Positions 1 through 64,000 of a DNA stretch of 64,000 nt are shown one piece after another. This DNA is from Nitrospirales bacterium LBB_01. GTDB taxonomy: Bacteria > Nitrospirota > Thermodesulfovibrionia > Thermodesulfovibrionales > Magnetobacteriaceae. Numbering within the stretch: the first letter of the stretch is position 1; each line of letters begins with the position of its first letter. Where the stretch lies: assembly GCA_004376055.2 (NCBI GenBank), contig CP049016.1, positions 1,798,001-1,862,000 on the forward strand. Direction: 5' to 3'. The notes under the pieces are model-generated. The model was not told where the DNA came from, did not search any database, and worked only from the letters and a program-made list of their open reading frames with translations. Made by a program: the position numbers and the translations under genes.

Positions 1-1
1 G

Positions 2-3000
2 TCACAGAATTATCACAAAGCAACCGACGTCTATGGAACTAAAGCGTCTCAGCGCTGGGACCCGCGTCACTGTAACAAAGGGATTTCGTTAGTAAGGCGT
101 TTCTATGGCGACCGCCGTGTAAAAAGCCCCATGATACGTAAAGGATTTCTTGAGTGGGTGGAAAAAGGTTTTCCGCGTGACGAAAACGGAATGCCTCCAG
201 CAGAGATGTTTCGCCGCGGCGAGGACACCTATGTTGCAGTAGAATGGGAAAAAGCATACGAAATAGCAGCAAAGACCTTTCATGAAATAGCAAAAACCTA
301 TTCAGGCGATAAGGGAGCACAACTACTTAAAAAACAAGACTACGATGAGGCTATGATTAAACGTATGGATGGCGCCGGTACAAGAGCTATGAAGTTCAGA
401 GGCGGTATGCCTGCACTGGGTTCAATCAAGCTCTTCGGGCAATACCGTACAGCAAACTCGATGGCCCTTTTAGACAAATATGTCAGAAAGGTGGACGATG
501 ATAAAGCTGTTGGCGGCGTTGGACTGGATAACTATACGTGGCATACCGATTTGCCTCCAGGACATCCTATGGTTTGCGGACAGCAGACCATTGATTTTGA
601 TTTGTCTAATGTCGAGTACTGTAACATAGTTGTCTGCTGGGGTATAAACTGGATTTCCACTAAAATGCCTGACGGTCATTGGCTTACCGAGGCGCGCATG
701 AAGGGCAAAAAAGTTATTGCAATAACTGCCGAGTACAGCTCTACGTGCAGCAAATCAGATGAGATTGTAATCATGAGACCAGGCACTGACCCTGCATTGG
801 CTCTTGGAATAGCCCATGTTTTGATTAAAGAAAACCTCTATGACAAGAAATTCGTTAAAACTCACACAGACCTCCCTATGCTTATCAGGATGGACACCGG
901 CAACATGTGTAAGGCAGCCGATGTGATTAAAGATTATAAGCAAAAAGTACTTACAATGAAAAAGATAGTGAAAGAAGCAAAGGATTTGCCTAAACCTGCA
1001 GCAACAAACGAGGGTATGCCTGGCGTTACAGAAGCTATGCGTAACTCATGGGGCGATTACGTCATGTGGGACACTAAAAGCGGAAAACCAGTTGCCGTTA
1101 GCAGTGACGACGTAGGCGAGCATTTCCATAAACTCGGTATAGAGCCTGCCATTGAGGGTGAGTTCACAGTTACAATTGGTGGCAAAGATGTAAAAGTGCG
1201 CCCTGTGTTTGATGTAGTTAAGCAGCACTTGTTTGACACATGGACGCCTGAAAACACGTCTAAGGTAACTTGGGCGCCAGTTTCTGCCATCTATAGCCTT
1301 GCCAGACAATTTGCCAAAAACCCTGAGAAAGTTCTTTTTACTGTCGGAATGGGACCAAACCAGATGTTTAACGCTGACCAAAAAGACAGAGCAATATTTT
1401 TAGTGGCAGCGTTGACAAGAAACGTTGGCTTCTTCGGTGGTAATGTGGGAAGTTACGCAGGTAACTACCGAGCAGCATACTTTAATGGAATGCCGCAGTA
1501 CATGGCTGAAAATCCTTTTGATATAACACTAGACCCAACAAAACCAGCTAAAGTTAAACTAACATATGCAATGCAGTCGGCACATTACTACTCTCACGGA
1601 GATCAGCCTCTAAAGGTGCATGGTCATTATTTTAACGGAAAAAGCCACATGCCGTTTCCAACAAAATCCATGTGGTTTTCAGCCTCAAACTCCATTTTGG
1701 GTAACGCTAAGGGTCACTATGAGATAGTAATGAACCTGTTGCGCCATCCAGCGTACCGCGCTAAGGGGATGCACAAGCGTATGATAGAGGCTGTGTTTGT
1801 AAATGAGTGGTGGTGGACCGGTACATGTGAGTATGCTGACATCGTTTTTGGTGTTGATAGCTGGGCAGAGTATAATCTTCACGACATGACACAGTCTTGC
1901 ACCAATCCCTTTATGCAGATTATGCCGCTTACTGAAATTAAGCGTATCCACAATACAAAGAGCAATGGCGAAACCTATCAGGGTGTAGCTCATGCACTGG
2001 CAAAAATCACGGGAGATAAACGCTTTGACGATTACTGGGCTTTAATGAACGCTCCATACAAGGCAAAGCCATATATTCAACGCGTACTGAGCCACTCTAA
2101 TATGTTTAAAGGCTACGACGTAGAGGATCTACTGGTAAAGGCTAAAGATGGTATTCCTGCTTTGATGATGGGTAGAACCTATCCGAAATTCATTGGTTAT
2201 GAGCAGAGCAATGAGTCAAAGCCCTGGTTTACTAAATCAGGGAGACTGGAGTTTTACCGCGACGAGCAGGAGTTTAAGGACTATGGCGAGAGCATTCCTC
2301 TTCATCGTGAACCAATAGATGCTACGTTCTATGAGCCAAATTGTATCGTAGCCTCACCACATCCGTTGATAAAGCCAAAGACTCCTGAGGACTACGGCTG
2401 GCCAAGCAGTGATCTCAGCCGTGAAACGCGCCAAGCGCGTAACGTTATCTATACGGTGGATCAACTGTTAAAGACAGAGCATCCGCTCATAAAGGATAAA
2501 TTTAACTTCATATGGTTAACACCCAAGTACCGCCATGCCGTGCATACCTTTGCCTCAGATATAGATTACCTGTCAGTGTGGTGGGGGCCATTTGGCGATA
2601 TGTACCGCAAAGATAAGCGTAAACCGTGGGTAGGTGAGGGATACATTGATATGCACCCAGAGGACGCAAGAGCCTATGGGATTGAGGACGGTGATTACGT
2701 GTGGGTTGATGCAGACCCAGAGGATATGCCTTTTACTGGCTGGAAAGAACGCCCAAAAGAGTACAAAGTAGCCCGTTGCATGCTTAGAGCAAGATATTAT
2801 CCCGGCACTCCGCGTGGAGTCACAAGGACATGGTTTAACCTGTATATGGCCTCTTTTGGCTCAGTAAAGGGGCATGAGACCAGAAAGGATGGGCTAGCCA
2901 AGAGTCCTACCACCGGTTACCAGTCGCTGTATCGTTATGGCGGACACCAGAGCGGCACACGCTCATGGCTTAGACCAACACTTCTTACCGATACCCTGGT

Positions 3001-3214
3001 TCGTAAAGAGCTAATGGGACAGGCAACTGGAGTTGGATTCTGCCCTGATGTGCATTGTGCTAACGGTGCTCCTCGTGAGTCTTTTATTAAGTTTTCAAAA
3101 GCAGAGGACGGAGGCGAAAGCGGTAAGGGTAAGTGGAGACCTGTCACTTTAGGCGGACGCCCAACACAGGAAAGTGACAGCTTTAAAAAATATCTGAGCG
3201 GGCAGTATGTCTGA
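2..3214 (+). CDS. nxrA: Nitrite oxidoreductase / nitrate reductase-like alpha subunit (molybdopterin), 5'-truncated
   Basis: Catalytic bis-MGD molybdenum subunit of the type II DMSO reductase family (NarG/NxrA group), interconverting nitrite and nitrate. The frame is open from base 2, before the first ATG at 131, and that upstream part carries family sequence (DPRHCNKG). The gene therefore begins outside the window and 131 is not its start. The Cys at 71-73 matches the last ligand of the N-terminal FS0 [4Fe-4S] cluster of NarG. The Asp codon at 548-550 (context HTDLPPG) aligns with the Mo-ligating Asp of E. coli NarG (CDLPPAS), which marks type II enzymes. A rubredoxin-like molybdopterin-binding C-terminus follows. 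The beta, gamma and chaperone genes follow directly. NxrA versus NarG versus another type II enzyme cannot be settled here; the gamma subunit favours the NxrA-like group. Any Tat signal would lie outside the window. Confidence 0.88.
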   Translation, partial: SQNYHKATDVYGTKASQRWDPRHCNKGISLVRRFYGDRRVKSPMIRKGFLEWVEKGFPRDENGMPPAEMFRRGEDTYVAVEWEKAYEIAAKTFHEIAKTYSGDKGAQLLKKQDYDEAMIKRMDGAGTRAMKFRGGMPALGSIKLFGQYRTANSMALLDKYVRKVDDDKAVGGVGLDNYTWHTDLPPGHPMVCGQQTIDFDLSNVEYCNIVVCWGINWISTKMPDGHWLTEARMKGKKVIAITAEYSSTCSKSDEIVIMRPGTDPALALGIAHVLIKENLYDKKFVKTHTDLPMLIRMDTGNMCKAADVIKDYKQKVLTMKKIVKEAKDLPKPAATNEGMPGVTEAMRNSWGDYVMWDTKSGKPVAVSSDDVGEHFHKLGIEPAIEGEFTVTIGGKDVKVRPVFDVVKQHLFDTWTPENTSKVTWAPVSAIYSLARQFAKNPEKVLFTVGMGPNQMFNADQKDRAIFLVAALTRNVGFFGGNVGSYAGNYRAAYFNGMPQYMAENPFDITLDPTKPAKVKLTYAMQSAHYYSHGDQPLKVHGHYFNGKSHMPFPTKSMWFSASNSILGNAKGHYEIVMNLLRHPAYRAKGMHKRMIEAVFVNEWWWTGTCEYADIVFGVDSWAEYNLHDMTQSCTNPFMQIMPLTEIKRIHNTKSNGETYQGVAHALAKITGDKRFDDYWALMNAPYKAKPYIQRVLSHSNMFKGYDVEDLLVKAKDGIPALMMGRTYPKFIGYEQSNESKPWFTKSGRLEFYRDEQEFKDYGESIPLHREPIDATFYEPNCIVASPHPLIKPKTPEDYGWPSSDLSRETRQARNVIYTVDQLLKTEHPLIKDKFNFIWLTPKYRHAVHTFASDIDYLSVWWGPFGDMYRKDKRKPWVGEGYIDMHPEDARAYGIEDGDYVWVDADPEDMPFTGWKERPKEYKVARCMLRARYYPGTPRGVTRTWFNLYMASFGSVKGHETRKDGLAKSPTTGYQSLYRYGGHQSGTRSWLRPTLLTDTLVRKELMGQATGVGFCPDVHCANGAPRESFIKFSKAEDGGESGKGKWRPVTLGGRPTQESDSFKKYLSGQYV

Positions 3215-3241
3215 TAATACCAGCAAAGGAGGAAATAGATA

Positions 3242-4378
3242 ATGGAAGACGTCTTTAACTGGCAAATAAACCGGAACATGAAGTACCCATATCCAGCAGC
3301 AATGCCTGAGAAACAATTTGCCGCAGTTTTTGACATAAATAAGTGCATCGGATGCCAGACCTGCTCCATAACCTGTAAGACTACATGGACGGCAGGACGC
3401 GGGCAGGAGTATATGTTTTGGAATAACGTTGAATCAAAGCCTTACGGCGGATACCCGCTGTACTGGGATTCCAAACTGTTAGAGAAGATTGGCGGAGGTA
3501 AGTGGAACAACAATACTTACGAGGGTAAGACAATATTTGAAAAGGCGGCTGAGGAAAACAAAAGCGTAGAAGGATTCCTGCCTGCTCTTGAAGACTGGTC
3601 TTATCCCAATATGGGAGAGGATGAGATTTCTGGAGGAGATGTAAAACAGGGAATGCACATTGAGTCGCTTCCGCATCCAATTTGGTTTTTCTATCTGCCG
3701 AGAATCTGCAACCACTGCAGTTATCCGGCATGTGTGGCGGCATGTCCTCGCCAGTCGGTCTATAAAAGGCCAGAGGATGGCATAGTGCTGATAGATCAGT
3801 CCCGCTGTCAGGGTTACAGGCAGTGTGTGTCGGGCTGTCCGTACAAAAAGCCTATGTATAATGCTACTACCAATAGGAGTGAAAAGTGCGTGGCCTGTTA
3901 TCCAAAGACAGAGGTCAGCCTTCACACCCAGTGTATGGAGCACTGTATAGGGAAAATCAGAACTCAGGGATGGCTTAGTCAGCCTGACAAGGCAGATCCA
4001 AGTAATCCAATTGATTACCTTGTGCATATTAAGAAAATTGCGCTTCCTCTGTATCCGCAGTTCGGAACACAGCCTAACATCTATTACATACCTCCGATTC
4101 ATGTTCCATCGCCGTATCTTGTGCAGATGTTTGGAACGGGCGTGGATGCTGCGATTAAAGCTTATAAGGCTGCGCCATCGGATACTACTCTGAAGGGGCT
4201 GTTGGTTTTGTTTGGCAGTTGTGCCGAGCTTATGACTAAGTTTGAAGTTAAAAACGATATTGCTATCGGTTACAACAGCAAGGGTGACGTCGTTGCACAA
4301 GCGCCGATAGTGGAGCCAAATGTTATCAGGGAGCACTACGACAAGGCACGTGACGTGTATCGTCTGGATGTAACATAA
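3242..4378 (+). CDS. nxrB: Nitrite oxidoreductase / nitrate reductase-like beta subunit (Fe-S)
   Basis: Electron-transfer subunit, 378 residues, with four cysteine groups for four iron-sulfur clusters. C35-x2-C38-x2-C41-x3-C45 is followed by CNHC..C..CP, then CQGYRQC..CP, then CVAC with CMEHC. In the third group a Tyr replaces the second Cys (C-x2-Y-x3-C), the position where NarH has Trp and binds a [3Fe-4S] cluster, so one 3Fe cluster is expected. The start is ATG after AAAGGAGG with 7-8 nt spacing. The gene lies 27 bp after the alpha gene and is clearly co-transcribed. No signal peptide is visible; the family is exported, if at all, together with the alpha subunit. Length agrees with NxrB/NarH-type subunits, without the longer NarH C-terminus. 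Confidence 0.9.
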   Translation: MEDVFNWQINRNMKYPYPAAMPEKQFAAVFDINKCIGCQTCSITCKTTWTAGRGQEYMFWNNVESKPYGGYPLYWDSKLLEKIGGGKWNNNTYEGKTIFEKAAEENKSVEGFLPALEDWSYPNMGEDEISGGDVKQGMHIESLPHPIWFFYLPRICNHCSYPACVAACPRQSVYKRPEDGIVLIDQSRCQGYRQCVSGCPYKKPMYNATTNRSEKCVACYPKTEVSLHTQCMEHCIGKIRTQGWLSQPDKADPSNPIDYLVHIKKIALPLYPQFGTQPNIYYIPPIHVPSPYLVQMFGTGVDAAIKAYKAAPSDTTLKGLLVLFGSCAELMTKFEVKNDIAIGYNSKGDVVAQAPIVEPNVIREHYDKARDVYRLDVT

Positions 4379-4393
4379 ACAGGAGGATTGGCA

Positions 4394-5296
4394 ATGAAGA
4401 AAGTGGTTATACTGGGTTTTACACTCACACTTATGCTCATAGCGCTCTGCGGCATGTCTTTTGCCGCAATGTCGGAGGATGGCATCAGGGTGAGTCACAT
4501 AAATGGTAACATTTCTTTAAATGACGCTGGGATTTGGAAATCAGCCAAAGCAGCTCATATTAAACTCATAGCGCTTGAAACCACTAATGCGCTCAGGCAC
4601 GGCACTGTTCCAGCAGCTGACGCTAAAGCGCTAAATAGTAACGCAAGGTACGTGTTTAATCTGTCAAAACCAGCGCCGGTGCTTACGGTTAAGGCAGTTC
4701 AGAACGGTAAACAGATTGCCTTTCAGTTAACCTGGGATGATGCGACTCAAGACACTGAAAACGCAATTGATACTTTTAGAGACTCAGTGGCAATGCTGTT
4801 TCCGGTTAAGCAGACAGCAGAGTTGTACCCATCTCCACTTATGGGAGCAAAGGGCGAGCCGGTTAACGTATGGCAGTGGAGAGCCGACTGGCAGGCAGAA
4901 AAAGACGGCAAGCGCAATTTGAGCGCTCGTCAGCCGCAAACTGATGGCATTCATGTCTCATATTCTGATGCGATTTTAAAATCAGAGTACCCACAAAGAC
5001 CGTCAAAAGACGCCACTATGATTCAGTACATAGCAGAGGGGTATGGCACTCTTACAAAGTTACACAATCAAAGTCCGGCCGCTCACGGCTCATACAAAAA
5101 CGGGAAATGGACTGTTGTGTTTGTCAGGAACTTGAAAAGTGACGATGGAGGAGACGCTGAATTTACCTCCGGTAAGAAGACTTATGTCAACTTTGCGGCA
5201 TGGAACGGCGCTGCCGGTGATGTAAACGGTATGAAATCCATATCAGTAGTGTGGACGCCTCTTGTGTTTGATGGCGGGTCACAGGCAAAGAATTGA
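4394..5296 (+). CDS. Haem-b gamma subunit of type II DMSO reductase (ethylbenzene dehydrogenase-like, NxrC-like)
   Basis: Protein of 300 residues with a cleavable signal peptide (MKKVVILGF... ending near FAA), then a beta-rich domain of the ethylbenzene dehydrogenase haem-binding type. Family members bind one haem b and pass electrons between the beta subunit and periplasmic or membrane carriers. The ATG at 4394 is preferred over an in-frame TTG at 4388 because AGGAGG (4381-4386) sits 7 nt before it and the TTG is too close. It lies 15 bp after the beta gene. Its presence in place of a NarI-type membrane cytochrome suggests the complex is not the classical NarGHI. A single C-terminal membrane anchor is not evident, so attachment must come through another protein. 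Confidence 0.8.
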   Translation: MKKVVILGFTLTLMLIALCGMSFAAMSEDGIRVSHINGNISLNDAGIWKSAKAAHIKLIALETTNALRHGTVPAADAKALNSNARYVFNLSKPAPVLTVKAVQNGKQIAFQLTWDDATQDTENAIDTFRDSVAMLFPVKQTAELYPSPLMGAKGEPVNVWQWRADWQAEKDGKRNLSARQPQTDGIHVSYSDAILKSEYPQRPSKDATMIQYIAEGYGTLTKLHNQSPAAHGSYKNGKWTVVFVRNLKSDDGGDAEFTSGKKTYVNFAAWNGAAGDVNGMKSISVVWTPLVFDGGSQAKN

Positions 5297-5988
5297 TGGA
5301 TAGTGCAGCCACAGATGCTGTAGATTATGATAAAGCGACCGCTGTCGTAAGAAGCCGTATTTATGGGCTTCTGGCAGCGGGCTTTCGCCAGATGAGTGAG
5401 GAGCATTTTCAACAGCTGTCTGAGCATTACGTTTCTTCATGGAAAGAAGTTGTGGGGTTTTTAGCAGCGGACGAGGGGCAGTTACTGCCCCTCGTCGACT
5501 CCTTGTCAGAGGCTTTAAAAGCCGGTAACTACAGCGATTTGTATGATGAGTACAATAGTTTGTTTTTGTCGTTTGGGCGGACTTTTGTCACGCCGTATGA
5601 AATGGAGCGCATGAAGGATACCCCTCAGCACTCCCTCACTTCACAAGCGGAACTTGCTGATGTAGCAGGTTTTTATGGAGCCTTTGGTCTTGACACGTCA
5701 GCCAGCGTGCCCGAACGGGTTGATCACATATCTACCGAGCTTGAGTTTATGCACGTGATGGCGCTAAAAGAAGCCGCAGCGCTTGAAGAGGGCGATCCCG
5801 AGCACTTAGAGATTGTGCGGCATGGGCAGCAGAAATTTATGACCGACCACCTCGGACGATGGGTTAACAGATTCACAGATGCTGTTGTTGCTGTCGGTGA
5901 TACAGGCAGTTTTTACTATACACTTGCTAAAATACTAAGCATTTGGATAGAAATTGACAATTCTTTACTCTTTGATAATGAACAGTAA
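5296..5988 (+). CDS. TorD/NarJ-family molybdoenzyme maturation chaperone
   Basis: Cytoplasmic all-helical chaperone of 230 residues. The TorD/DmsD/NarJ family binds the apo alpha subunit during molybdenum cofactor insertion and before export. The central segment YDEYNSLFLSFGRTFVTPYE followed by E-F-M-H near residue 155 is typical of the family. The ATG overlaps the gamma stop codon (TGATG), which argues for translational coupling; a TTG 3 nt earlier is less likely. It is the last gene before a strong hairpin terminator, so nxrA-nxrB-gamma-chaperone is one transcription unit. Confidence 0.82.
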   Translation: MDSAATDAVDYDKATAVVRSRIYGLLAAGFRQMSEEHFQQLSEHYVSSWKEVVGFLAADEGQLLPLVDSLSEALKAGNYSDLYDEYNSLFLSFGRTFVTPYEMERMKDTPQHSLTSQAELADVAGFYGAFGLDTSASVPERVDHISTELEFMHVMALKEAAALEEGDPEHLEIVRHGQQKFMTDHLGRWVNRFTDAVVAVGDTGSFYYTLAKILSIWIEIDNSLLFDNEQ

Positions 5989-6006
5989 TAAGGAATATAA
6001 GTAGGA

Positions 6007-6041
6007 TTTTAAGGGAAAGGGCAAAGCCCTTTCCCTTAAAA
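6007..6041. terminator. Bidirectional rho-independent terminator
   Basis: Perfect 16-bp inverted repeat (6007-6022 with 6026-6041) around an AAA loop. The stem is TTTTAAGGGAAAGGGC, so it is flanked by T on one strand and A on the other and works in both directions. It separates the convergent nxr-like operon and the TauE/SafE gene. Confidence 0.9.
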
Positions 6042-6049
6042 ATAATAGT

Positions 6050-6937
6050 CTAAAAAAACTTATAAATGTACTGAATAGCGATAAACATAAATATTACTGA
6101 GAGAATTAATTTAATCCATTTTTCAGGCATATGTTTTTGAGTTTTAGCGCCAAGGTACATACCGGCAAATCCTCCGATGCCAAACAAAAACCCCAATAGC
6201 CAGTCCGGTCCTGAGGTTACTCCAGAAACCGGTATGAGGCTGTAAAAAATTATACCAAAGACTGACGTTATGAATGTTCCCATAAGCGCAGGCCCTGAGA
6301 CAGTGTAAACAGGGAGATTAAACATGGTCACACAAAATGGGGCAATTATAGCGCCGCCTCCTATTCCGTAAGCGCCCCCTATAATGCCTACAATAAAGGC
6401 AAGTGCAAACATGCCTGCCGTGCTAAAGGATACCTTTTCTCCCATAAACTCATACTCCACACGTTTTAAAGTAAAACGAGCGTTTGTGACAATAAATGAG
6501 CCGGATTTAGAGGCGCTGACATTTTTTTTCGCTAAAGCTCCCGTAAGAAGCCTCATCCCCACGTAGGCAAGCACGATGCCGATAAAGAGCTTAAAGGTTC
6601 GTGCATCAGGCATAAATTTCACCCTAAGATAGTAACCAATGAAGACGCCAGGGATGGTTCCAACTATTATAACCCACGTAAGTGGCCAGACCATTTTCTT
6701 GTCCCGAATATATTTGTAAACGCCGCCGGGTATCCCAATGATATTATAAAGCAGATTTGTAGAGTTGACCGATGGCAGCGTATAGCCCAAAATGCTGACC
6801 TGAAAAGGCATAATTAAGACAGCGCCTGATACGCCTCCCATAGAGGTAAAAAACGAAAGAACAAATGCAAAAAGTGGCGGCACTAAAACAGAGGTTCTTA
6901 CCCCTGAGATTGGAAACACTATTGTCAGAAAATCCAT
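6050..6937 (-). CDS. TauE/SafE (sulfite exporter) family permease
   Basis: Membrane protein of 295 residues with about eight hydrophobic segments and the duplicated glycine-rich family motifs: FFTSMGGVSGAVL near the N-terminus and GGAYGIGGGAIIAPF in the second half. The family carries organosulfonates, sulfite or related anions across the inner membrane. A hydrophilic stretch near residues 135-165 separates the two halves. GAGGAGG precedes the ATG. It follows the RlmD-like gene by 11 bp. Substrate cannot be read from sequence; a sulfur oxyanion is a guess from the family and from the TsuA-like gene 10 kb away. Confidence 0.8.
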   Translation of the reverse strand: MDFLTIVFPISGVRTSVLVPPLFAFVLSFFTSMGGVSGAVLIMPFQVSILGYTLPSVNSTNLLYNIIGIPGGVYKYIRDKKMVWPLTWVIIVGTIPGVFIGYYLRVKFMPDARTFKLFIGIVLAYVGMRLLTGALAKKNVSASKSGSFIVTNARFTLKRVEYEFMGEKVSFSTAGMFALAFIVGIIGGAYGIGGGAIIAPFCVTMFNLPVYTVSGPALMGTFITSVFGIIFYSLIPVSGVTSGPDWLLGFLFGIGGFAGMYLGAKTQKHMPEKWIKLILSVIFMFIAIQYIYKFF

Positions 6938-6948
6938 GAAGCCTCCTC

Positions 6949-8205
6949 TTATTTCATTTTAATATTTCGCAAAGTATCAGTCTTTAGCTCAAACACTGAA
7001 AGAGTTTCGGCATGGTAGGTGTTTGGAAACATGTCAAATAATGTGACAGAAAGAAGTGCATACATATCCATGAGTTTTGCTGTGTCCCGCGCAAAAGTTG
7101 AGGGATTACATGAGACATAAGCGATTTTTGAGGGAGAAAGCGCTTTAAGTGTTTCCATTGCTTTGTTGGTTAACCCGGAGCGTGGAGGATCAATGATAAC
7201 GACGTCATATTTTTGCATTGAGCGGTATTTTTCAAAAGATTTTGTTTTAAAGGTCACGTTTTTAACGTTGTTTAGCTTAACGTTACGCAGGCCGTCCTCA
7301 ACACTGTGCCTATTTTCCTCGATAACAGTTACGGTGCGTGCTGAAAACGAAAGAGGAATAGCAAAGTTACCTCCTCCTCCGTAAACATCCAGAATGTTTT
7401 TGCCGTCAAGCGGCTCAAGAAGCTCCAGCATCTTTTCTATCAGAAGAGAGTTCATAGCCCAGTTGGACTGAATAAATCCCATTGGCGACACTGTATATGT
7501 ATATGGAGGGGTGGTACTTTCAAGCACACAAAAGGTTTGTCCAACTGAAATGCCATTATCTGTTACTACCCCGTCAAAACCGATGTCAAGAAAAAAATCC
7601 AACTGCGGCTCATCCACACCATCGCCTCGCACAAAGGCTATCGTGTTAGTGCCGGAGAGAATTTGAACCTCCTTTATACCCCTTAGAAAACGAGCTCCAG
7701 TCAGCTTTTCCAAAAATCTGTTAATCACGGGGTTTAACAAGTAGCACTCAGCTATGGGAATCAAATGTCGTGAGTGTTCTCTGTAAAACCCGATTTCAGT
7801 CTCACTGCGTCCTGAAATCTTAAACTGCGCTTTGTTTCTATAATTCCATTGATTTAGGAAAATCGTCTCTGTAAGCGGTATTTCTCCATCTTTCATTTTA
7901 CCTATTCTAACAAGGCAGTCCAGAAGGATTTCCTCTTTAATGGAAAGCTGCCTCTCATACGAAATGTGCTGATAGTGACAGCCTCCACAGAGGTTATAGT
8001 CCTTACAACGGGGAGTAACCCTGTCTGAGGAAGCGTTAAGAATCTCTACAGTTTGTGCTATCGCATAGTCGCGTTTACTCTCAGTAAGCTCCGCTATGAC
8101 CCTTTCGCCGGGCAGCGCCCCTTTTACAAAGATAATGCCGTCCTTTTTAGACAGACACATTCCTCCATAAACAGGGGCTGCCGGCTCAAGCTCCAGGAGT
8201 TTCAT
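6949..8205 (-). CDS. rlmD: 23S rRNA (uracil-C5)-methyltransferase, RlmD/RumA type
   Basis: SAM-dependent methyltransferase of 418 residues that methylates a uridine C5, probably in 23S rRNA. It has an N-terminal TRAM-like OB domain (residues 1-60) and an iron-sulfur motif C67-x5-C73-x2-C76 with a later Cys near residue 154. The Rossmann fold shows DVYGGGGNFAIPL, then VIIDPPRSGL and the catalytic region YVSCNPSTFARD with the nucleophilic Cys. The ATG overlaps the stop of the response-regulator gene (ATGA), so it is translationally coupled to signalling genes, an odd partnership. RlmD versus RlmC or TrmA-like specificity is not certain. Confidence 0.85.
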   Translation of the reverse strand: MKLLELEPAAPVYGGMCLSKKDGIIFVKGALPGERVIAELTESKRDYAIAQTVEILNASSDRVTPRCKDYNLCGGCHYQHISYERQLSIKEEILLDCLVRIGKMKDGEIPLTETIFLNQWNYRNKAQFKISGRSETEIGFYREHSRHLIPIAECYLLNPVINRFLEKLTGARFLRGIKEVQILSGTNTIAFVRGDGVDEPQLDFFLDIGFDGVVTDNGISVGQTFCVLESTTPPYTYTVSPMGFIQSNWAMNSLLIEKMLELLEPLDGKNILDVYGGGGNFAIPLSFSARTVTVIEENRHSVEDGLRNVKLNNVKNVTFKTKSFEKYRSMQKYDVVIIDPPRSGLTNKAMETLKALSPSKIAYVSCNPSTFARDTAKLMDMYALLSVTLFDMFPNTYHAETLSVFELKTDTLRNIKMK

Positions 8206-8561
8206 TTCCTGGCTAACAGGGTCTTTATCGTGCTCTTTAATTCAGTTAAGTCTGCTGATTTTACAACGTAAGCATCCGAGGCCCACACGGAGAAATCATC
8301 CCTGTAATCATAAGCCGTTGACATTATTACGGGTAGATTCGGTTTCTTCTCTTTCATCCGTCTAAGCACCTCTATGCCGTCCATACCAGGCATCAGAATA
8401 TCCAGAGTTACAATGTCAGGGGTTTCCTTCTCAAAAAACTCCAAAGCTTCTTTGCCTGAGCTTGCTATGAAAACCTCATAGTGTTCATCCTCAAGCTCCG
8501 CCTGGTACAGCATTCTAAGATGTTGGTCGTCATCAACTATCAGCACCTTCGGTTTACTCAT
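8202..8561 (-). CDS. Single-domain response regulator
   Basis: CheY-like receiver of 119 residues with no output domain. The acidic pocket D10-D12, phosphoacceptor D54 (VTLDILMPG), T82 and conserved K101 are all present. It overlaps the 3' end of the multi-sensor kinase gene by 8 bp and the start of rlmD by 4 bp, so kinase, regulator and methyltransferase are co-translated. It is probably the direct target of the kinase and would act by protein-protein contact. Confidence 0.88.
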   Translation of the reverse strand: MSKPKVLIVDDDQHLRMLYQAELEDEHYEVFIASSGKEALEFFEKETPDIVTLDILMPGMDGIEVLRRMKEKKPNLPVIMSTAYDYRDDFSVWASDAYVVKSADLTELKSTIKTLLARK

Positions 8562-11500
8562 TGTTTCCCTCCTTTAGTAATAGTTTAATTTTAAATATCG
8601 TTCCTACACCTACTGAACTTTCAACTTCTATCGTTCCTTTATGTTCTTCAATTATCTTTTGCGCTATTGTAAGCCCAAGCCCTGCCCCCGTTGTCTTTGT
8701 CGTGTAAAATGGATCAAACAGATGTTTTAACTCCTCAGGGGTTATGCCGGCTCCGGTATCCTCAACTTCTATGCAAGCCATGTCTTGTTCCCGTTTTGTG
8801 CGAACAATGATGCGTCCACCGCCGGCTACCGCTTGTCGGGCATTGTCTATTATGTTGAAGATGGCTTCTTTCAAACTGCCGGGGTTTCCAATTATTTCAA
8901 GCGTCTTCTGAGCATATTTCTCCTCTATACTTATTTTTTTACTGCCGGGCCACTCAGTCTTAGAGATTACTGAGTGCAGAAGGGCATTAATATCAACTTT
9001 CTCATTGGCAATTTTGTTTTCTCTGACAAAACTCAGTGTTTGACGCAAGAGTGCCTCAAGCCGCCCTACTTCGTTTACAATTATATGGGCATATTCTTTT
9101 AGAGGTTCATCAAGTTTCTTCTCAAGCCTTCTTGCAAAGCCGCCTATTGAGGAAAGCGGATTTCGTATCTCGTGCGCTACACGAGCCGACATCTCACCCA
9201 GGGCCGCCACTTTCTCTATGCTTGCCAACTGCTCACGTAGAGATTTTATCTCGGTCACGTTACTTACAATATGAATCGTTCCTTTAAGCTCACCGTGATG
9301 GTCATATATTGGAGAGATTGAAACGCTGCACGTATCTTTTGTCCGATAATAAAACCCCTCCACCTCTATTACGCGGGATTTCCCCTTTTCAATTGCCTGC
9401 TTATGAGAACAGTTTGGCCATGGCTCAGTACAGTTATGAAATATCTCGTAACACTTTTTTCCGATTGTTTCTTCAGGCGTAAGTCCGGTTAGATCGCACA
9501 CAGACTTATTAACCTTTATAATATTTAAATCCATGTCTGTTATGTAAACCAGATCGTTTATGGATTCAAATATGTTTTCAAGCTCAGTCTCGGCCAGTTT
9601 CACCTGCTCAAAAAGCCTTGCGCTCTCTATGGCTGTTGCAGCCTGATCGGCAAAACTCAACAGAAACTCGGCATCATCATCTGTTATCGGACGGTGGTTA
9701 AAAAGGTTATCCACCCAAAGCACGCCAATTGCTTTGTTACGCGCTATTATGGGCACCACCAGATAAGCCTCAGTGTTGAGATGTTCAGTCAGTATGGGAT
9801 TAGACAGTGGGTCTGAGACTGCATCAGTTACGTTGTATTGTGTTTTTTTAGCTACAGCCATAGATAGATAGCATGAGGAATCAAGAGGTATCTGGAGGCT
9901 TATCGAGAGTTTATCCATAAATGAGTCTTTATTGAAGGTACCGCTTTCAATCTCTTGCAGTATAGAGTGAAGAGATTTCACCTCAGAGGACAAATCATGC
10001 CAAATCCTTGCAGCCTCCTCGTTATTTGCAGGGCCCACACCCATCTTGCCCTTAAGCATGTGGTTATGTTCGTCACACAGAAAAATTATAGCCCTGTTAA
10101 ATCCCAACCCGTCGCTTACAGTTACCGCAGTAAGAATCATCCTGAGGAGCCTGTCTAACTCAAGGGTACCACGCATTGCGGAACTAATGAAAAACAATCT
10201 GGAAAATTTCCTGTTACTATTGACAAGCTTTTCTGCAATAGATTTCCGCAGTGATATATCACGTGCAATTATGCTCATTCCGGCAATAACCCCTGCGGCA
10301 TCCTTTATCGGAGATATGGTCAAACTTATATCCACACGAGAGCCGTCCTTACGGGTTCCGCTTGTTTCCACATCTTTTAGAATCTCACCATGTCTGATTG
10401 CCTCAAGGTGCGCTTTGCCATTAAGCATGGCGGACTCCGGCAGAAACGGCATACAGGTGTTTAATGTCTCCTCATGTGTAAAACCAAAAATACTCTCGGC
10501 ACTTTTATTCCATGAGATTATCATACATTCTAAATTTGCCGTGATTATGGCATCGGCTGAGTTTTCAATAAGACTCTCAAGACGTTCCTTAGTGTCAGAG
10601 ACTTTTTTGTATAACTCTGTTATCTCAATCTGGCTGGCAATCCTGTCGCTTATATCTCTTATCATAACGATGCACTCGTTTATCCGGTCGTCTTCTTCTC
10701 TTATCGGATAAGCGCTGATCTCAGCATATCGGTCATTTTTAACGTAATTAACCGTACTTATCTGTCCTGATTCAAAAGTTGCCTCAGCCACACACTGAGG
10801 GCAGACGCCCTCCTCGTACGGAAATACTTCATGACACTTTCTGCCGGGGATTTCCACTACACTAAACGACGTCCATTTCTCTATGGCCTTGTTTGCTGTG
10901 GTGATAGTCAGTGTCCTGTTAACTGTAGCAATGGCAGCATTAACACTGTTAAAGAGAATCTCCATCCTGTTTTGTGAGACGGTCTTAGCGCGCTGCCACT
11001 CAAGTTCCTTTTTATGCGCAAGAGCTCGCTCAATGCTGAGGGCTGCCAAAATCGCAAACCCCTCTAAAGTTAGCAGGTCATCTTTTGTAATTAACGGCAC
11101 GGCCATGCCCGGCAGCCTTGTCTTATCATAAACTTCAAGTGTGCCAATCAATGAGCTGCCTGTTTTAAGAGGCACTACGGCCATAGAGCGAATCATCAAC
11201 TGCAGCACTCGCAGCTCATTAGGAAGCGCACGGGTATCATCAATGAGAAGCGTCTGGTTTTTCTTAAGAACCTGAGTGAACACCTCCTCGCCGACCTTTT
11301 GTGCCAATATGCTAATCACACCCTGCGTAAGGCCATACGATGCACGTATGGTATATCGTGTCCTGCCCTTTAACCGTATGGCACAGCCATTAACATTGGC
11401 TAGTGTTACGACAGTTTTGCAGATAGTGTCAAGGAGCTTATCGAGGTCTGAAACTGAGCCTGTCTGCCTTGCAAAATCAAAAAGACAAAGAAGTCTCTCA

Positions 11501-11583
11501 GCCTTTATAAAAGGCTTGTACTGAAGTAATTGTTCGGGGTCGTTAAACCCTGACAATTGCTTTTGTGCCGTCTCAGCGAGCAA
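8554..11583 (-). CDS. Multi-sensor histidine kinase (GAF-PAS-PAS-GAF-PAS-HisKA-HATPase)
   Basis: Soluble kinase of 1009 residues with no membrane segment. The order is GAF (about 30-190), PAS (205-315), PAS (330-440), GAF (450-655), PAS (665-780), HisKA with VAHEIRNPLSS, and HATPase with N-box FNIIDNARQA and G boxes DTGAGI and TGAGLGLT. The first and third PAS domains carry extra cysteines (GRKCHEVF...CPQC and GKKCYEIF...NC), a pattern seen in PAS domains of anaerobes and possibly metal- or redox-responsive. The start is TTG after AGAGG; no closer ATG fits. It lies 35 bp after galT and overlaps its response regulator. Confidence 0.88.
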   Translation of the reverse strand: MLAETAQKQLSGFNDPEQLLQYKPFIKAERLLCLFDFARQTGSVSDLDKLLDTICKTVVTLANVNGCAIRLKGRTRYTIRASYGLTQGVISILAQKVGEEVFTQVLKKNQTLLIDDTRALPNELRVLQLMIRSMAVVPLKTGSSLIGTLEVYDKTRLPGMAVPLITKDDLLTLEGFAILAALSIERALAHKKELEWQRAKTVSQNRMEILFNSVNAAIATVNRTLTITTANKAIEKWTSFSVVEIPGRKCHEVFPYEEGVCPQCVAEATFESGQISTVNYVKNDRYAEISAYPIREEDDRINECIVMIRDISDRIASQIEITELYKKVSDTKERLESLIENSADAIITANLECMIISWNKSAESIFGFTHEETLNTCMPFLPESAMLNGKAHLEAIRHGEILKDVETSGTRKDGSRVDISLTISPIKDAAGVIAGMSIIARDISLRKSIAEKLVNSNRKFSRLFFISSAMRGTLELDRLLRMILTAVTVSDGLGFNRAIIFLCDEHNHMLKGKMGVGPANNEEAARIWHDLSSEVKSLHSILQEIESGTFNKDSFMDKLSISLQIPLDSSCYLSMAVAKKTQYNVTDAVSDPLSNPILTEHLNTEAYLVVPIIARNKAIGVLWVDNLFNHRPITDDDAEFLLSFADQAATAIESARLFEQVKLAETELENIFESINDLVYITDMDLNIIKVNKSVCDLTGLTPEETIGKKCYEIFHNCTEPWPNCSHKQAIEKGKSRVIEVEGFYYRTKDTCSVSISPIYDHHGELKGTIHIVSNVTEIKSLREQLASIEKVAALGEMSARVAHEIRNPLSSIGGFARRLEKKLDEPLKEYAHIIVNEVGRLEALLRQTLSFVRENKIANEKVDINALLHSVISKTEWPGSKKISIEEKYAQKTLEIIGNPGSLKEAIFNIIDNARQAVAGGGRIIVRTKREQDMACIEVEDTGAGITPEELKHLFDPFYTTKTTGAGLGLTIAQKIIEEHKGTIEVESSVGVGTIFKIKLLLKEGNNE

Positions 11584-11618
11584 TTAAATACCTCTGAAAC
11601 ACTCCTCCTGTGTCACAG

Positions 11619-12614
11619 CTATACCCCGCCTTTTAAGAATCTTACGGCATCCTCAGGGGATGTGGGATTAATATAAAAACCGGAACCCCACTCAAACCCT
11701 GCCATTTTCGTAAGCTTAGGGAATATCTCAATGTGCCAGTGGTAGTAGTGGTTTTCCTCGGCATTTAACGGAGATGTGTGAATTACGAAATTATATGGCG
11801 GAACATCTAAAATTTTATCAAGCATTTTTAGTGTTGTCTGAATTATCTCCGCAAGAGCCGCAAAGGAGTTTTCTTTTGGTCTGAAAGAGGATTCGTGGTT
11901 TTTTGGCATTATCCACATTTCAAAAGGCACACGCGGCGCATAAGCGGAAAGCGTGATATATAAATCGTTTTCACACACGACGCGTTTATTCATGTGTTTT
12001 TCCTGCTCAATGAGGTCGCAGTATATGCACTTTTCCATAAAGTCAAAATACTTCTTAGAGGAATCCAGCTCCTCCTGTACTCTTTTAGGCACAATGGGGA
12101 GAGCAATTAGTTGGCTATGGGTGTGTTCAAGAGTGGAACCAGCAGATTCTCCCTCATTTTTATAAATTAAAATGTACTGAAACCTGTGGTCTTTCTTTAA
12201 ATCTGTGAGACGTGAGTAAAAAGCCCACAAGACGTCCTCTGCTGACTTTGCAGGCATTGTAGCCAGGGAATGCTCGTGATTTGGCGACTCAACCACCACC
12301 TCATGAGCGCCGATACCGTTCATCCTCCCGAAAATGCTCTCACCTGACCTTTCCAGCTCTCCTTCTATCTGCAGCGCCGGAAACTTGTTGGGTACCACTC
12401 GCAGTGTCCAATCAGAGGGGCCGGTCTTTTGTGAGCCTCTGAAAGCAAGAATCTCATTTGGAGTTGTGTACTCATGACCTGGGCAGAAAGGACAAAACCC
12501 TGATAGTTTCTTCCTCCGTGATGAAGGGGATACAAAATCAGAGGGTCTCTTACCCCTTTCGGTTGATATTATGACCCAACGCCCTATTATAGGGTCTTTT
12601 CTTAACTCTGACAT
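11619..12614 (-). CDS. galT: Galactose-1-phosphate uridylyltransferase family protein
   Basis: HIT-superfamily nucleotidyltransferase of 331 residues that exchanges nucleotide and sugar-1-phosphate through a uridylyl-His intermediate. CPFCPGHE near residue 40 is the usual zinc site, and CIYCD and HWHIEIFP occur in the second half. The active-site motif reads HTHSQ where classical GalT has HPHxQ; the Pro-to-Thr change is shared with phosphorylase-like relatives such as plant ADP-glucose phosphorylase (HSHSQ). No galK or galM is near. It heads the minus-strand run that includes the sensor kinase. Specificity for galactose is therefore uncertain. Confidence 0.78.
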   Translation of the reverse strand: MSELRKDPIIGRWVIISTERGKRPSDFVSPSSRRKKLSGFCPFCPGHEYTTPNEILAFRGSQKTGPSDWTLRVVPNKFPALQIEGELERSGESIFGRMNGIGAHEVVVESPNHEHSLATMPAKSAEDVLWAFYSRLTDLKKDHRFQYILIYKNEGESAGSTLEHTHSQLIALPIVPKRVQEELDSSKKYFDFMEKCIYCDLIEQEKHMNKRVVCENDLYITLSAYAPRVPFEMWIMPKNHESSFRPKENSFAALAEIIQTTLKMLDKILDVPPYNFVIHTSPLNAEENHYYHWHIEIFPKLTKMAGFEWGSGFYINPTSPEDAVRFLKGGV

Positions 12615-12789
12615 TTAAGCCTCCTGTTTATTTAATATTTTGCTTTGAATATTTAGTATTCTGAGCCTGCTTTATATCAAAACAGCCGTTTGCCGCATCA
12701 CAATTATATATCTTTAAAAAAATTCATCCATTTTCACCCTACTATAAAATAGTCTCGGTATTGTATCATAAATAAAGAAAAGTTTGAAC

Positions 12790-13758
12790 ATGAAAACAAC
12801 ATTTTTTTGTAAGCAGATAAATAACCCCTTTGAGGATCCTGCAGTGTATGTCAGACTGAGGTGCCTTCGGCACACATTTCTCTTTGATTGCGGCGATATA
12901 TCCGCGCTTGAGCCTGCTGAGATATTAAAAATTGCCACGATTTTTGTTACTCACATGCACATTGACCATTTTATTGGTTTTGATTTAATCCTGCGGCTTG
13001 TGCTTGGGCGCGACATGCCGCTTACCATCTACGGCCCTTTGGGAATAATTCACGCCGTGGAAAACAAACTAAAGGGTTTTACGTGGAATTTAATCAAAGA
13101 TTATCCAATAAAAATAGAAGTGTTTGAAATTACGGAAAACTCAATGTCTCATGCCGGGTTTTATGCCGAATCAGGATTTGAAAAAATTGTGAAACCGGAA
13201 TTGCCGTTTAACAGGACTATTTATAATGAGGACGGTATTACAGTTAACGCAGAGATATTTGATCACGGGATACCTGTTGCCGGATATTCACTGAGTGAGG
13301 AAAGCCACATCAATATAAACAAGGATGAGCTATTAAGACGCGGTTTTGAAACAGGGCCGTGGCTGACTGGATTCAAAAAAGCGATAAGAAACAACTCTAA
13401 CGATTTTACAGTAACCCTCAACGGTAAAACCTATACCAAAGACGATCTTAGCAGCCTTGTAATGATAACAGAAGGGCAACGGGTCTCATACATCACAGAC
13501 ATCGCTCCAACGGATGAGAACATAAGCAAAGCCATAGAGCTTTCCCGTGACTCAGACATCCTCTACATTGAGGCTTTTTTTCTGAAAGAAGACCACGAAC
13601 GGGCACTTAAAAGAAAGCACCTGACTACGGCTCATACCGGTCATATTGCCAAAGCTGCCGGAGCAAAGCATATCGAATTAATCCACATCTCGCCTAAGTA
13701 CACGGCCTTGTACACTAAGGCGGAGTCTGAGGTGCTGGAGGCGTTAGAAGCAAGCTGA
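12790..13758 (+). CDS. Ribonuclease Z-like metallo-beta-lactamase-fold hydrolase
   Basis: Protein of 322 residues with the MBL signature H55-x-H57-x-D59-H60 (THMHIDH), a later FDHGIP and a C-terminal TTAHTGH region supplying further metal ligands. This layout resembles the tRNase Z/ElaC group, zinc phosphodiesterases that trim tRNA 3' ends. The two tRNAs in this window do not encode CCA, so a 3'-trimming activity is needed. The N-terminus lacks the exact SCxP motif of typical tRNase Z and the inserted arm looks atypical, so another phosphodiesterase is possible. ATG 12790 is chosen; an in-frame TTG lies 6 nt earlier. No good Shine-Dalgarno is seen. Confidence 0.68.
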   Translation: MKTTFFCKQINNPFEDPAVYVRLRCLRHTFLFDCGDISALEPAEILKIATIFVTHMHIDHFIGFDLILRLVLGRDMPLTIYGPLGIIHAVENKLKGFTWNLIKDYPIKIEVFEITENSMSHAGFYAESGFEKIVKPELPFNRTIYNEDGITVNAEIFDHGIPVAGYSLSEESHININKDELLRRGFETGPWLTGFKKAIRNNSNDFTVTLNGKTYTKDDLSSLVMITEGQRVSYITDIAPTDENISKAIELSRDSDILYIEAFFLKEDHERALKRKHLTTAHTGHIAKAAGAKHIELIHISPKYTALYTKAESEVLEALEAS

Positions 13759-13809
13759 TTGATGGAGGAGTCATTGAAAAATATTTCTACTGTTTTTTCT
13801 TTTCTATTT

Positions 13810-13818
13810 TGATATAAT
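13810..13818 (+). promoter_or_regulatory. Extended -10 promoter, predicted to give a leaderless mRNA
   Basis: TGATATAAT matches an extended -10 (TGnTATAAT). It ends 5 nt before the ATG at 13824, so the transcript would begin at or within a base or two of the start codon. No Shine-Dalgarno is present between them. Confidence 0.55.
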
Positions 13819-13823
13819 AATTT

Positions 13824-14726
13824 ATGCCTGTAGCGATGATACCAGATGTGTTAAGAGGTAGGCTTGGAGAGGATGCAAGTGTAGCGCTTGTTGAGCTTAT
13901 CAATGAAGTAAATATAGAAGCTCGTAAAGATTCACTGGCCTTAGCCGAAGAGCGGCTTGAAAGAAGATTAATCACAGAGACAGGGAAAGTCAGAGAGGAT
14001 ATGCTGCATTTAGAGAGCAGACTTACTGGAGCTATATCAAGTTTAGAGGGCAGGCTTACTGGAGCTACATCAAACTTAGAAGGCAGACTTACTGGATCTA
14101 TATCAAACTTAGAAGGCAAACAGAACGACTCTATGGCCACCTTAAAGTTGCACCTTACTGAAGCTATGGCAAACTTAGAAGGCAGACAGAACGAGTCAAT
14201 GGCCACCTTAAAGTTGCACCTTACTGAAGCTATGGCAAACTTAGAAGGCAGACAGAACGAGTCAATGGCCGCTTTAAAACTGCACTTTACTGAGGCTATG
14301 GCAAACTTAGAAAATAGGCTCAATGAGCGTATTGCTGCTGAGACATCTAAAATCCATCAACACTTTACCACTGAAATATCTAAGACCAATGGGTTTATTA
14401 TCAACGAAACATCTAAAACCAACGGATTTGTTATATCTGAGACATCTAAAACCAACGGATTTGTTATATCTGAGACATCTAAAATCAATGAGCGTATTAC
14501 CACTGAACTATCTAAAATCAATGAGCGTATTACCATTGAGACATCTAAAACCAACGGATTTGTTATATCTGAGACATCTAAAATCAATGAAAGAATTACG
14601 TCACTTGAGAGCAGTTTGCGCACAGAGATGGAAAAAAGCAATAAAGAAAATATCAAGTGGATGTTTTTATTCTGGATAGGTCAGCTTGCAGCTATGGTTG
14701 CGCTGTTTAAGTTTATGGTTAAATAA
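13824..14726 (+). CDS. Hendecad-repeat coiled-coil protein with C-terminal membrane anchor
   Basis: Protein of 300 residues of unknown function. The N-terminal 45 residues (IPDVLRGRLGEDASVALVELIN) look like a conserved head seen in bacterial DUF1640/LA_3696-type proteins (from memory). Residues 65-270 are made of 11-residue repeats: LEGRLTGATSN-type, then three 22-residue copies starting NLEGRQNES, then SKTNGFVISET and SKINERITTEL types. Eleven-residue periodicity indicates a right-handed coiled coil. One hydrophobic segment (MFLFWIGQLAAMVALF) lies at the C-terminus, so a long rod tethered to the inner membrane is likely. It has its own promoter. Confidence 0.75.
   Translation: MPVAMIPDVLRGRLGEDASVALVELINEVNIEARKDSLALAEERLERRLITETGKVREDMLHLESRLTGAISSLEGRLTGATSNLEGRLTGSISNLEGKQNDSMATLKLHLTEAMANLEGRQNESMATLKLHLTEAMANLEGRQNESMAALKLHFTEAMANLENRLNERIAAETSKIHQHFTTEISKTNGFIINETSKTNGFVISETSKTNGFVISETSKINERITTELSKINERITIETSKTNGFVISETSKINERITSLESSLRTEMEKSNKENIKWMFLFWIGQLAAMVALFKFMVK
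14106..14303 (+). repeat. Three tandem 66-bp repeats inside the coiled-coil gene
   Basis: Three copies of a 66-bp unit (14106-14171, 14172-14237, 14238-14303), each encoding 22 residues starting with AsnLeuGlu. Copies one and two differ by a few bases; copy three is more diverged at its end. Shorter 33-bp units lie on both sides. Copy number could vary between strains. Confidence 0.92.
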
Positions 14727-14763
14727 ATGGAACCCCTAATTAATGTGCAGCCGTAGCGGTTGG

Positions 14764-15396
14764 CTACACATCCTTGCGCAGTAAAAACCCTCTGATAAAA
14801 CCAAAAGGGTCTCCTTTTTTTTCTTTAATCACAGTGACAGGCTGATCTTTTATCACATCTTCAAAAACCCTTATTACGCTGCAAAAATTATATTTCATCA
14901 AAATATCCAAATGCGATATGATTGGCCGTGTCCACTTGTTTGTACGAAGCAGGTGGTCATATATCAGGATTTCACCTCCCGGTTTCATAACTCTGACAAT
15001 CTCAGCAAATGCCTTTTGCGGATCATAAACACAGGTCAGAAATAGTCCCAGGATAGCCTTATCAAAAGTGTTGGAGGGAAAATCCAGTTTCTCGGCATCC
15101 ATTATACTGAGGTTAATGTTGTTGTTCTTTTCGTGAAGCCTTAACTTGGTTTTGGCTATACCAAGCATAACATCGCTTATGTCAACCCCGTGTATTATTA
15201 CCCCAGCAGGAATATCGGGCAGGTCGTAACCGGTGCCAACTCCGGGGATAATCAACTTGTCCCCGGATTTAAAATTACACATTTGTACAGCATCCTTACG
15301 AAAACCCTTCAGAGGCAGCATCATAAAAGGATAGAAAAACGGTATGAACGTATTAAATGACAGTTTTTTTAAAATATTTTTAACATCAAATCCCAT
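14764..15396 (-). CDS. Class I SAM-dependent methyltransferase (Methyltransf_11 type)
   Basis: Protein of 210 residues with motif I IIPGVGTGYDLP (about 48-59), the acidic GVDISDVML, then MDAEKLDFP and the post-I segment FDKAILGLFLTCV. These are typical of small-molecule or lipid methyltransferases of the UbiE/PmtA kind. It starts 2 bp after the stop of the pentahaem cytochrome and probably shares its transcript. The N-terminal FIPFFYPFMMLPLKG may be a membrane-associating stretch. The substrate is unknown. Confidence 0.75.
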   Translation of the reverse strand: MGFDVKNILKKLSFNTFIPFFYPFMMLPLKGFRKDAVQMCNFKSGDKLIIPGVGTGYDLPDIPAGVIIHGVDISDVMLGIAKTKLRLHEKNNNINLSIMDAEKLDFPSNTFDKAILGLFLTCVYDPQKAFAEIVRVMKPGGEILIYDHLLRTNKWTRPIISHLDILMKYNFCSVIRVFEDVIKDQPVTVIKEKKGDPFGFIRGFLLRKDV

Positions 15397-15398
15397 GC

Positions 15399-16604
15399 TT
15401 AATTATATTTTAACACTTTTCTTTCGGTATTAACCGGAAATTGCAAGCCGTCTTTGTGAATATAGACTATATTAACCTCAATCTTAACAAGTTTTTCCTT
15501 TTCAGGAAACACAGCGTAGTATTTTTCGGTTGTGGTCTTTCTTGGAGGCAGTGAATAGTCCAAGATGTCTTTAACCTCCCATGCGTCATACCGTCTGTTA
15601 CCTTCTATGTCAAGGCCTGGCTCAAAGAATTCCTTTTTTGCTGACCAAATAACTTTATCGTTTTCACCTGTGGCAGTTACCGTAAGCAGAACTCTTGACG
15701 TCCACAGGCAGCCATCCGGAATTCTGTGACCGGCGTTGTTTGTTATGTCAACTGTGATTGCAGCGGCAGGTATCCACTTCTTATCACCAAAGGACTGAGT
15801 TTTAATGGCACGGGCACTGACCTCTAACGTCATGGATTCCCTTAGCATGTCCGGCACGTAGGCGCCTGGGAATGTATGCCCTCGGTTGTGCCTTTTCATG
15901 TGACATTCTTGACATGTAACCTGTCCTCCAGCTGCCACATACTGATCCCTGTAGCTTTGTGATATAGTGCTGCAGATTATCTGTTCCCTGTCTGGGGCTG
16001 TATAGACACCGTGACATTGCATACAAAATATTGCATTTTCAAGAAATGACGTCTTTTTTATACTGTGAAACGGTGTAGAGCCTTGCCCTTTGATGCCGTA
16101 CATGGTTTGTTTTTCAGCAGAATTAGGCGGTGGCACTGCCTTTAGGTTGTGGCAAACGATACAGGAGACGTTGAGATGCGAAAGAAGCTCTTTTGCTTTT
16201 TGCTTACCGTCTTTATCAGCAGTTTTACTGCCTGCCATCTTTATTGCATCCACAACATCCTTTACGAGTTTATCCGAGGCAAATTCCATCACTGGGGCGT
16301 GACATCCAAGACATTTCATGACCTCGCTCTTAAGCGGTCTGTTTTTTCGTATGGGGTCTCGTTCTATCCCCTCCACTATGAATGCGTATATCCCGTCAAT
16401 AGAGTGAAGCACAGAGGATTCGTGCACGGACGTTTTCCACTGATTATATACGTTTCCGTGGCAGCCGGCACATGTCTCAGAGGATTTATAGAGTTCCTCC
16501 ATTGTGTTTATGGTATCAAACGTGTTAGGGGCAGCTTCAAGTTTAGCAGTAAAGAAAAACACTGTTAATAAAGTTAACAGCGATAAGAACATTTTTGTCA
16601 TCAT
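15399..16604 (-). CDS. Pentahaem c-type cytochrome with C-terminal beta-sandwich
   Basis: Exported protein of 401 residues with a signal peptide ending near LEAAP. Five CxxCH haem motifs are visible in order: CAGCH, CLGCH, CIVCH, CMQCH and CQECH. The first sits in the context NVYNQWKTSVHE, seen in cytochrome c554-type proteins. The last 130 residues contain no haem site and look like a beta-sandwich (NNAGHRIPDG and following). GGAGG lies 9 nt before the tandem ATGATG start. It lies between a TsuA-like permease and a methyltransferase in one minus-strand operon. A periplasmic electron carrier or small oxyanion reductase is likely; the substrate is unknown. Confidence 0.82.
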   Translation of the reverse strand: MMTKMFLSLLTLLTVFFFTAKLEAAPNTFDTINTMEELYKSSETCAGCHGNVYNQWKTSVHESSVLHSIDGIYAFIVEGIERDPIRKNRPLKSEVMKCLGCHAPVMEFASDKLVKDVVDAIKMAGSKTADKDGKQKAKELLSHLNVSCIVCHNLKAVPPPNSAEKQTMYGIKGQGSTPFHSIKKTSFLENAIFCMQCHGVYTAPDREQIICSTISQSYRDQYVAAGGQVTCQECHMKRHNRGHTFPGAYVPDMLRESMTLEVSARAIKTQSFGDKKWIPAAAITVDITNNAGHRIPDGCLWTSRVLLTVTATGENDKVIWSAKKEFFEPGLDIEGNRRYDAWEVKDILDYSLPPRKTTTEKYYAVFPEKEKLVKIEVNIVYIHKDGLQFPVNTERKVLKYN

Positions 16605-16634
16605 GGCATTAAACCTCCATAGTTTGTAATGTTA

Positions 16635-17717
16635 CTACTCATCCCTCATCGGTCTGATAAACATAAAATAGACCATAGTCCAGTTACCCAAAACTATAAA
16701 CATTATAGTGACAAAGCTTGAAAGAGCAAGGGTAGAGACCCCTGTAAGGCCGTGGCCGATATTACACCCTCCGCCGACAGCTGCGCCAATTCCCATAAGA
16801 ATCCCGCCCAAAAACACTTTTACTAACTCATGACCACTTGATGTAGTTTTTATTTTAAACTCCTTCAGTGCCCTTGCGCTTCCAAAAGAGCCAAGCACCA
16901 TCCCTATTATCATAAACACACTCCACGTGGGCGAATCCCCTTGAGTTATCCATCGGAAAAACTCAATTGTGGGGCCGGAAAACGATAGTCCACGAGGTTT
17001 ACCGCCAAAATGGTCAGATGCCCACCACGCTGCTACTGCAATAAGCCCCAGCAAGACGCCTGAAACATACCACACATATCCAACTTTTGGTTTTGCTTTT
17101 GATGAAAACTCTCCGCGCAAAATAAAAATCAGAATCAGCACGGAAAGAGCGGCTATCACTACCCACTTATTTACGCCGAATAAGTTATAGAGTGTCAGTG
17201 GATAGATGTCAATCCTGGCAGCCCAGTGCTCCTCAACTTGCTTTGTACTGAGAAGTTTTATTCCACTGTTAGTAAGCCACAACTGATAATTTGTAATAAT
17301 CTGATAAATCCGAAATAGTATTCCATCGGTGGTGGTAAGCAGACCGGCAACAAAACCCGTAACCGATATCCATGAGGGAACCATTCCCTCGCCTACTTTG
17401 TACCATATACCGCTGGCACAGCCGCCGGCAGCCACCATTCCAATGCCAAAGAGATACCCGCCTGTGATGTTGGCTAAAGGCATAAAACCCTGCCTGTAGA
17501 GCGCCTTAACGAATCCATAGTCCTCTATAAAGTTTGCTCCGATAATTGTTATTAAAAGAGCGGTTAAGTATGCCCTGAAAGTGACAGTATCGGCTACAAA
17601 AATAATGTCTCTGAAGGCTGAGTTCATACACACCCGCCCGCGCTGAAGCACCCATCCCAGCATAAACCCTATAAATAGCCCTGAAACTACAATTGCCGCC
17701 AGATTAACCTCCTGCAT
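16635..17717 (-). CDS. YeeE/YedE family (TsuA-like thiosulfate) permease
   Basis: Inner-membrane protein of 360 residues with about nine to ten hydrophobic helices in two inverted halves. The three cysteine sites that line the thiosulfate path in TsuA are all present in context: GRVCMNS near residue 30, AGGCASG near residue 105 and GGGCNIGHG near residue 318. It probably imports thiosulfate or supplies sulfur for a periplasmic or cytoplasmic pathway. No TusA-like partner is adjacent. The ATG has no upstream Shine-Dalgarno. Instead AGGAGG lies inside the ATG-CAG-GAG-GTT start, and a TATAAT box lies at 17732-17737 on this strand. A CTG just after AGGAGG is a remote alternative start. Confidence 0.83.
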   Translation of the reverse strand: MQEVNLAAIVVSGLFIGFMLGWVLQRGRVCMNSAFRDIIFVADTVTFRAYLTALLITIIGANFIEDYGFVKALYRQGFMPLANITGGYLFGIGMVAAGGCASGIWYKVGEGMVPSWISVTGFVAGLLTTTDGILFRIYQIITNYQLWLTNSGIKLLSTKQVEEHWAARIDIYPLTLYNLFGVNKWVVIAALSVLILIFILRGEFSSKAKPKVGYVWYVSGVLLGLIAVAAWWASDHFGGKPRGLSFSGPTIEFFRWITQGDSPTWSVFMIIGMVLGSFGSARALKEFKIKTTSSGHELVKVFLGGILMGIGAAVGGGCNIGHGLTGVSTLALSSFVTIMFIVLGNWTMVYFMFIRPMRDE

Positions 17718-17831
17718 AGTTTTGCAAAAAAATTATAAAATTTACTATAACACGACCTTTTATATTATAATAACTTGAAGGCTCTTGTCATTACACCTGA
17801 AAATCTATAAACAGAGGATTCAGTAAACGAA

Positions 17832-18944
17832 ATGAAACTTGGAATAAATGCAGCGTTTTCCGGACAGAAACCGGTTAGCGCAACACTGTTTACAAACGAG
17901 GTTGGGCGGCGTCTGTCTCTAATGGAACAAGCTACGACAGTGTTTGCTCCGTATCCTCTATGGAAAGCAGGAGACTACCGCCTTGTCCAAACTCCGGAGG
18001 ATATATCAGGCCCCCTTAATGTCCTAAACAGCCTAAGCAGACTGATGTTTAACAACACCATTTTGCCCTATCTGTTAAAAGAGTACGCTATAGACGTTTT
18101 GTTTTGTCCAAACACTGAATTCCCTGTAGTCACTACAACACCGATTGTTGTCACAGTTTATGACCTTAACCCAGTGCACGCACAGGCAGAGTTTGGACTT
18201 ATCGGACAGTACTTTCGCAGCTATCTTGAAAAGCTCGCACAAGAGCACATAGAGGTCATAACCATGTCGGAATTTATAAAAAATGAGCTCGTAAGGGAAT
18301 TTAATCTAAACATAGATAAGATTCATGTAATAGGAGTAGCGGTGGACACTCACTTTTTTAAACCAGTATCTGCTGAAACTAAGCTGGAATTTATAAAGTC
18401 AAAAGATATAAACTCTCCGTACATAATGTATTTTGGAACACTGTTTCCATATAAAAATTTAAAGACGTTACTAAAGGCGTTTTTTGAAGTATGTGACCGA
18501 ATACCGCATAAGCTTGTCATAATTGGGGAGCGGGATCACTATGACGGAGAGCTGCCGGAGGATGAGCGGCTGATATACATTGACTCTGTAACGACTGAAG
18601 AACATCCAATGTGGTATTCTGCATCAGATATTTTTATAGAGCCATCACTTTCAGAGGGATCCGGAATGAAACTCCTTGAAGCTATGGCATCCGGTGTACC
18701 TGTAATATCGTCAAACAACGAAGCGCTCTATGAAACTGGCAAGGATATCGCTCTTTTTTTTAAGGGAGAGGACGCTGTCACACTTGCCAAACTGATTTTA
18801 ATGGTGGCAAGAGATAATGATTACAGATGTGATATGATAGCAAAGGGATTAGAGTACGCAAAAAATTGCACATGGGAAAAAACAGCCGAATCCATATATA
18901 GTATATGCGAGGGAGCATATAAGAAAAAATGCTTGCTTAGTTAG
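17832..18944 (+). CDS. Glycosyltransferase family 4 (GT-B) protein
   Basis: GT-B fold enzyme of 370 residues. The acceptor half covers residues 1-185. The nucleotide-sugar half starts with YIMYFGTLFPYKNLKTLL (about 198) and contains the retaining-GT motif EPSLSEGSGMKLLEAMASGVP (near 275), with the E-x7-E pattern. It is cytoplasmic or peripheral and adds a sugar to a glycan or lipid acceptor. It stands alone between a divergent permease and a BIME-like repeat. GAGG lies 13 nt before ATG, which is somewhat far. Donor and acceptor are not known; the rml/glf cluster 10 kb away could supply dTDP-rhamnose or UDP-galactofuranose. Confidence 0.85.
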   Translation: MKLGINAAFSGQKPVSATLFTNEVGRRLSLMEQATTVFAPYPLWKAGDYRLVQTPEDISGPLNVLNSLSRLMFNNTILPYLLKEYAIDVLFCPNTEFPVVTTTPIVVTVYDLNPVHAQAEFGLIGQYFRSYLEKLAQEHIEVITMSEFIKNELVREFNLNIDKIHVIGVAVDTHFFKPVSAETKLEFIKSKDINSPYIMYFGTLFPYKNLKTLLKAFFEVCDRIPHKLVIIGERDHYDGELPEDERLIYIDSVTTEEHPMWYSASDIFIEPSLSEGSGMKLLEAMASGVPVISSNNEALYETGKDIALFFKGEDAVTLAKLILMVARDNDYRCDMIAKGLEYAKNCTWEKTAESIYSICEGAYKKKCLLS

Positions 18945-18986
18945 CTCTGTTGAGGTTTTATGTTATCTAATGATATATTGAAAAAG

Positions 18987-19066
18987 ACTGGATTCCCGCT
19001 CGTAGGCGGGAATGACAAAGAGTTGCACTTTCTTTTTTGTCATTCCTGCGAAGGCAGGAATCCAGT
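18987..19066. repeat. BIME-like dispersed repeat, copy 1 (C-arm then T-arm)
   Basis: Composite inverted repeat with ends ACTGGATTCC and GGAATCCAGT. The left arm folds as a hairpin with stem ATTCCCGC/GCGGGAAT; the right arm folds with CCTGC/GCAGG. AATGAC and GTCATT face each other in the middle. It lies between the glycosyltransferase gene and proA and may also stop transcription. Confidence 0.88.
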
Positions 19067-19124
19067 GTCTTATTACAGAATTAACTACAAAGGCAATTGA
19101 GAAAAACTGCGGAGGTATCTGACT

Positions 19125-20444
19125 GTGAATAGTTTAAGAGAGTATGTGGAGACAAAAGCGAGGGAGGCTAAGGCCGGAGCCAGAGCAATAGGGGTGGCGG
19201 ACACTGAGGCCAAAAACAGAATGCTGTTCAAAATGGCTGATTTGATAATGTCAAAAAGCGATATGTTAATGAGTGAAAACGCTAAAGACATTGCTAACGC
19301 CTCCGGTCTGAGCGATGCCATGAAAGACAGTCTGAACTTGAAAAGTTCGACCGGTAAAAAAACCTTCACTGCCCTAAGCGATGCCATGATTGACAGATTG
19401 ACTCTCAACCCTAAGCGCATTGAAGAGATGGCAACCGGCCTCAGGGAGGTTGCCGCAATGACTGATCCGGTTGGTGAAATCATAAAAATGTGGAAACGCC
19501 CCAACAAAATGATGGTTGGTAAGATGCGCGGGCCAATTGGTTCAATCTGCATAATATACGAGTCAAGACCTAATGTGACGGCTGATGCCGCAGGTTTATG
19601 TATAAAGGCAGGGAATTCGGTCATCCTGCGCGGAGGCTCTGAGGCAGTCAATTCAAATGCCGCAATTGTATCAATTTTAAAGGCGGCAGTAAAAGGCGAG
19701 GGATTGCACGATGGCGTTGTAACGTTTATTGAAAACACGGATAGGGCTGCCATTATGGAGCTTTTGAAACTTGATACGCTTGTGGATTTAGTAATTCCTC
19801 GGGGCGGCGAGGGTTTAATCAGAGCAGTTGTTGAAAACTCGACTATCCCTGTTCTAAAACACTATAAGGGCGTGTGTCACGTGTTTGTTGACAGGGATTG
19901 CGATTTAGATATGGCATCAGACATTTGTTTTAACGCAAAAGTACAGCGACCCGGCACATGTAACGCAATGGAGACTATGCTTGTTGATGCTCCGGTTGCA
20001 GAGCGGTTCTTACCAAAAATGACAGAGCGTCTTATGGCAGCAGGAGTTGAAATTCTGGGCTGCACACGAAGTGTGAAATTGTGCCCTTTACTTAAGCCCG
20101 TTAAGGATGACGATTACCATAACGAATACCTGGCACTTAAGATGAACGTTCGTATAGTAAACGGAATTGATGAGGCAATAGAACACATAAACACTTATAG
20201 CTCGTCTCACACGGAGTCAATCGTTACAAAAGACCATGCTCGCGCTATGAGATTTTTAAAAGATGTGGACTCAGCAGCCGTTATGGTCAATACCTCAACA
20301 CGGCTAAATGACGGCGGGCAGTTTGGACTGGGTGCTGAGATTGGTATATCTACCGACAAATTACACGCAAGGGGCCCTATGGGCCTTGAGGATTTGACCT
20401 GCTGTAAGTTTATAGTGCTGGGAGACGGGCAGTTACGGGTGTAG
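19125..20444 (+). CDS. proA: Gamma-glutamyl phosphate reductase
   Basis: Second enzyme of proline synthesis, reducing gamma-glutamyl phosphate to glutamate semialdehyde with NADPH. At 439 residues it fits the family (about 420). Family signatures are IYESRPNVTADAAGLCIKAGNSVILRGGSEA (about 145-175) and KVQRPGTCNAMET with the catalytic Cys near residue 283. NTSTRLNDGGQFGLGAEIGIST marks the C-terminal part. The start is GTG after GGAGG. proB is not in the window. rnhA follows after 1 bp, so the two are co-transcribed. Confidence 0.95.
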   Translation: MNSLREYVETKAREAKAGARAIGVADTEAKNRMLFKMADLIMSKSDMLMSENAKDIANASGLSDAMKDSLNLKSSTGKKTFTALSDAMIDRLTLNPKRIEEMATGLREVAAMTDPVGEIIKMWKRPNKMMVGKMRGPIGSICIIYESRPNVTADAAGLCIKAGNSVILRGGSEAVNSNAAIVSILKAAVKGEGLHDGVVTFIENTDRAAIMELLKLDTLVDLVIPRGGEGLIRAVVENSTIPVLKHYKGVCHVFVDRDCDLDMASDICFNAKVQRPGTCNAMETMLVDAPVAERFLPKMTERLMAAGVEILGCTRSVKLCPLLKPVKDDDYHNEYLALKMNVRIVNGIDEAIEHINTYSSSHTESIVTKDHARAMRFLKDVDSAAVMVNTSTRLNDGGQFGLGAEIGISTDKLHARGPMGLEDLTCCKFIVLGDGQLRV

Positions 20445-20445
20445 C

Positions 20446-20961
20446 GTGACAAGCAATGGAGAGTTACCAACTGTTGAGATATATACGGATGGGGCATGTT
20501 TAGGAAATCCGGGGCCCGGCGGCTATGCGGCAATTTTAAAATTTGGCGGCAAGCAAAAAGTGATTACAGGCGGCTACCGCCTGACAACCAATAACCGCAT
20601 GGAGATAATGGCAGCGATTGCGGGGCTAACGGCATTGAAAAAAAACTGTGTTGTGAATATTTACAGCGATTCCCGATTACTCGTTGATACTATGACAAAG
20701 GGTTGGTTGCAGAGCTGGATAAAGCGCGGGTGGCGCAAAAAAGACGGCAGCCCAACTTTGAATCCCGACTTATGGCAAAAACTTTTGACGCTCACAGAAA
20801 AACATCAAGTTAGCTTTCACTGGATACGAGGGCACATCGGAGACGCTGAAAACGAACTCTGTGATAAGTTATCTAAACAAGCAGCAAAAGAACAAAACCT
20901 GCCTGTTGATGAGGTTTACGAAAAAACGGCAGAAAATAGCCGTATTAAAAAAAAGAGGTGA
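20446..20961 (+). CDS. rnhA: Ribonuclease HI
   Basis: Cleaves RNA in RNA-DNA hybrids using two metal ions. The four catalytic acids are present: D15 (YTDGACLGNPGPGG), E53 (NNRMEIMAAI), D75 (YSDSRLLV) and D140 (ENELCDKL), with the flexible-loop His in WIRGHIG. Length 171 is slightly longer than E. coli RNase HI (155) through a basic C-terminal tail. GTG start immediately after the proA stop. Confidence 0.94.
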   Translation: MTSNGELPTVEIYTDGACLGNPGPGGYAAILKFGGKQKVITGGYRLTTNNRMEIMAAIAGLTALKKNCVVNIYSDSRLLVDTMTKGWLQSWIKRGWRKKDGSPTLNPDLWQKLLTLTEKHQVSFHWIRGHIGDAENELCDKLSKQAAKEQNLPVDEVYEKTAENSRIKKKR

Positions 20962-20967
20962 AGGAAG

Positions 20968-21240
20968 ATGGAAAAGAGCATGGACTGGGACAAACTTTTG
21001 TCGGCAATTTTGAAAGGGATTTTGTTTGGATATATGGCAAGTTTGGGTATATTTTTTCTAATATTTCCGATAGGCTTGCTTTTATTTGTAGCAAAGATAA
21101 ACTGGATAGTGCTGTTTATCTCTGGTGGTCTTCCAGTAATGCGAAAAACTCTTGTTGTGATTCATATAGTCTGCATGTTGACAGGTGTTGGATATTCTAT
21201 CTGGAAAAATTACTATAAAAAGGATGCTTTAATTGAGTGA
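20968..21240 (+). CDS. Small two- or three-helix membrane protein of unknown function
   Basis: Protein of 90 residues with hydrophobic segments at about 12-41 (possibly two helices), 46-53 and 62-78, a short charged N-terminus (MEKSMDWDK) and a Lys-rich tail. AAGGA precedes the ATG by a few nt, and it starts 6 bp after rnhA, so it ends the proA-rnhA operon. I do not recognise the family. Confidence 0.55.
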   Translation: MEKSMDWDKLLSAILKGILFGYMASLGIFFLIFPIGLLLFVAKINWIVLFISGGLPVMRKTLVVIHIVCMLTGVGYSIWKNYYKKDALIE

Positions 21241-21283
21241 TACCATAAGGTTATTATTATAAAACGAAACCCTAAAGTTAGAA

Positions 21284-22039
21284 CTAAATCTCTTTAGCCA
21301 TACCAAAGCCGAGGTGACAGTAGTCGCCAAAGCCGGTATCGTAACCAAACCTCAATAGTTCAGGCTCTCCGCTGACTTTAAACGGCGCAAGATAGCCCAA
21401 TATCTCTCGCCGCTCATATTTTATTTTTTTCTGAATTTTCCCCCTCTTTCTTTCCATATAATCTGAGTCAAACTCAAAACTGAAATTGGCATCGTCGATG
21501 ATTTTTTTACCTGAATATAATCTGTATTTGTTTAACAAGTTGTCTTTTATTTTATTAATAAAAGCTGAGTCACTAAATCTGAGAAAATAATCATCAATGA
21601 TTCGTTTATTTAAGCCGTCAGTAGTAACTGTTATCGGCGACAGGGATGTGAACTTCATTTGTTTGTCAAAAGCCGGCATTTTCACCTCAGATATATCCAA
21701 AAGCTCAAAAGATATGCTATCAACACTTATTCTCTTGATGGTTTTCAAATACTCAGCAAAATCATCAAGAAAATCCTCCACAGGCGACGATACAAACCAC
21801 TGCGCCTTTCCTTCATAAAAACCAATTCTGTGCTCTCTTACCTTATAAGAATCAAAAATTAGTTTTGAAAATGTGAACAGCTTAAAACCTCGGCAATCAT
21901 CCCCCTCATCCGCTACCGTACCGTCATAGGTCTTTCCATAGAAGTTCATCAGAAAATCACTAAACCACAATCTCATCTTATGGTTATAGTCTATAGACAT
22001 ATTACCTGCATAATGATTAAAAACAAATCTTAACCTCAT
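21284..22039 (-). CDS. cas6: Orphan Cas6 CRISPR RNA endonuclease
   Basis: Protein of 251 residues with the Cas6 layout. The N-terminal ferredoxin-like fold begins MRLRFVFNHY. The C-terminal half has LGYLAPFKVSGEPELLRFGYDTGFGDYCHLGFGMA, the glycine-rich loop characteristic of the RAMP superfamily. Cas6 cuts within CRISPR repeats to make guide RNAs in type I and III systems. A His near residue 9 could be catalytic. No cas1, cas2, effector genes or CRISPR array are seen in the window, so it is either an orphan acting on arrays elsewhere or a relic. A GGGG run lies ahead of the ATG. Confidence 0.8.
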   Translation of the reverse strand: MRLRFVFNHYAGNMSIDYNHKMRLWFSDFLMNFYGKTYDGTVADEGDDCRGFKLFTFSKLIFDSYKVREHRIGFYEGKAQWFVSSPVEDFLDDFAEYLKTIKRISVDSISFELLDISEVKMPAFDKQMKFTSLSPITVTTDGLNKRIIDDYFLRFSDSAFINKIKDNLLNKYRLYSGKKIIDDANFSFEFDSDYMERKRGKIQKKIKYERREILGYLAPFKVSGEPELLRFGYDTGFGDYCHLGFGMAKEI

Positions 22040-22430
22040 AAGCTACCCCTAATTAAAAAGTATTATACTGCTCCTCATAATTAATTTAGCAAGTTTAATG
22101 CCAAACACGCTAACAGTTATAACTATCCGTTAACTAAAGACAATATCATCCATATGCTTACATATTATGGTTTATTATACCTATAAGTGTGTCAAATTGT
22201 ACATAGTAGTGTGGCAAATTGCACATAGCCATATGGTCTTGTCGCCATAGTTTTGTTAATATATTTGGCGGATGTCTAAGTTCAACACTTTTTCATAAAT
22301 GATACGCAACAATAGCAGCAAAGTTCATGGATTTCATGTTTCGGTGTTGATACTTACCTGTGGTATTTAAGAATGAAGGTAAATAGGGGGTGGACTAGCC
22401 AGAACATATTTTTATAGCATTACTACTAAA
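22040..22430. other. Intergenic region upstream of cas6, without a gene
   Basis: No convincing coding frame. It holds a 22-bp imperfect direct repeat (22187-22228) and, on the minus strand, a TATAAT box about 10 nt downstream of the repeat and another near 22068. These could drive cas6. No CRISPR repeat is present. Confidence 0.5.
22187..22228. repeat. Imperfect 20-bp direct repeat, 22-bp period
   Basis: GTGTGTCAAATTGTACATAG (22187-22206) and GTGTGGCAAATTGCACATAG (22209-22228) match at 18 of 20 positions. Two full helical turns separate them. It lies about 150 bp upstream of cas6 and could be an operator; the CAAATTG core is also like some IS ends. Confidence 0.7.
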
Positions 22431-22503
22431 TAGTCCCAACGGGAATCGAACCCGTGTCTTAGCCTTGAGAGGGCTATGTCCTGGACCGCTAGACGATGGG
22501 ACC
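22431..22503 (-). tRNA. tRNA-Glu (CTC)
   Basis: Cloverleaf of 73 nt: 7-bp acceptor GGTCCCA/TGGGACT, D arm with GTCTAGCGG, anticodon stem TAGCC/GGCTA with loop CTCTCAA (anticodon CTC), and T arm with GGTTCGATTCC. The discriminator is A. CCA is not encoded (TTT follows). Confidence 0.95.
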
Positions 22504-22521
22504 ACATAAAATATATCTACA

Positions 22522-22592
22522 CTGGGGAGAGAGGACTCGAACCCCTACAGGCAGATCCAGAATCTGCTGTCCTGCCATTAGACGACTCCCCA
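22522..22592 (-). tRNA. tRNA-Gln (CTG)
   Basis: Cloverleaf of 71 nt: acceptor TGGGGAG/CTCCCCA, D arm with GTCTAATGG, anticodon loop TTCTGGA (anticodon CTG) on a CAGA/TCTG stem, and T arm GGTTCGAGTCC. The discriminator is G and CCA is not encoded. It lies 18 bp upstream of tRNA-Glu on the same strand, so they share a transcript. Confidence 0.95.
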
Positions 22593-22606
22593 TCAGGTAT
22601 CTATGT

Positions 22607-22636
22607 AAGCTAACAAATTTTAACTTCTTTAGTCAA
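22607..22636 (-). promoter_or_regulatory. Candidate promoter of the tRNA pair
   Basis: On the minus strand TTGACT (22636-22631) and a weak -10 TAGCTT (22612-22607) stand 18 nt apart, 14 nt before the tRNA-Gln 5' end. The weak -10 leaves it uncertain. Confidence 0.35.
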
Positions 22637-22651
22637 ACACCACTCTGTAAA

Positions 22652-23926
22652 TTATACTTTGCTCAACAATGTACCGTAAATAGGATATTTAGTGCAGAGC
22701 ACCTCTACGCGCTTGCGTTGAGTTTCCATGTTGTTCTCATCAGTGTGATTTTTAAGTGTGCAATCTATTATATCGGCCACCTCTTCCATGTCAGAGTCCA
22801 TAAGTCCTCTTGTTGTCATAGCCGGAGTGCCGATACGAATGCCGCTTGTTACTGTGGCAGGTTTATCGTCGTAGGGAACGGAGTTTTTATTTAATGTGAT
22901 ACCTGCCAAATCAAGCACCTGTTCGGCCTGTGCCCCTGTTATGTTTTTATTTCTTAAATCAACCAGCATAAGGTGAGTGTCAGTGCCGTCAGAGATTATC
23001 TTGTAACCTCTTTTTATTAACTCAGAGGCAAGTTTTGCGGCGTTTTTAACCACGTTTTTTTGATAATCATTAAACTCTGGAGTTAAGGCCTCCTTAAATG
23101 CTACCGCTTTGGCAGCTATTACGTGCATCAGAGGGCCGCCCTGTATGCCTGGGAAGATAACTTTATCAAGCGCTTTGGCAAATTGTCCTTTACACATAAT
23201 CATCCCGCCCCTTGGGCCTCTTAAAGTCTTATGAGTTGAGGATGTAACAAAATCAGCATATTTTATCGGCGAGGGATGAACCCCAGCTGCAACCAGTCCC
23301 GCTATGTGCGCAATATCGGCAACAAGATATGCCCCGACTTCTTTTGCTATAGAGGAAAACTCAGCAAAATCTATCACTCGTGAATATGCGCTGGCCCCAG
23401 CCACTATCATTTTTGGTTTGCACTCATGCGCTAAACGCCTCACATCATTATAGTCTATGTAACCGGTCTCTTTGTTAACTCCATAGAAGTTGGTTTTATA
23501 CAACATGCCGGAAAAACTCACCGATGCCCCGTGTGTCAGGTGTCCGCCATGTCTTAAATCCATGCCCAATATCGTATCCCCCGGCTTTAACACTGTAAAA
23601 AACACAGCCATATTGGCCGATGAGCCGGAAAGTGCCTGTACGTTAACATGGTCAGCGCCAAATAGTTCCTTTGCACGCTCTATAGCCAGTGATTCTACAA
23701 TATCTACGTACTGACAGCCGCCGTAGTAACGCTTATACGGATAGCCCTCGGCGTATTTATTAGTAAGCACCGACCCCTGCGCCTCCATAACGGCATAGCT
23801 TGCATAGTTTTCAGATGCTATCATAAGAAGTTTATCATTTTCTCTGCTGCACTCACCCATGATGGCATCATGCACTTCAGGGTCAAACTGTTTTAAGGCC
23901 ATATTATCACTGTTAAACCTATCCAT
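22652..23926 (-). CDS. glyA: Serine hydroxymethyltransferase
   Basis: PLP enzyme converting serine and tetrahydrofolate to glycine and methylene-THF. With ATG 23926 it has 424 residues, normal for the family. Signatures include [20 protein letters not shown] and the PLP-lysine region [17 protein letters not shown] (Lys near residue 230). An in-frame GTG at 23935 is an alternative; GAGG stands 3 nt from the GTG and 12 nt from the ATG, so the start is ambiguous. It overlaps the end of rpiB by 8 bp, showing co-transcription. The tRNA genes downstream may be read through from it. Confidence 0.95.
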
Positions 23927-24371
23927 CTTTAACACTGTCCTCTATGTTTTTTATTTTTTGAAGTCTTCGTTGGTGCCGTCCGCCTTCATACGGTGTGTCA
24001 AGCCAAACATGCAGCATTTTCAAAGCAAGCTCTTGCGCAGTTACCCGAGCTCCTAAAACCAATATGTTGGAATCATTATGCTGCCGGCTCAAAACAGCTG
24101 TCTGCACATCATTGCATAGAGCCGCCCTAATGCCGCTATACTTGTTAGCAACTATGGACATTCCAATGCCAGTTCCACAGATCAATATACCTCGATTTGC
24201 TTTGCCGCTTGATACCATCTGTGCTGCCATCTGTCCATAGTCAGGATAATCAACAGAATCACAAGTGTTTGTGCCGACATCAGACGCCTCATGCCCTAAG
24301 CGCTCTAACTCAATTTTTATCGCTTCTTTCAATTGCAGGCCGGCATGGTCACAGCCTATCGCTATTTTCAT
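23919..24371 (-). CDS. rpiB: Ribose-5-phosphate isomerase B
   Basis: RpiB/LacAB family enzyme of 150 residues interconverting ribose-5-phosphate and ribulose-5-phosphate. [11 protein letters not shown] opens the protein, DYPDYG and [17 protein letters not shown] follow, with the catalytic Cys in CGTG and [11 protein letters not shown] later. ATG 24371 is preferred over the upstream GTG (24383) because it gives the usual N-terminus. The rpiB-glyA pairing is common in bacteria. Confidence 0.93.
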
Positions 24372-24471
24372 GTGTTTGTCCACTTTACCCTATACACACA
24401 AATATCATATACAACTATAAATTTTTCTGTCAAGGATTAAGCGTTTTTGTTGGCTCTTTTTTCTCCAACAT

Positions 24472-24527
24472 CTACCGGTAACGTTTAGGCAGAGAACCCT
24501 TTGTTAAAAGTAGTCTCTGCCTTTGTA
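24472..24527 (-). pseudogene. 3' remnant of the gene split by IS copy 1
   Basis: Reading this strand out of the IS gives 17 codons ending LPKRYR and TAG. When the 1311-bp IS and 3 bp of duplication are removed (1314 bp, a multiple of 3) this continues in frame from the 5' part at 25839-26049. An inverted repeat (24487-24495/24514-24522) lies within it. Confidence 0.5.
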
Positions 24528-24594
24528 TATAGTGGATCCCAAATATGAGACAATCAGTTAAGATAGAGCTGGTTGTAATGAATGGGAGGATAAA

Positions 24595-24888
24595 ATGAAA
24601 AACAGACGGAAGTTTGGCAAAGAGTACAAAGCAAAAGTAGCAATAGAAGCGCTCAAAGGTCAGAGGACAGCCAATGAGATAGCGCAGGAATTTGATATTC
24701 ATGTGAACCAGGTGAATGAATGGAAAAAGCATTTAGTAGAAGGGGCGTCAACGTTATTTAATGGAGTGCAAGAAAATTCTCAGGCGGCATATGAATCAGA
24801 GCGAGAGCGGTTATATAGTCAAATAGGGAAGTTGCAAGTAGAAGTGGACTGGCTAAAAAAAAAGAGCCTGTTACTTGCGCAACGGTAA
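24595..24888 (+). CDS. IS3-family transposase OrfA (copy 1)
   Basis: DNA-binding subunit of 97 residues. A helix-turn-helix occupies about residues 5-45 (KFGKEYKAKVAIEAL, TANEIAQEFDIHVNQVNEWKK) and a leucine-zipper-like coil follows. The A AAA AAG slippery heptamer at 24858-24864 lies near its end. A -1 shift there enters the orfB frame, which is open from the A-run onward, so an OrfAB fusion transposase is expected. Confidence 0.92.
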   Translation: MKNRRKFGKEYKAKVAIEALKGQRTANEIAQEFDIHVNQVNEWKKHLVEGASTLFNGVQENSQAAYESERERLYSQIGKLQVEVDWLKKKSLLLAQR

Positions 24889-24902
24889 GTGAGAAACGAG
24901 CG

Positions 24903-25730
24903 ATGATAGAGCCAGCAAATAAGGAATTGAGTATTCGTCAGCAGTGTAACCTGCTAAGCCTTCCACGCTCCAGTTATTATCGTCAGGCAGTACCGGAGAG
25001 CGAGGAGAATTTGAAGGTGATGAGGGCAATAGATGAGCAGTACACAATGCATCCATGGTATGGAAGCCGCACAATGGTTTACATTCTTTTCCGAGCAGGA
25101 TATAAAGTAAATCGCAAGCGAGTAAAGCGTTTGATGATGTTGATGGGTCTTGTATCTATAGCACCCAGAAAAAGAACGACAGTACGGAATAAGCAACATA
25201 AAGTTTACCCTTATCTACTGCGATTATTAGATATTACTATCATCAACCAAGTCTGGTGCAGTGATATAACGTATATTCGAATGAGACATGGCTTTGTGTA
25301 TCTGACAGCAGTAATGGACTGGTATAGCCGCTATGTGCTGTCATGGGAGGTGTCAGTGACAATGGATGATGGTTTTTGCGTAAGTAGCCTTGAGCGAGCC
25401 CTTAGGCTCTATGGCAGTCCTGAGATATTCAACACAGATCAAGGCAGCCAGTATACAGGGGCAGCGTTTATCAATGTGCTTCAGAGCAATGGGATTCGGA
25501 TAAGTATGGATGGCAGAGGACGGGCTATGGATAATATCATGATTGAGCGGCTGTGGCGCAGTGTCAAGTATGAGGAGGTTTATATAAAAGATTATGAAAC
25601 TGTTGATGAGTTGATTAAAGCGCTAAGGAGCTATTTTGATTTTTATAACAATGAGCGTCCGCATTCTACGCTTAGAGGCAAAACACCTGCCGAGGTTTAT
25701 AAAAGCTCTGATTTTGCGATGGCGGCGTAA
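24903..25730 (+). CDS. IS3-family transposase OrfB, DDE integrase (copy 1)
   Basis: Catalytic subunit of 275 residues. An HTH_21-like region (HPWYGSRTMVYILFRAGYKVNRKRV) precedes the rve integrase core with D in CSDITYIR, D in NTDQGSQYTG and E in ERLWRSVKYEEVY. The C-terminus ends YNNERPHSTLRGKTPAEVY. ATG 24903 is the first in this frame, but the working protein is probably the OrfAB frameshift product. Confidence 0.94.
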   Translation: MIEPANKELSIRQQCNLLSLPRSSYYRQAVPESEENLKVMRAIDEQYTMHPWYGSRTMVYILFRAGYKVNRKRVKRLMMLMGLVSIAPRKRTTVRNKQHKVYPYLLRLLDITIINQVWCSDITYIRMRHGFVYLTAVMDWYSRYVLSWEVSVTMDDGFCVSSLERALRLYGSPEIFNTDQGSQYTGAAFINVLQSNGIRISMDGRGRAMDNIMIERLWRSVKYEEVYIKDYETVDELIKALRSYFDFYNNERPHSTLRGKTPAEVYKSSDFAMAA

Positions 25731-25833
25731 GGATGCATTACCCTATCCCTTACCCTTATACTAACAGACTAAATACCCTCTTAGAGGGCTATACCTTAAG
25801 TCCACTAAAAAGTGGTCTTGACAATGGGGTCCA

Positions 25834-26049
25834 CTATAGTTTACAGAAGATTTCCTTGGGTAATTGTTTACCGGTTTGGCATCTTGCAAATTCTTGCATC
25901 TCATAACTAACCTCAAAAGAAGGCAGCAATGCCGCATACCCATCTTTTGCTATGAGTCTAAGCCTGCAAACGCTGTGTTTTGATATTTTTTCCAATTTCT
26001 GATAAAACACATCATCCAACTCATACCTTCTTGATGTTGCTGTTGCCAT
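25834..26049 (-). pseudogene. Small gene of unknown function truncated by IS copy 1
   Basis: ATG 26049 follows GGGGGG by a few nt. Seventy codons are original (MATATSRRYELDD to EIFCK); then the reading frame runs into the IS end and stops at TAG inside its inverted repeat. Joining to 24472-24527 restores an 87-residue protein. It has no motif I recognise. Its upstream side carries the GATTACA arrays, so it may be a target of the neighbouring SARP-like regulator. Confidence 0.6.
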
Positions 26050-26130
26050 AATTACCCCCCACAAGTAATTTAGTTATTTATAGAGGACTATGCCCTCGTT
26101 GTATTTACTGCTTTCAGTTTATCTTATAGC

Positions 26131-26148
26131 AATAACAAAACGATTACA
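26131..26148. promoter_or_regulatory. Heptamer array A (two units, 11-bp period)
   Basis: AATAACA-AAAC-GATTACA: one degenerate and one perfect heptamer with a 4-bp spacer. Same layout as arrays B and C. Confidence 0.55.
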
Positions 26149-26184
26149 TTCAGTGTGACAACGCTGCTGTATTATTGCTGTAAT

Positions 26185-26213
26185 GATTACAAAACGATTA
26201 CAGAGGGATTACA
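26185..26213. promoter_or_regulatory. Heptamer array B (three perfect GATTACA, 11-bp period)
   Basis: GATTACA at 26185-26191, 26196-26202 and 26207-26213, separated by AAAC and GAGG. Perfect heptamers at an 11-bp period put every copy on one face of the helix. Direct heptamers with 4-bp spacers are the known binding pattern of SARP regulators, and a SARP/BTAD protein is encoded next door (26723-28969). It lies 12 nt upstream of a candidate -35 box. Confidence 0.7.
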
Positions 26214-26224
26214 ACAGAGGTTTA

Positions 26225-26256
26225 TTGAAATCCAATATGTAAAAATGTGTTATAAT
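26225..26256 (+). promoter_or_regulatory. Candidate promoter downstream of array B
   Basis: TTGAAA (26225-26230) and an extended -10 TGTTATAAT (26248-26256) with a 20-nt spacer, longer than ideal, as is common at activator-dependent promoters. It would transcribe toward the antitoxin-like gene at 26513, leaving a leader of about 250 nt that contains a BIME. Confidence 0.5.
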
Positions 26257-26309
26257 AGGTGAAGGTGGAAATAAAATAATTGCATATGCAGTTAGCTCCG
26301 CAAACAAAA

Positions 26310-26386
26310 ACTGGATTCCTGCCTTCGCAGGAATGACAAAAAAAGAAAGCCCCTCTTGTCATTCCCGCCTACGAGCGGGAATCCAG
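26310..26386. repeat. BIME-like dispersed repeat, copy 2 (T-arm then C-arm)
   Basis: The T-arm hairpin (CCTGC/GCAGG) comes first and the C-arm (CCCGC/GCGGG) second, between ACTGGATTCC and GGAATCCAG. Arm order is reversed relative to copy 1. Confidence 0.88.
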
Positions 26387-26512
26387 CCCTTTTTTCAAAT
26401 TTAAAATACATAGAAACCTACCCCCTTAGAACCATGAAAACCCGCTACCGGAGTTAACTCAATAAGCATTTATGTATATTTATGAGATTAAACACAGAAA
26501 GGAGGCATACAG

Positions 26513-26698
26513 ATGATAAAAACCCAGATAATTGAACAAGACAAACAGCCGGTTGCCGTAATATTGGACTATAAAGAATATCTTAAGTACAAAGAAATTG
26601 AGCAAGACAGAGATGATTATTATTCAGGTGTTGAGACAAAACTAAAAAACAAAAAATGGATTAGCCATAAGGACTTAAAAGCTAAGTTAGGCATATAG
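26513..26698 (+). CDS. Phd/RelB-like antitoxin homologue without a toxin
   Basis: Protein of 61 residues. The start (MIKTQIIEQDKQPVAVILDYKEY) resembles the DNA-binding N-terminus of Phd/RelB/YefM antitoxins; a charged toxin-wrapping tail (KNKKWISHKDLKAKLGI) follows. AGGAGG precedes the ATG. No RelE/Doc-like toxin gene follows; the next gene is on the opposite strand 24 bp away. Either a relic of a toxin-antitoxin pair or an antitoxin used as a repressor. Confidence 0.6.
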   Translation: MIKTQIIEQDKQPVAVILDYKEYLKYKEIEQDRDDYYSGVETKLKNKKWISHKDLKAKLGI

Positions 26699-26709
26699 TT
26701 ATCTACTGC

Positions 26710-26727
26710 AATTACAAAACGATTACA
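26710..26727. promoter_or_regulatory. Heptamer array C at the end of the regulator gene
   Basis: AATTACA-AAAC-GATTACA, with the spacer identical to arrays A and B. It overlaps the stop codon of the BTAD regulator gene. Confidence 0.5.
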
Positions 26728-28969
26728 ACTCAAGCAGTTTTTTCAGTGATGGGGATGGTTCTGTCTGAAGCTCATCTGTGAACAGTCTTACACACTCATT
26801 GTAGGTCTGCACTGCCTTGTTTTTCCTGCCTGTTACCATATAAGTCCTGATTAGTAGCTCGTGGCAAGTCTCGTTATAGGCGTCCCTCATTAGACATCTG
26901 TTTGCATACTCAATAGCCGATCCATAGTCGCGGCTCCTGTAATGATACATGGCTATCCATAGCAGGGCTTTAATTTCAAGGTCGATATATTTTTCTCTTA
27001 ATGGAATTGCCCAGCTAAAGGGGTCTTCTTTCAAAAATTCACAGCCATCGGTTATTTCAAGAGCCGATTTAAACAAAGAATGTGCCGTATCGTTGTCGTT
27101 TTCTTTAGCGGCAGCTTTTGCACTACTTATAAGTTGTTCAAAATTAAAAGCATCAACGTAAGAGCCTTGAGGTATTGTAAGAATATACGAACTGCCTTTT
27201 GTTTCAAGGTACGCCGATTGTGTTTTTTGGGAAATATCAGGCTGCAGGATTTTTCTTATTGTGCCGATACACTGCCTCAAGCTCGCTTTTGCTTTTTCAA
27301 GGGGCACATCTTCAAAAAACGTGTCTATCAGCGAATCTGTGCTTATCTGTTTGTTTGAATGAAAGACCATATAGGCAAAGATATAAATTGCCTTTTTTCT
27401 GTTCCACATTGAAACTGTAATTTTTCTGTCTCCGACAAAGATTTCCATATTTTCAAACATATATATTTTAAGCGGCTGCGCAGTGAGTGTCTCAGCTGAG
27501 ATGCCGGCATCCGCAACATATCCCATATCGGCGTTCACATTAGAAATGTAACTGGATATGTTTAGTGACAGGGGAACGTTGTTTTCCGCTACTGCTTTTT
27601 CTTTAGCTTTAATCATCAAATCAATAGCGCTATTGAAATCTCCCTCAGTGTAGTATGCCCATCCAAGAGCAAAAATAACGATGGCATGGGAGTCAACAAC
27701 TTCGTCGGGGATTTGTTTGATTAATGAGTACATATCAGATAACCCTATAGGAAACAGCGGTTCTGAGTGTGAAAATACATTCTCAAGAGCGCTGACAGTC
27801 AAGTTATAGTCTTTAGCTAAAATTGCATGTTGCAGCGCCTCAGAAAAATTCTGGTTTTTATTATAATATGCAGCCGCCCTCTTATGCAGCTCAGTTATAA
27901 AATTCTCATTATCATCCTCAGTGTGTACAATATTTCTCAAAAAATATAGAAATATACGATGATACTCATACGCTGCCTTATCCTTGCCACATGGGACAAT
28001 CAAATGCTGCACAGTTGATAAGAAATAATCAAATTCAACCTGATTGAATTCAAAAAGAAGATTGTACAGTTGAAAATCAAATTGGTCAACAATAGAGGTT
28101 GCTCTTAAGAACAGCTTTGTTTTAGCATCAAAATTGGAGTAGATTTCATCGTAGATATAATCATATATAACTTTCCCGGGTTTGCTTAAATCTAAAAGCA
28201 GCTCATTTAAATTATCATGCCTTTTTAACATATAAGAATGTGCAATAAAATCAAGAGCCAGGGGCCAACCGTTGCAGTAGCTGGCAACTGTTTCTATATC
28301 CTCTTGCGTTAAATTTATATTATGCAAATCGTTAAAAAACGCTTTAATTTCTTCATTATCAAATCTTAACTCCTCCTCAGATATTTCCAAGACCTCACGA
28401 TAGGCTATAAATTTGCTGAGCCTTAATTCTGTGGTTATCCCTATGGTTAATAAAATAATATGAAGGTTATCCGGGCAGTGTTCTAATAAGTATTTTAATA
28501 CTGCTCTGAATTTATCTGAATTTCCGGTCAAATGATAGCTATCTATAACAACAATTATTCTATCTCTGAACGCAATTATTTCTTCAAATAAGACAGAAAT
28601 TAGTTTCTGCCAATTTCTGGCATTGACCGTTTCGGCGGTTATGCTGACTTTGTCGATGCTCAAATCATATCTAGCCGCTATTGCTAAGACAATATGGAGA
28701 ATAAAATTGAGAAGAACATTATCTCTTTCATCGCAGTTATACCACAGGTAATCATACTGTTCATCATCCAAAAACGACTTAACCTGTACAGACTTGCCAT
28801 ATCCTCCGGTTGCGCATAGCAACGTCATTTTTCTGTTTAGGCCGCTGCTTAATAAGTCAACTATCCGAGACCTAATCATGATTTTGTGTGATATCTTAGG
28901 CGGTAAAAATTTTACCTTTTCAGGGATGAATGGAGATATTGCATCCCCTTTACGCATTTTTCTTGCCAC
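26723..28969 (-). CDS. MalT-like ATPase transcriptional regulator with SARP/BTAD C-terminus
   Basis: Cytoplasmic regulator of about 748 residues. The N-terminal STAND-type ATPase has a Walker A-like TGGYGKSVQ (about 55) and Walker B RIIVVIDSYHL (about 140). A helical repeat region spans roughly 330-470. From about 495 an OmpR/PhoB-type winged helix follows (LKIYMFENMEIFVGD, then YIFAYMVFHSNKQIS and ASLRQCIGTIRKIL), and a BTAD helical domain fills the last 150 residues. GTG 28969 is preferred: GGGGAGAGG lies just before it. The TTG at 29023 has no ribosome site. SARP domains bind direct heptamer repeats, and such repeats lie at its 3' end and 500 bp away. The ligand sensed is unknown. Confidence 0.82.
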   Translation of the reverse strand: MARKMRKGDAISPFIPEKVKFLPPKISHKIMIRSRIVDLLSSGLNRKMTLLCATGGYGKSVQVKSFLDDEQYDYLWYNCDERDNVLLNFILHIVLAIAARYDLSIDKVSITAETVNARNWQKLISVLFEEIIAFRDRIIVVIDSYHLTGNSDKFRAVLKYLLEHCPDNLHIILLTIGITTELRLSKFIAYREVLEISEEELRFDNEEIKAFFNDLHNINLTQEDIETVASYCNGWPLALDFIAHSYMLKRHDNLNELLLDLSKPGKVIYDYIYDEIYSNFDAKTKLFLRATSIVDQFDFQLYNLLFEFNQVEFDYFLSTVQHLIVPCGKDKAAYEYHRIFLYFLRNIVHTEDDNENFITELHKRAAAYYNKNQNFSEALQHAILAKDYNLTVSALENVFSHSEPLFPIGLSDMYSLIKQIPDEVVDSHAIVIFALGWAYYTEGDFNSAIDLMIKAKEKAVAENNVPLSLNISSYISNVNADMGYVADAGISAETLTAQPLKIYMFENMEIFVGDRKITVSMWNRKKAIYIFAYMVFHSNKQISTDSLIDTFFEDVPLEKAKASLRQCIGTIRKILQPDISQKTQSAYLETKGSSYILTIPQGSYVDAFNFEQLISSAKAAAKENDNDTAHSLFKSALEITDGCEFLKEDPFSWAIPLREKYIDLEIKALLWIAMYHYRSRDYGSAIEYANRCLMRDAYNETCHELLIRTYMVTGRKNKAVQTYNECVRLFTDELQTEPSPSLKKLLEL

Positions 28970-29042
28970 ATCCTCTCCCCGGCTTAGAACACCAACATGT
29001 ATCAACAACACTGAATTCCACAAATCCCAAGTCCTGCCATAG

Positions 29043-29070
29043 ACTATACCAAAAAATATATTTTTGTCAA
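29043..29070 (-). promoter_or_regulatory. Promoter of the BTAD regulator gene
   Basis: On the minus strand TTGACA (29070-29065), a 16-nt spacer ending TTGG, and TATAGT (29048-29043), making an extended -10 (TGGTATAGT). A transcript start near 29036 leaves a 67-nt leader to GTG 28969. Confidence 0.65.
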
Positions 29071-29126
29071 TATGCCGAATTGCAAAAAAAATATTTTGCT
29101 TATTCCCTTAGATCCGCAAAGAAAAA

Positions 29127-29263
29127 ACTGGATTCCTGCCTTCGCAGGAATGACAAGAAAAAAAGGAATGACAAGAAAAAAAGGAATGACATACTCTGAA
29201 TGGTATTCCTCTGTAAAATCGCTCCCCTCCTTTGTCATTCCCGCCCACGAGCGGGAATCCAGT
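29127..29263. repeat. BIME-like dispersed repeat, copy 3, with internal duplication
   Basis: T-arm on the left and C-arm (CCCGCCCACGAGCGGG) on the right, between ACTGGATTCC and GGAATCCAGT. The inner end of the left arm, GGAATGACAAGAAAAAAA, is repeated in tandem, so the middle is longer than in other copies. Confidence 0.85.
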
Positions 29264-29439
29264 CCTTTTTTATGTATCTTTAGCTGACATAAAACTATGT
29301 ACCTGATAAGTACATAAACAAAAAAAATATTTTAATGCTCTATACCTTATTTAAGCTATATCTGCTATAATAGGCTGTTTGGTTAACAAAAAACATTATT
29401 GTTCTTAGCTGAAAACATTATGAAAGGATTATACCTTAG

Positions 29440-30507
29440 ATGAAAGCGCTAATATTAAGCGGCGGACAGGGAACAAGGCTGCGTCCCCTTACTCACACCA
29501 TTGCCAAGCAGCTTGTGCCTGTAGCAGGAAAACCGATACTGTGGTATGTGTTAAACCATATTGCCGAGGCTAAAATTAAAGATACCGGTGTTATCATCTC
29601 TCCTGAGACAGGCCAACATGTTAAAGATTATATAGCCGATGGCGCTCAGTGGGGACTGAGACCCAAATTCATTGTGCAGAAAAAACCGGAGGGACTTGCT
29701 CATGCCGTTCTAACAGCACGAAGTTTTCTTAAAAACGATGATTTTGTGATGTATCTCGGTGATAACCTCCTTAGCGAGGGAGTAAGGGGCGCTATAGAGC
29801 GGTTTAAAAAGAAAAAATCCGAAGCGCTGATATTTCTTAAACGAGTGGATGACCCTAAACGTTTTGGCGTTGCCCGACTTGACGCTGACGGCAAGGTTGT
29901 GGAATTAATTGAAAAACCTGAAAATCCGCCGTCAAATTTTGCCCTTGTCGGAGTTTACATCTTTACCAATAAAATATTTGATGCAATAGCGCGGATAAAA
30001 CCCTCAAAGCGCGGTGAGCTGGAAATTACGGATGCAATTCAGGAGTTAATAAACATGGGACATCCTGTGGATAGCCAGATACTGGATGGCTGGTGGCTGG
30101 ATACCGGGAAAAAGGACGATCTCCTTGAGGCCAACACCATTGTGCTCGATGAGTACGTAAAGTGTGATATTGCAGGTGAGGTGGATAAATTTAGCCGGAT
30201 AGTAGGCAGGGTCACTATAGAGGCGGGTACAGTTGTTATAAACAGCCACATGCGGGGGCCAATTAAAATAGGGAAAAACGCAAGAATTGAAAATTCCTTT
30301 ATAGGCCCGCACACAAGCATAGGCGACGGCGCAGCTATCAAAGACTCAGCCATTGAGCACTCTGTCATACTCAGCGATTCGGTAATTGAGGGCATAGAGC
30401 GTCTTGAGGATAGTCTCATAGGGCGTAATGCACGGGTTGTTAAAAATACGCATCGTCATAAGGCGCTAAGGCTTATGATCAGTGACGACACAGTTGTGGA
30501 GGTTTAA
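29440..30507 (+). CDS. rmlA: Glucose-1-phosphate thymidylyltransferase, long form
   Basis: Makes dTDP-glucose from glucose-1-phosphate and dTTP. The N-terminal nucleotidyltransferase has LSGGQGTRLRPLTHTIAKQL (residues 6-25) with the catalytic Lys region PVAGKPIL, and MYLGDNLL near 110. At 355 residues it is the long form: from about 245 a left-handed beta-helix of hexapeptide repeats follows (AIKDSAIEHSVILSDSVI). The next gene starts directly after its stop. First gene of the dTDP-rhamnose cluster. Confidence 0.9.
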   Translation: MKALILSGGQGTRLRPLTHTIAKQLVPVAGKPILWYVLNHIAEAKIKDTGVIISPETGQHVKDYIADGAQWGLRPKFIVQKKPEGLAHAVLTARSFLKNDDFVMYLGDNLLSEGVRGAIERFKKKKSEALIFLKRVDDPKRFGVARLDADGKVVELIEKPENPPSNFALVGVYIFTNKIFDAIARIKPSKRGELEITDAIQELINMGHPVDSQILDGWWLDTGKKDDLLEANTIVLDEYVKCDIAGEVDKFSRIVGRVTIEAGTVVINSHMRGPIKIGKNARIENSFIGPHTSIGDGAAIKDSAIEHSVILSDSVIEGIERLEDSLIGRNARVVKNTHRHKALRLMISDDTVVEV

Positions 30508-30975
30508 GTGGAAATATACAAAGAAGGTAATATAGAAGGGGTTACAATAAAGGAGTTACGGTTTTTTAACGATGCACGTGGTTGGCTTGCCGAGCTATAC
30601 AGAACGGATGAGCTGCCGGATGGTTTAACGCCCGTGATGTCTTATGTTTCAATGACTAAACCGGGTGTTGCAAGAGGTCCTCACGAGCACGTTGATCAGA
30701 CAGATATTTTTATATTTCTGACTAATTTCACTCTCTATCTGTGGGACAGAAGGGAAAACTCCCCGACTTATAAAAATAGGATTGTACTAAGAGATTCAAA
30801 AAATAAAATAGTAACCGTGCCGCCGGGAGTTGTACATGCTTACAAAAACGCTGACAATGTGGACGGTATGGTCATAAACCTCCCCGACAGATTGTATGCC
30901 GGAAAGGGCAAGAAGGAACCTGTAGATGAAATCCGTTGGGAGGACACTGATGACAGCCCATACAAACTTGATTAA
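30508..30975 (+). CDS. rmlC: dTDP-4-dehydrorhamnose 3,5-epimerase-like cupin
   Basis: Cupin of 155 residues. VTIKELRFFNDARGWLAELYR resembles the RmlC N-terminus. The usual RGLHYQ motif is replaced by RGPHEHVDQTD, and VVHAYKN retains the second active-site His region. It is shorter than typical RmlC (about 180), so it belongs to a divergent branch, but its place between rmlA and rmlB supports the epimerase role. GTG start directly after the rmlA stop. Confidence 0.75.
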   Translation: MEIYKEGNIEGVTIKELRFFNDARGWLAELYRTDELPDGLTPVMSYVSMTKPGVARGPHEHVDQTDIFIFLTNFTLYLWDRRENSPTYKNRIVLRDSKNKIVTVPPGVVHAYKNADNVDGMVINLPDRLYAGKGKKEPVDEIRWEDTDDSPYKLD

Positions 30976-30987
30976 GGGGGCACTGTA

Positions 30988-31986
30988 ATGAAAATTCTCG
31001 TAACAGGGGGCTGTGGTTTTATTGGCTCTAATTTTATCAGGCATATCCTTACAAAATATCCTGACTATGAGATTATAAACCTTGATGCAATGACTTACGC
31101 TGGAAACATGGATAACCTAAAAGACCTTGATACAAAGCGGCTTCGTACCGTTATCGGCTCAATCGTCAATTCAAACATTGTAAGCTCAATAATCAAAGAG
31201 GTTGATGCCGTAGTTAACTTTGCTGCCGAAAGCCATGTCGATCGCTCCATAGAAAATGCAAAGCCGTTTCTTGAAACAAATATCATAGGGCTTCAGACGC
31301 TTCTTGACTTAGCGATGAAGTCTTCAAATATCAAACGCTTTGTGCATCTGTCAACCGATGAGGTCTATGGCAGTCTTGAGACAGATGAGGGTAAGTTTAC
31401 CGAAACCACCCCGCTTGACCCGCGCTCCCCATACTCGGCATCTAAGGCGGCAGGAGATTTGCTCCTCAACTCATATAATAAAACCTACGGCTATACTGCT
31501 ATTATGGTTAGACCCTCAAACAACTACGGGCCACGACAGTTTCCTGAAAAACTTATTCCGCTTATGATTACTAACCTGATGGAGGGCGCTCCGGTTCCGG
31601 TCTATGGAGAAGGAGCAAACGTCAGAGACTGGCTGTTTGTCCTTGATAACTGCGAGGCAATTGACACCATACTTCATAAGGGTGTTGACGGCGAGGTCTA
31701 TAATGTAGGTGGTGACTGTGAGCGTAAAAACATAGACATTGTAAGAACGGCACTTAAAGTGATGGGTAAGGACGACTCTCACATAAAATACGTAAAGGAC
31801 AGACCCGGACATGACTTTAGATATGCACTGGATAACACAAAGATTACGCGTGAGCTTGGATGGAAACCAACAGTGAAAATAGAAGAGGGCATTGTAAAAA
31901 CTATAGAGTGGTACAGAGAGAATCAGTGGTGGTGGCAGCCGCTAAAGAGCCGTCTTAAGGCGGAAAGCGGAGGATTTTGGAAATGA
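30988..31986 (+). CDS. rmlB: dTDP-glucose 4,6-dehydratase
   Basis: Extended SDR enzyme of 332 residues that removes water from dTDP-glucose using bound NAD. It has GGCGFIGSNF at residues 7-16, ESHVDRSI near 84, the catalytic STDEVYG (about 116-122) and the YSASKAAGD motif (about 149). AAGGGGG precedes the ATG. rmlD overlaps its stop by 4 bp. Confidence 0.95.
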   Translation: MKILVTGGCGFIGSNFIRHILTKYPDYEIINLDAMTYAGNMDNLKDLDTKRLRTVIGSIVNSNIVSSIIKEVDAVVNFAAESHVDRSIENAKPFLETNIIGLQTLLDLAMKSSNIKRFVHLSTDEVYGSLETDEGKFTETTPLDPRSPYSASKAAGDLLLNSYNKTYGYTAIMVRPSNNYGPRQFPEKLIPLMITNLMEGAPVPVYGEGANVRDWLFVLDNCEAIDTILHKGVDGEVYNVGGDCERKNIDIVRTALKVMGKDDSHIKYVKDRPGHDFRYALDNTKITRELGWKPTVKIEEGIVKTIEWYRENQWWWQPLKSRLKAESGGFWK

Positions 31987-32849
31987 ACATAATGGTTGTA
32001 GGCGCAGGCGGTATGCTTTCAAGCGATCTCGTGCCATACTTAAATGAAAGCGGTCACACCTGCACTGGATTTACCATTGATGAGCTTGACATCATTCAGA
32101 TTGAAGCCATACGTGACTCTGTTGATAAACTTAAACCAGACGTTGTAGTTAATTGCGCCGCATATACAAATGTTGATAAGGCTGAGACTGAGCGTGACGT
32201 TGCTATGATAATCAATGCGCTTGGAGTCCAAAACCTGTGTATCGTGTGTAATGAAAAAGACATTCCCCTTTGTCACATAAGCACGGATTATGTGTTTGGC
32301 GGCCCTGGCTGCCCAACAGAGAATATCCCCTACACTCCCTTTGATGACACGTCGCCGGTTGACCACTATGGATTTACAAAACTTGCCGGTGAAAAGTACG
32401 TAACGTGGCTAATGGATAAGTTTTACATTATAAGAACCAGTTGGCTTTATGGAAAATATGGCAACAATTTTGTTAAGACAATGCTGAGGCTCTCTCGTCA
32501 AAAGAGTGAACTCACAGTTGTGGCTGACCAAATTGGCTCCCCCACATGGACGATAAGTCTTTCAGAGGGAATAAGATGTGCGATAGTGAGCGGCAAATAC
32601 GGCATATATCACGTAACAGACAAGACAGACGGAGGAATCAGCTGGCATCGTTTTGCTGAAGAGATACTAAAACTCAGAGGGATAAGCACTCCGGTCAGAG
32701 CGATAACAACCGCAGAGTTTCCAACGCCTGCCAAAAGACCTGCCTATTCAGTCCTTGACATTAGCCAGAGTGTGCTTTGTACCGGATTTAAACCCGTTAG
32801 GTGGGAGTTGGCACTGGAGAATTATTTGAAAATAGATGCGGATGCCTAA
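31983..32849 (+). CDS. rmlD: dTDP-4-dehydrorhamnose reductase
   Basis: SDR of 288 residues that reduces the 4-keto group to give dTDP-L-rhamnose. VVGAGGMLSSDLVPYL at the N-terminus, VVNCAAYTNVDKAE near 60, STDYVFGG near 100 and the YGFTKLAGEKYV active site near 125. ATG 31983 overlaps the rmlB stop (ATGA), with GGAGG 10 nt ahead. The set rmlA-C-B-D is complete. Confidence 0.93.
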   Translation: MNIMVVGAGGMLSSDLVPYLNESGHTCTGFTIDELDIIQIEAIRDSVDKLKPDVVVNCAAYTNVDKAETERDVAMIINALGVQNLCIVCNEKDIPLCHISTDYVFGGPGCPTENIPYTPFDDTSPVDHYGFTKLAGEKYVTWLMDKFYIIRTSWLYGKYGNNFVKTMLRLSRQKSELTVVADQIGSPTWTISLSEGIRCAIVSGKYGIYHVTDKTDGGISWHRFAEEILKLRGISTPVRAITTAEFPTPAKRPAYSVLDISQSVLCTGFKPVRWELALENYLKIDADA

Positions 32850-32940
32850 ACTAAGGAATGTCAAATTGCCTGTACTATTTTTTTAGAAAGAAAATATTGA
32901 TAGCAAATATAATACACATTGCCATTCCTTTTCATTTTTT

Positions 32941-33020
32941 GTCATTCCTGCGAAAGCAGGAATCCAGTTCTCGTAAAAATATTTTAAAAGACTGGATTCC
33001 CGATCGGGGTCGGGAATGAC
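32941..33020. repeat. BIME-like dispersed repeat, copy 4 (divergent arrangement)
   Basis: Here the two arms point outward: GTCATTCCTGC...GCAGGAATCCAGT, then ACTGGATTCCCG...CGGGAATGAC. The order is inside-out relative to the other copies, and the C-arm stem is altered (CCCGATCGGGGTCGGG). It lies between rmlD and glf. Confidence 0.85.
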
Positions 33021-33076
33021 AAAAAAAAACTTAAAAAAACAAATGGTTAAATTGACTTTCTTAGGGAGAGTAACTT

Positions 33077-34174
33077 TTGCCAGAAAAATATGATTTTCTT
33101 ATAGTGGGCGCAGGGTTTGCTGGAGCTGTGAGCGCTGAAAGGCTTGCCTCTCAACTTAACAAAAAAGTCCTGCTTGTTGAAAAACGCAATCACATTGGTG
33201 GGAATTCCTATGATTATTACGATGATGCCGGAATTTTGGTGCATAAGTACGGAGCACACTGCTTTCACACAAACTATGACGACGTGTGGGACTATGTAAG
33301 AAACTTTGGAGAGTTCAACAACTACGTCCACAGGGTGCGCACTTACGTTGACGGAAAAAAGCTGCCAATTCCAATAAATCTTACAACTGTAAACTCATTG
33401 TTGGATAAGAACTTTTCTGAGGCTGAATTGAAAGAGTATTTTGAATCTGTAAGGGTCAAGTTACCAAAGATAAGTAACTCACGCGATGTTGTCGTATCGG
33501 TTGTAGGTGAGTATTTTTACGAAAAGTTTTTTAAAAACTATACGTTTAAACAGTGGGGGGTGTACCCCGATGAACTCTCGCCAGAGGTGACAAGCCGAAT
33601 ACCTATCCGCTATGACACCAATGACAGATACTTTGGCGATAAACATCAGGGAATGCCCAAAGAGGGATTCTCTAAACTGTTTGAACGGATTCTTGACCAT
33701 AGAAACATTACACTGGCAACAGACACCGATTATAAGGATGTTTTAGAGAGCGTGAAATTTGACAGGATTATCTACACCGGGCCTGTGGATTATTTTTTTG
33801 ACAATATTTACGGCAAACTTCCTTACCGAAGCCAAAGCTTTGAGTTTGAAACACATGACACGGAGTATTTTCAGGAGGTGGCAGTGGTAAACTATCCCAA
33901 TGACCACAGATACACAAAGATAACTGAAAGTAAGCACTTTACATACCAGAAACATTCGCAAACTACAATAGTGAAAGAGTACCCTGAGGCTCTGGGCGAG
34001 CCCTACTATCCGATGCCTATGGAAAGCGCAAAAAAGCAATATGAACTCTACGCAAAAGAAGCAGAGAAATTAAAAACCGTGTATTTTGCAGGACGACTTG
34101 CACAGTACCGATACTACAATATGGATCAAGCGATAAAGTGTGCGCTTGATCTCATAGGAACAATGGGAGACTAA
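33077..34174 (+). CDS. glf: UDP-galactopyranose mutase
   Basis: FAD enzyme of 365 residues interconverting UDP-galactopyranose and UDP-galactofuranose, a precursor of surface glycans. LIVGAGFAGAVSAERLA binds FAD, then KRNHIGGNSYDY, the substrate loop KYGAHCFHTN, FKNYTFKQWG and the C-terminal GRLAQYRYYNMDQAI. Start is TTG with AGGGAG ahead of it. The epimerase gene follows after 2 bp. Confidence 0.93.
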   Translation: MPEKYDFLIVGAGFAGAVSAERLASQLNKKVLLVEKRNHIGGNSYDYYDDAGILVHKYGAHCFHTNYDDVWDYVRNFGEFNNYVHRVRTYVDGKKLPIPINLTTVNSLLDKNFSEAELKEYFESVRVKLPKISNSRDVVVSVVGEYFYEKFFKNYTFKQWGVYPDELSPEVTSRIPIRYDTNDRYFGDKHQGMPKEGFSKLFERILDHRNITLATDTDYKDVLESVKFDRIIYTGPVDYFFDNIYGKLPYRSQSFEFETHDTEYFQEVAVVNYPNDHRYTKITESKHFTYQKHSQTTIVKEYPEALGEPYYPMPMESAKKQYELYAKEAEKLKTVYFAGRLAQYRYYNMDQAIKCALDLIGTMGD

Positions 34175-34176
34175 AA

Positions 34177-35145
34177 ATGAAAATACTTGTAACGGGCGGC
34201 GCAGGTTTCATAGGTTCAAACGTAGTTGATGGGTACATTAACGAAGGTCATGAAGTTGTAATTATAGATAATTTAAGCACCGGAAAGATGGAAAATGTAA
34301 ACAAGAAAGCAAAATTTTATCTGATGGATTTATGCTCCAAAGAGTGTTCAAAAGTCTTTGAGATAGAGCGCCCTGATGTAGTAAATCATCATGGGGCACA
34401 GATTTCCGTGCCTGCCTCTGTAGATAATCCAATGTTTGACGCCAACATAAATATTTTAGGATTTTTGAATATTATGCAGCTATCTGTAAAGTTTGGCGTA
34501 AAGAAGTTCATTTTTATATCCTCAGGCGGTGCGGTTTATGGTGAGGCAGGAGACACGCCTGCTTCTGAGAGTGCTCCCACAACTCCTCTTTCACCCTACG
34601 CTATAACCAAACTGTCAGCCGAATACTATCTGAATTTTTATCGTCACCAATACGGGCTTAATTACACGGTTTTAAGATATGCCAATGTGTTTGGACAAAG
34701 ACAAACCCCTTATGCTGAGGCCGGAGTTGTCGCTATTTTTATGGAAAAACTTATAGCTGGGATAGTTCCAGTGATTTATAGTTTTCCTGATGAACCTGAT
34801 GGTATGATACGAGACTATTGTTATGTTAAAGACGTGGTGAGGGCAAACTTAATGGCACTAACTGAGGGCGCAGGGCATGTGATAAACATCGGCACCTCAG
34901 TAGAAACTACAACCGGAGAACTTTACAGAACCATACTTGAGTGTGCAAGAGAAAAGGGATTTGCAAAAGAGGACAAATTCAGTGTGCCTACAAAGGGGCC
35001 GGCTCGCCCCGGTGATTTAAGAAAAAGCACAATGGACATATCTAAGGCTGAGTCGGTGCTCAGCTTGAAACCACTGTACTCTTTAAAATCTGGACTTTCC
35101 GAGACGTTTGATTTCTATATGGGAAAACAGTATCCAAAATTATAG
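34177..35145 (+). CDS. NAD-dependent nucleotide-sugar epimerase (GalE-like)
   Basis: Extended SDR of 322 residues. GGAGFIGSNVVDGY binds NAD; IDNLSTGKMENV, ISSGGAVYGEAG and the YAITKLSAEYYL catalytic motif (near 146) follow. It probably makes UDP-galactose for the neighbouring Glf by 4-epimerisation; an epimerase of another UDP-sugar is possible. It starts 2 bp after glf and ends the sugar-nucleotide run. Confidence 0.85.
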   Translation: MKILVTGGAGFIGSNVVDGYINEGHEVVIIDNLSTGKMENVNKKAKFYLMDLCSKECSKVFEIERPDVVNHHGAQISVPASVDNPMFDANINILGFLNIMQLSVKFGVKKFIFISSGGAVYGEAGDTPASESAPTTPLSPYAITKLSAEYYLNFYRHQYGLNYTVLRYANVFGQRQTPYAEAGVVAIFMEKLIAGIVPVIYSFPDEPDGMIRDYCYVKDVVRANLMALTEGAGHVINIGTSVETTTGELYRTILECAREKGFAKEDKFSVPTKGPARPGDLRKSTMDISKAESVLSLKPLYSLKSGLSETFDFYMGKQYPKL

Positions 35146-35169
35146 AAGGACTTTAAGTTTTCCCAGTTA

Positions 35170-35199
35170 TTGACAAGACCGTTCGTTTGACGCTATATT
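35170..35199 (+). promoter_or_regulatory. Sigma-70-type promoter of the Uma2 gene
   Basis: TTGACA (35170-35175), an 18-nt spacer and TATATT (35194-35199). The -10 ends 5 nt before ATG 35205, so the transcript would start at or within the start codon. Confidence 0.6.
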
Positions 35200-35204
35200 A
35201 TTTC

Positions 35205-35723
35205 ATGATTGTTGGAACTATAGAAAGAGATTTAGACTTAACGGAAATCATCAACGGAGAGGAAATCATGGGGCCTAGTCCATTTGGAATACATCAGAGG
35301 ATTGTTGGCATACTGCAAGACATTATACGCCAATATATTAAATTAAAGAATCTAGGAGAGATATATTTGTCTCCGCTTGACGTAATCTTTGAAGAAGGTA
35401 TTAACAGGCTGCAGCCCGATATATTGTTTATCAGGAAAGATAATATGGGTATCTTTCAGGACTGGATACGAGGCGTTCCGGATATGGTTTGTGAGGTTGT
35501 ATCACCAGGCAGTTATGAGAAGGATACTGCGGTTAAGAAGGCTGTCTATGAGAAATACCAGGTACCGGAGTACTGGGTAGTGATGCCTGAGTTACAAACG
35601 ATTGAGATATTAACCATTGAAGGCGATAAGTACAAGCTGCATTCCTTTGCTGCGCTTGAAGGTGTGGTTAAATCTAAAGTCATAGAAGGGTTGCAAGTTA
35701 ACATTAATGATATATTTGAATAA
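35205..35723 (+). CDS. Uma2-family (DUF820) putative restriction-type endonuclease
   Basis: Protein of 172 residues with a PD-(D/E)xK nuclease fold. EIINGEEIMGPSPFGIHQ begins the domain, LQPDILFI holds the active Asp (near 75), and CEVVSPGSYEKDTAVKKAVYEKYQVPEYWVV holds the Glu and Lys. The family is common in cyanobacteria and Nitrospirota and is often linked to mobile elements; function is not established. ATG 35205 is chosen over TTG 35187, and an ATG at 35268 with GGAGAGG would cut the conserved domain. Likely leaderless. Confidence 0.75.
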   Translation: MIVGTIERDLDLTEIINGEEIMGPSPFGIHQRIVGILQDIIRQYIKLKNLGEIYLSPLDVIFEEGINRLQPDILFIRKDNMGIFQDWIRGVPDMVCEVVSPGSYEKDTAVKKAVYEKYQVPEYWVVMPELQTIEILTIEGDKYKLHSFAALEGVVKSKVIEGLQVNINDIFE

Positions 35724-35740
35724 CCTGCTGTTCTGATCCC

Positions 35741-37648
35741 TTACATATCTGCCTTTAGCGATTGTGTTTGATGTTCATACATTACTACCTTATTTCTGCC
35801 GCTTTCTTTGGCTTTATAAAGCGCCGCATCGGCGTATTTTACACATTGCCAAAACTTTATCCCATACGTTGGGTATTCACTGACGCCGATACTTACTGTT
35901 TTTTTAAGTACCCCTCCGGAAATCTCTATGCTTTCATCCTCTACTTTCTGTCTTATCTTTTCGGCTAGCTCCAGTGATTTTCCCGATACAACGTCTGTTA
36001 GAAGAACTATAATTTCCTCTCCTCCATATCGTATCACGACGTCAGTGTTCCTTACTGTAGTCTTTATAAGCATTGCAATACTCTTAAGCACCTTATCTCC
36101 TGCATCGTGGCCGTAGGTATCGTTGACTTTTTTAAAGAAATCTATATCTATCATGAGTATTCCAAGCAGAGTGTTTCTTCGTACAGCTTGTAAACAAAGG
36201 TTAGTGCTAATCTCATCAAGATACCGTCTATTATATAAACCAGTCAATTGATCCACTAAAGACTGCTCTTTGAGAAGTTCCATGAAAGTCTTAGCTTCTA
36301 ACACCGGCTCACCTTCAAGTAAATAACTCTTAATGTATGGCAGCACACCTATGACCTCATCCACTCGGTCATTGTTATAAACTATCTGTAACACGTCGCC
36401 AACCTGACCACCGATATAAAGCGGTATGCAGAAATGTCCCTTTTGTGACTTAAGCACCTTATCTTCAGTGCGGAAATGCGGGCAAATAACCGGAAAATCC
36501 CTTGAATCCACCATATTACCGGTTCTGTTTGCTCTGCACTCTTGAGCATTGCCTACTATTACATTATCACACCATAGGACATTACTATGTTCCTTAGTAT
36601 TGTCTCTGTCTGACTGAGACACATCACCACAAGCAGAGATGGTAGTAATTATATTATTGCGCTGATTGACCTCATAAACTGAATATTCATTAATCCCAAA
36701 CGTATTAAGAATTTGCTCAAGTCTTGTAAAGATATCCGATTTCTTTTTGTCCTTTTCTATCGTCCTTTTAAAATTATATATATTAATCAACATATCAACA
36801 GTTTTAGATGTATCTTTCAGAGCATTTCCAGAGCCTGCCACTTGATACCCTATCAGCAGGGACACTTTATGACTTATTAAAGACAGAGCCTGAGAGAGAT
36901 TTTCCACCATAGTATTAAAGCCACTTGCAACATCACCGGCCTCATCTATCAGCCGCACAGCCAGCCTTTCGGTAAAATCCCCGTCCTGGGCTTTTTCAAA
37001 CCCTGACCGGAGTTTTTTAAACAATGCTGTGTAGGGTTTAAAAAATACGTAAATTATATACAGAGTGCAAAATGAGAAAATCAGGGAAGCTGCCATCATA
37101 TAGGACATAGTGGCAGCGCCCTCTTTGCGCTGTTTTGTCAAATCCATAACGATGCTGACAGCGCCAAGCACCTCGCCCTCTTTGACATTATGGCAGTTCA
37201 TACATTTAACCTGTTCCTCCGTCGTAGCTTTGTAAGGGATTACAAGTCTGTACTGCACAGCCGAGGAATCCTCGCTTAACTCAGATTTTACTGTACCGGT
37301 TTCAAGGACTTTTTCCTCTATCAGGGTTGCAGTGTGGCTGCCTTCTTTTGAATTTCCAAACTGTTTGGACACACCCTTTCCTCTTATTACTCTGAGTTCT
37401 TTAAGGCCGCGGGCGTATTTTATCCTTTCTATAAACACATCTCTCTTGTCATACACACCAAGCACCATAAAGGATGTTATCGTATCCCTTATTAACTCTG
37501 CTATTGCTAAGGCTTTCTCCTCGGCAGTGCCAAGACTTAACGCACGGAAACTCACAAACACTATCCCCTGCACCACTATAGACATAATAACAAAGGAAAT
37601 CACTATCCTGATAAGAAGCTTGGTCTTAATTGACCTTATTGGTCTCAT
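35741..37648 (-). CDS. Membrane diguanylate cyclase with a periplasmic haem-c motif
   Basis: Protein of 635 residues. One helix (about 10-32), a periplasmic domain to about 180 with CMNCH near residue 150, a second helix (near 185-205) and HAMP follow. Then a GAF-like region with a cysteine set C-x10-C-x17-C-x17-C, and a C-terminal GGDEF domain (DQLTGLYNRRYLDEI, RYGGEEIIVL). CMNCH is a covalent haem-c site in Tll0287/DUF3365-type sensors, so redox, NO or O2 may control c-di-GMP synthesis. GGEEI is a functional variant of GGEEF. No inhibitory-site RxxD is evident. Confidence 0.82.
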   Translation of the reverse strand: MRPIRSIKTKLLIRIVISFVIMSIVVQGIVFVSFRALSLGTAEEKALAIAELIRDTITSFMVLGVYDKRDVFIERIKYARGLKELRVIRGKGVSKQFGNSKEGSHTATLIEEKVLETGTVKSELSEDSSAVQYRLVIPYKATTEEQVKCMNCHNVKEGEVLGAVSIVMDLTKQRKEGAATMSYMMAASLIFSFCTLYIIYVFFKPYTALFKKLRSGFEKAQDGDFTERLAVRLIDEAGDVASGFNTMVENLSQALSLISHKVSLLIGYQVAGSGNALKDTSKTVDMLINIYNFKRTIEKDKKKSDIFTRLEQILNTFGINEYSVYEVNQRNNIITTISACGDVSQSDRDNTKEHSNVLWCDNVIVGNAQECRANRTGNMVDSRDFPVICPHFRTEDKVLKSQKGHFCIPLYIGGQVGDVLQIVYNNDRVDEVIGVLPYIKSYLLEGEPVLEAKTFMELLKEQSLVDQLTGLYNRRYLDEISTNLCLQAVRRNTLLGILMIDIDFFKKVNDTYGHDAGDKVLKSIAMLIKTTVRNTDVVIRYGGEEIIVLLTDVVSGKSLELAEKIRQKVEDESIEISGGVLKKTVSIGVSEYPTYGIKFWQCVKYADAALYKAKESGRNKVVMYEHQTQSLKADM

Positions 37649-38073
37649 GCGTTTGTCTCCATAGTTTCAGATTCTCAATCGTTTTTTATTGTAACATTAG
37701 TATGGTAATTATATTACCATGTTCCTTATAATAAAGTAAATTATCGGATTTAGGGGTTTCCACAGGGCAAACGCATAAGAAAAAATATTGTTGTTAACAC
37801 TTAGTTTATTAGGCGAGATTGCCACGTCGCTATCGCTCCTCGCAATGACAGATAAAAAAACAGCCAAGTTTGTCATTGCGAGCGTAGCGTGGCAATCCCG
37901 GCTAGCCAACAAAGCGCTATTTCACACTCTTTTTCTTATAGAGTTCCTTGCCTTTTTTACGGCTACTTGGCATAAGTACATGGAAAAAATTATCTTCTTC
38001 TGAAATGCGTTTGCCCTGGGGGTTTCCACTTAAACTTGCTGTTTTCGTACTAACACTGTAATATACAGCTTGA
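37649..38073. other. Intergenic region between the diguanylate cyclase and tsaB
   Basis: It carries a palindromic repeat at 37817-37897. Nothing else is clear apart from a possible tsaB -10 (TATACA, 38062-38067). Confidence 0.5.
37817..37897. repeat. Palindromic dispersed-type repeat (GATTGCCACG family)
   Basis: GATTGCCACG (37817-37826) pairs with CGTGGCAATC (37888-37897); CGCAATGACA and TGTCATTGCG pair inside it. It resembles the BIME design but with different sequence, and it occurs once in this window. A similar motif is frequent in several bacterial genomes (from memory). Confidence 0.7.
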
Positions 38074-38787
38074 ATGAGGGTACTAAGCATTGATACGTCA
38101 TCAACTGTGGGCGGTGTTGCTGTCTTTGATTCGGACAGAGGTATTTTAGCGGATATGAGGGTAAATCTTATCCCCAAAAAAAATACTCACTCTGAAAAAC
38201 TGATGCCTGCCATTGACTATATCCTAAAGGAATCTGACACCACCCTAAGCGCAATTGACGCCTATGTTGCGGTTACGGGCCCCGGCTCTTTTACAGGACT
38301 GAGAGTTGGAATAAACACTGTTAAAGGGTTTGCTCTTGTTAGTGGTAAACCTATTATTTCAGTATCGTCTTTTGAAGGACTTGCTCTAAATTTCCCGTTT
38401 GCCAAATGTCCTGTCTGCATCTTGCTTGATGCAAGAAAAGATGATATATACGTCGCTGTATATTCAATAGGGGACAGTGGCAGCTTAGATGAGATTGTGA
38501 CAGGTGGAGTTTATAAAATAGAAGAGATTTGTGACAAATTGACCAGAGAGAAGAAAGTTATTTTTACCGGCGATGCCTCCATTCAATACAAAGACCGTTT
38601 ACAAGAACTGACCCATAACAACGCTATTTTTGCCAGCATTGAACACCACTACATATCACCGGCTGCTTTAGCGGCTTATGGACTAAAGAAATTAAAGACA
38701 GGCACAATTTCAGACGCTATGACGCTTAAACCGCTATATCTTAAACGACCACAGGGGGTTAGCAACCCCAGGCGGTTGGGGGATTAG
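38074..38787 (+). CDS. tsaB: tRNA N6-threonylcarbamoyladenosine synthesis protein TsaB
   Basis: Protein of 237 residues, partner of TsaD and TsaE in making t6A37 on ANN-decoding tRNAs. The ASKHA start LSIDTSSTVGGVAV, then YVAVTGPGSFTGLRVGINTVKGFAL (about 70-95) and CILLDARKDDIYVAVY are typical. ATG 38074 has no Shine-Dalgarno; TATACA (38062-38067) ends 6 nt before it. rimI follows 28 bp later, as in many bacteria. Confidence 0.92.
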   Translation: MRVLSIDTSSTVGGVAVFDSDRGILADMRVNLIPKKNTHSEKLMPAIDYILKESDTTLSAIDAYVAVTGPGSFTGLRVGINTVKGFALVSGKPIISVSSFEGLALNFPFAKCPVCILLDARKDDIYVAVYSIGDSGSLDEIVTGGVYKIEEICDKLTREKKVIFTGDASIQYKDRLQELTHNNAIFASIEHHYISPAALAAYGLKKLKTGTISDAMTLKPLYLKRPQGVSNPRRLGD

Positions 38788-38815
38788 CAATCCCACGCAC
38801 TAAGGATACCAACTC

Positions 38816-39292
38816 ATGGCTAAACATATTCAACCCATCATTCGCACCATGAACTTCGGTGACGTTACAAGTGTAGGCGCTATAGAGAAACTCTCTTTCC
38901 CATGTCCGTGGACAGAGCGGTCGTTTAAACATGAGCTTGAAAATGATTATTCGATAAACTATGTGGTTTTACATGTTGATGTGATTATTGGCTATCTCTG
39001 CGCACAGGAAATACTGGATGAGGCACAGATTCTAAAGCTTGCAGTATTGACAGAGTTTAGAAGATGCGGTGTAGGCACAGCTCTCCTTAACACACTTTTC
39101 GCAGCTTTAAAACAGCATAACTTTTCAGGTAAAATATTCCTTGAAGCAAGAGTTTCAAATACTGCTGCAATTGAATTCTACAAAAAACATAATTTTAGAC
39201 CAATACATATAAGAAAAGACTACTACGATAATCCCGTGGAGGATGCTATGGTCATGATGCTGGATACACTAACACAAGTCATCAATTTTTGA
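38816..39292 (+). CDS. rimI: Ribosomal-protein-alanine N-acetyltransferase RimI-like
   Basis: GNAT acetyltransferase of 158 residues. The acetyl-CoA loop LAVLTEFRRCGVGTALLN occupies about 82-99, followed by FLEARVSNTAAIEFYKKHNF. RimI acetylates the N-terminus of ribosomal protein S18; adjacency to tsaB supports it. Its 3' end overlaps the convergent hybrid-kinase gene by 11 bp. Confidence 0.85.
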   Translation: MAKHIQPIIRTMNFGDVTSVGAIEKLSFPCPWTERSFKHELENDYSINYVVLHVDVIIGYLCAQEILDEAQILKLAVLTEFRRCGVGTALLNTLFAALKQHNFSGKIFLEARVSNTAAIEFYKKHNFRPIHIRKDYYDNPVEDAMVMMLDTLTQVINF

Positions 39293-41840
39293 TAGATGAT
39301 TTTGAAAGGTAGGTTTCCATTTCCTTTATAGCTTTTTCTGTTTCAAATTGTATATTTTCTATGAAGGTGCGTATTTTTGCGTCATCACTTTGAAAAATGT
39401 TGGGCTGCTTAACTGCCATTTCCATTCTAAAAGATTCACTTTTGAGCGCTGTGGCGCCTGCATTTGCTGCCATCCCCTTTATTAAATGAATCTGCCTCTT
39501 TAGTCCTTCTACATCCCTTGCTTCAAACAGTTCTTTAAGAAAAGCTGCCTGTCTGAGTGCATCCTCTGTGAAGGCCTGCCACATGTCTTTGAGAACGCCC
39601 TCATCATTTTTAACTCTGCGTAATGTTTTTTCAACATCCAATGTTACCCCCGATGTCCTCTGAGCTGGCAGTTGCGACGGAATTGGTTTTGCGGCAGGAG
39701 GGGTTTCAGTATAGGATTCAATCATTGAAGCCTCCGGTTTTCGGTCAGTAGAGAGTGTATGTTTTTCAATCAGGTCATACAGCTCATCGGCATCTACTGG
39801 TTTTGAAATATAACCAGACACTCCTGCCTCAAGAAATTGCTCCCTGTCTCCTTTCAGTGCACGTGCTGTCATGGCAATTATCGGCACATCTTTATTTAGT
39901 TCACACTCTTTTGAGTTGCGTATGCGGCGTGTTGCCTCTATACCTCCCATTACGGGCATCTGTATGTCCATGAGGATGAGATCAAAGCGTGACCTGCTAA
40001 GTATGTCTATTGCCTCCCGTCCGTTTCCTGCAACAACGGGCACATACCCGCGTCTTTCCAGAAGTTTCACGGCAAGTGTCTGATTTACAACGTTATCATC
40101 AGCGACCAGGATACTAAGAGACCTTCTGGACTGCAACACCGAGTGACTTGTCAAAAGCGGCGCCACAGGGTTATCCCAATTCTCTATCAGAAGTGAAAGC
40201 ACCTCCATTAAGTTAGACTTGTAAATTGGTTTCGCTATGTAGCCGGAGATGCCATAGGCCCGGCACTGTGCGTCATCATTTATTAAACCCGCTTCAACCA
40301 GCATAATCACTTTTACCTGTGAGAGTTTTTCTACTGATTTCATGTTTTTTGAAAACGCAAATCCATCCATGTCTGCCAGTTGAAAATCCAGAATCACTAT
40401 ATCATACTGCAAATCAGAAAAGGTGAGGATGCCAGAGGCCTCATAGCCGCTTGAGGCCGTATCTACAAGAAATCCCTCGCTTTTTAGCATCTCAGCCAAT
40501 CGTTTGTTGGTTGAGGCGTTGCTGTCCACTATCAGTATGCGTTTACTGCCGAAATTATTTTTTTTAACATGCGGAACTGAAAGAACAGGTTTTGATGATT
40601 CTGAAAACTTAGCAGTGAAATGAAATGTGCTGCCCTGCCCTACCCTGCTTTCTACCCAAATCTCACCGCCAAGCAATGCCACAATTTTTTTCACTATCGC
40701 AAGTCCAAGCCCTGTGCCTTCATACTTTTTAGTCGCATGTTCTTCAACCATAGTGAAGCTGTCAAAAATCACACCGAGCTTTTCCTCTGGAATTCCTATT
40801 CCAGTGTCTGAAACTAAAAAATATAACTCCATCGGTTGCCCATTAAGAGACGGTTCTGTATTTAATACGGTCTGAGCTAAATCCACTTTTAACTCTATTG
40901 TTCCTTTATCAGTAAATTTCACTGCGTTACCTACAAGATTAACCAACACCTGTCTCAGTAACCCCGCATCTCCTCTTAACGCTCCGGGCAAGTTGCTTGA
41001 AATCTCAACATTAAACATTAGCCCCTTGTTCATAGCCGAAATAGCTAACGGATCCATAGCGGTTTTTATCGTTGTAACCAGATCAAAATCAACTTCTTTT
41101 ATTTCCATTTTACCGGCTTCTATTTTAGATAAATCCAATACATCGTTTAACAGATCAAGCAGATGAGCTGAGGAGTTTTTAACTATTGTGAGATACTCTC
41201 TCTGCTCTTTGTCAATAAGAGTATCCAGCGCAAGATTGGTCATTCCTATTATACCGTTCATAGGGGTGCGAAACTCGTGGCTCATGTTTGCCAAAAATGT
41301 GCTCTTTGCGATGTTAGCCGCCTCGGCAGCCTCCTTTGCTTCAAGCAGTTCATTTTCTGTTTGCTTGCGTTTGGATATGTCTCTTATGATACCGGTGTAA
41401 AAATTCTCACCTTGTACTTTCCACATTGCAAGGGATAGTTCTAAAGAAAACTCCTCGCCATTGTTTCTTAACCCCAACAATTCAAACGTTTTCCCAATTA
41501 AATCAGATTTTCCTGTTTGAGTTACCCTTTGTACTCCTTCTCTGTGTTTTTGCCTGAATCCTTCGGGGATTATTATAGTAATATCGCTGCTTAATGCCTC
41601 AGTGGCAGTGTAACCAAATATTTGTTCCGCTGCTCTGTTCCAGTAGATTATATTATGGTTGCTGTCTATTGTAATAATTGCATCGTTTGCGGTATCAAGA
41701 ACCGATTGCAGCTTTTTTTGATGGATTTCAAGTGATTTATCAACACACTGGCGTAGAGCCTTCTCTTGCTTTAACTCCTCATGAGCTTGAGTTAGTCTGT
41801 CTATCAGCTCATTAGTGGTCTTATCCTCTTGTTTTACCAT
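39282..41840 (-). CDS. Hybrid histidine kinase (PAS-HisKA-HATPase-REC-REC-Hpt)
   Basis: Soluble protein of 852 residues. The N-terminal 40 residues form a coil; a PAS follows (about 42-155). HisKA with ANMSHEFRTPMNG (near 185) and HATPase with DTGIGI and GTGLGLAI come next. REC1 has Asp in VILDFQLAD (near 475), REC2 has Asp in LILMDIQMPV (near 625), and the C-terminal Hpt has the phosphate-accepting His in IHLIKGMAANAG (near 790). It overlaps the upstream kinase gene by 7 bp. An internal phosphorelay is expected; the final target is not encoded here. Confidence 0.9.
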   Translation of the reverse strand: MVKQEDKTTNELIDRLTQAHEELKQEKALRQCVDKSLEIHQKKLQSVLDTANDAIITIDSNHNIIYWNRAAEQIFGYTATEALSSDITIIIPEGFRQKHREGVQRVTQTGKSDLIGKTFELLGLRNNGEEFSLELSLAMWKVQGENFYTGIIRDISKRKQTENELLEAKEAAEAANIAKSTFLANMSHEFRTPMNGIIGMTNLALDTLIDKEQREYLTIVKNSSAHLLDLLNDVLDLSKIEAGKMEIKEVDFDLVTTIKTAMDPLAISAMNKGLMFNVEISSNLPGALRGDAGLLRQVLVNLVGNAVKFTDKGTIELKVDLAQTVLNTEPSLNGQPMELYFLVSDTGIGIPEEKLGVIFDSFTMVEEHATKKYEGTGLGLAIVKKIVALLGGEIWVESRVGQGSTFHFTAKFSESSKPVLSVPHVKKNNFGSKRILIVDSNASTNKRLAEMLKSEGFLVDTASSGYEASGILTFSDLQYDIVILDFQLADMDGFAFSKNMKSVEKLSQVKVIMLVEAGLINDDAQCRAYGISGYIAKPIYKSNLMEVLSLLIENWDNPVAPLLTSHSVLQSRRSLSILVADDNVVNQTLAVKLLERRGYVPVVAGNGREAIDILSRSRFDLILMDIQMPVMGGIEATRRIRNSKECELNKDVPIIAMTARALKGDREQFLEAGVSGYISKPVDADELYDLIEKHTLSTDRKPEASMIESYTETPPAAKPIPSQLPAQRTSGVTLDVEKTLRRVKNDEGVLKDMWQAFTEDALRQAAFLKELFEARDVEGLKRQIHLIKGMAANAGATALKSESFRMEMAVKQPNIFQSDDAKIRTFIENIQFETEKAIKEMETYLSKSSIKN

Positions 41841-43825
41841 GTTACATTTAAAGTTATCGTAAACTCGGCCCCGCCGTCAATATTCCTGACAGACAGCCTC
41901 CCGCCCATATTTTGCTCAATGATTGTTCTTGACATATAAAGCCCCAGCCCTGTGCCTTTATCGTCTGCCTTTGACGTCACATACGGCTCATAAATCTTTT
42001 CCATAATGTCTTTTGGTATGCCGCCCCCCTTGTCGCTTATTTTTACGTATAAATTATTGTCTGTACGTGACAGTGTTATCCTGATATCTCCATTAAAGTC
42101 CTTTCCGAGTCCTGTTGCCAAAACCCTGCTTTCTATCGCATCCCGTGAGTTATTAATCAGGTTCAGTATGACTTGTTTAAACTCGTTGGGGTAACCGGTA
42201 GTTGTTAAATCTAACTCAGGCGAGGCGGCTTCAATTGTGATTTCAACGTTGTGTTTCTTTTTGTATAACGTCCCAAACATACCGACTATGTCCTCTATTG
42301 CTTTCCTAACATTGAAGGTGACTTTTGTTCTTGATGGCATTAAAAAAGTCCTAAAATCATCAATCGTCTTTGACATAAACATAATCTGTGACAGGATAGC
42401 TTTCGTCGCCTCATCGACAGACTCTTTGTTCAGCTCGCCAAAATTCCCTGCGTCTTTTAAATCCTGTATGGTCAAAGATATGGCATTAAGAGGCTGTTTC
42501 CACTGATGGGCTATCATTCCAACCACCTCGCCCATGGAGGCCTGCTTTGACTGCTGGACAAGCAACTGTTCCTTTAGCATTCTATGTTTTATTTCCTCAT
42601 CAACTCTTTTTTCAAGCTCTGTGTTCATTACCAGTAGATCATTGGTTTTTTCTCTTACCTTTGAAATCATTGACTTAAATGTCTCAAGGAGAGTGCTGAT
42701 TTCGCCTCCTGATGCATCAGGAAATTTGACGTCATAATTGCCCTCCCCTACCGCTATTGCAACATCTCTGATTGCCTCAAGCGGCCGTGATAACCGACGT
42801 GTAATCAGAAATATTATTGACAATATAAAAACGAGGCTAAGCACAAGAAAGAGGATACGACTTTCTATGTATTTTCGTATCGGCAGATAAATATCATCTG
42901 CCTCTTTTTTAATCACTAAACCCCATATAAGGTCAGGCTCAATGATTAAATGCCTATAAGCAGCAAAAACTTGTCGTCCTCTGAAATCTTTGTTTATTGT
43001 ACTTCCCTCGTGTCCTGCAAAAACCATATCTACTATTTTAGATTTGAGTCTCTGCGCTGCTTGAAAAGATATGTTACCTGCACGCGAAATGTAAGTAAAA
43101 TCAGGACCAGCCAACTCAGCATCATTAGTGTTGGTTGAGTCTATATCGGCATTTAGTATAGGGTTTAGACAATCATCCATTTTCATGTTTACTATCAGAA
43201 GATAAATCTTATTGTCAATAAGCACACCGCGTATGTATTTTAAAACTAAGGTCTTGGAATTGGGTTTTTCAGCGGCAAAAAAATGCGTGAGATGAAGATC
43301 TTTTAATATCTCGCCAAAATAACTCTCATGAGAAATATCTGTGCCAACATCTTTAATGTGTGTGGATGCGATTATAAGTCCAGTGGGATTGACTACCTGT
43401 ATTGAGTCATAAAAGCCATGGTACTGTCCCTCTTCGTTTAGCTCTGTAATTAAAGAGTTAAAATGACTGTTATCTTTTAATGCCGGCAACAATTCTGAGG
43501 GGTTTTTAATATTTTTTTCCACTATAAATCGTTCAATTTCTTTGATGCTTGTTATAATGGATTCATTTCTGGCAACAGAAGAAACATCATCCTTTAGCTC
43601 AGTAACAAATCTGATTATATAAGATTTTTTAATGTCAGCCTCCAAGCTCAGAGCATTTAGAAACTCACGTTGACGCTGCTGGAACATTCCGTGAATGTTT
43701 GTAAATGGAATGCCATAGATGTTAAACATTTCAAAGGTTATGAAGATGAGAGTAAACAATGTGCCAAAACTTAAAAGTATTTTATAGCGCAAATTTAATG
43801 TGCTAAATCTTTTGGTATCAGTCAT
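41834..43825 (-). CDS. Membrane sensor histidine kinase with a large periplasmic domain
   Basis: Protein of 663 residues with two helices (about 12-32 and 318-340) bracketing a Cache-like periplasmic domain of about 285 residues. A HAMP domain (near 345-395), a coil, a HisKA-like region with IAHQWKQPLNAI and a HATPase (FKQVILNLINNSRDAI, DKGGGI, GTGLGL) follow. The HisKA H-W-K-Q-P-L variant is common in kinases of this sort. It overlaps the binding-protein gene by 4 bp, so the two proteins are likely to work together. Confidence 0.87.
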   Translation of the reverse strand: MTDTKRFSTLNLRYKILLSFGTLFTLIFITFEMFNIYGIPFTNIHGMFQQRQREFLNALSLEADIKKSYIIRFVTELKDDVSSVARNESIITSIKEIERFIVEKNIKNPSELLPALKDNSHFNSLITELNEEGQYHGFYDSIQVVNPTGLIIASTHIKDVGTDISHESYFGEILKDLHLTHFFAAEKPNSKTLVLKYIRGVLIDNKIYLLIVNMKMDDCLNPILNADIDSTNTNDAELAGPDFTYISRAGNISFQAAQRLKSKIVDMVFAGHEGSTINKDFRGRQVFAAYRHLIIEPDLIWGLVIKKEADDIYLPIRKYIESRILFLVLSLVFILSIIFLITRRLSRPLEAIRDVAIAVGEGNYDVKFPDASGGEISTLLETFKSMISKVREKTNDLLVMNTELEKRVDEEIKHRMLKEQLLVQQSKQASMGEVVGMIAHQWKQPLNAISLTIQDLKDAGNFGELNKESVDEATKAILSQIMFMSKTIDDFRTFLMPSRTKVTFNVRKAIEDIVGMFGTLYKKKHNVEITIEAASPELDLTTTGYPNEFKQVILNLINNSRDAIESRVLATGLGKDFNGDIRITLSRTDNNLYVKISDKGGGIPKDIMEKIYEPYVTSKADDKGTGLGLYMSRTIIEQNMGGRLSVRNIDGGAEFTITLNVTW

Positions 43826-44973
43826 TTATTGTTTTCCTGAAACTCATATTCAAATTCGCTTAAGCGGTACAGCTCCGGGTTTCTGTGTACTTCTAAAAGG
43901 GCAGCATTTGTAAAACTATCGTGCACTTTGCCCCAGATGGCATCGGGAGGAAGCAGTCCGATTTTTTTTAAGAATATAAACTCATTATAAAGAGGGCCTT
44001 GCTCCATTACTATATTGTCAGGGATATTCGGAAGTGCTGTAATATTGAGTAGCTGCTTAAGTGTTAATTCGTCTAAGAGCTCTACAGTCAGATTTGATTG
44101 TTTATCGGTATATAAGCCATTGACTGATTGAATAACCCACGAGGCAGCTTTTATCCGGTTTTCCTTACTCTGCATGAGCCATTTGATGGCTCGGCTTTCA
44201 GCGGCCAATATATAATGTATCGCCTTTGGCTGGCGCTGATACAACGATTTATGAAAATATAGAAACCCAGTTGTCATCATCTTATGCACAGCAAAGGCCT
44301 CGTCACTTTTCTGTGTTGCGATGGTTGTAACAGGGTCCCAGGCTGAGAAGGCAAACACATCACTATTTTCCAGCGCCTTTGGCATTTCAAGTAAATCCAT
44401 AGGGACAAAAGTTACGTCACGTTCACTAACCCCCTCCAGTGCCAGCGCTGACATTAAACCATAGTGGGCATTTGAGCCATAAGCATAACCAATTCTTTTT
44501 CCTTTCAACTCTTTGATTAAAACAGGCTGCTTTGCTATTATTGCTGTGTATCCCATTTGAATTATTGAGGGAATGACTATATCAAAAGTTGATGCAAGAC
44601 GTATTGTTGGCATATCTCCGCCGATACCGGCATTTAGGCTGCCGTTTTTCATAAAATAGTTGATGTCTGAGCCTTTCAAAAATGAATAAAACCTTAATTT
44701 CATTCCTAACTTAGCTAAAGACAGTTGGAGAATTTTATCACGCTTGAGTAACTCTGCTATAATCCCTGTTGGAGAATACAGTGGCTGCACACCGACATTA
44801 ATAATATTGTCACTGACTTCAAGTTTATACTTGGAGTATATCGGATGCTTTGAGAGGTCTTTCGTTTGGCTTTGAAGCACAGTGTGTTTGTCGGCGTGCA
44901 GGTTTCTTACGGCAATGATGGCTAAAATCATTATCGCTGTAGAAATAAGCACATATCTTTTATATTTTCTCAT
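43822..44973 (-). CDS. Periplasmic substrate-binding protein (NMT1/sulfonate-type)
   Basis: Protein of 383 residues with an N-terminal helix (VLISTAIMILAIIAV, near 7-21), either an uncleaved anchor or a signal peptide. The rest is a type II binding protein like those of nitrate, taurine and sulfonate ABC importers (GIGGDMPTIRLASTF, KGKRIGYAYGSNAHYG). No ABC permease or ATPase genes follow; sensor kinase genes do, so ligand binding is probably used for sensing. ATG 44973 has AAGAAGGA ahead; the longer frame to 45096 runs into a BIME repeat and is rejected. Confidence 0.8.
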   Translation of the reverse strand: MRKYKRYVLISTAIMILAIIAVRNLHADKHTVLQSQTKDLSKHPIYSKYKLEVSDNIINVGVQPLYSPTGIIAELLKRDKILQLSLAKLGMKLRFYSFLKGSDINYFMKNGSLNAGIGGDMPTIRLASTFDIVIPSIIQMGYTAIIAKQPVLIKELKGKRIGYAYGSNAHYGLMSALALEGVSERDVTFVPMDLLEMPKALENSDVFAFSAWDPVTTIATQKSDEAFAVHKMMTTGFLYFHKSLYQRQPKAIHYILAAESRAIKWLMQSKENRIKAASWVIQSVNGLYTDKQSNLTVELLDELTLKQLLNITALPNIPDNIVMEQGPLYNEFIFLKKIGLLPPDAIWGKVHDSFTNAALLEVHRNPELYRLSEFEYEFQENNK

Positions 44974-45064
44974 AATATAATCATCCTTCTTCTTACCGCA
45001 TCCTATGTTAAAACCCTTATCCATTGTGTCATAAAATTGTGACAAAAGTAAAGAAAGGAAAAAG

Positions 45065-45159
45065 ACTGGATTCCCGCTCGTAGGCGGGAATGACAAAAGG
45101 GAAAGCTGTTTTTTACTGTCCTTTTATATCCTTTTATATCTTTTTTTTCGTCATTCCTT
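45065..45159. repeat. BIME-like dispersed repeat copy 5, left part (interrupted by IS copy 2)
   Basis: A C-arm (ACTGGATTCCCGC...GCGGGAATGAC) begins here and the middle stretch runs to the IS. The rest continues at 46471-46525. A short duplication of CTTTTATATC lies at about 45121-45140. Confidence 0.8.
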
Positions 45160-45267
45160 TATAGTGGACCCCATTGTCAAGACCACTTTTTAGTGGACTT
45201 AAGGTATAGCCCTCTAAGAGGGTATTTAGTCTGTTAGTATAAGGGTAAGGGATAGGGTAATGCATCC

Positions 45268-46095
45268 TTACGCCGCCATCGCAAAATCAGAGCTTTTATA
45301 AACCTCGGCAGGTGTTTTGCCTCTAAGCGTAGAATGCGGACGCTCATTGTTATAAAAATCAAAATAGCTCCTTAGCGCTTTAATCAACTCATCAACAGTT
45401 TCATAATCTTTTATATAAACCTCCTCATACTTGACACTGCGCCACAGCCGCTCAATCATGATATTATCCATAGCCCGTCCTCTGCCATCCATACTTATCC
45501 GAATCCCATTGCTCTGAAGCACATTGATAAACGCTGCCCCTGTATACTGGCTGCCTTGATCTGTGTTGAATATCTCAGGACTGCCATAGAGCCTAAGGGC
45601 TCGCTCAAGGCTACTTACGCAAAAACCATCATCCATTGTCACTGACACCTCCCATGACAGCACATAGCGGCTATACCAGTCCATTACTGCTGTCAGATAC
45701 ACAAAGCCATGTCTCATTCGAATATACGTTATATCACTGCACCAGACTTGGTTGATGATAGTAATATCTAATAATCGCAGTAGATAAGGGTAAACTTTAT
45801 GTTGCTTATTCCGTACTGTCGTTCTTTTTCTGGGTGCTATAGATACAAGACCCATCAACATCATCAAACGCTTTACTCGCTTGCGATTTACTTTATATCC
45901 TGCTCGGAAAAGAATGTAAACCATTGTGCGGCTTCCATACCATGGATGCATTGTGTACTGCTCATCTATTGCCCTCATCACCTTCAAATTCTCCTCGCTC
46001 TCCGGTACTGCCTGACGATAATAACTGGAGCGTGGAAGGCTTAGCAGGTTACACTGCTGACGAATACTCAATTCCTTATTTGCTGGCTCTATCAT
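45268..46095 (-). CDS. IS3-family transposase OrfB, DDE integrase (copy 2)
   Basis: Predicted protein identical to the copy 1 OrfB (275 residues, DDE core with CSDITY, NTDQGSQ and ERLWRS). Expressed most likely as an OrfAB frameshift product. Confidence 0.94.
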   Translation of the reverse strand: MIEPANKELSIRQQCNLLSLPRSSYYRQAVPESEENLKVMRAIDEQYTMHPWYGSRTMVYILFRAGYKVNRKRVKRLMMLMGLVSIAPRKRTTVRNKQHKVYPYLLRLLDITIINQVWCSDITYIRMRHGFVYLTAVMDWYSRYVLSWEVSVTMDDGFCVSSLERALRLYGSPEIFNTDQGSQYTGAAFINVLQSNGIRISMDGRGRAMDNIMIERLWRSVKYEEVYIKDYETVDELIKALRSYFDFYNNERPHSTLRGKTPAEVYKSSDFAMAA

Positions 46096-46109
46096 CGCTC
46101 GTTTCTCAC

Positions 46110-46403
46110 TTACCGTTGCGCAAGTAACAGGCTCTTTTTTTTTAGCCAGTCCACTTCTACTTGCAACTTCCCTATTTGACTATATAACCGCTCTCGCTCT
46201 GATTCATATGCCGCCTGAGAATTTTCTTGCACTCCATTAAATAACGTTGACGCCCCTTCTACTAAATGCTTTTTCCATTCATTCACCTGGTTCACATGAA
46301 TATCAAATTCCTGCGCTATCTCATTGGCTGTCCTCTGACCTTTGAGCGCTTCTATTGCTACTTTTGCTTTGTACTCTTTGCCAAACTTCCGTCTGTTTTT
46401 CAT
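46110..46403 (-). CDS. IS3-family transposase OrfA (copy 2)
   Basis: Predicted protein identical to the copy 1 OrfA (97 residues) with the same A-run slippery site near its end. Identity of both proteins and equal element length point to recent transposition or gene conversion. Confidence 0.92.
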   Translation of the reverse strand: MKNRRKFGKEYKAKVAIEALKGQRTANEIAQEFDIHVNQVNEWKKHLVEGASTLFNGVQENSQAAYESERERLYSQIGKLQVEVDWLKKKSLLLAQR

Positions 46404-46470
46404 TTTATCCTCCCATTCATTACAACCAGCTCTATCTTAACTGATTGTCTCATATTTGGGATCCACTATA

Positions 46471-46525
46471 CTTTTCTGTCATTCCTTTCCGTTTTTTGTC
46501 ATTCCTGCGAAGGCAGGAATCCAGT
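46471..46525. repeat. BIME-like dispersed repeat copy 5, right part
   Basis: Continues past the IS and ends with the T-arm GTCATTCCTGC...GCAGGAATCCAGT. The CTT at its start is the IS target duplication. An additional GTCATTCC lies before the T-arm. Confidence 0.8.
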
Positions 46526-46577
46526 TTTTATATGTTGGATTTACTAAAACAGCAATTAGCCCTATTTCCAACTAATC

Positions 46578-46586
46578 TGGTATAAT
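46578..46586 (+). promoter_or_regulatory. Extended -10 promoter of the sensory operon
   Basis: TGGTATAAT (extended -10) ends 6 nt before ATG 46593. No Shine-Dalgarno is present, so the mRNA is predicted to start at the start codon. It lies 108 bp from the IS end. Confidence 0.6.
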
Positions 46587-46592
46587 TTCCTG

Positions 46593-49256
46593 ATGACAAC
46601 AATTGGGGAAAACTCACTGCAAACAGAACTCGGCAAACAGTTACAAACATGCAAAACCTTTACCGAATTTGGCAGCACGCTTACCTCAAAACTTGCCAAT
46701 GTAATTGAATTGGTTTACGGCGCTTTTTATGTAAGCGACTCAACACGCACAAATCTCAAGAGAGCTGGCGGCTATGCCTGTGATGACATAAACAATAACG
46801 CTGTGTTTGCATGGGGTCATGGATTGGTTGGACAAGCGGCACGTGATAAAAAACCTATTTCACTGCAGCTTTCAAACGACGCCGGTACCGGTACTGCCAT
46901 TGGGCCGGGTAATCTTATTGTAAAAAATGTCTTTCTTGTACCCATAATACACATGGATGAGGTACTTGGGGTACTAGAATTAGGGACTCTCGGCAATTTT
47001 AGCGACACACAGAGAGCTTTTATAAACAGCCTCCTGCCAACAATAGCAATGAACCTTGAAATACTGTCTTCTAACATAGAAACCCGTGAGCTGCTTGAAA
47101 AAACTCAGGCACAAGCGGCAGAGCTTGCCGAAGGGCGAGCACTAATGGCAGCGCTAATCAGCTCTATTCCTGATATGATTTTCTATAAAAACACAGAGGG
47201 GGTGTATATTGGCTGTAATAGCGCATTTGAAGAGTTGGTTGGAAAGCCAGCCTCAGAGATTACCGGCAAGACTGACTATGACCTGTTCCCCAAAGAAGTA
47301 GCTGATTTTTTCCGCGCTAAGGACGCTGAAATATTGGCCTCATTGGTTGAACAATCAAATGAGGAGTGGGTAGATTACCCTGATGGCAGGCACGTACTGC
47401 TTGACACACTTAAAGCGCCGTTTACAGATAACGATGGAAAACTCCTCGGTATTCTTGGTATAAGCAGGGACATAACCGCGCGCAGGAGGGCAGAGGATAT
47501 GGTTAGAGAAAGCGAGCGGCTGATGCGCTACATGCTGGAGTCCAGCCCTGTGGCGGTGCGCATCATAAACGCTAAGACGCGGTCAATTATCTTTGCCAAC
47601 CAATCTTACGCCAAAATGTTACATGCCAGCCTTGAACAATTGGAGGGCATCAGCCCGCGGCAATTTTACCAGGATGAGAGGGTCTTTGATGATATTACAC
47701 AACGTTTAACAAATGGAGAAGATATTCTTAATACACTGCTTGGGATTAGGGCTGCCGATGGTGAAGATATCTGGGTTATGTGTTCATATATACATGTAAA
47801 ATATGCAGGTGAAGACTGCATACTGGGCTGGTTTTTTGATGTAACAGAACTCCGTCAGGCTAAAGACATAGCCGAGGAGGCAACTAAAATGAAGTCCGAC
47901 TTTCTTGCCAATATGAGCCACGAAATCCGCACCCCTATGAACGCTATAATTGGGATGTCACATCTTGCCCTTCAAACAAATCTGGATACAAAGCAGAGAA
48001 ACTATATCGGCAAGGTTGAATCTGCCGCAAAAAACCTGCTTGGGATTATCAACGATATACTGGATTTTTCAAAGATAGAAGCCGGCAAAATGCAGTTTGA
48101 ATCCACGGATTTTTACCTTGACGACGTAGTGGATCATCTTTCCGATCTTTCTCTGATAAAAGCACAAGATAAAGGACTTAAGCTGCTCATAAATATTGCA
48201 GCCGATGTGCCAATAGGCCTTAAGGGAGACCCTTTAAGGTTAGGTCAGGTGTTGATAAATATAGTTAATAATGCCGTTAAATTTACTGAAAAAGGTGAAA
48301 TCAAAGTGGAAGTCCAGCGTATTACCGATGAGCCAGACGGCGTCCGGCTGCGCTTTAATGTGACAGATACCGGTGTAGGGCTTACCGAAGAGCAGCGCAA
48401 GAAACTTTTTACAGCGTTTACTCAGGCAGACAGCTCAACGTCGCGAAAGTATGGCGGCACTGGGCTTGGGCTAACCATAAGCAAGCAACTGGTTGAGATG
48501 ATGGGGGGAGAAATAGGGGTAGAGAGTACTCCAGGAGTTGGCAGCACGTTTTACTTTACGGCAAAGTTTGGGCTTCAAACAGAACAGCGTAAGCAGCAAA
48601 AGCAGGTTGATTACAAAGACACAGAGAAAGTTCTCACCGGTGCGTATCTGCTTTTGGTTGAAGACAATGCAGTTAATCAAGAACTGGCTCTGGAAATTTT
48701 ACAATCGGCTGGAATGCGTGTTGATGTTGCAGAAAACGGAGTTCAGGCAATAGAAAAAATCGGGCAGGCCGACTATGACGGAGTGCTGATGGATTGTCAG
48801 ATGCCTGTAATGGACGGCTTTGAAGCCACGCGCAAAATCAGACAAGAACCACGTTTTTCAGATATTCCAATTCTTGCCATGACAGCCAACGCAATGGAGG
48901 GTGATAAGGAAAAGTGCATCGCAAGCGGTATGAATGACCATATTTCAAAACCAATAGATATAGCGCAATTATTTAACACATTGGCTCGCTGGATTAAACC
49001 AAAACCGACGGCTGTAACCACAGACACACCGGTTGATATGGAACTTCTTGTCATAGACCTGAGAAAACTTGAAAGCCTGCTTGCCGAGGACGACTCCGAA
49101 TCGGTTGATGCGATGAACAACGTAATAGACAGGCTTAAAGCTATAGGATATAGTGACGCAGCAAAAAATGTGCAGGCAAGTATCTCTACGTTTGATTTTG
49201 AAGATGCTTTGGTTAAGCTCAAAGAAGTGCTTAAAACTATAGAGGCGTTTGTCTGA
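46593..49256 (+). CDS. Soluble hybrid histidine kinase (GAF-PAS-PAS-HisKA-HATPase-REC)
   Basis: Protein of 887 residues without membrane helices. A GAF (about 15-165), a short coil, PAS (about 185-300) and PAS (305-420) lead into HisKA with [14 protein letters not shown] (near 445). HATPase follows ([30 protein letters not shown]) and REC with Asp in [10 protein letters not shown] (near 735). The 70-residue C-terminal tail ([12 protein letters not shown]) has no clear Hpt His. The GAF resembles that of the next protein ([15 protein letters not shown] versus GQGLVGQCAFEQKTI), suggesting duplication within the operon. It probably receives its signal from the membrane receptor encoded next. Confidence 0.88.
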
Positions 49257-51313
49257 TGAGGCTAAAGTATTTCATTACTGCATTTCTGCTGCTTACCGTA
49301 ACAGCGTTTGTTCAAAACGTCTCATCGGAGGTTGCGTCAGATAACACAACACTTGAACTGACCTCGGAGGAAACAGCATTTCTTAAATCACTTAAACAGG
49401 TGCGGTTGGGGGTGGATTCGTCTCGTCCGCCGTTTGAGTTTATTGATGAGAAGGGAGTTTATTCAGGCATAACAGCGGGCTTTATAGAGTACTGTACAAA
49501 ACGTCTTGGAATAAACATTGTTTTGGTCAAAGGGCTAAACGTGGGAGCCGCTATGAAAAAACTGCAAGACGGCGAAATTGACGTAATTCCCAAAATCTCC
49601 CCTAACCCGCAGCGTGCCAAAAGTATTTTATTTACAAAGCCGTATGCCACGTTTGCCTCAGTTATTGTTACCCGTCAAAATGTCAGATACATAAGCGGAG
49701 TGGACAACCTTGAGGGACTTAAAGTTGGAGTGTTAAAAGGTTTAATTGTTGAGAGCAGTATGAAGCGCGACTATCCGGCGCTGCCTTTGGTATCGCTCCC
49801 TGATGTCCGCTCAGCTCTTCTTGAGCTTTCCTCTGGAAATATTGACGTCTATATAGATAACATGGCAATGGTCTCTTATAACATAGACAGACTTGGTCTT
49901 AATAATCTTAAAATTGCAGCTCAAACACCTTATGTCTATGATATGGCGTTTGGAGTCAGGAAAGACTGGCCTCTGTTAGCCTCCGCTCTTGATAAGGCTT
50001 TAGCAAGCATATCTAAACAAGAGCAGGCTGCTATAACAGGGCGGTGGCTTACTGTTGAGTACCATCCGGGAGTTAACTGGAGGTTTATTGGCCCAACTTT
50101 AGCTGCGCTGCTTATAATAATCGCTTTTGTCGCTATCTGGAACCGGAGGCTAAGAGCGGCAGTGTCAGAACGGGAAACTATCCAACGTCAACTTAAAGAA
50201 TATGCCGATGAACTTGAGTCAACCTCAATGATTGAGCTTCAGGTTTCTATGATTTCCACACTGCTTCAAAAAACCGTGACTTATGAGGATTTGGCTTATC
50301 AGCTTCTCTCTAATGCGGCTCCGCTGATAGGTGCGGCTTATGGAATACTGTATATTTTTGATAAAGACAAAGATATACTCCGCTCTATAGGGAGCTATGG
50401 CTGCGTCGTAAAAGACAAGCGGTATGCCGTAGGGCAGGGACTTGTCGGACAATGCGCATTTGAGCAAAAAACGATTAACATATCCACCCCGTCCGATTCT
50501 GACATTATCATCAGCTGGGGAATTGATGACAGTTCTCCAAATAATATCATGATTGTACCAATCGTACAAACTTCAACCTTGCTTGGAGTAATAGAGCTGG
50601 CAGCCGTTACAAGTTTTAACGCTAATACTTCAGAGCTTCTTAACGAACTTATTCCCATAGTTGCTATGAATATTGAAATCCTCAACCGTAATATTAGGAC
50701 AGAAAACCTGCTTCAGGCATCTCAGCAGTTAGCCGAAAAACTGAATTCCCATCAGAAAATACTTCAGGAGACTGAGGTCTGGTATCGCAGTATTATAGAG
50801 GCTGCCCCTGACGGAATAATTATAGTTAATCAGTCTGGACAGATTATTTTGACTAATTTTATGGCTGATAAAATATTTGGCTATGAGCACGATGAACTTA
50901 TTGGTAAGACCATTGAAGTTTTAGTGCCTCCGGCCATTGCCGCATCACACGTAAGTAAACGAGATGGGTTTCTTAAAAGCAATGCTACACGACGGATTGG
51001 GGAGAGAGTACACGTCACCGGAGTGCGTAAGGATGGCACGGAGTTTCCTGTTGACTTAGGGCTTTCGCTGTTGGATGCCGACGGTACAAGGGATGTGTGC
51101 GCTTGTGCTACAGTCAAAGACATTACAAAAGCAAAACAGGCAGAGGACGAGCTGCGGCAGCATACGGAGGATCTTGAGAGGTTCAGCCGTCTTACAATAG
51201 ACAGAGAGGAGAGAATGATTGAGCTTAAGGAGGAGGTTAATACACTACTTGCACAAATGAACCAGAGTAAAAAGTATAAGATAGTGTCATTAGAAACTGA
51301 AACAATTTTATGA
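49256..51313 (+). CDS. Receptor: SBP_bac_3 - transmembrane - GAF - PAS, lacking a kinase
   Basis: Protein of 685 residues. A signal peptide (ends near SSEVAS) is followed by a periplasmic type-3 solute-binding domain (about 45-270: LGVDSSRPPFEFIDEKG, GEIDVIPKISPNPQRA). One helix spans about 278-297. In the cytoplasm lie a GAF (325-480) and a PAS (505-625), then a coil (632-680). No histidine kinase, GGDEF or EAL output is present. It starts within the stop of the kinase gene (TGATG), so coupled translation suggests the two proteins form one receptor-kinase pair. The ligand is probably an amino acid or similar small polar molecule. Confidence 0.85.
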   Translation: MRLKYFITAFLLLTVTAFVQNVSSEVASDNTTLELTSEETAFLKSLKQVRLGVDSSRPPFEFIDEKGVYSGITAGFIEYCTKRLGINIVLVKGLNVGAAMKKLQDGEIDVIPKISPNPQRAKSILFTKPYATFASVIVTRQNVRYISGVDNLEGLKVGVLKGLIVESSMKRDYPALPLVSLPDVRSALLELSSGNIDVYIDNMAMVSYNIDRLGLNNLKIAAQTPYVYDMAFGVRKDWPLLASALDKALASISKQEQAAITGRWLTVEYHPGVNWRFIGPTLAALLIIIAFVAIWNRRLRAAVSERETIQRQLKEYADELESTSMIELQVSMISTLLQKTVTYEDLAYQLLSNAAPLIGAAYGILYIFDKDKDILRSIGSYGCVVKDKRYAVGQGLVGQCAFEQKTINISTPSDSDIIISWGIDDSSPNNIMIVPIVQTSTLLGVIELAAVTSFNANTSELLNELIPIVAMNIEILNRNIRTENLLQASQQLAEKLNSHQKILQETEVWYRSIIEAAPDGIIIVNQSGQIILTNFMADKIFGYEHDELIGKTIEVLVPPAIAASHVSKRDGFLKSNATRRIGERVHVTGVRKDGTEFPVDLGLSLLDADGTRDVCACATVKDITKAKQAEDELRQHTEDLERFSRLTIDREERMIELKEEVNTLLAQMNQSKKYKIVSLETETIL

Positions 51314-51327
51314 GGGGGTAAAATAAC

Positions 51328-51855
51328 ATGTTTAAAGAAGAAAGAGAAGAACCAATGTTTGATTGGTCTATGATAGGGGACGTTAATGGGGGACGTCCAA
51401 ATCTTGGAGCAACTATGGACGTAGCGGTTTACCGGCTTATGCAGTTTACTCTAAGAGATGTTATAATTCAGGAGTTTGACGTTAAAACCGCCGAGCGGGT
51501 TTTCTATAAAGCTGGGGAGTTGGCAGGACGCGAGCTTTTTAAGGCAGCCGTTACACAAAAGACTGATTTTAACGCTTTCGTTAAGGAACTGCAAGAACTC
51601 CTTGTCAAGCTTAAAATAGGCGTCTTAAGGATAGAAGAAGCAGATATGAACAAAATGGAATTTACTCTAACTGTGGCCGAAGACCTTGACTGCTCCGGAC
51701 TTCCCGTATGTGAAGAGACCATATGCACTTATGACGAGGGATTTATCAGTGGTCTTCTGTTGGAGTTTTCCGGCAAGAAGTTTGATGTAAAAGAAACCGA
51801 CTGCTGGTGCTCTGGTGACAGGGTGTGCCGCTTTAAGGTTAAGCCGGCAGCGTAA
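51328..51855 (+). CDS. V4R (4-vinyl reductase) domain protein
   Basis: Protein of 175 residues with a V4R/bacteriochlorophyll-reductase-like small-molecule-binding fold: MDVAVYRLMQFTLRDVI, KAGELAGRELFKAAV and, at the C-terminus, CSGLPVCEETICTYDEG and ETDCWCSGDRVCRFKV. V4R domains are thought to bind hydrophobic ligands and bring in metal through conserved cysteines; six or more Cys are visible in the last 60 residues. GAGGGGG precedes the ATG. It belongs to the sensory operon between the membrane receptor and a HAMP-like protein, so it may be a cytoplasmic sensing module. Confidence 0.75.
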   Translation: MFKEEREEPMFDWSMIGDVNGGRPNLGATMDVAVYRLMQFTLRDVIIQEFDVKTAERVFYKAGELAGRELFKAAVTQKTDFNAFVKELQELLVKLKIGVLRIEEADMNKMEFTLTVAEDLDCSGLPVCEETICTYDEGFISGLLLEFSGKKFDVKETDCWCSGDRVCRFKVKPAA

Positions 51856-51860
51856 GAAAA

Positions 51861-52370
51861 ATGCTGCAAGTTAATGAAGACGATATAGACAGGGTAACCG
51901 CCGTGTTTGCCGCAATTTTAAATGGCAAAAAACCGGATACCATTGTACTGCCTCATGACTACCCTGACAACGAAATCAGGCAGATGACCGATTACATCAA
52001 CAGGTTTATTGACGAATATAATGAAACTACTGAAACGGTATATCAATTATCAAACGGAGAGATTAACTTTGAGTCTCTTAAGGGGAAAACTAAGATATCA
52101 CAATCTCTAAAAGCTCTGCAAGCAAGCCTAAAGCATCTGACATGGACTACAAAGCAAATCGCCAACGGCGATTTTGGCCATAAGGTTGATTTTATGGGTG
52201 AGTTTTCTGAGGCATTTAACAGTATGGCAGAGCAGTTGGACAACGCCTTTAAGGAAAGAGTGAAAACTATGGAAAAACTTCAAAGTCAGGTTGTTGAGCT
52301 TAGGAAAGCTCAAAGAGCGATGTTAAACATTTTGGAGGACCTAAAGGAGGCCAAGTCAGATACAAAATAA
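51861..52370 (+). CDS. Stand-alone HAMP-like signalling protein with C-terminal coiled coil
   Basis: Protein of 169 residues, no membrane segment. A helical N-terminus (about 1-70) is followed by SLKHLTWTTKQIANGDFGHKVDFMGEFSEAFNSMAEQL (about 90-128), a HAMP-like segment usually found before GGDEF or kinase domains, then a long coil (VKTMEKLQSQVVELRKAQRAM). The catalytic domain expected after it is absent. It starts 5 bp after the V4R gene and closes the operon, ending 7 bp before the convergent mutase gene. Confidence 0.72.
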   Translation: MLQVNEDDIDRVTAVFAAILNGKKPDTIVLPHDYPDNEIRQMTDYINRFIDEYNETTETVYQLSNGEINFESLKGKTKISQSLKALQASLKHLTWTTKQIANGDFGHKVDFMGEFSEAFNSMAEQLDNAFKERVKTMEKLQSQVVELRKAQRAMLNILEDLKEAKSDTK

Positions 52371-52377
52371 AATAGTC

Positions 52378-54054
52378 TTAACCATTTGTAAGAAAATAAC
52401 TTTTTAACAAGTTGAGTCCATCCTGTGCCTCTTTAACGGTTGATCCGGTTGCTGAAAAATAGTATTTAATTTTAGGCTCTGTTCCTGATGGCCTTATGGT
52501 TACAGATGAGCCGTCTTTGAAGTGGAAAGCAAGGACATTAGATTTCGGGAGTTCATCAAGTCCCTGTAAATAGTCCATAACAAGAGATAATTCCAGCTCA
52601 TGAGGAATATTTTTTAAGCCGCTGCGATATGTCTGCATCAGTACCTCCATCTGCTCCATTCCCTCTTTTCCTTTCATCGTTACAGAGGAAAGTGTTTCAA
52701 GATAAACACCGTGTTTATCATAAATTTCATTTAGTCTCTCTAAAATAGAGCTGCCCTTTGACTTATAATATGATACCATCTCACAAATCAGACTTGCCGA
52801 CACTACGGCATCCTTATCCCGTGCATAAGTTCCGCGCAAGTATCCGTAGGACTCCTCACAGCCAAAGATAAACACTGAGTCCGGATTTTTACGTATCCAC
52901 TCCCCGATGTACTTAAAACCGGTCAGAACTGACACACACCTAACGCCGTAACTTACCGCAATTTTCTCTATCAGAGCGCTGGTTACAATTGTTTTAATAA
53001 CGACTGAGTTTTTCGTATCAATAGAGCCGGCAAGCCCAGCCAATATGTAATCGGTAAGCAGCACTCCGACCTGATTTCCGTTTAGAAGGACAGTCCCCTT
53101 AGCGTCTATGTCCCTTACAGCTACGCCAATTCGGTCGCAATCGGGGTCTGTGGCAAGGGCAATTTCCGCTCCGGCTTTCTCCATAAGCGCAAGCGCCATC
53201 TTAAATCCCTCCGGCTCCTCCGGGTTAGGGGATGATACAGTAGGGAAATCACCATCCGGTTTATTTTGTTCATTAACTACGTGTATGTCAGTAAATCCAA
53301 CTGTTTTCAACACCTGCGGAATGATAGCGTACCCAGCTCCATGAAGAGGCGTATAGACTATCTTTATGTTGTCTGCCACAGCTCTGACCGATTGTTTTAA
53401 CACTTCTTTAATGTAGGCGCTGTCAATCTCAGAGCCGATTAGCTCAATTAATCCTGATTTAACAGCGCTGTTAAAGTCAGCGCCGGATTTAACCTCATTA
53501 ACTGTATTTATCTTTCTTACCTCGCTAATTATGTTTTTATCATGCGGCGGGGTAATCTGTCCTCCGTCTTCAAAATAGACCTTATAGCCGTTATATTCAG
53601 GAGGGTTGTGGGAGGCAGTGATACAGACGCCAGCCTTTGCATTTTTGTGTCTTACGGCAAAAGACAACTCCGGCACCGGTCTTATAGCATCAAACAGATA
53701 CGCTTTTATTCCGTTTGACGCAAGCACCACAGAGGTTTCCTCGGCAAATTTCAAGGAATTATTTCTGCTATCGTACCCAATAACAACGCCTCTTTCTGCG
53801 CCGTCAGCAAATGACAATATATAGTTGGCAAGGCCCTGAGTGGCCATTTTTACAGTGTAAACATTCATGCGGTTAGTGCCAGCGCCCATAACGCCTCTTA
53901 GTCCGCCAGTGCCAAAGTCCAAAGTTCTATAGAATCTATCCGTAAGCTCGGAAATATCCATGGCATCAATCAGTGCCTGAATCTCCTGCCTTGTATCATC
54001 ATCAAAGACAGGCTCTGACGCCCACTTAGCAGCTAATTTAACAATTTCGCTCAT
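52378..54054 (-). CDS. pgcA: Phosphoglucomutase / phosphomannomutase (PgcA-type)
   Basis: Alpha-D-phosphohexomutase of 558 residues that interconverts hexose 1- and 6-phosphates, giving glucose-1-phosphate for RmlA. All four motifs are visible: phosphoserine loop [15 protein letters not shown] (near 142), metal loop [12 protein letters not shown] (near 305), sugar loop GCEESYGYL (near 400) and phosphate loop [15 protein letters not shown] (near 520). Length fits the longer Bacillus PgcA/PMM2 type. It is monocistronic between the sensory operon and the Mu-like cassette. Confidence 0.9.
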
Positions 54055-54072
54055 ATTATCCTATTGTACCAT

Positions 54073-55695
54073 TTAATAAGCGCTTTTTCCTTTAAATACT
54101 GAATCTCTGCCTGCAATGGTTTCGTAGTCTGCTGTGAGATTATTATGTTCTACCAGTGATTTAAGCATTTCAAGGGCATCAGGGCCGTCGTCGTGATCAT
54201 AGAGCGGATAGCGAATCAGCTGTTCTATAAGAGTTCTCTGGCTTTTCTTGAATCGTATCCAGCCGTTTTTTATCCACGGCTGTAGGGTTTGAATTCTTAG
54301 AAGTTTGTCGGCGCTTGACCTTATCTCCGTAACATTGAGTGTCAGATTCTGTCTATGTGCCTCTTTAATTAACGTGTCTTTAAAAAACTCCTGAAACTGA
54401 ACAGATTCAACTCCAAAGACCTGAAAACGTTCCTTTTTGTGATACATTAAAATATCCTCGATTATTCTGTCTGGATGACGCCGTTCTATGTCGGCTATTG
54501 TGACATACATTATGCCGTTTATAAAACGTCCGCAGATTATTGCCGAGGGGTCGTGCCGTTTTGACTTTTTTCCCATCGAGGGATCAACAACCCCATATAG
54601 AGGGGCGTCTTTAGGTTCAGTGCCATCATCAAAATACTGAATCCAGTGTTCACTAAACAGGCAGTCGTCAGGGTTAATCGGTTCGTTTTGCTTTTCCGAA
54701 TCAAAATACGCAGGGCCATCTGAGACCCGCATTTTCATCAGGTAGTAGTAATCTTCAACCTCTGGCCACAGGACGTCCACACCGGAAAGCATCTCCTCTC
54801 TGAATGTATTAAAATAGGCGTCTGCCATTATCTCGGCTGTTTCCTTTTCATCCATAGAAAATATATTTTCCCATTCCTCCCATCGCTTTGATTGAGAGTA
54901 ACGCATGATTGCTTTAAACTTATTACCCCGCCAGCCGGGCTTTTTAAACAGCTTTGACAGCAGAGAATCATAATGGAGCACTGTTCCTACAACTATGTAT
55001 ATCGTGTCCTTTTGACCAATTTTCATAAGCGCCTTAAAAAACCAGTCCTCAAGTTTTCTTCGCTGCTCTACCGACATGACGGCCTCGTCGTTTTCCAAAT
55101 CATCACATATTACGAGGTCTGGCCTACGACTGCCGTGCCGCATTCCTCTGAGTTTCTGTCCTGCTCCAACTCCGCGGATTTTTACGCCGTTTCTGGTTAT
55201 AAGCGTATCAGCACGCCACGTCTTGCCCTCTCCTGTGATATTAGGGAAATCCTGATTAAGCCGTTCGTTGGTTTCAAGCTCTGCCTTTATGAATGATATA
55301 AAATCCTCAGACTGGCTCATCGTGTCAGAGACTATCAGCACAAAATTACGCAGGTTGAAAGCCGTGACCCACATTGGCAATATTAGCGTTGTCCATGTGG
55401 ATTTGGCATTTCCGCGTGGAGCGGCATCAACCTCCTTACCGCCCGGGTCGTCTGATTTCACCAACTCCATGTATCGCGCTGAAAGATACTTGTGAAGTTT
55501 TGAGGATGGTGACTTTATATAATGTGGAAAGTACGTGCGCGCAAAGAATTCAAGGTCATTGGCTGCCCTTTCCACTCTCGCAGCTTGTGCAGATTTTCCG
55601 TCTGAACCTGCGCCGCCTTCAAACGGTTTAGTGTATGAGTTGATTTGCGCCCTTAAGGCCTCGATGTCTTTAAATATTTTTTTAAGGTTAACCAT
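54073..55695 (-). CDS. Phage terminase large subunit (Mu gp28-like)
   Basis: DNA-packaging motor of 540 residues. Walker A-like DAAPRGNAKSTWTTL (near 95), Walker B LVICDDLEND (near 197) and a nuclease domain with GVVDPSMGKKSKRHDPSA (near 378) and DDGPDALEML near the C-terminus. It is intact. The upstream genes match the Mu order, but no portal, head or tail gene follows: pgcA lies 19 bp downstream. A palindromic ATCTGCG repeat sits between it and the small-subunit gene. Confidence 0.85.
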   Translation of the reverse strand: MVNLKKIFKDIEALRAQINSYTKPFEGGAGSDGKSAQAARVERAANDLEFFARTYFPHYIKSPSSKLHKYLSARYMELVKSDDPGGKEVDAAPRGNAKSTWTTLILPMWVTAFNLRNFVLIVSDTMSQSEDFISFIKAELETNERLNQDFPNITGEGKTWRADTLITRNGVKIRGVGAGQKLRGMRHGSRRPDLVICDDLENDEAVMSVEQRRKLEDWFFKALMKIGQKDTIYIVVGTVLHYDSLLSKLFKKPGWRGNKFKAIMRYSQSKRWEEWENIFSMDEKETAEIMADAYFNTFREEMLSGVDVLWPEVEDYYYLMKMRVSDGPAYFDSEKQNEPINPDDCLFSEHWIQYFDDGTEPKDAPLYGVVDPSMGKKSKRHDPSAIICGRFINGIMYVTIADIERRHPDRIIEDILMYHKKERFQVFGVESVQFQEFFKDTLIKEAHRQNLTLNVTEIRSSADKLLRIQTLQPWIKNGWIRFKKSQRTLIEQLIRYPLYDHDDGPDALEMLKSLVEHNNLTADYETIAGRDSVFKGKSAY

Positions 55696-55717
55696 AATCT
55701 AAAGAGTTCTATTTTTT

Positions 55718-55756
55718 CCGCAGATTGTTATCTGCGTTCATCTGTGACATCTGCGG
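55718..55756. repeat. ATCTGCG inverted/direct repeat cluster
   Basis: CCGCAGAT (55718-55725) and ATCTGCGG (55749-55756) form an inverted repeat; ATCTGCG and ATCTGTG occur between them. Such ATCTGCG runs are dispersed in many genomes (from memory). It splits the terminase genes, where Mu has none. Confidence 0.7.
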
Positions 55757-55765
55757 ATTAATCCC

Positions 55766-56260
55766 TTATCCGTACTTTTCTGTTAAAAACAATGTGAACT
55801 CATCCATATTTTTTTCCACAACAGTTGCGCCATCGGGGTCATTTCTAACAAGCCACTGAATATAAATCCTCATAACGTCAATGTATGCGTCCAGTTTGGA
55901 CTTTGCCGATGATTTATATAGATTGTTGATGGTGTTTATGAGCGATTTATAAGCGTTAGTGGATTGATTGTCAAGCTCACTGAGGGAGTCGTATTTTTCT
56001 TTTTGTTTGAGAAGGTCGCCAATGAGGGCTTCGGTGGTTACTCTTTTAGCCTTCCTCAGCTTTTCAATTTCCAAATCTTCACGCTCCGAGCGCTCTTTCC
56101 ATTTATATTTCTCAGCCCATTCTTTAAGCGTTTTTGTTGTTAAGCGGAATTTGAATTTTTTGTTAAGCTCTTTTACGGATCTCTCAAAATCACACTCAAG
56201 GTCACGCCACACTTGATAGGCAAGGTCTATGTTGTCATTTATAAGGGATTTTCTAACCAT
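55766..56260 (-). CDS. Terminase small-subunit-like protein (Mu gp27/DUF1804-like)
   Basis: Protein of 164 residues from ATG 56260. An N-terminal HTH-like part (LAYQVWRDLECDFERSVKELNKKFKFRLTTKTLKEWAEKYKWKERSE) resembles the DNA-binding domain of small terminases, and a helical part follows (LLKQKEKYDSLSELDNQ, NAYKSLINTINNLY). It recognises packaging sites for the large subunit. ATG 56260 overlaps the preceding gene by 8 bp; the longer frame from 56287 has no ribosome site. Confidence 0.65.
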   Translation of the reverse strand: MVRKSLINDNIDLAYQVWRDLECDFERSVKELNKKFKFRLTTKTLKEWAEKYKWKERSEREDLEIEKLRKAKRVTTEALIGDLLKQKEKYDSLSELDNQSTNAYKSLINTINNLYKSSAKSKLDAYIDVMRIYIQWLVRNDPDGATVVEKNMDEFTLFLTEKYG

Positions 56261-56561
56261 TGTTCCGTCCCCGTGGAATAAAGACACCCTCGTCTTTTAT
56301 GATTCCATTTAACAGATCGTCTCCGTCAGCGGTAATTCCAACCTCGCAAATTTGACCGTTAAATTTCTCGTTGCGTTTCACGTATCCTTTATTTTCAAGA
56401 TAGCGAAGCTGGATTTTCAGGTCGTCCGATAAAAGCGCATAACCAAAAAGATAGAGCCTTGCACGAAGTTCCTCCTCATTAATAAACTGCTCATGATCAG
56501 CCTTAAGAATCTCAAGCACATAACCCCTTAACATTAACTCCTTCAGAAGTTTCATATTCAT
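56253..56561 (-). CDS. Small winged-helix-like phage protein (Mu gp26 position)
   Basis: Protein of 102 residues predicted to form a winged helix: helices ELMLRGYVLEIL, EEELRARLYLFG and SDDLKIQLRYLENKGYVKRNEK, ending in a wing. It occupies the place of Mu gp26. GGGAGAC lies ahead of the ATG. The role is unknown, probably DNA binding. Confidence 0.6.
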   Translation of the reverse strand: MNMKLLKELMLRGYVLEILKADHEQFINEEELRARLYLFGYALLSDDLKIQLRYLENKGYVKRNEKFNGQICEVGITADGDDLLNGIIKDEGVFIPRGRNNG

Positions 56562-56576
56562 ACGATATTGTCTCCC

Positions 56577-56855
56577 TTACCCGTGTTGGTTCCTGTCCAT
56601 TCTGTCAATAATCACCCGAAGCATAATCAGTATATCCAGGTGTTCCTTGTTGTCTCTGGTTAAAAAATCGTGAATAGCGCCGTGAAGTCCCTCCATGCTT
56701 TGTGCCTGGCGAGCGAGAGCTGTTGCCTGTTCTTTTTGGGCATTCACAAACTCAAAACCGATTTTATTCATGCACTTATAGCTAAGAGCAATAACTATTA
56801 ATGCTAACGCCATTGCAGGCCCTCCCTGCCCAACTGCATGAATAAGCTCTGTCAT
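56577..56855 (-). CDS. Small one-helix membrane protein (Mu gp25/DUF2730-like position)
   Basis: Protein of 92 residues with one helix (MALALIVIALSYK, about 15-27) and a long amphipathic tail (KEQATALARQAQSMEGLHG). Size and layout suit the DUF2730/gp25 proteins found upstream of Mu-type terminases. ATG 56855 has AAAAGGA close ahead of it. A much longer frame reading into the intergenic region is rejected. Holin-like action is an alternative. Confidence 0.55.
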   Translation of the reverse strand: MTELIHAVGQGGPAMALALIVIALSYKCMNKIGFEFVNAQKEQATALARQAQSMEGLHGAIHDFLTRDNKEHLDILIMLRVIIDRMDRNQHG

Positions 56856-57063
56856 TTCCTTTTCACTTTCATGATTACGTGTTTCATAAGTTAATATTAA
56901 ACAGAAAATGTGTGTCAGGTCATTTAAACAGTTTTTAAAAATAGGAGAAAATAAGTGTAACGCCAGTTTATGTGTCGGCGCTATATTTTTCTTATTGACA
57001 ATCATTACATATGTGTTATATCTTACCATTGATGAGTTTAATGCAGAACATTGGAGGCGTAGC

Positions 57064-57747
57064 ATGAGTTTGAGGACTCGGTTATTAGTGTTTGCAGTGA
57101 TGTTTTTGCTAACCGGATGCGCTGGTATGGAGTTTACGACTAAAGGTAAAGTTCTATTTATCCATAAGGAGCTTTTAGAAGCTGATAGAGCCATAGAGAC
57201 GGCAAAAAAAGCAGGGAAAGACACAGCGTGTCCAAATATGTTTAATGACGCTGTAAAATTAAGAGATGAGGCTTACAGTGTTTATTGGAGCTGTCACACC
57301 AAAGAAGCAATTGAGCTGGCTAATAAAGTAATTAGTATAACACAGGGCCCATGTAAGGGTGGTGCTTCAATGGGACTTAATGGACAGCATTCCTCAACAT
57401 CAGAGGTAGCTTTTCTTACAGTAGCCCATTTTGATGCAAACAAGACAAAGATAAAAGAAGGCAGTGAAAAACAGTTAAATGCAGCAATAGAAGCTATAAA
57501 GCAGTACGAACAGGGACATGCAAGGGTAGAGGGTCACTCTGATACAACTGGCGGATATGATTACAACATGAGAGTTTCCAAAAGACGTGCAGAGGCTGTT
57601 AAGGACTACATCATAAGGCACGGAGCAGTAGAAGCTCAAAAGGTAGAAGCGGTCGGTTATGGTTCTACCAGACCAATAACATCAAACGAAACCAAAAGCG
57701 GGAGAGCTCAAAACCGCAGGGCTGATGTAAGAGTGTTCTCCAATTAA
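57064..57747 (+). CDS. OmpA-family outer-membrane lipoprotein
   Basis: Protein of 227 residues. The signal peptide ends in the lipobox LLTGC near residue 18. An alpha-helical segment of about 80 residues (EADRAIETAKKAG to NKVISITQ) follows, then an OmpA/Pal peptidoglycan-binding domain (VAHFDANKTKIKEG, VEGHSDTTGGYDYNMRVSKRRAEAV, GYGSTRPI) with the diaminopimelate-binding Asp and Arg. GGAGG lies 7 nt before the ATG. It probably anchors the outer membrane to peptidoglycan. Confidence 0.88.
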   Translation: MSLRTRLLVFAVMFLLTGCAGMEFTTKGKVLFIHKELLEADRAIETAKKAGKDTACPNMFNDAVKLRDEAYSVYWSCHTKEAIELANKVISITQGPCKGGASMGLNGQHSSTSEVAFLTVAHFDANKTKIKEGSEKQLNAAIEAIKQYEQGHARVEGHSDTTGGYDYNMRVSKRRAEAVKDYIIRHGAVEAQKVEAVGYGSTRPITSNETKSGRAQNRRADVRVFSN

Positions 57748-57876
57748 ATACAACATGTACTCTTCAAAGACAGACATTATTAAAAAGCCATAGCGCCATG
57801 TGGTTTGACCGCAAGGCGTTAATTTTGTAAATATCATAAAACCGCGTTTATGTGGACAACTTGGGAGGCCATAAAA

Positions 57877-58656
57877 GTGGAAATATTGGGGAATGAGGAA
57901 AAGGGAGTTTACAAGATATCTGGTGAGGATTCAGATATTCTCACTGTGTATCTAAATGGGAGTCAGGTCACAGCAGAGGCCGGCAAGATGTTGTTCTACG
58001 TTGGTGATGTCAAAAGTGATACTAAAGAGATCAAAGAAGGCGGTTCAATATCCAAACACATATTTTCGGCAGCAAGAAAAGTAATTACAGATGACCACAT
58101 GGCATTTACCACCTTTTCAGGACAAGGGGAGATTTCCTTTGGAGATTACTTACCTGGCAGCATTGCAGCCATAAAATTAAGCGGCAATGCAATAATCGCA
58201 TCTAAGGAAAATCTCATTGCCTACGTAGGGGATATTAACGTAAGCGTGGAGGCGCAGTCAGGGCTTGGGAGCTTGTTGTTTGGCGGCGAGGGCTTGGTTT
58301 TGTTAAAAATATCAGGCAACGGTCTTGTATTTATACATGGCGGCGGCAATATTTTAACCCATCAACTTAAAAAAGAGTAGCAGCTTCATGCTGAATCGGC
58401 CACTGTTATGGCATGGGATGAGTCAGTTTCGCATACTCTGGAGCATGTGAAGGATTTTAAGACAGCTTATTTAGGCGATGAGGGACTTTTTCTTACACGC
58501 TTTTCCGGCACCGGCACAGTTTTGATGCAAACCCTGACTGTGGCTAAGCTAAGAAGTCTAATCGGTAACTCTATCTGTCTTGCTCCACCGCCGATAATGG
58601 CTGCCGAGCTGGTTTTACTTAAAGCTAAAAAGATTATCACTAAACTTATGCGGTAA
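57877..58656 (+). pseudogene. AIM24-family (DUF124) gene split by an in-frame amber codon
   Basis: AIM24 proteins are glycine-rich beta-prisms of about 230-260 residues; the role in bacteria is unknown. GTG 57877 after GGGAGG (57863-57868) gives the first part: 167 codons ending HQLKKE and TAG (58378-58380). The same frame then continues for 92 more codons with the rest of the family fold (AWDESVSHTLEHVKDFKTAYLGDEGLFLTRFSGTG). An ATG at 58408 could start a second piece, but no Shine-Dalgarno precedes it. Either a mutated gene, a sequencing error or readthrough; the stop context is TAG-CAG-CTT. Confidence 0.75.
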
Positions 58657-58662
58657 ATTGAA

Positions 58663-59475
58663 TTAATTGGCTTTAGGCTGTCTAAACATCTCGTAAAGGC
58701 AGATGGCTGCCGATACAGAGACGTTTAGACTTTCTGCCTTACCGCGCATTGGAATCATAACCTGAACCGATGATTCATTTACCAAAACTCTGCTAACCCC
58801 CTCTGACTCCTGTCCTAAAACAAGAGCAAAGGGAGGTCTTACTGTGGCTTCATAGAGAGGAACTCCGCCGCTTACCACTGTGGAAATTAGTTTTAGTTTA
58901 GTGTGATTAATCCATTTAAGGAATTCATCCACAGTTGCTTTTATAACGGCAATGTTAAAAACACATCCTGCTGAGGCCCTGACAGCTTTAGCGCTGAATG
59001 GGTCAGCCGTGCCGGGCAGCGTTATGACTCCGCTTACGCCAAATGCCTCAGCGGTTCTAACAATTGTACCCACATTCCCGGGCTCGCTTATTCCGTCAAG
59101 GACAAGATACACAGATTTGGTGTCTGGCTTTAAGTTTAAAAGGCAGCTTTCAGATATTTTGAATAGCGCAACAATCCCCTGCGGAGATTCAGTATCAGAG
59201 AGTTTATCCATAACGTGTGCCGATACCTCATAAAGCTCCGTACATTTCTGTGATAGGTTTTCAATGATTTGTCGATTAGCCGTATTTCTTAAAAACTCTG
59301 ACGTGATAAAAACCCTTTGTAGTACGGCATTTGAGATAAGTGCCGTCTCAATTACCCGTTTGCCTTCAACAAACACAGAGTTTTTATATTCAGGGGCTTT
59401 TCTTTGACGCTTGACAACGGCATCTTTTACCTTTTCGTTTTGTACGGATGTTATTATATATTTTAACCTTTCCAA
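58663..59475 (-). CDS. SpoU/TrmH-family RNA 2'-O-methyltransferase
   Basis: SPOUT-fold enzyme of 270 residues. The N-terminal substrate-binding part (about 1-100) is followed by motif 1 LVLDGISEPGNVGTIVRTAEAFG, motif 2 FALVLGQESEGVS and motif 3 IPMRGKAESLNVSVSAAICLYE, which form the trefoil knot. It methylates ribose 2'-OH of an rRNA or tRNA; TrmH, RlmB and unnamed rRNA types cannot be told apart here. The TTG start at 59475 has weak support; no ATG is available near it. Confidence 0.82.
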   Translation of the reverse strand: MERLKYIITSVQNEKVKDAVVKRQRKAPEYKNSVFVEGKRVIETALISNAVLQRVFITSEFLRNTANRQIIENLSQKCTELYEVSAHVMDKLSDTESPQGIVALFKISESCLLNLKPDTKSVYLVLDGISEPGNVGTIVRTAEAFGVSGVITLPGTADPFSAKAVRASAGCVFNIAVIKATVDEFLKWINHTKLKLISTVVSGGVPLYEATVRPPFALVLGQESEGVSRVLVNESSVQVMIPMRGKAESLNVSVSAAICLYEMFRQPKAN

Positions 59476-59546
59476 GTATTTTGATTATACTATCTGGTTA
59501 TCAGATTTTCCATTTCATTCTTTAACTGTGGAACATCCAATCTCTT

Positions 59547-59861
59547 TTAGACATAAACGGCCTCTTGCAAGATGTATTTTTTTAAGGTTTCTTTCAGTCC
59601 ATCCCTGAGCACTATATCAACCTTAGCTCTCAATTTTTTTTGCAGATATGATGTCAAACCGATGAGATTATCAAGCGTTTTGGTCTCACGTTTTAGTTGT
59701 ACTACAATATCAATGTCACTGCCACGTTTTTGTTCATTTCTTACATAAGAACCAAACACTGCAATTTCGACGATACCATATTTATCAACAAGGATACTCC
59801 TGTGCTCTTTTAATATATCAATAATCTCATTTAAGTTTGATGGCTTTCCCCTCTTTATCAT
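59547..59861 (-). CDS. MNT-type minimal nucleotidyltransferase
   Basis: Protein of 104 residues with FGSYVRNEQKRGSDIDIVV, the GS-x10-DxD signature of minimal nucleotidyltransferases (MNT). MNT proteins usually act as antitoxins by nucleotidylating HEPN toxins. No HEPN gene is adjacent: the SpoU gene is downstream and nuoA divergent upstream. An orphan antitoxin or an independent enzyme. Confidence 0.75.
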   Translation of the reverse strand: MIKRGKPSNLNEIIDILKEHRSILVDKYGIVEIAVFGSYVRNEQKRGSDIDIVVQLKRETKTLDNLIGLTSYLQKKLRAKVDIVLRDGLKETLKKYILQEAVYV

Positions 59862-59968
59862 TACTTATAATACCTTAATTAGCATTATGATTGTAATATC
59901 TTTTCATGTATTCATTTGTGGTTTGTCACGTTATCAAGAGTTCTTTTTTGTTTATTGAAAAAAACGTA

Positions 59969-59996
59969 TTGACAATAACCACATACTTAATGTAAA
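59969..59996 (+). promoter_or_regulatory. Candidate promoter of the nuo operon
   Basis: TTGACA (59969-59974) and a weaker -10 TGTAAA (59991-59996) with a 16-nt spacer. The -10 ends 8 nt before the nuoA ATG, and no ribosome site is evident in between. Confidence 0.45.
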
Positions 59997-60004
59997 ACAT
60001 ATCT

Positions 60005-60376
60005 ATGCCAGGTACTTATGTGCCAACAGAGTATTTGCCGGTGCTTGTTTTCCTTATCGTAGCGCTGGGGTTTGGTTTAGGGTCGCTGCTTTTTGGGTTT
60101 TTGTTGCGCCCGAGGAGGCCTTATGCCGAAAAACTCTCCCCTTACGAATCCGGTATGCTGCCTGAGGGTGAACCCAGACAGAAATTCACTGTCAGATACT
60201 ACATCATAGCCATACTGTTTGTCGTGTTTGACGTTGAGGCTGTGTTTATGTACCCGTGGGCTGTAGCGTTCAATAAAATAGGGCTGTACGCATTTGTTGA
60301 GATGATGCTCTTTATACTGATTCTTGCTGTGGGTTACATATACGCTTGGAGAAAGGACGCCTTTGTCTGGGATTAA
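60005..60376 (+). CDS. nuoA: NADH-quinone oxidoreductase subunit A
   Basis: Small membrane subunit of complex I (123 residues) with three helices: residues 12-32, 65-87 and 94-113. The conserved ESGMLPEGEPRQKFTVRYYIIAILFVVFDVEAVFMYPWA is present. First gene of the nuo operon; no ribosome site precedes the ATG. A 30-bp gap follows before nuoB. Confidence 0.93.
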   Translation: MPGTYVPTEYLPVLVFLIVALGFGLGSLLFGFLLRPRRPYAEKLSPYESGMLPEGEPRQKFTVRYYIIAILFVVFDVEAVFMYPWAVAFNKIGLYAFVEMMLFILILAVGYIYAWRKDAFVWD

Positions 60377-60406
60377 TTTATTTATGGAGTTTAGAAGGAT
60401 AGGACA

Positions 60407-60925
60407 ATGATAGATACCTCGCTTGGCTTAATTGATGTAGAGGAGGGAATTAAAATAATTCCCGGCGCTAACACAATAATTACCTCACTGGATAAGTTGA
60501 TAAACTGGGGACGGCTGTCCTCGCTGTGGCCTGTGACCTTTGGGCTTGCCTGCTGCGCCATTGAGATGATGGCTACAGGGTCAAGCCACTACGACCTGGA
60601 CAGGCTTGGAATTATATTTCGCGGCTCACCGCGTCAGTCCGACTGTATAATCATAGCCGGCACTGTCACAAAGAAAATGGCGCCGGTTGTCAGAAAAGTC
60701 TATGATCAGATTCCTGAACCACGTTACGTTATAGCTATGGGCAGCTGTGCTTGCACGGGAAATGTTTACAGGTCATATTCGGTAGTGCAGGGTTGCGATA
60801 CTTTTTTACCGGTTGACGTCTATATCCCCGGCTGTCCGCCAAGACCAGAGGCTCTCCTTGACGGAATTATCAAGCTACAGAATAAGATGGCAACAGAGAG
60901 AATGAGATGGAGCCCGCTGAAATAG
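60407..60925 (+). CDS. nuoB: NADH-quinone oxidoreductase subunit B
   Basis: Carries the N2 [4Fe-4S] cluster at the quinone site (172 residues). Cysteines GLACCAIEM (two adjacent Cys), GSCACTG and [10 protein letters not shown] are all present. GAAGGA-like bases precede the ATG. Its 3' end overlaps nuoC by 19 bp. Confidence 0.95.
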
Positions 60926-61440
60926 CCGCTAAAATTAAGGAATCCTATCCTGACGATGTTGTCAGCATAAGGGATTTCAGAGGGCAGTGTGCTATTGTTG
61001 TCAAAAAAGACAATATACTAAAAATCCTGACAGAGTTACATAACGACCCGCAATTTAATTTTGACTTTTTGAAAGACCTATGCGGAGTTGACTACTTAAG
61101 CAAGAAAATCCCTCGTTTTGAGGTAATTTACCAGCTTTATTCAATATCGCACCGACATATGATTCGCATTGCTGCACAGGTACTGGAGAAATCCCCATCA
61201 CTGGAAAGTTGTGCCGGTATATGGAAAACCGCCAATTGGCACGAACGGGAGTGTTACGATATGTACGGGATTGTGTTTGAAAACCACCCTGACCTTAGAC
61301 GTGTGCTGATGCCAGAGGACTGGGAGGGTTATCCGCTCAGAAAGGACTACCCTCTTGAGGGCCCTGAGGAGGAGTGGCGCGGCTTTAGAGAGGTACTACA
61401 AAAACATGAGGAATATAAAAAGTACGAATGGAACCGCTAA
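60907..61440 (+). CDS. nuoC: NADH-quinone oxidoreductase subunit C
   Basis: Peripheral-arm subunit of 177 residues. [44 protein letters not shown] is the family signature. It is separate from NuoD, not fused. Overlaps nuoB by 19 bp and nuoD by 13 bp. Confidence 0.93.
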
Positions 61441-62621
61441 AGGATTTAAATACAAGAGAGTTGGTGCTGAACATGGGACCCCAGCACCCATCAACTCACG
61501 GAGTGCTCAGGCTTAAGCTGGAACTGGACGGAGAGACCATAAAAAAGTGCACTCCTTATGTTGGATACCTTCACAGGGGAACCGAGAAACTGGCAGAAGG
61601 GATGACCTACATGCAGTGCATGCCGCTTACGGACAGACTTGACTATATATCCTCAATGACAAATAACGTGGGGTATTGTCTTGCAGTTGAGCGGCTTTTT
61701 GGAATAGAAGCTCCTATCAGAGCAAAATACATTCGCACCATAGTTTCTGAAGTATCAAGGATTTCAAGCCATCTGCTGTGGCTTGCCACTCACGCCCTTG
61801 ACATTGGAGCCATGACCGTATTTCTCTATGCTTTCCGAGAGAGGGAGTTCATAATGGATTTGTTTGAGATGCTTTGCGGGGCGCGCCTTACAGTAAGCTA
61901 CCCGCGAATTGGCGGCGTAAAAAACGACGTTACTCAGGAGTTTATAGATAAGCTGTATGATTTCCTGCTGGATTTCCCCTCTAAAATAGAACAGTATGAA
62001 ACCCTTATTAATGTAAATAGAATATGGCTGCAACGAACCGTTGGAGTGGGGATAATATCGGCGGCGGATGCTATAAATTGGGGACTTTCCGGCGCAACCC
62101 TCAGAGGCTCCGGCGTAAATTACGACATCCGCAAGCATTTCCCCTATGATGCCTATTATCAGGTTGAGTTTGCCGTACCGATAGGGAAAAACGGCGATGT
62201 TTACGATAGATACCTCTGCCGGATGGAGGAGATGAGACAATCAGTATCAATACTTAAGCAGTGTGTGGAAAAGCTGCCTACTGGGCCGATAATGGCTCCC
62301 GATGCGCCTAAGTTTACACTGCCTCCAAAAGACAGAGTGCTAAGCGAGATGGAATCCCTAATTCATCAGTTTACTTTAATTACAAAAGGCCCTATGACAG
62401 CGCCTAAGGGCGAGATATATGTTGCCACAGAGGCGCCAAAAGGGGAGCTTGGCTTTTTTATAGTTAGTGACGGCACAGGCAGGCCCTTCAGGATGCGAAT
62501 TCGTGCACCGTCTTTTGTACATGTTTCGGCATTACCGAGCCTTTGTGAGGGCGGCCTCATTGCCGACGCTATAGCTAACATTGGCTCAATAGACGTGGTG
62601 CTTGGCGAGTGTGACAGGTAG
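61428..62621 (+). CDS. nuoD: NADH-quinone oxidoreductase subunit D
   Basis: Quinone-site subunit of 397 residues, related to [NiFe]-hydrogenase large subunits without the metal site. [50 protein letters not shown] and the C-terminal [13 protein letters not shown] are typical. The 13-bp overlap with nuoC indicates coupled translation. Confidence 0.94.
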
Positions 62622-62636
62622 GTACGGAGGTTAATG

Positions 62637-63104
62637 ATGGAATTTAAAGATGTTTTTGAAAAGTTTGATATTTTTAATGGTCTTGATGAGACAGAAAAGA
62701 AACATATTGCTGGACTCTTAAAGCGTATGTCTTTCAAAGAGGACGAGGAGATATACAAAGAAGATGAGGATGGCGGAACTCTCTATTTTCTTACAAATGG
62801 TAAAGTCAGAATCTGTAAGATGTCAACAGAGGGAGACATCCTGCCGTATGCTCTGGTAAAGTCTGGTGAGATGTTTGGGCTTATGTCTTTTGTGGACGGC
62901 TCTAAACACTCGGCTATAGCTTTAGCAGATAAAGACTGTGAAGCTGTCAAGTTAGAAAGGCGTGATGTTGAAGAGCTTATGGAGCAAGACCCAAAAATGG
63001 CAGCTAAAGTCTATAAAGTAATCGCTATACATCTGGCAGAAATAATCCGTTCCATGAATAATCAGTACATGGATTTGACTTCATACATGTTCAGGAAAGG
63101 GTAA
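62637..63104 (+). CDS. Cyclic-nucleotide-binding domain protein inside the nuo operon
   Basis: Protein of 155 residues with one cNMP-binding (CAP_ED) domain: IFNGLDETEKKHIAGLLKRMSFKEDEEIY, then GTLYFLTNGKVRIC, GEMFGLMSFVDGSKHSAIALADKDC, and a helical tail (VEELMEQDPKMAAKVYKVIAIHLAEIIRSM). There is no DNA-binding domain. GGAGG stands 6 nt before the second ATG (62637) and 3 nt before the first (62634), so 62637 is preferred. The GEMFG phosphate-binding cassette lacks the classic RTA; a ligand other than cAMP, or none, is possible. It lies between nuoD and nuoE, where no Nuo subunit is expected. Confidence 0.75.
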   Translation: MEFKDVFEKFDIFNGLDETEKKHIAGLLKRMSFKEDEEIYKEDEDGGTLYFLTNGKVRICKMSTEGDILPYALVKSGEMFGLMSFVDGSKHSAIALADKDCEAVKLERRDVEELMEQDPKMAAKVYKVIAIHLAEIIRSMNNQYMDLTSYMFRKG

Positions 63105-63110
63105 TACTAC

Positions 63111-63593
63111 ATGCCACAGGTAACAGCAGATAGACTGCGGTTATTAAGAACTACGGTCTGTGACCTGATGGGTCTTTACGCTTCTCGTCAAGGTGTGCTT
63201 TTGCCCTCACTCTCTGCGGCAGAGGAGATTTTTGGATTTGTGAGCCCAGAGGCAATCGAGGAGGTTTCAAGCGTAACAGGTGTACCTACGGCAGAAATCA
63301 GAGGAGTCGCTACTTTCTATGCAATGTATAAAACTAAACCCATGGGGCGGCACATTATTCAACTCTGCACTAATGTGTCCTGTATGATTGAAGGCGCCTA
63401 TGACCTTGTGGCGTACTTAGAGGAAAAATACGGTTTGACGCCTGGTGGTACAACTTCTGACGGCAGGTTTTCACTTATCATTATGGAGTGTATAGGAGCC
63501 TGCGGCACAGCCCCTGCAATGATACTTGATACAGACTCTTACGATAATCTAACAAAAGACAGACTGGACACAGTGCTGGAAAACTATAAATGA
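63111..63593 (+). CDS. nuoE: NADH-quinone oxidoreductase subunit E
   Basis: The 24-kDa subunit carrying the [2Fe-2S] N1a cluster (160 residues). C-x4-C in LCTNVSCMIEG and C-x3-C in MECIGACGTAPA are the four ligands. It follows the cNMP gene by 6 bp. HMPRs such as hydrogenase or formate dehydrogenase gamma use the same fold, but context makes NuoE clear. Confidence 0.93.
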   Translation: MPQVTADRLRLLRTTVCDLMGLYASRQGVLLPSLSAAEEIFGFVSPEAIEEVSSVTGVPTAEIRGVATFYAMYKTKPMGRHIIQLCTNVSCMIEGAYDLVAYLEEKYGLTPGGTTSDGRFSLIIMECIGACGTAPAMILDTDSYDNLTKDRLDTVLENYK

Positions 63594-63630
63594 CTACCAT
63601 GATAAATTTATCTGAAAATCAGGGGCTAAC

Positions 63631-64000
63631 GTGTTTGAGAAGATAATATTAAAAAACATCGATGACCCTCATACTGCCTCAATTACAGGCTACATGGCAG
63701 TGGGCGGCTACAAGGCACTGGAGCAGGCTGTGGGGGAGCTGACCCCTCGGGATATAATAGATGAGATAAAAAGCTCTGGGCTTAGAGGGCGCGGAGGCGC
63801 CGGATTTCCAACCGGTATGAAATGGCAGTTTGCCTCTCTTGATCCAAAATTCCCCAAATACCTCGTTTGTAACGCAGATGAGGGAGAACCCGGCACTTTT
63901 AAAGATAGACCAATACTTGAACACAATCCGCATCTTTTAATAGAGGGGATGATTATATCCGCTTACGCACTGCAGTCAACCAGAGGGTACATATACCTTA
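63631..64000 (+). CDS. nuoF: NADH-quinone oxidoreductase subunit F, 3'-truncated by the window
   Basis: FMN and NADH-binding subunit; the first 123 codons are present. GTG 63631 follows AGGGG by 5 nt. [17 protein letters not shown] is the NADH/FMN glycine motif, and [23 protein letters not shown] follows. The frame is open to the right edge. Confidence 0.9.

Follow-up and report, generated by a model that had tools for sequence, protein, structure and literature searches.

Three arrays of direct heptamer repeats with an 11-bp period, GATTACA on the forward strand and TGTAATC when read leftwards, were found in the window (the whole 64,000-nt stretch of contig CP049016.1 of Nitrospirales bacterium LBB_01) beside a gene for a MalT-like NTPase that ends in a SARP module. 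The array is conserved beside the orthologous regulator of a sister genome, similar repeats cluster at SARP genes across the family, and one class of family sites has its own promoter geometry. Whichever protein binds them, the arrays are a leftward-facing direct-repeat operator of the PhoB/SARP winged-helix type, the output gene of which is broken. We hold it slightly more probable than the contrary that they are operators of the adjacent regulator's SARP module, or of its ancestor, in the promoter of the next gene on the regulator's strand, here called gene X. This reading is favoured by the adjacency in two species, the clustering in other genera and the pairing of promoter class with recognition helix, whereas the Pho promoters of the genome and the altered contact residues of the regulator favour PhoB.

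Repeat arrays and the genes around them

The preliminary description had placed three clusters of heptamers 11 bp apart in this region, and its coordinates proved exact (Table 1). The heptamer-AAAC-heptamer layout that it ascribed to all three applies to arrays A and C and to the first spacer of array B, but the second spacer of B is GAGG. The mismatches of arrays A (two) and C (one) are located in the outer heptamer. Array B lies upstream of array A at a distance of 43 bp, or about four turns, while array C, which overlaps the stop codon of the regulator gene, is nearly a copy of array A (19/20 nt identical).

Table 1. Features of the array region (positions in the window)
Feature	Position	Strand	Description
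IS3-type element	24528..25838	+	orfA 24595-24888, orfB 24903-25730; inverted ends 24528-24541/25825-25838
Gene X remnant	25834..26064	-	76 codons from TTG; ATG at 26049
TAAGAT	26121..26126	-	candidate -10 or degenerate third repeat, 4 nt past array A; conserved in G002
Array A	26131..26148	-	AATAACA-AAAC-GATTACA, 2 mismatches; leftwards TGTAATC-GTTT-TGTTATT
TAATAC	26169..26174	-	weak candidate -10, spaced by 10 nt from array B's last heptamer as in the family promoter class
Array B	26185..26213	-	perfect triple GATTACA-AAAC-GATTACA-GAGG-GATTACA; leftwards TGTAATC-CCTC-TGTAATC-GTTT-TGTAATC
Phd/YefM-like orphan antitoxin ORF	26513..26698	+	61 aa; weak Pfam match, E 0.0016, below cut-off
Array C	26710..26727	-	AATTACA-AAAC-GATTACA, 1 mismatch; leftwards TGTAATC-GTTT-TGTAATT
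Regulator	26723..29023	-	766 aa from first start codon (TTG); MalT-like NTPase, then C-terminal winged helix and BTAD

The arrays are real and beyond chance. In a search of the 3.27-Mb genome, exact GATTACA-N4-GATTACA occurred only in array B, as two overlapping pairs, and the reversed-pattern control gave no match; with one mismatch allowed, array C and two scattered unrelated sites were matched as well. Under a first-order Markov model 0.035 exact pairs and 2.5e-6 exact triples are expected per genome. Pair counts at up to three mismatches (349 in the genome vs 230 in the reversed control) were discarded as too noisy. An origin by chance clustering, or by the spread of a simple repeat, could draw on the commonness of lone GATTACA words, which are mildly over-represented in the window (16 vs 9.4 expected), but it is refuted by the genome-wide counts, is at odds with the conservation of the array in the sister genome G002 and retains hardly any probability.

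Sites of PhoB and of SARPs point at the promoter that they serve, and the arrays in their TGTAATC sense therefore face left, to gene X. Apart from the remnant in the window, this gene was found in G002 alone. The intact G002 homologue is about 251-257 aa long, matched no Pfam family and shares 52% identity with the remnant over 67 aa; only the first ~67 residues match, and no other part of the gene was found in the window genome. The preliminary description had spoken of an IS-split gene: disruption by an insertion sequence, the IS3-type element, was confirmed, but the gene is truncated and not split. Gene X is the likely target of arrays A and B.

Candidate -10 elements in the window are less regular than those of a 22-site family promoter class described below, in which TANNNT stands 10 nt past the second heptamer. 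That spacing is shared by the weak TAATAC of array B, while the TAAGAT of array A lies at another; no consensus -10 at the family spacing was found for arrays A and C, and neither a TAATAC- nor a TAAGAT-type box follows array C. The regulator's own promoter carries no array.

The antitoxin-like gene, which had been proposed as a target as well, was rejected. The arrays face away from it, the -10-like box that reads rightwards is 37 nt distant from array B, and G002 has an unrelated RHH/ParE pair in place of the phd-like gene, with the array still upstream of gene X.

The regulator, its orthologue and its relatives

The regulator matched MalT (PDB 8bob) over residues 33-425 (E 1.4e-27) and, by phmmer, AfsR (8hvr) over residues 549-763 (E 1.6e-7) and EmbR over residues 547-764; residues 623-763 correspond to Pfam BTAD (E 1e-18), and the Pfam Trans_reg_C model gave no match. 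The MalT, AfsR and BTAD matches back the SARP architecture fused to a MalT-like ATPase that had been recognized earlier, although the gene, then given as 26723-28969, extends to 29023 when read from its first start codon. A predicted PhoB/OmpR-type winged helix directly precedes BTAD, as is characteristic of SARPs. The module is C-terminal, after the MalT-like NTPase, and not N-terminal as in AfsR and PimR; domain order is not taken here as SARP-defining, but it makes the regulator a variant. The only match to the regulator in its own genome is the regulator itself, which is the single MalT-SARP gene there.

About 350 aa of the middle, the TPR region present between the two halves in family relatives (G010, G007), are missing from the regulator. 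The orthologue in G002, a genome of the same genus, shows 61 and 57% identity in two SARP pieces, and its open frame begins after the NTPase half. Comparison of the two gave a dN/dS of about 0.25 over 324 codons, with dS near saturation; judged from this alignment, the regulator ORF is open and has evidently been under purifying selection since the split from G002. It is very unlikely that the arrays are relics, that is, once functional operators now without output. The IS3 truncation of gene X, the missing TPR region and the imperfect heptamers of arrays A and C would fit such a history, but array B is perfect and the regulator frame has stayed open under selection.

T88 and R92 are the two base-contacting residues of AfsR (PMC10936776). 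The aligned positions of the regulator are Q and T, while R92 is kept in those family members with the strongest motif link. The replacement is not family-defining, and on the alignment it suggests an altered specificity.

In G002 (3.7 Mb) the only exact pair adjoins the orthologous regulator, 600 nt past it. The order on G002:C32 is gene X (-), array, RHH/ParE pair (+) and regulator (-), and that of the window is gene X remnant (-), arrays A and B, lone Phd-like ORF (+), array C and regulator (-). The block TGTAATCGTTTTGTWATYGCYATAAGATAMACT of array A is conserved at G002:C32:974-991 between diverged flanks, and the array keeps its place upstream of gene X while the toxin-antitoxin type genes differ.

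Several further observations concern these loci. The Phd-like ORF of the window (26513-26698) and the RHH and ParE-like pair of G002 (L039:1056-1557) fill the same gap between array and regulator, suggesting that this gap is an insertion hot spot for toxin-antitoxin type genes. TGTAACA-AACT-TGTAACA is present before an HMA_2-domain gene beside the G002 regulator (L039:3280-3296) and, in G003 (L263:583-599), before an HMA_2-domain gene beside a MalT-like fragment; homologues of the gene in G005, G013 and G016 have similar boxes with no SARP gene near. A REP-like element (CTGGATTCCTGCCTTCGCAGGAATGACA ... GTCATTCCCGCC.ACGAGCGGGAATCCAG) occurs in two copies, at 26306-26395 and 29123-29271, one on each side of the regulator gene.

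The window genome belongs to the same GTDB family as the magnetotactic Nitrospirota member Ca. Magnetominusculus xianensis. In strain HCH-1 of the latter (G011), all exact pairs belong to one perfect triple on contig C124 (LNQR01000124.1), 68 nt upstream of a 1088-aa MalT-SARP gene, and are followed by a fourth, degenerate heptamer and, 11 nt after it, by TATAAT. Searching 19 family genomes for TGTAAY-N5-TGTAAY resulted in 109 listed sites, or 103 after merging of overlaps, and 15 of these 103 places lie near SARP/MalT genes vs 0.39 expected. Without the three discovery genomes the count is 9 of 80 vs 0.31 expected (binomial p 3e-11, for sites that are not independent within one locus and genomes that are few and related). 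By our own count, 13 of the 15 SARP-linked sites have the orientation of the SARP gene and in most cases point at the gene that follows it downstream, as in the window. Co-occurrence of motif and regulator in related genomes had been put forward as the check on the preliminary description, and where the regulator occurs the motif was neither absent nor scattered: the G002 array lies beside the orthologue, and the family sites cluster at MalT-SARP genes. Direct heptamer repeats 11 bp apart are present both as arrays A, B and C and at the family sites, with the regulator as their putative binder.

A general role of the array as autoregulatory operator of MalT-SARP genes was rejected, as only two of 28 upstream regions carry it, those of the G011 gene and of L091, both of which had been found through the motif.

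Phosphate genes and the Pho-box alternative

The arrays might instead be Pho boxes, in which case PhoB would bind them under phosphate limitation and would have activated gene X and, in Ca. Magnetominusculus, the SARP gene itself. Direct repeats of TGTCAY/TGTAAY with an 11-bp period define the Pho box, and the arrays have this form; in E. coli, TGTAAY variants are bound by PhoB, and its sites include TGTAACCCGTATGTAACA (PMC10294691). A PhoB-like regulator is encoded in the window genome (G000:C1:2370824-2371501; Response_reg and Trans_reg_C, with 267 bits to TIGR02154 against a curated cut-off of 296). The pstS-box pattern, a YGTMAY-N5 triple, finds only the pstS promoter (TGTAACA-CAAA-TGTCACT-CTGT-TGTAACA) and array B in the window genome and only pstS promoters in G003 and G002, one of the G002 promoters reading CGTAATC-AAAA-CGTAACG-TAAA-CGTAATC-AAAG-TGTAACA; the control gave 0. 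A TGTAAY pair before pstC and a TGTAACA in the phoB promoter of the window genome point the same way, as do a TGTAATC-AAAA-TGTAACA array about 400 nt upstream of a phoB-like gene in G005 and the Q and T at the AfsR contact positions of the regulator. At the phoU-pstB region of the window genome no Pho box was found.

In a scan for the triple with one heptamer relaxed, 84,980 species genomes yielded 59 stretches, two of which adjoin BTAD genes (G011 and an AfsR-like gene in Firmicutes ZCTH02-B6). With the genes read from sequence, exact triples in other phyla stand upstream of pstS- (L061), pstC- (L084, L097) and PiT-like (L068) genes, and TGTAATC triples also upstream of porin-like genes, the series extending to L064 and L076; TGTAATC looks like a widespread Pho-box variant. 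The idea that the TGTAATC triple is SARP-specific across bacteria was dropped on these counts, two of 59 beside BTAD genes and several before phosphate-uptake genes. The scan also returned a perfect GATTACA triple 150 nt upstream of the 1097-aa AfsR-like gene of Firmicutes bacterium ZCTH02-B6 (L091:1722-1750), which has an N-terminal SARP module and a triple oriented opposite to the Nitrospirota cases. The triple recurs beside one gene family in three Clostridioides difficile genomes (L104, L105, L110) and beside one FtsA-like gene family in Clostridia (L062, L079, L085, L087, L090, L095, L098, L109).

By sequence, Pho box and SARP operator suit the arrays about equally. Binding by PhoB would, however, leave it to coincidence that in two species the arrays stand next to the only MalT-SARP gene of the genome. 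The nearest leftward gene is not a phosphate gene but gene X, which has no known phosphate role, its G002 homologue matching no Pfam family. Pho promoters of the family show either CTTAATR-CAAT-TGTAACA or TAAT spacers with ATTGAAATGTTA after them, whereas a GTTT spacer is common to the window and G002, and the NATA class of sites described below is missing where a genome has pst genes without a box-linked RTT-type SARP. We regard the Pho-box reading as possible, though on the doubtful side. Another response regulator of the OmpR/PhoB family could also be the binder, and both SARP and PhoB would then be wrong as to the protein and right as to the type of site; this class binds 11-bp direct repeats, and several more full-length PhoB-like regulators are encoded in the genome. 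It is an unlikely candidate, as the arrays have no link to any other regulator gene and the motif follows SARP genes family-wide.

A family promoter class and its bearing on SARP regulation

A promoter class of the form AATN-TGTAACN-NATA-TGTAAC-N10-TANNNT comprises 22 sites in the family (e.g. L224, L227, L229, L236, L241, L251-L254), and neither the AT before the first heptamer nor the TA...T of the -10 varies in any of them. Only six genomes (G001, G005, G011, G013, G015 and G016) contain the class. Each of the six has a SARP with an RTT, RTN or RVT recognition helix and the class is absent from the 13 other genomes (6 vs 0/13), two of which share a genus with five of the six; the count is limited by genome completeness (75% for G017, 64% for G018), the helix grouping was made after the boxes were seen, and some box-less SARPs, for example in G006, also have R at the first helix position. 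Only the window genome and G002, the two in which the regulator has an LRQCI-type helix, contain TGTAATC-GTTT-TGTAATY. The distribution suggests that helix type pairs with promoter class, and the class, as far as sequence comparison goes, supports SARP-type operators in Nitrospirota. Apparently it represents an undescribed regulon. Many of its promoters precede sensor-kinase-like genes or members of a conserved family without known function (...TTAKQFILASSAPIHECLVS...).

From the start of the first heptamer to the -10, the 22-site class measures 28 nt. The -10 of the afsS promoter lies at about -12. Its upstream AfsR repeat begins at -40 (PMC10936776). The interval between these two is likewise 28 nt, equal to that of the class. 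Pho promoters have a similar layout, and the geometry consequently does not separate SARP from PhoB.

Among known systems, the large SARP AfsR of Streptomyces coelicolor resembles the regulator in joining winged helix and BTAD to an NTPase and a TPR region, and its afs box consists of two 11-bp direct repeats, of which the upstream repeat covers the -35, with the same distance from first repeat to -10 as in the 22-site class (PMC10936776). It differs in its N-terminal SARP module, in the NTPase, which is MalT-like here, in T88/R92, which are replaced in the window regulator, in the heptamer, TGTAATC/TGTAACN here, and in its host, here a member of the Nitrospirota. The pimM operators of PimR (SARP-LAL), one triple and one double of heptamers with mostly 4-nt spacers at the promoter of a neighbouring target, are resembled by the triple of array B and the double of array A as main and secondary operators; the PimR consensus is CGGCAAG, however, the secondary operator has a 3-nt spacer, and the target is another regulator in an antibiotic cluster (PMC5930380). 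PhoB shares the winged-helix superfamily and the 11-bp-period direct repeats, and TGTAAY is found at pstS, pstC and phoB of the window genome, but PhoB is a response regulator with a receiver domain, the Pho promoters of the family differ in spacers and downstream sequence, and gene X is not among the known Pho genes. MalT, an ATP-dependent activator of the LuxR type, has a LuxR-type helix-turn-helix at its C-terminus. It resembles the regulator in the N-terminal NTPase region (PDB 8bob), whereas the window regulator ends in the SARP module. In the literature collection that was searched, nothing specific on SARP/BTAD regulators outside actinomycetes or in Nitrospirota was found.

Taken as operators of a direct-repeat-binding winged-helix activator, the arrays would most likely be bound by the SARP module in which the neighbouring MalT-like regulator ends, or by its ancestor, with one protomer per TGTAATC heptamer, 11 bp apart on the same face of the DNA. 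The bound activator would recruit RNA polymerase to a promoter that reads leftwards into gene X; the binder, activation in preference to repression and the exact -10 are what we infer here. The circuit is probably decaying in the window genome, because its output gene has been truncated by the IS3 element. From the local SARP circuit of the preliminary description, the architecture, the repeats, their conservation in G002 and the clustering at MalT-SARP genes are retained, the antitoxin-like gene is lost as a target, and PhoB has to be counted as a real rival.

For the family, we give an even chance to a SARP-type regulon outside actinomycetes, in which the C-terminal-SARP MalT-like NTPases of Ca. 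Magnetominusculus and its relatives would activate the AATN-TGTAACN-NATA-TGTAAC-N10-TANNNT promoters, many of them before sensor-kinase-like or signalling-type genes, and the window would represent a divergent branch in which heptamer (TGTAATC) and recognition helix are both distinct. The near-identity that SARP operators and Pho boxes would then show in one genome calls for caution when either is annotated. If the regulon is true, SARP-style activation on 11-bp repeats would not be confined to antibiotic-producing actinomycetes, and the pairing of RTT-like and LRQCI helix types with TGTAACN-NATA and TGTAATC-GTTT, respectively, would allow SARP specificity to be tested from sequence. A signalling regulon of magnetotactic-type Nitrospirota would then be SARP-run, by a module relocated to the C-terminal end of a MalT-like NTPase.
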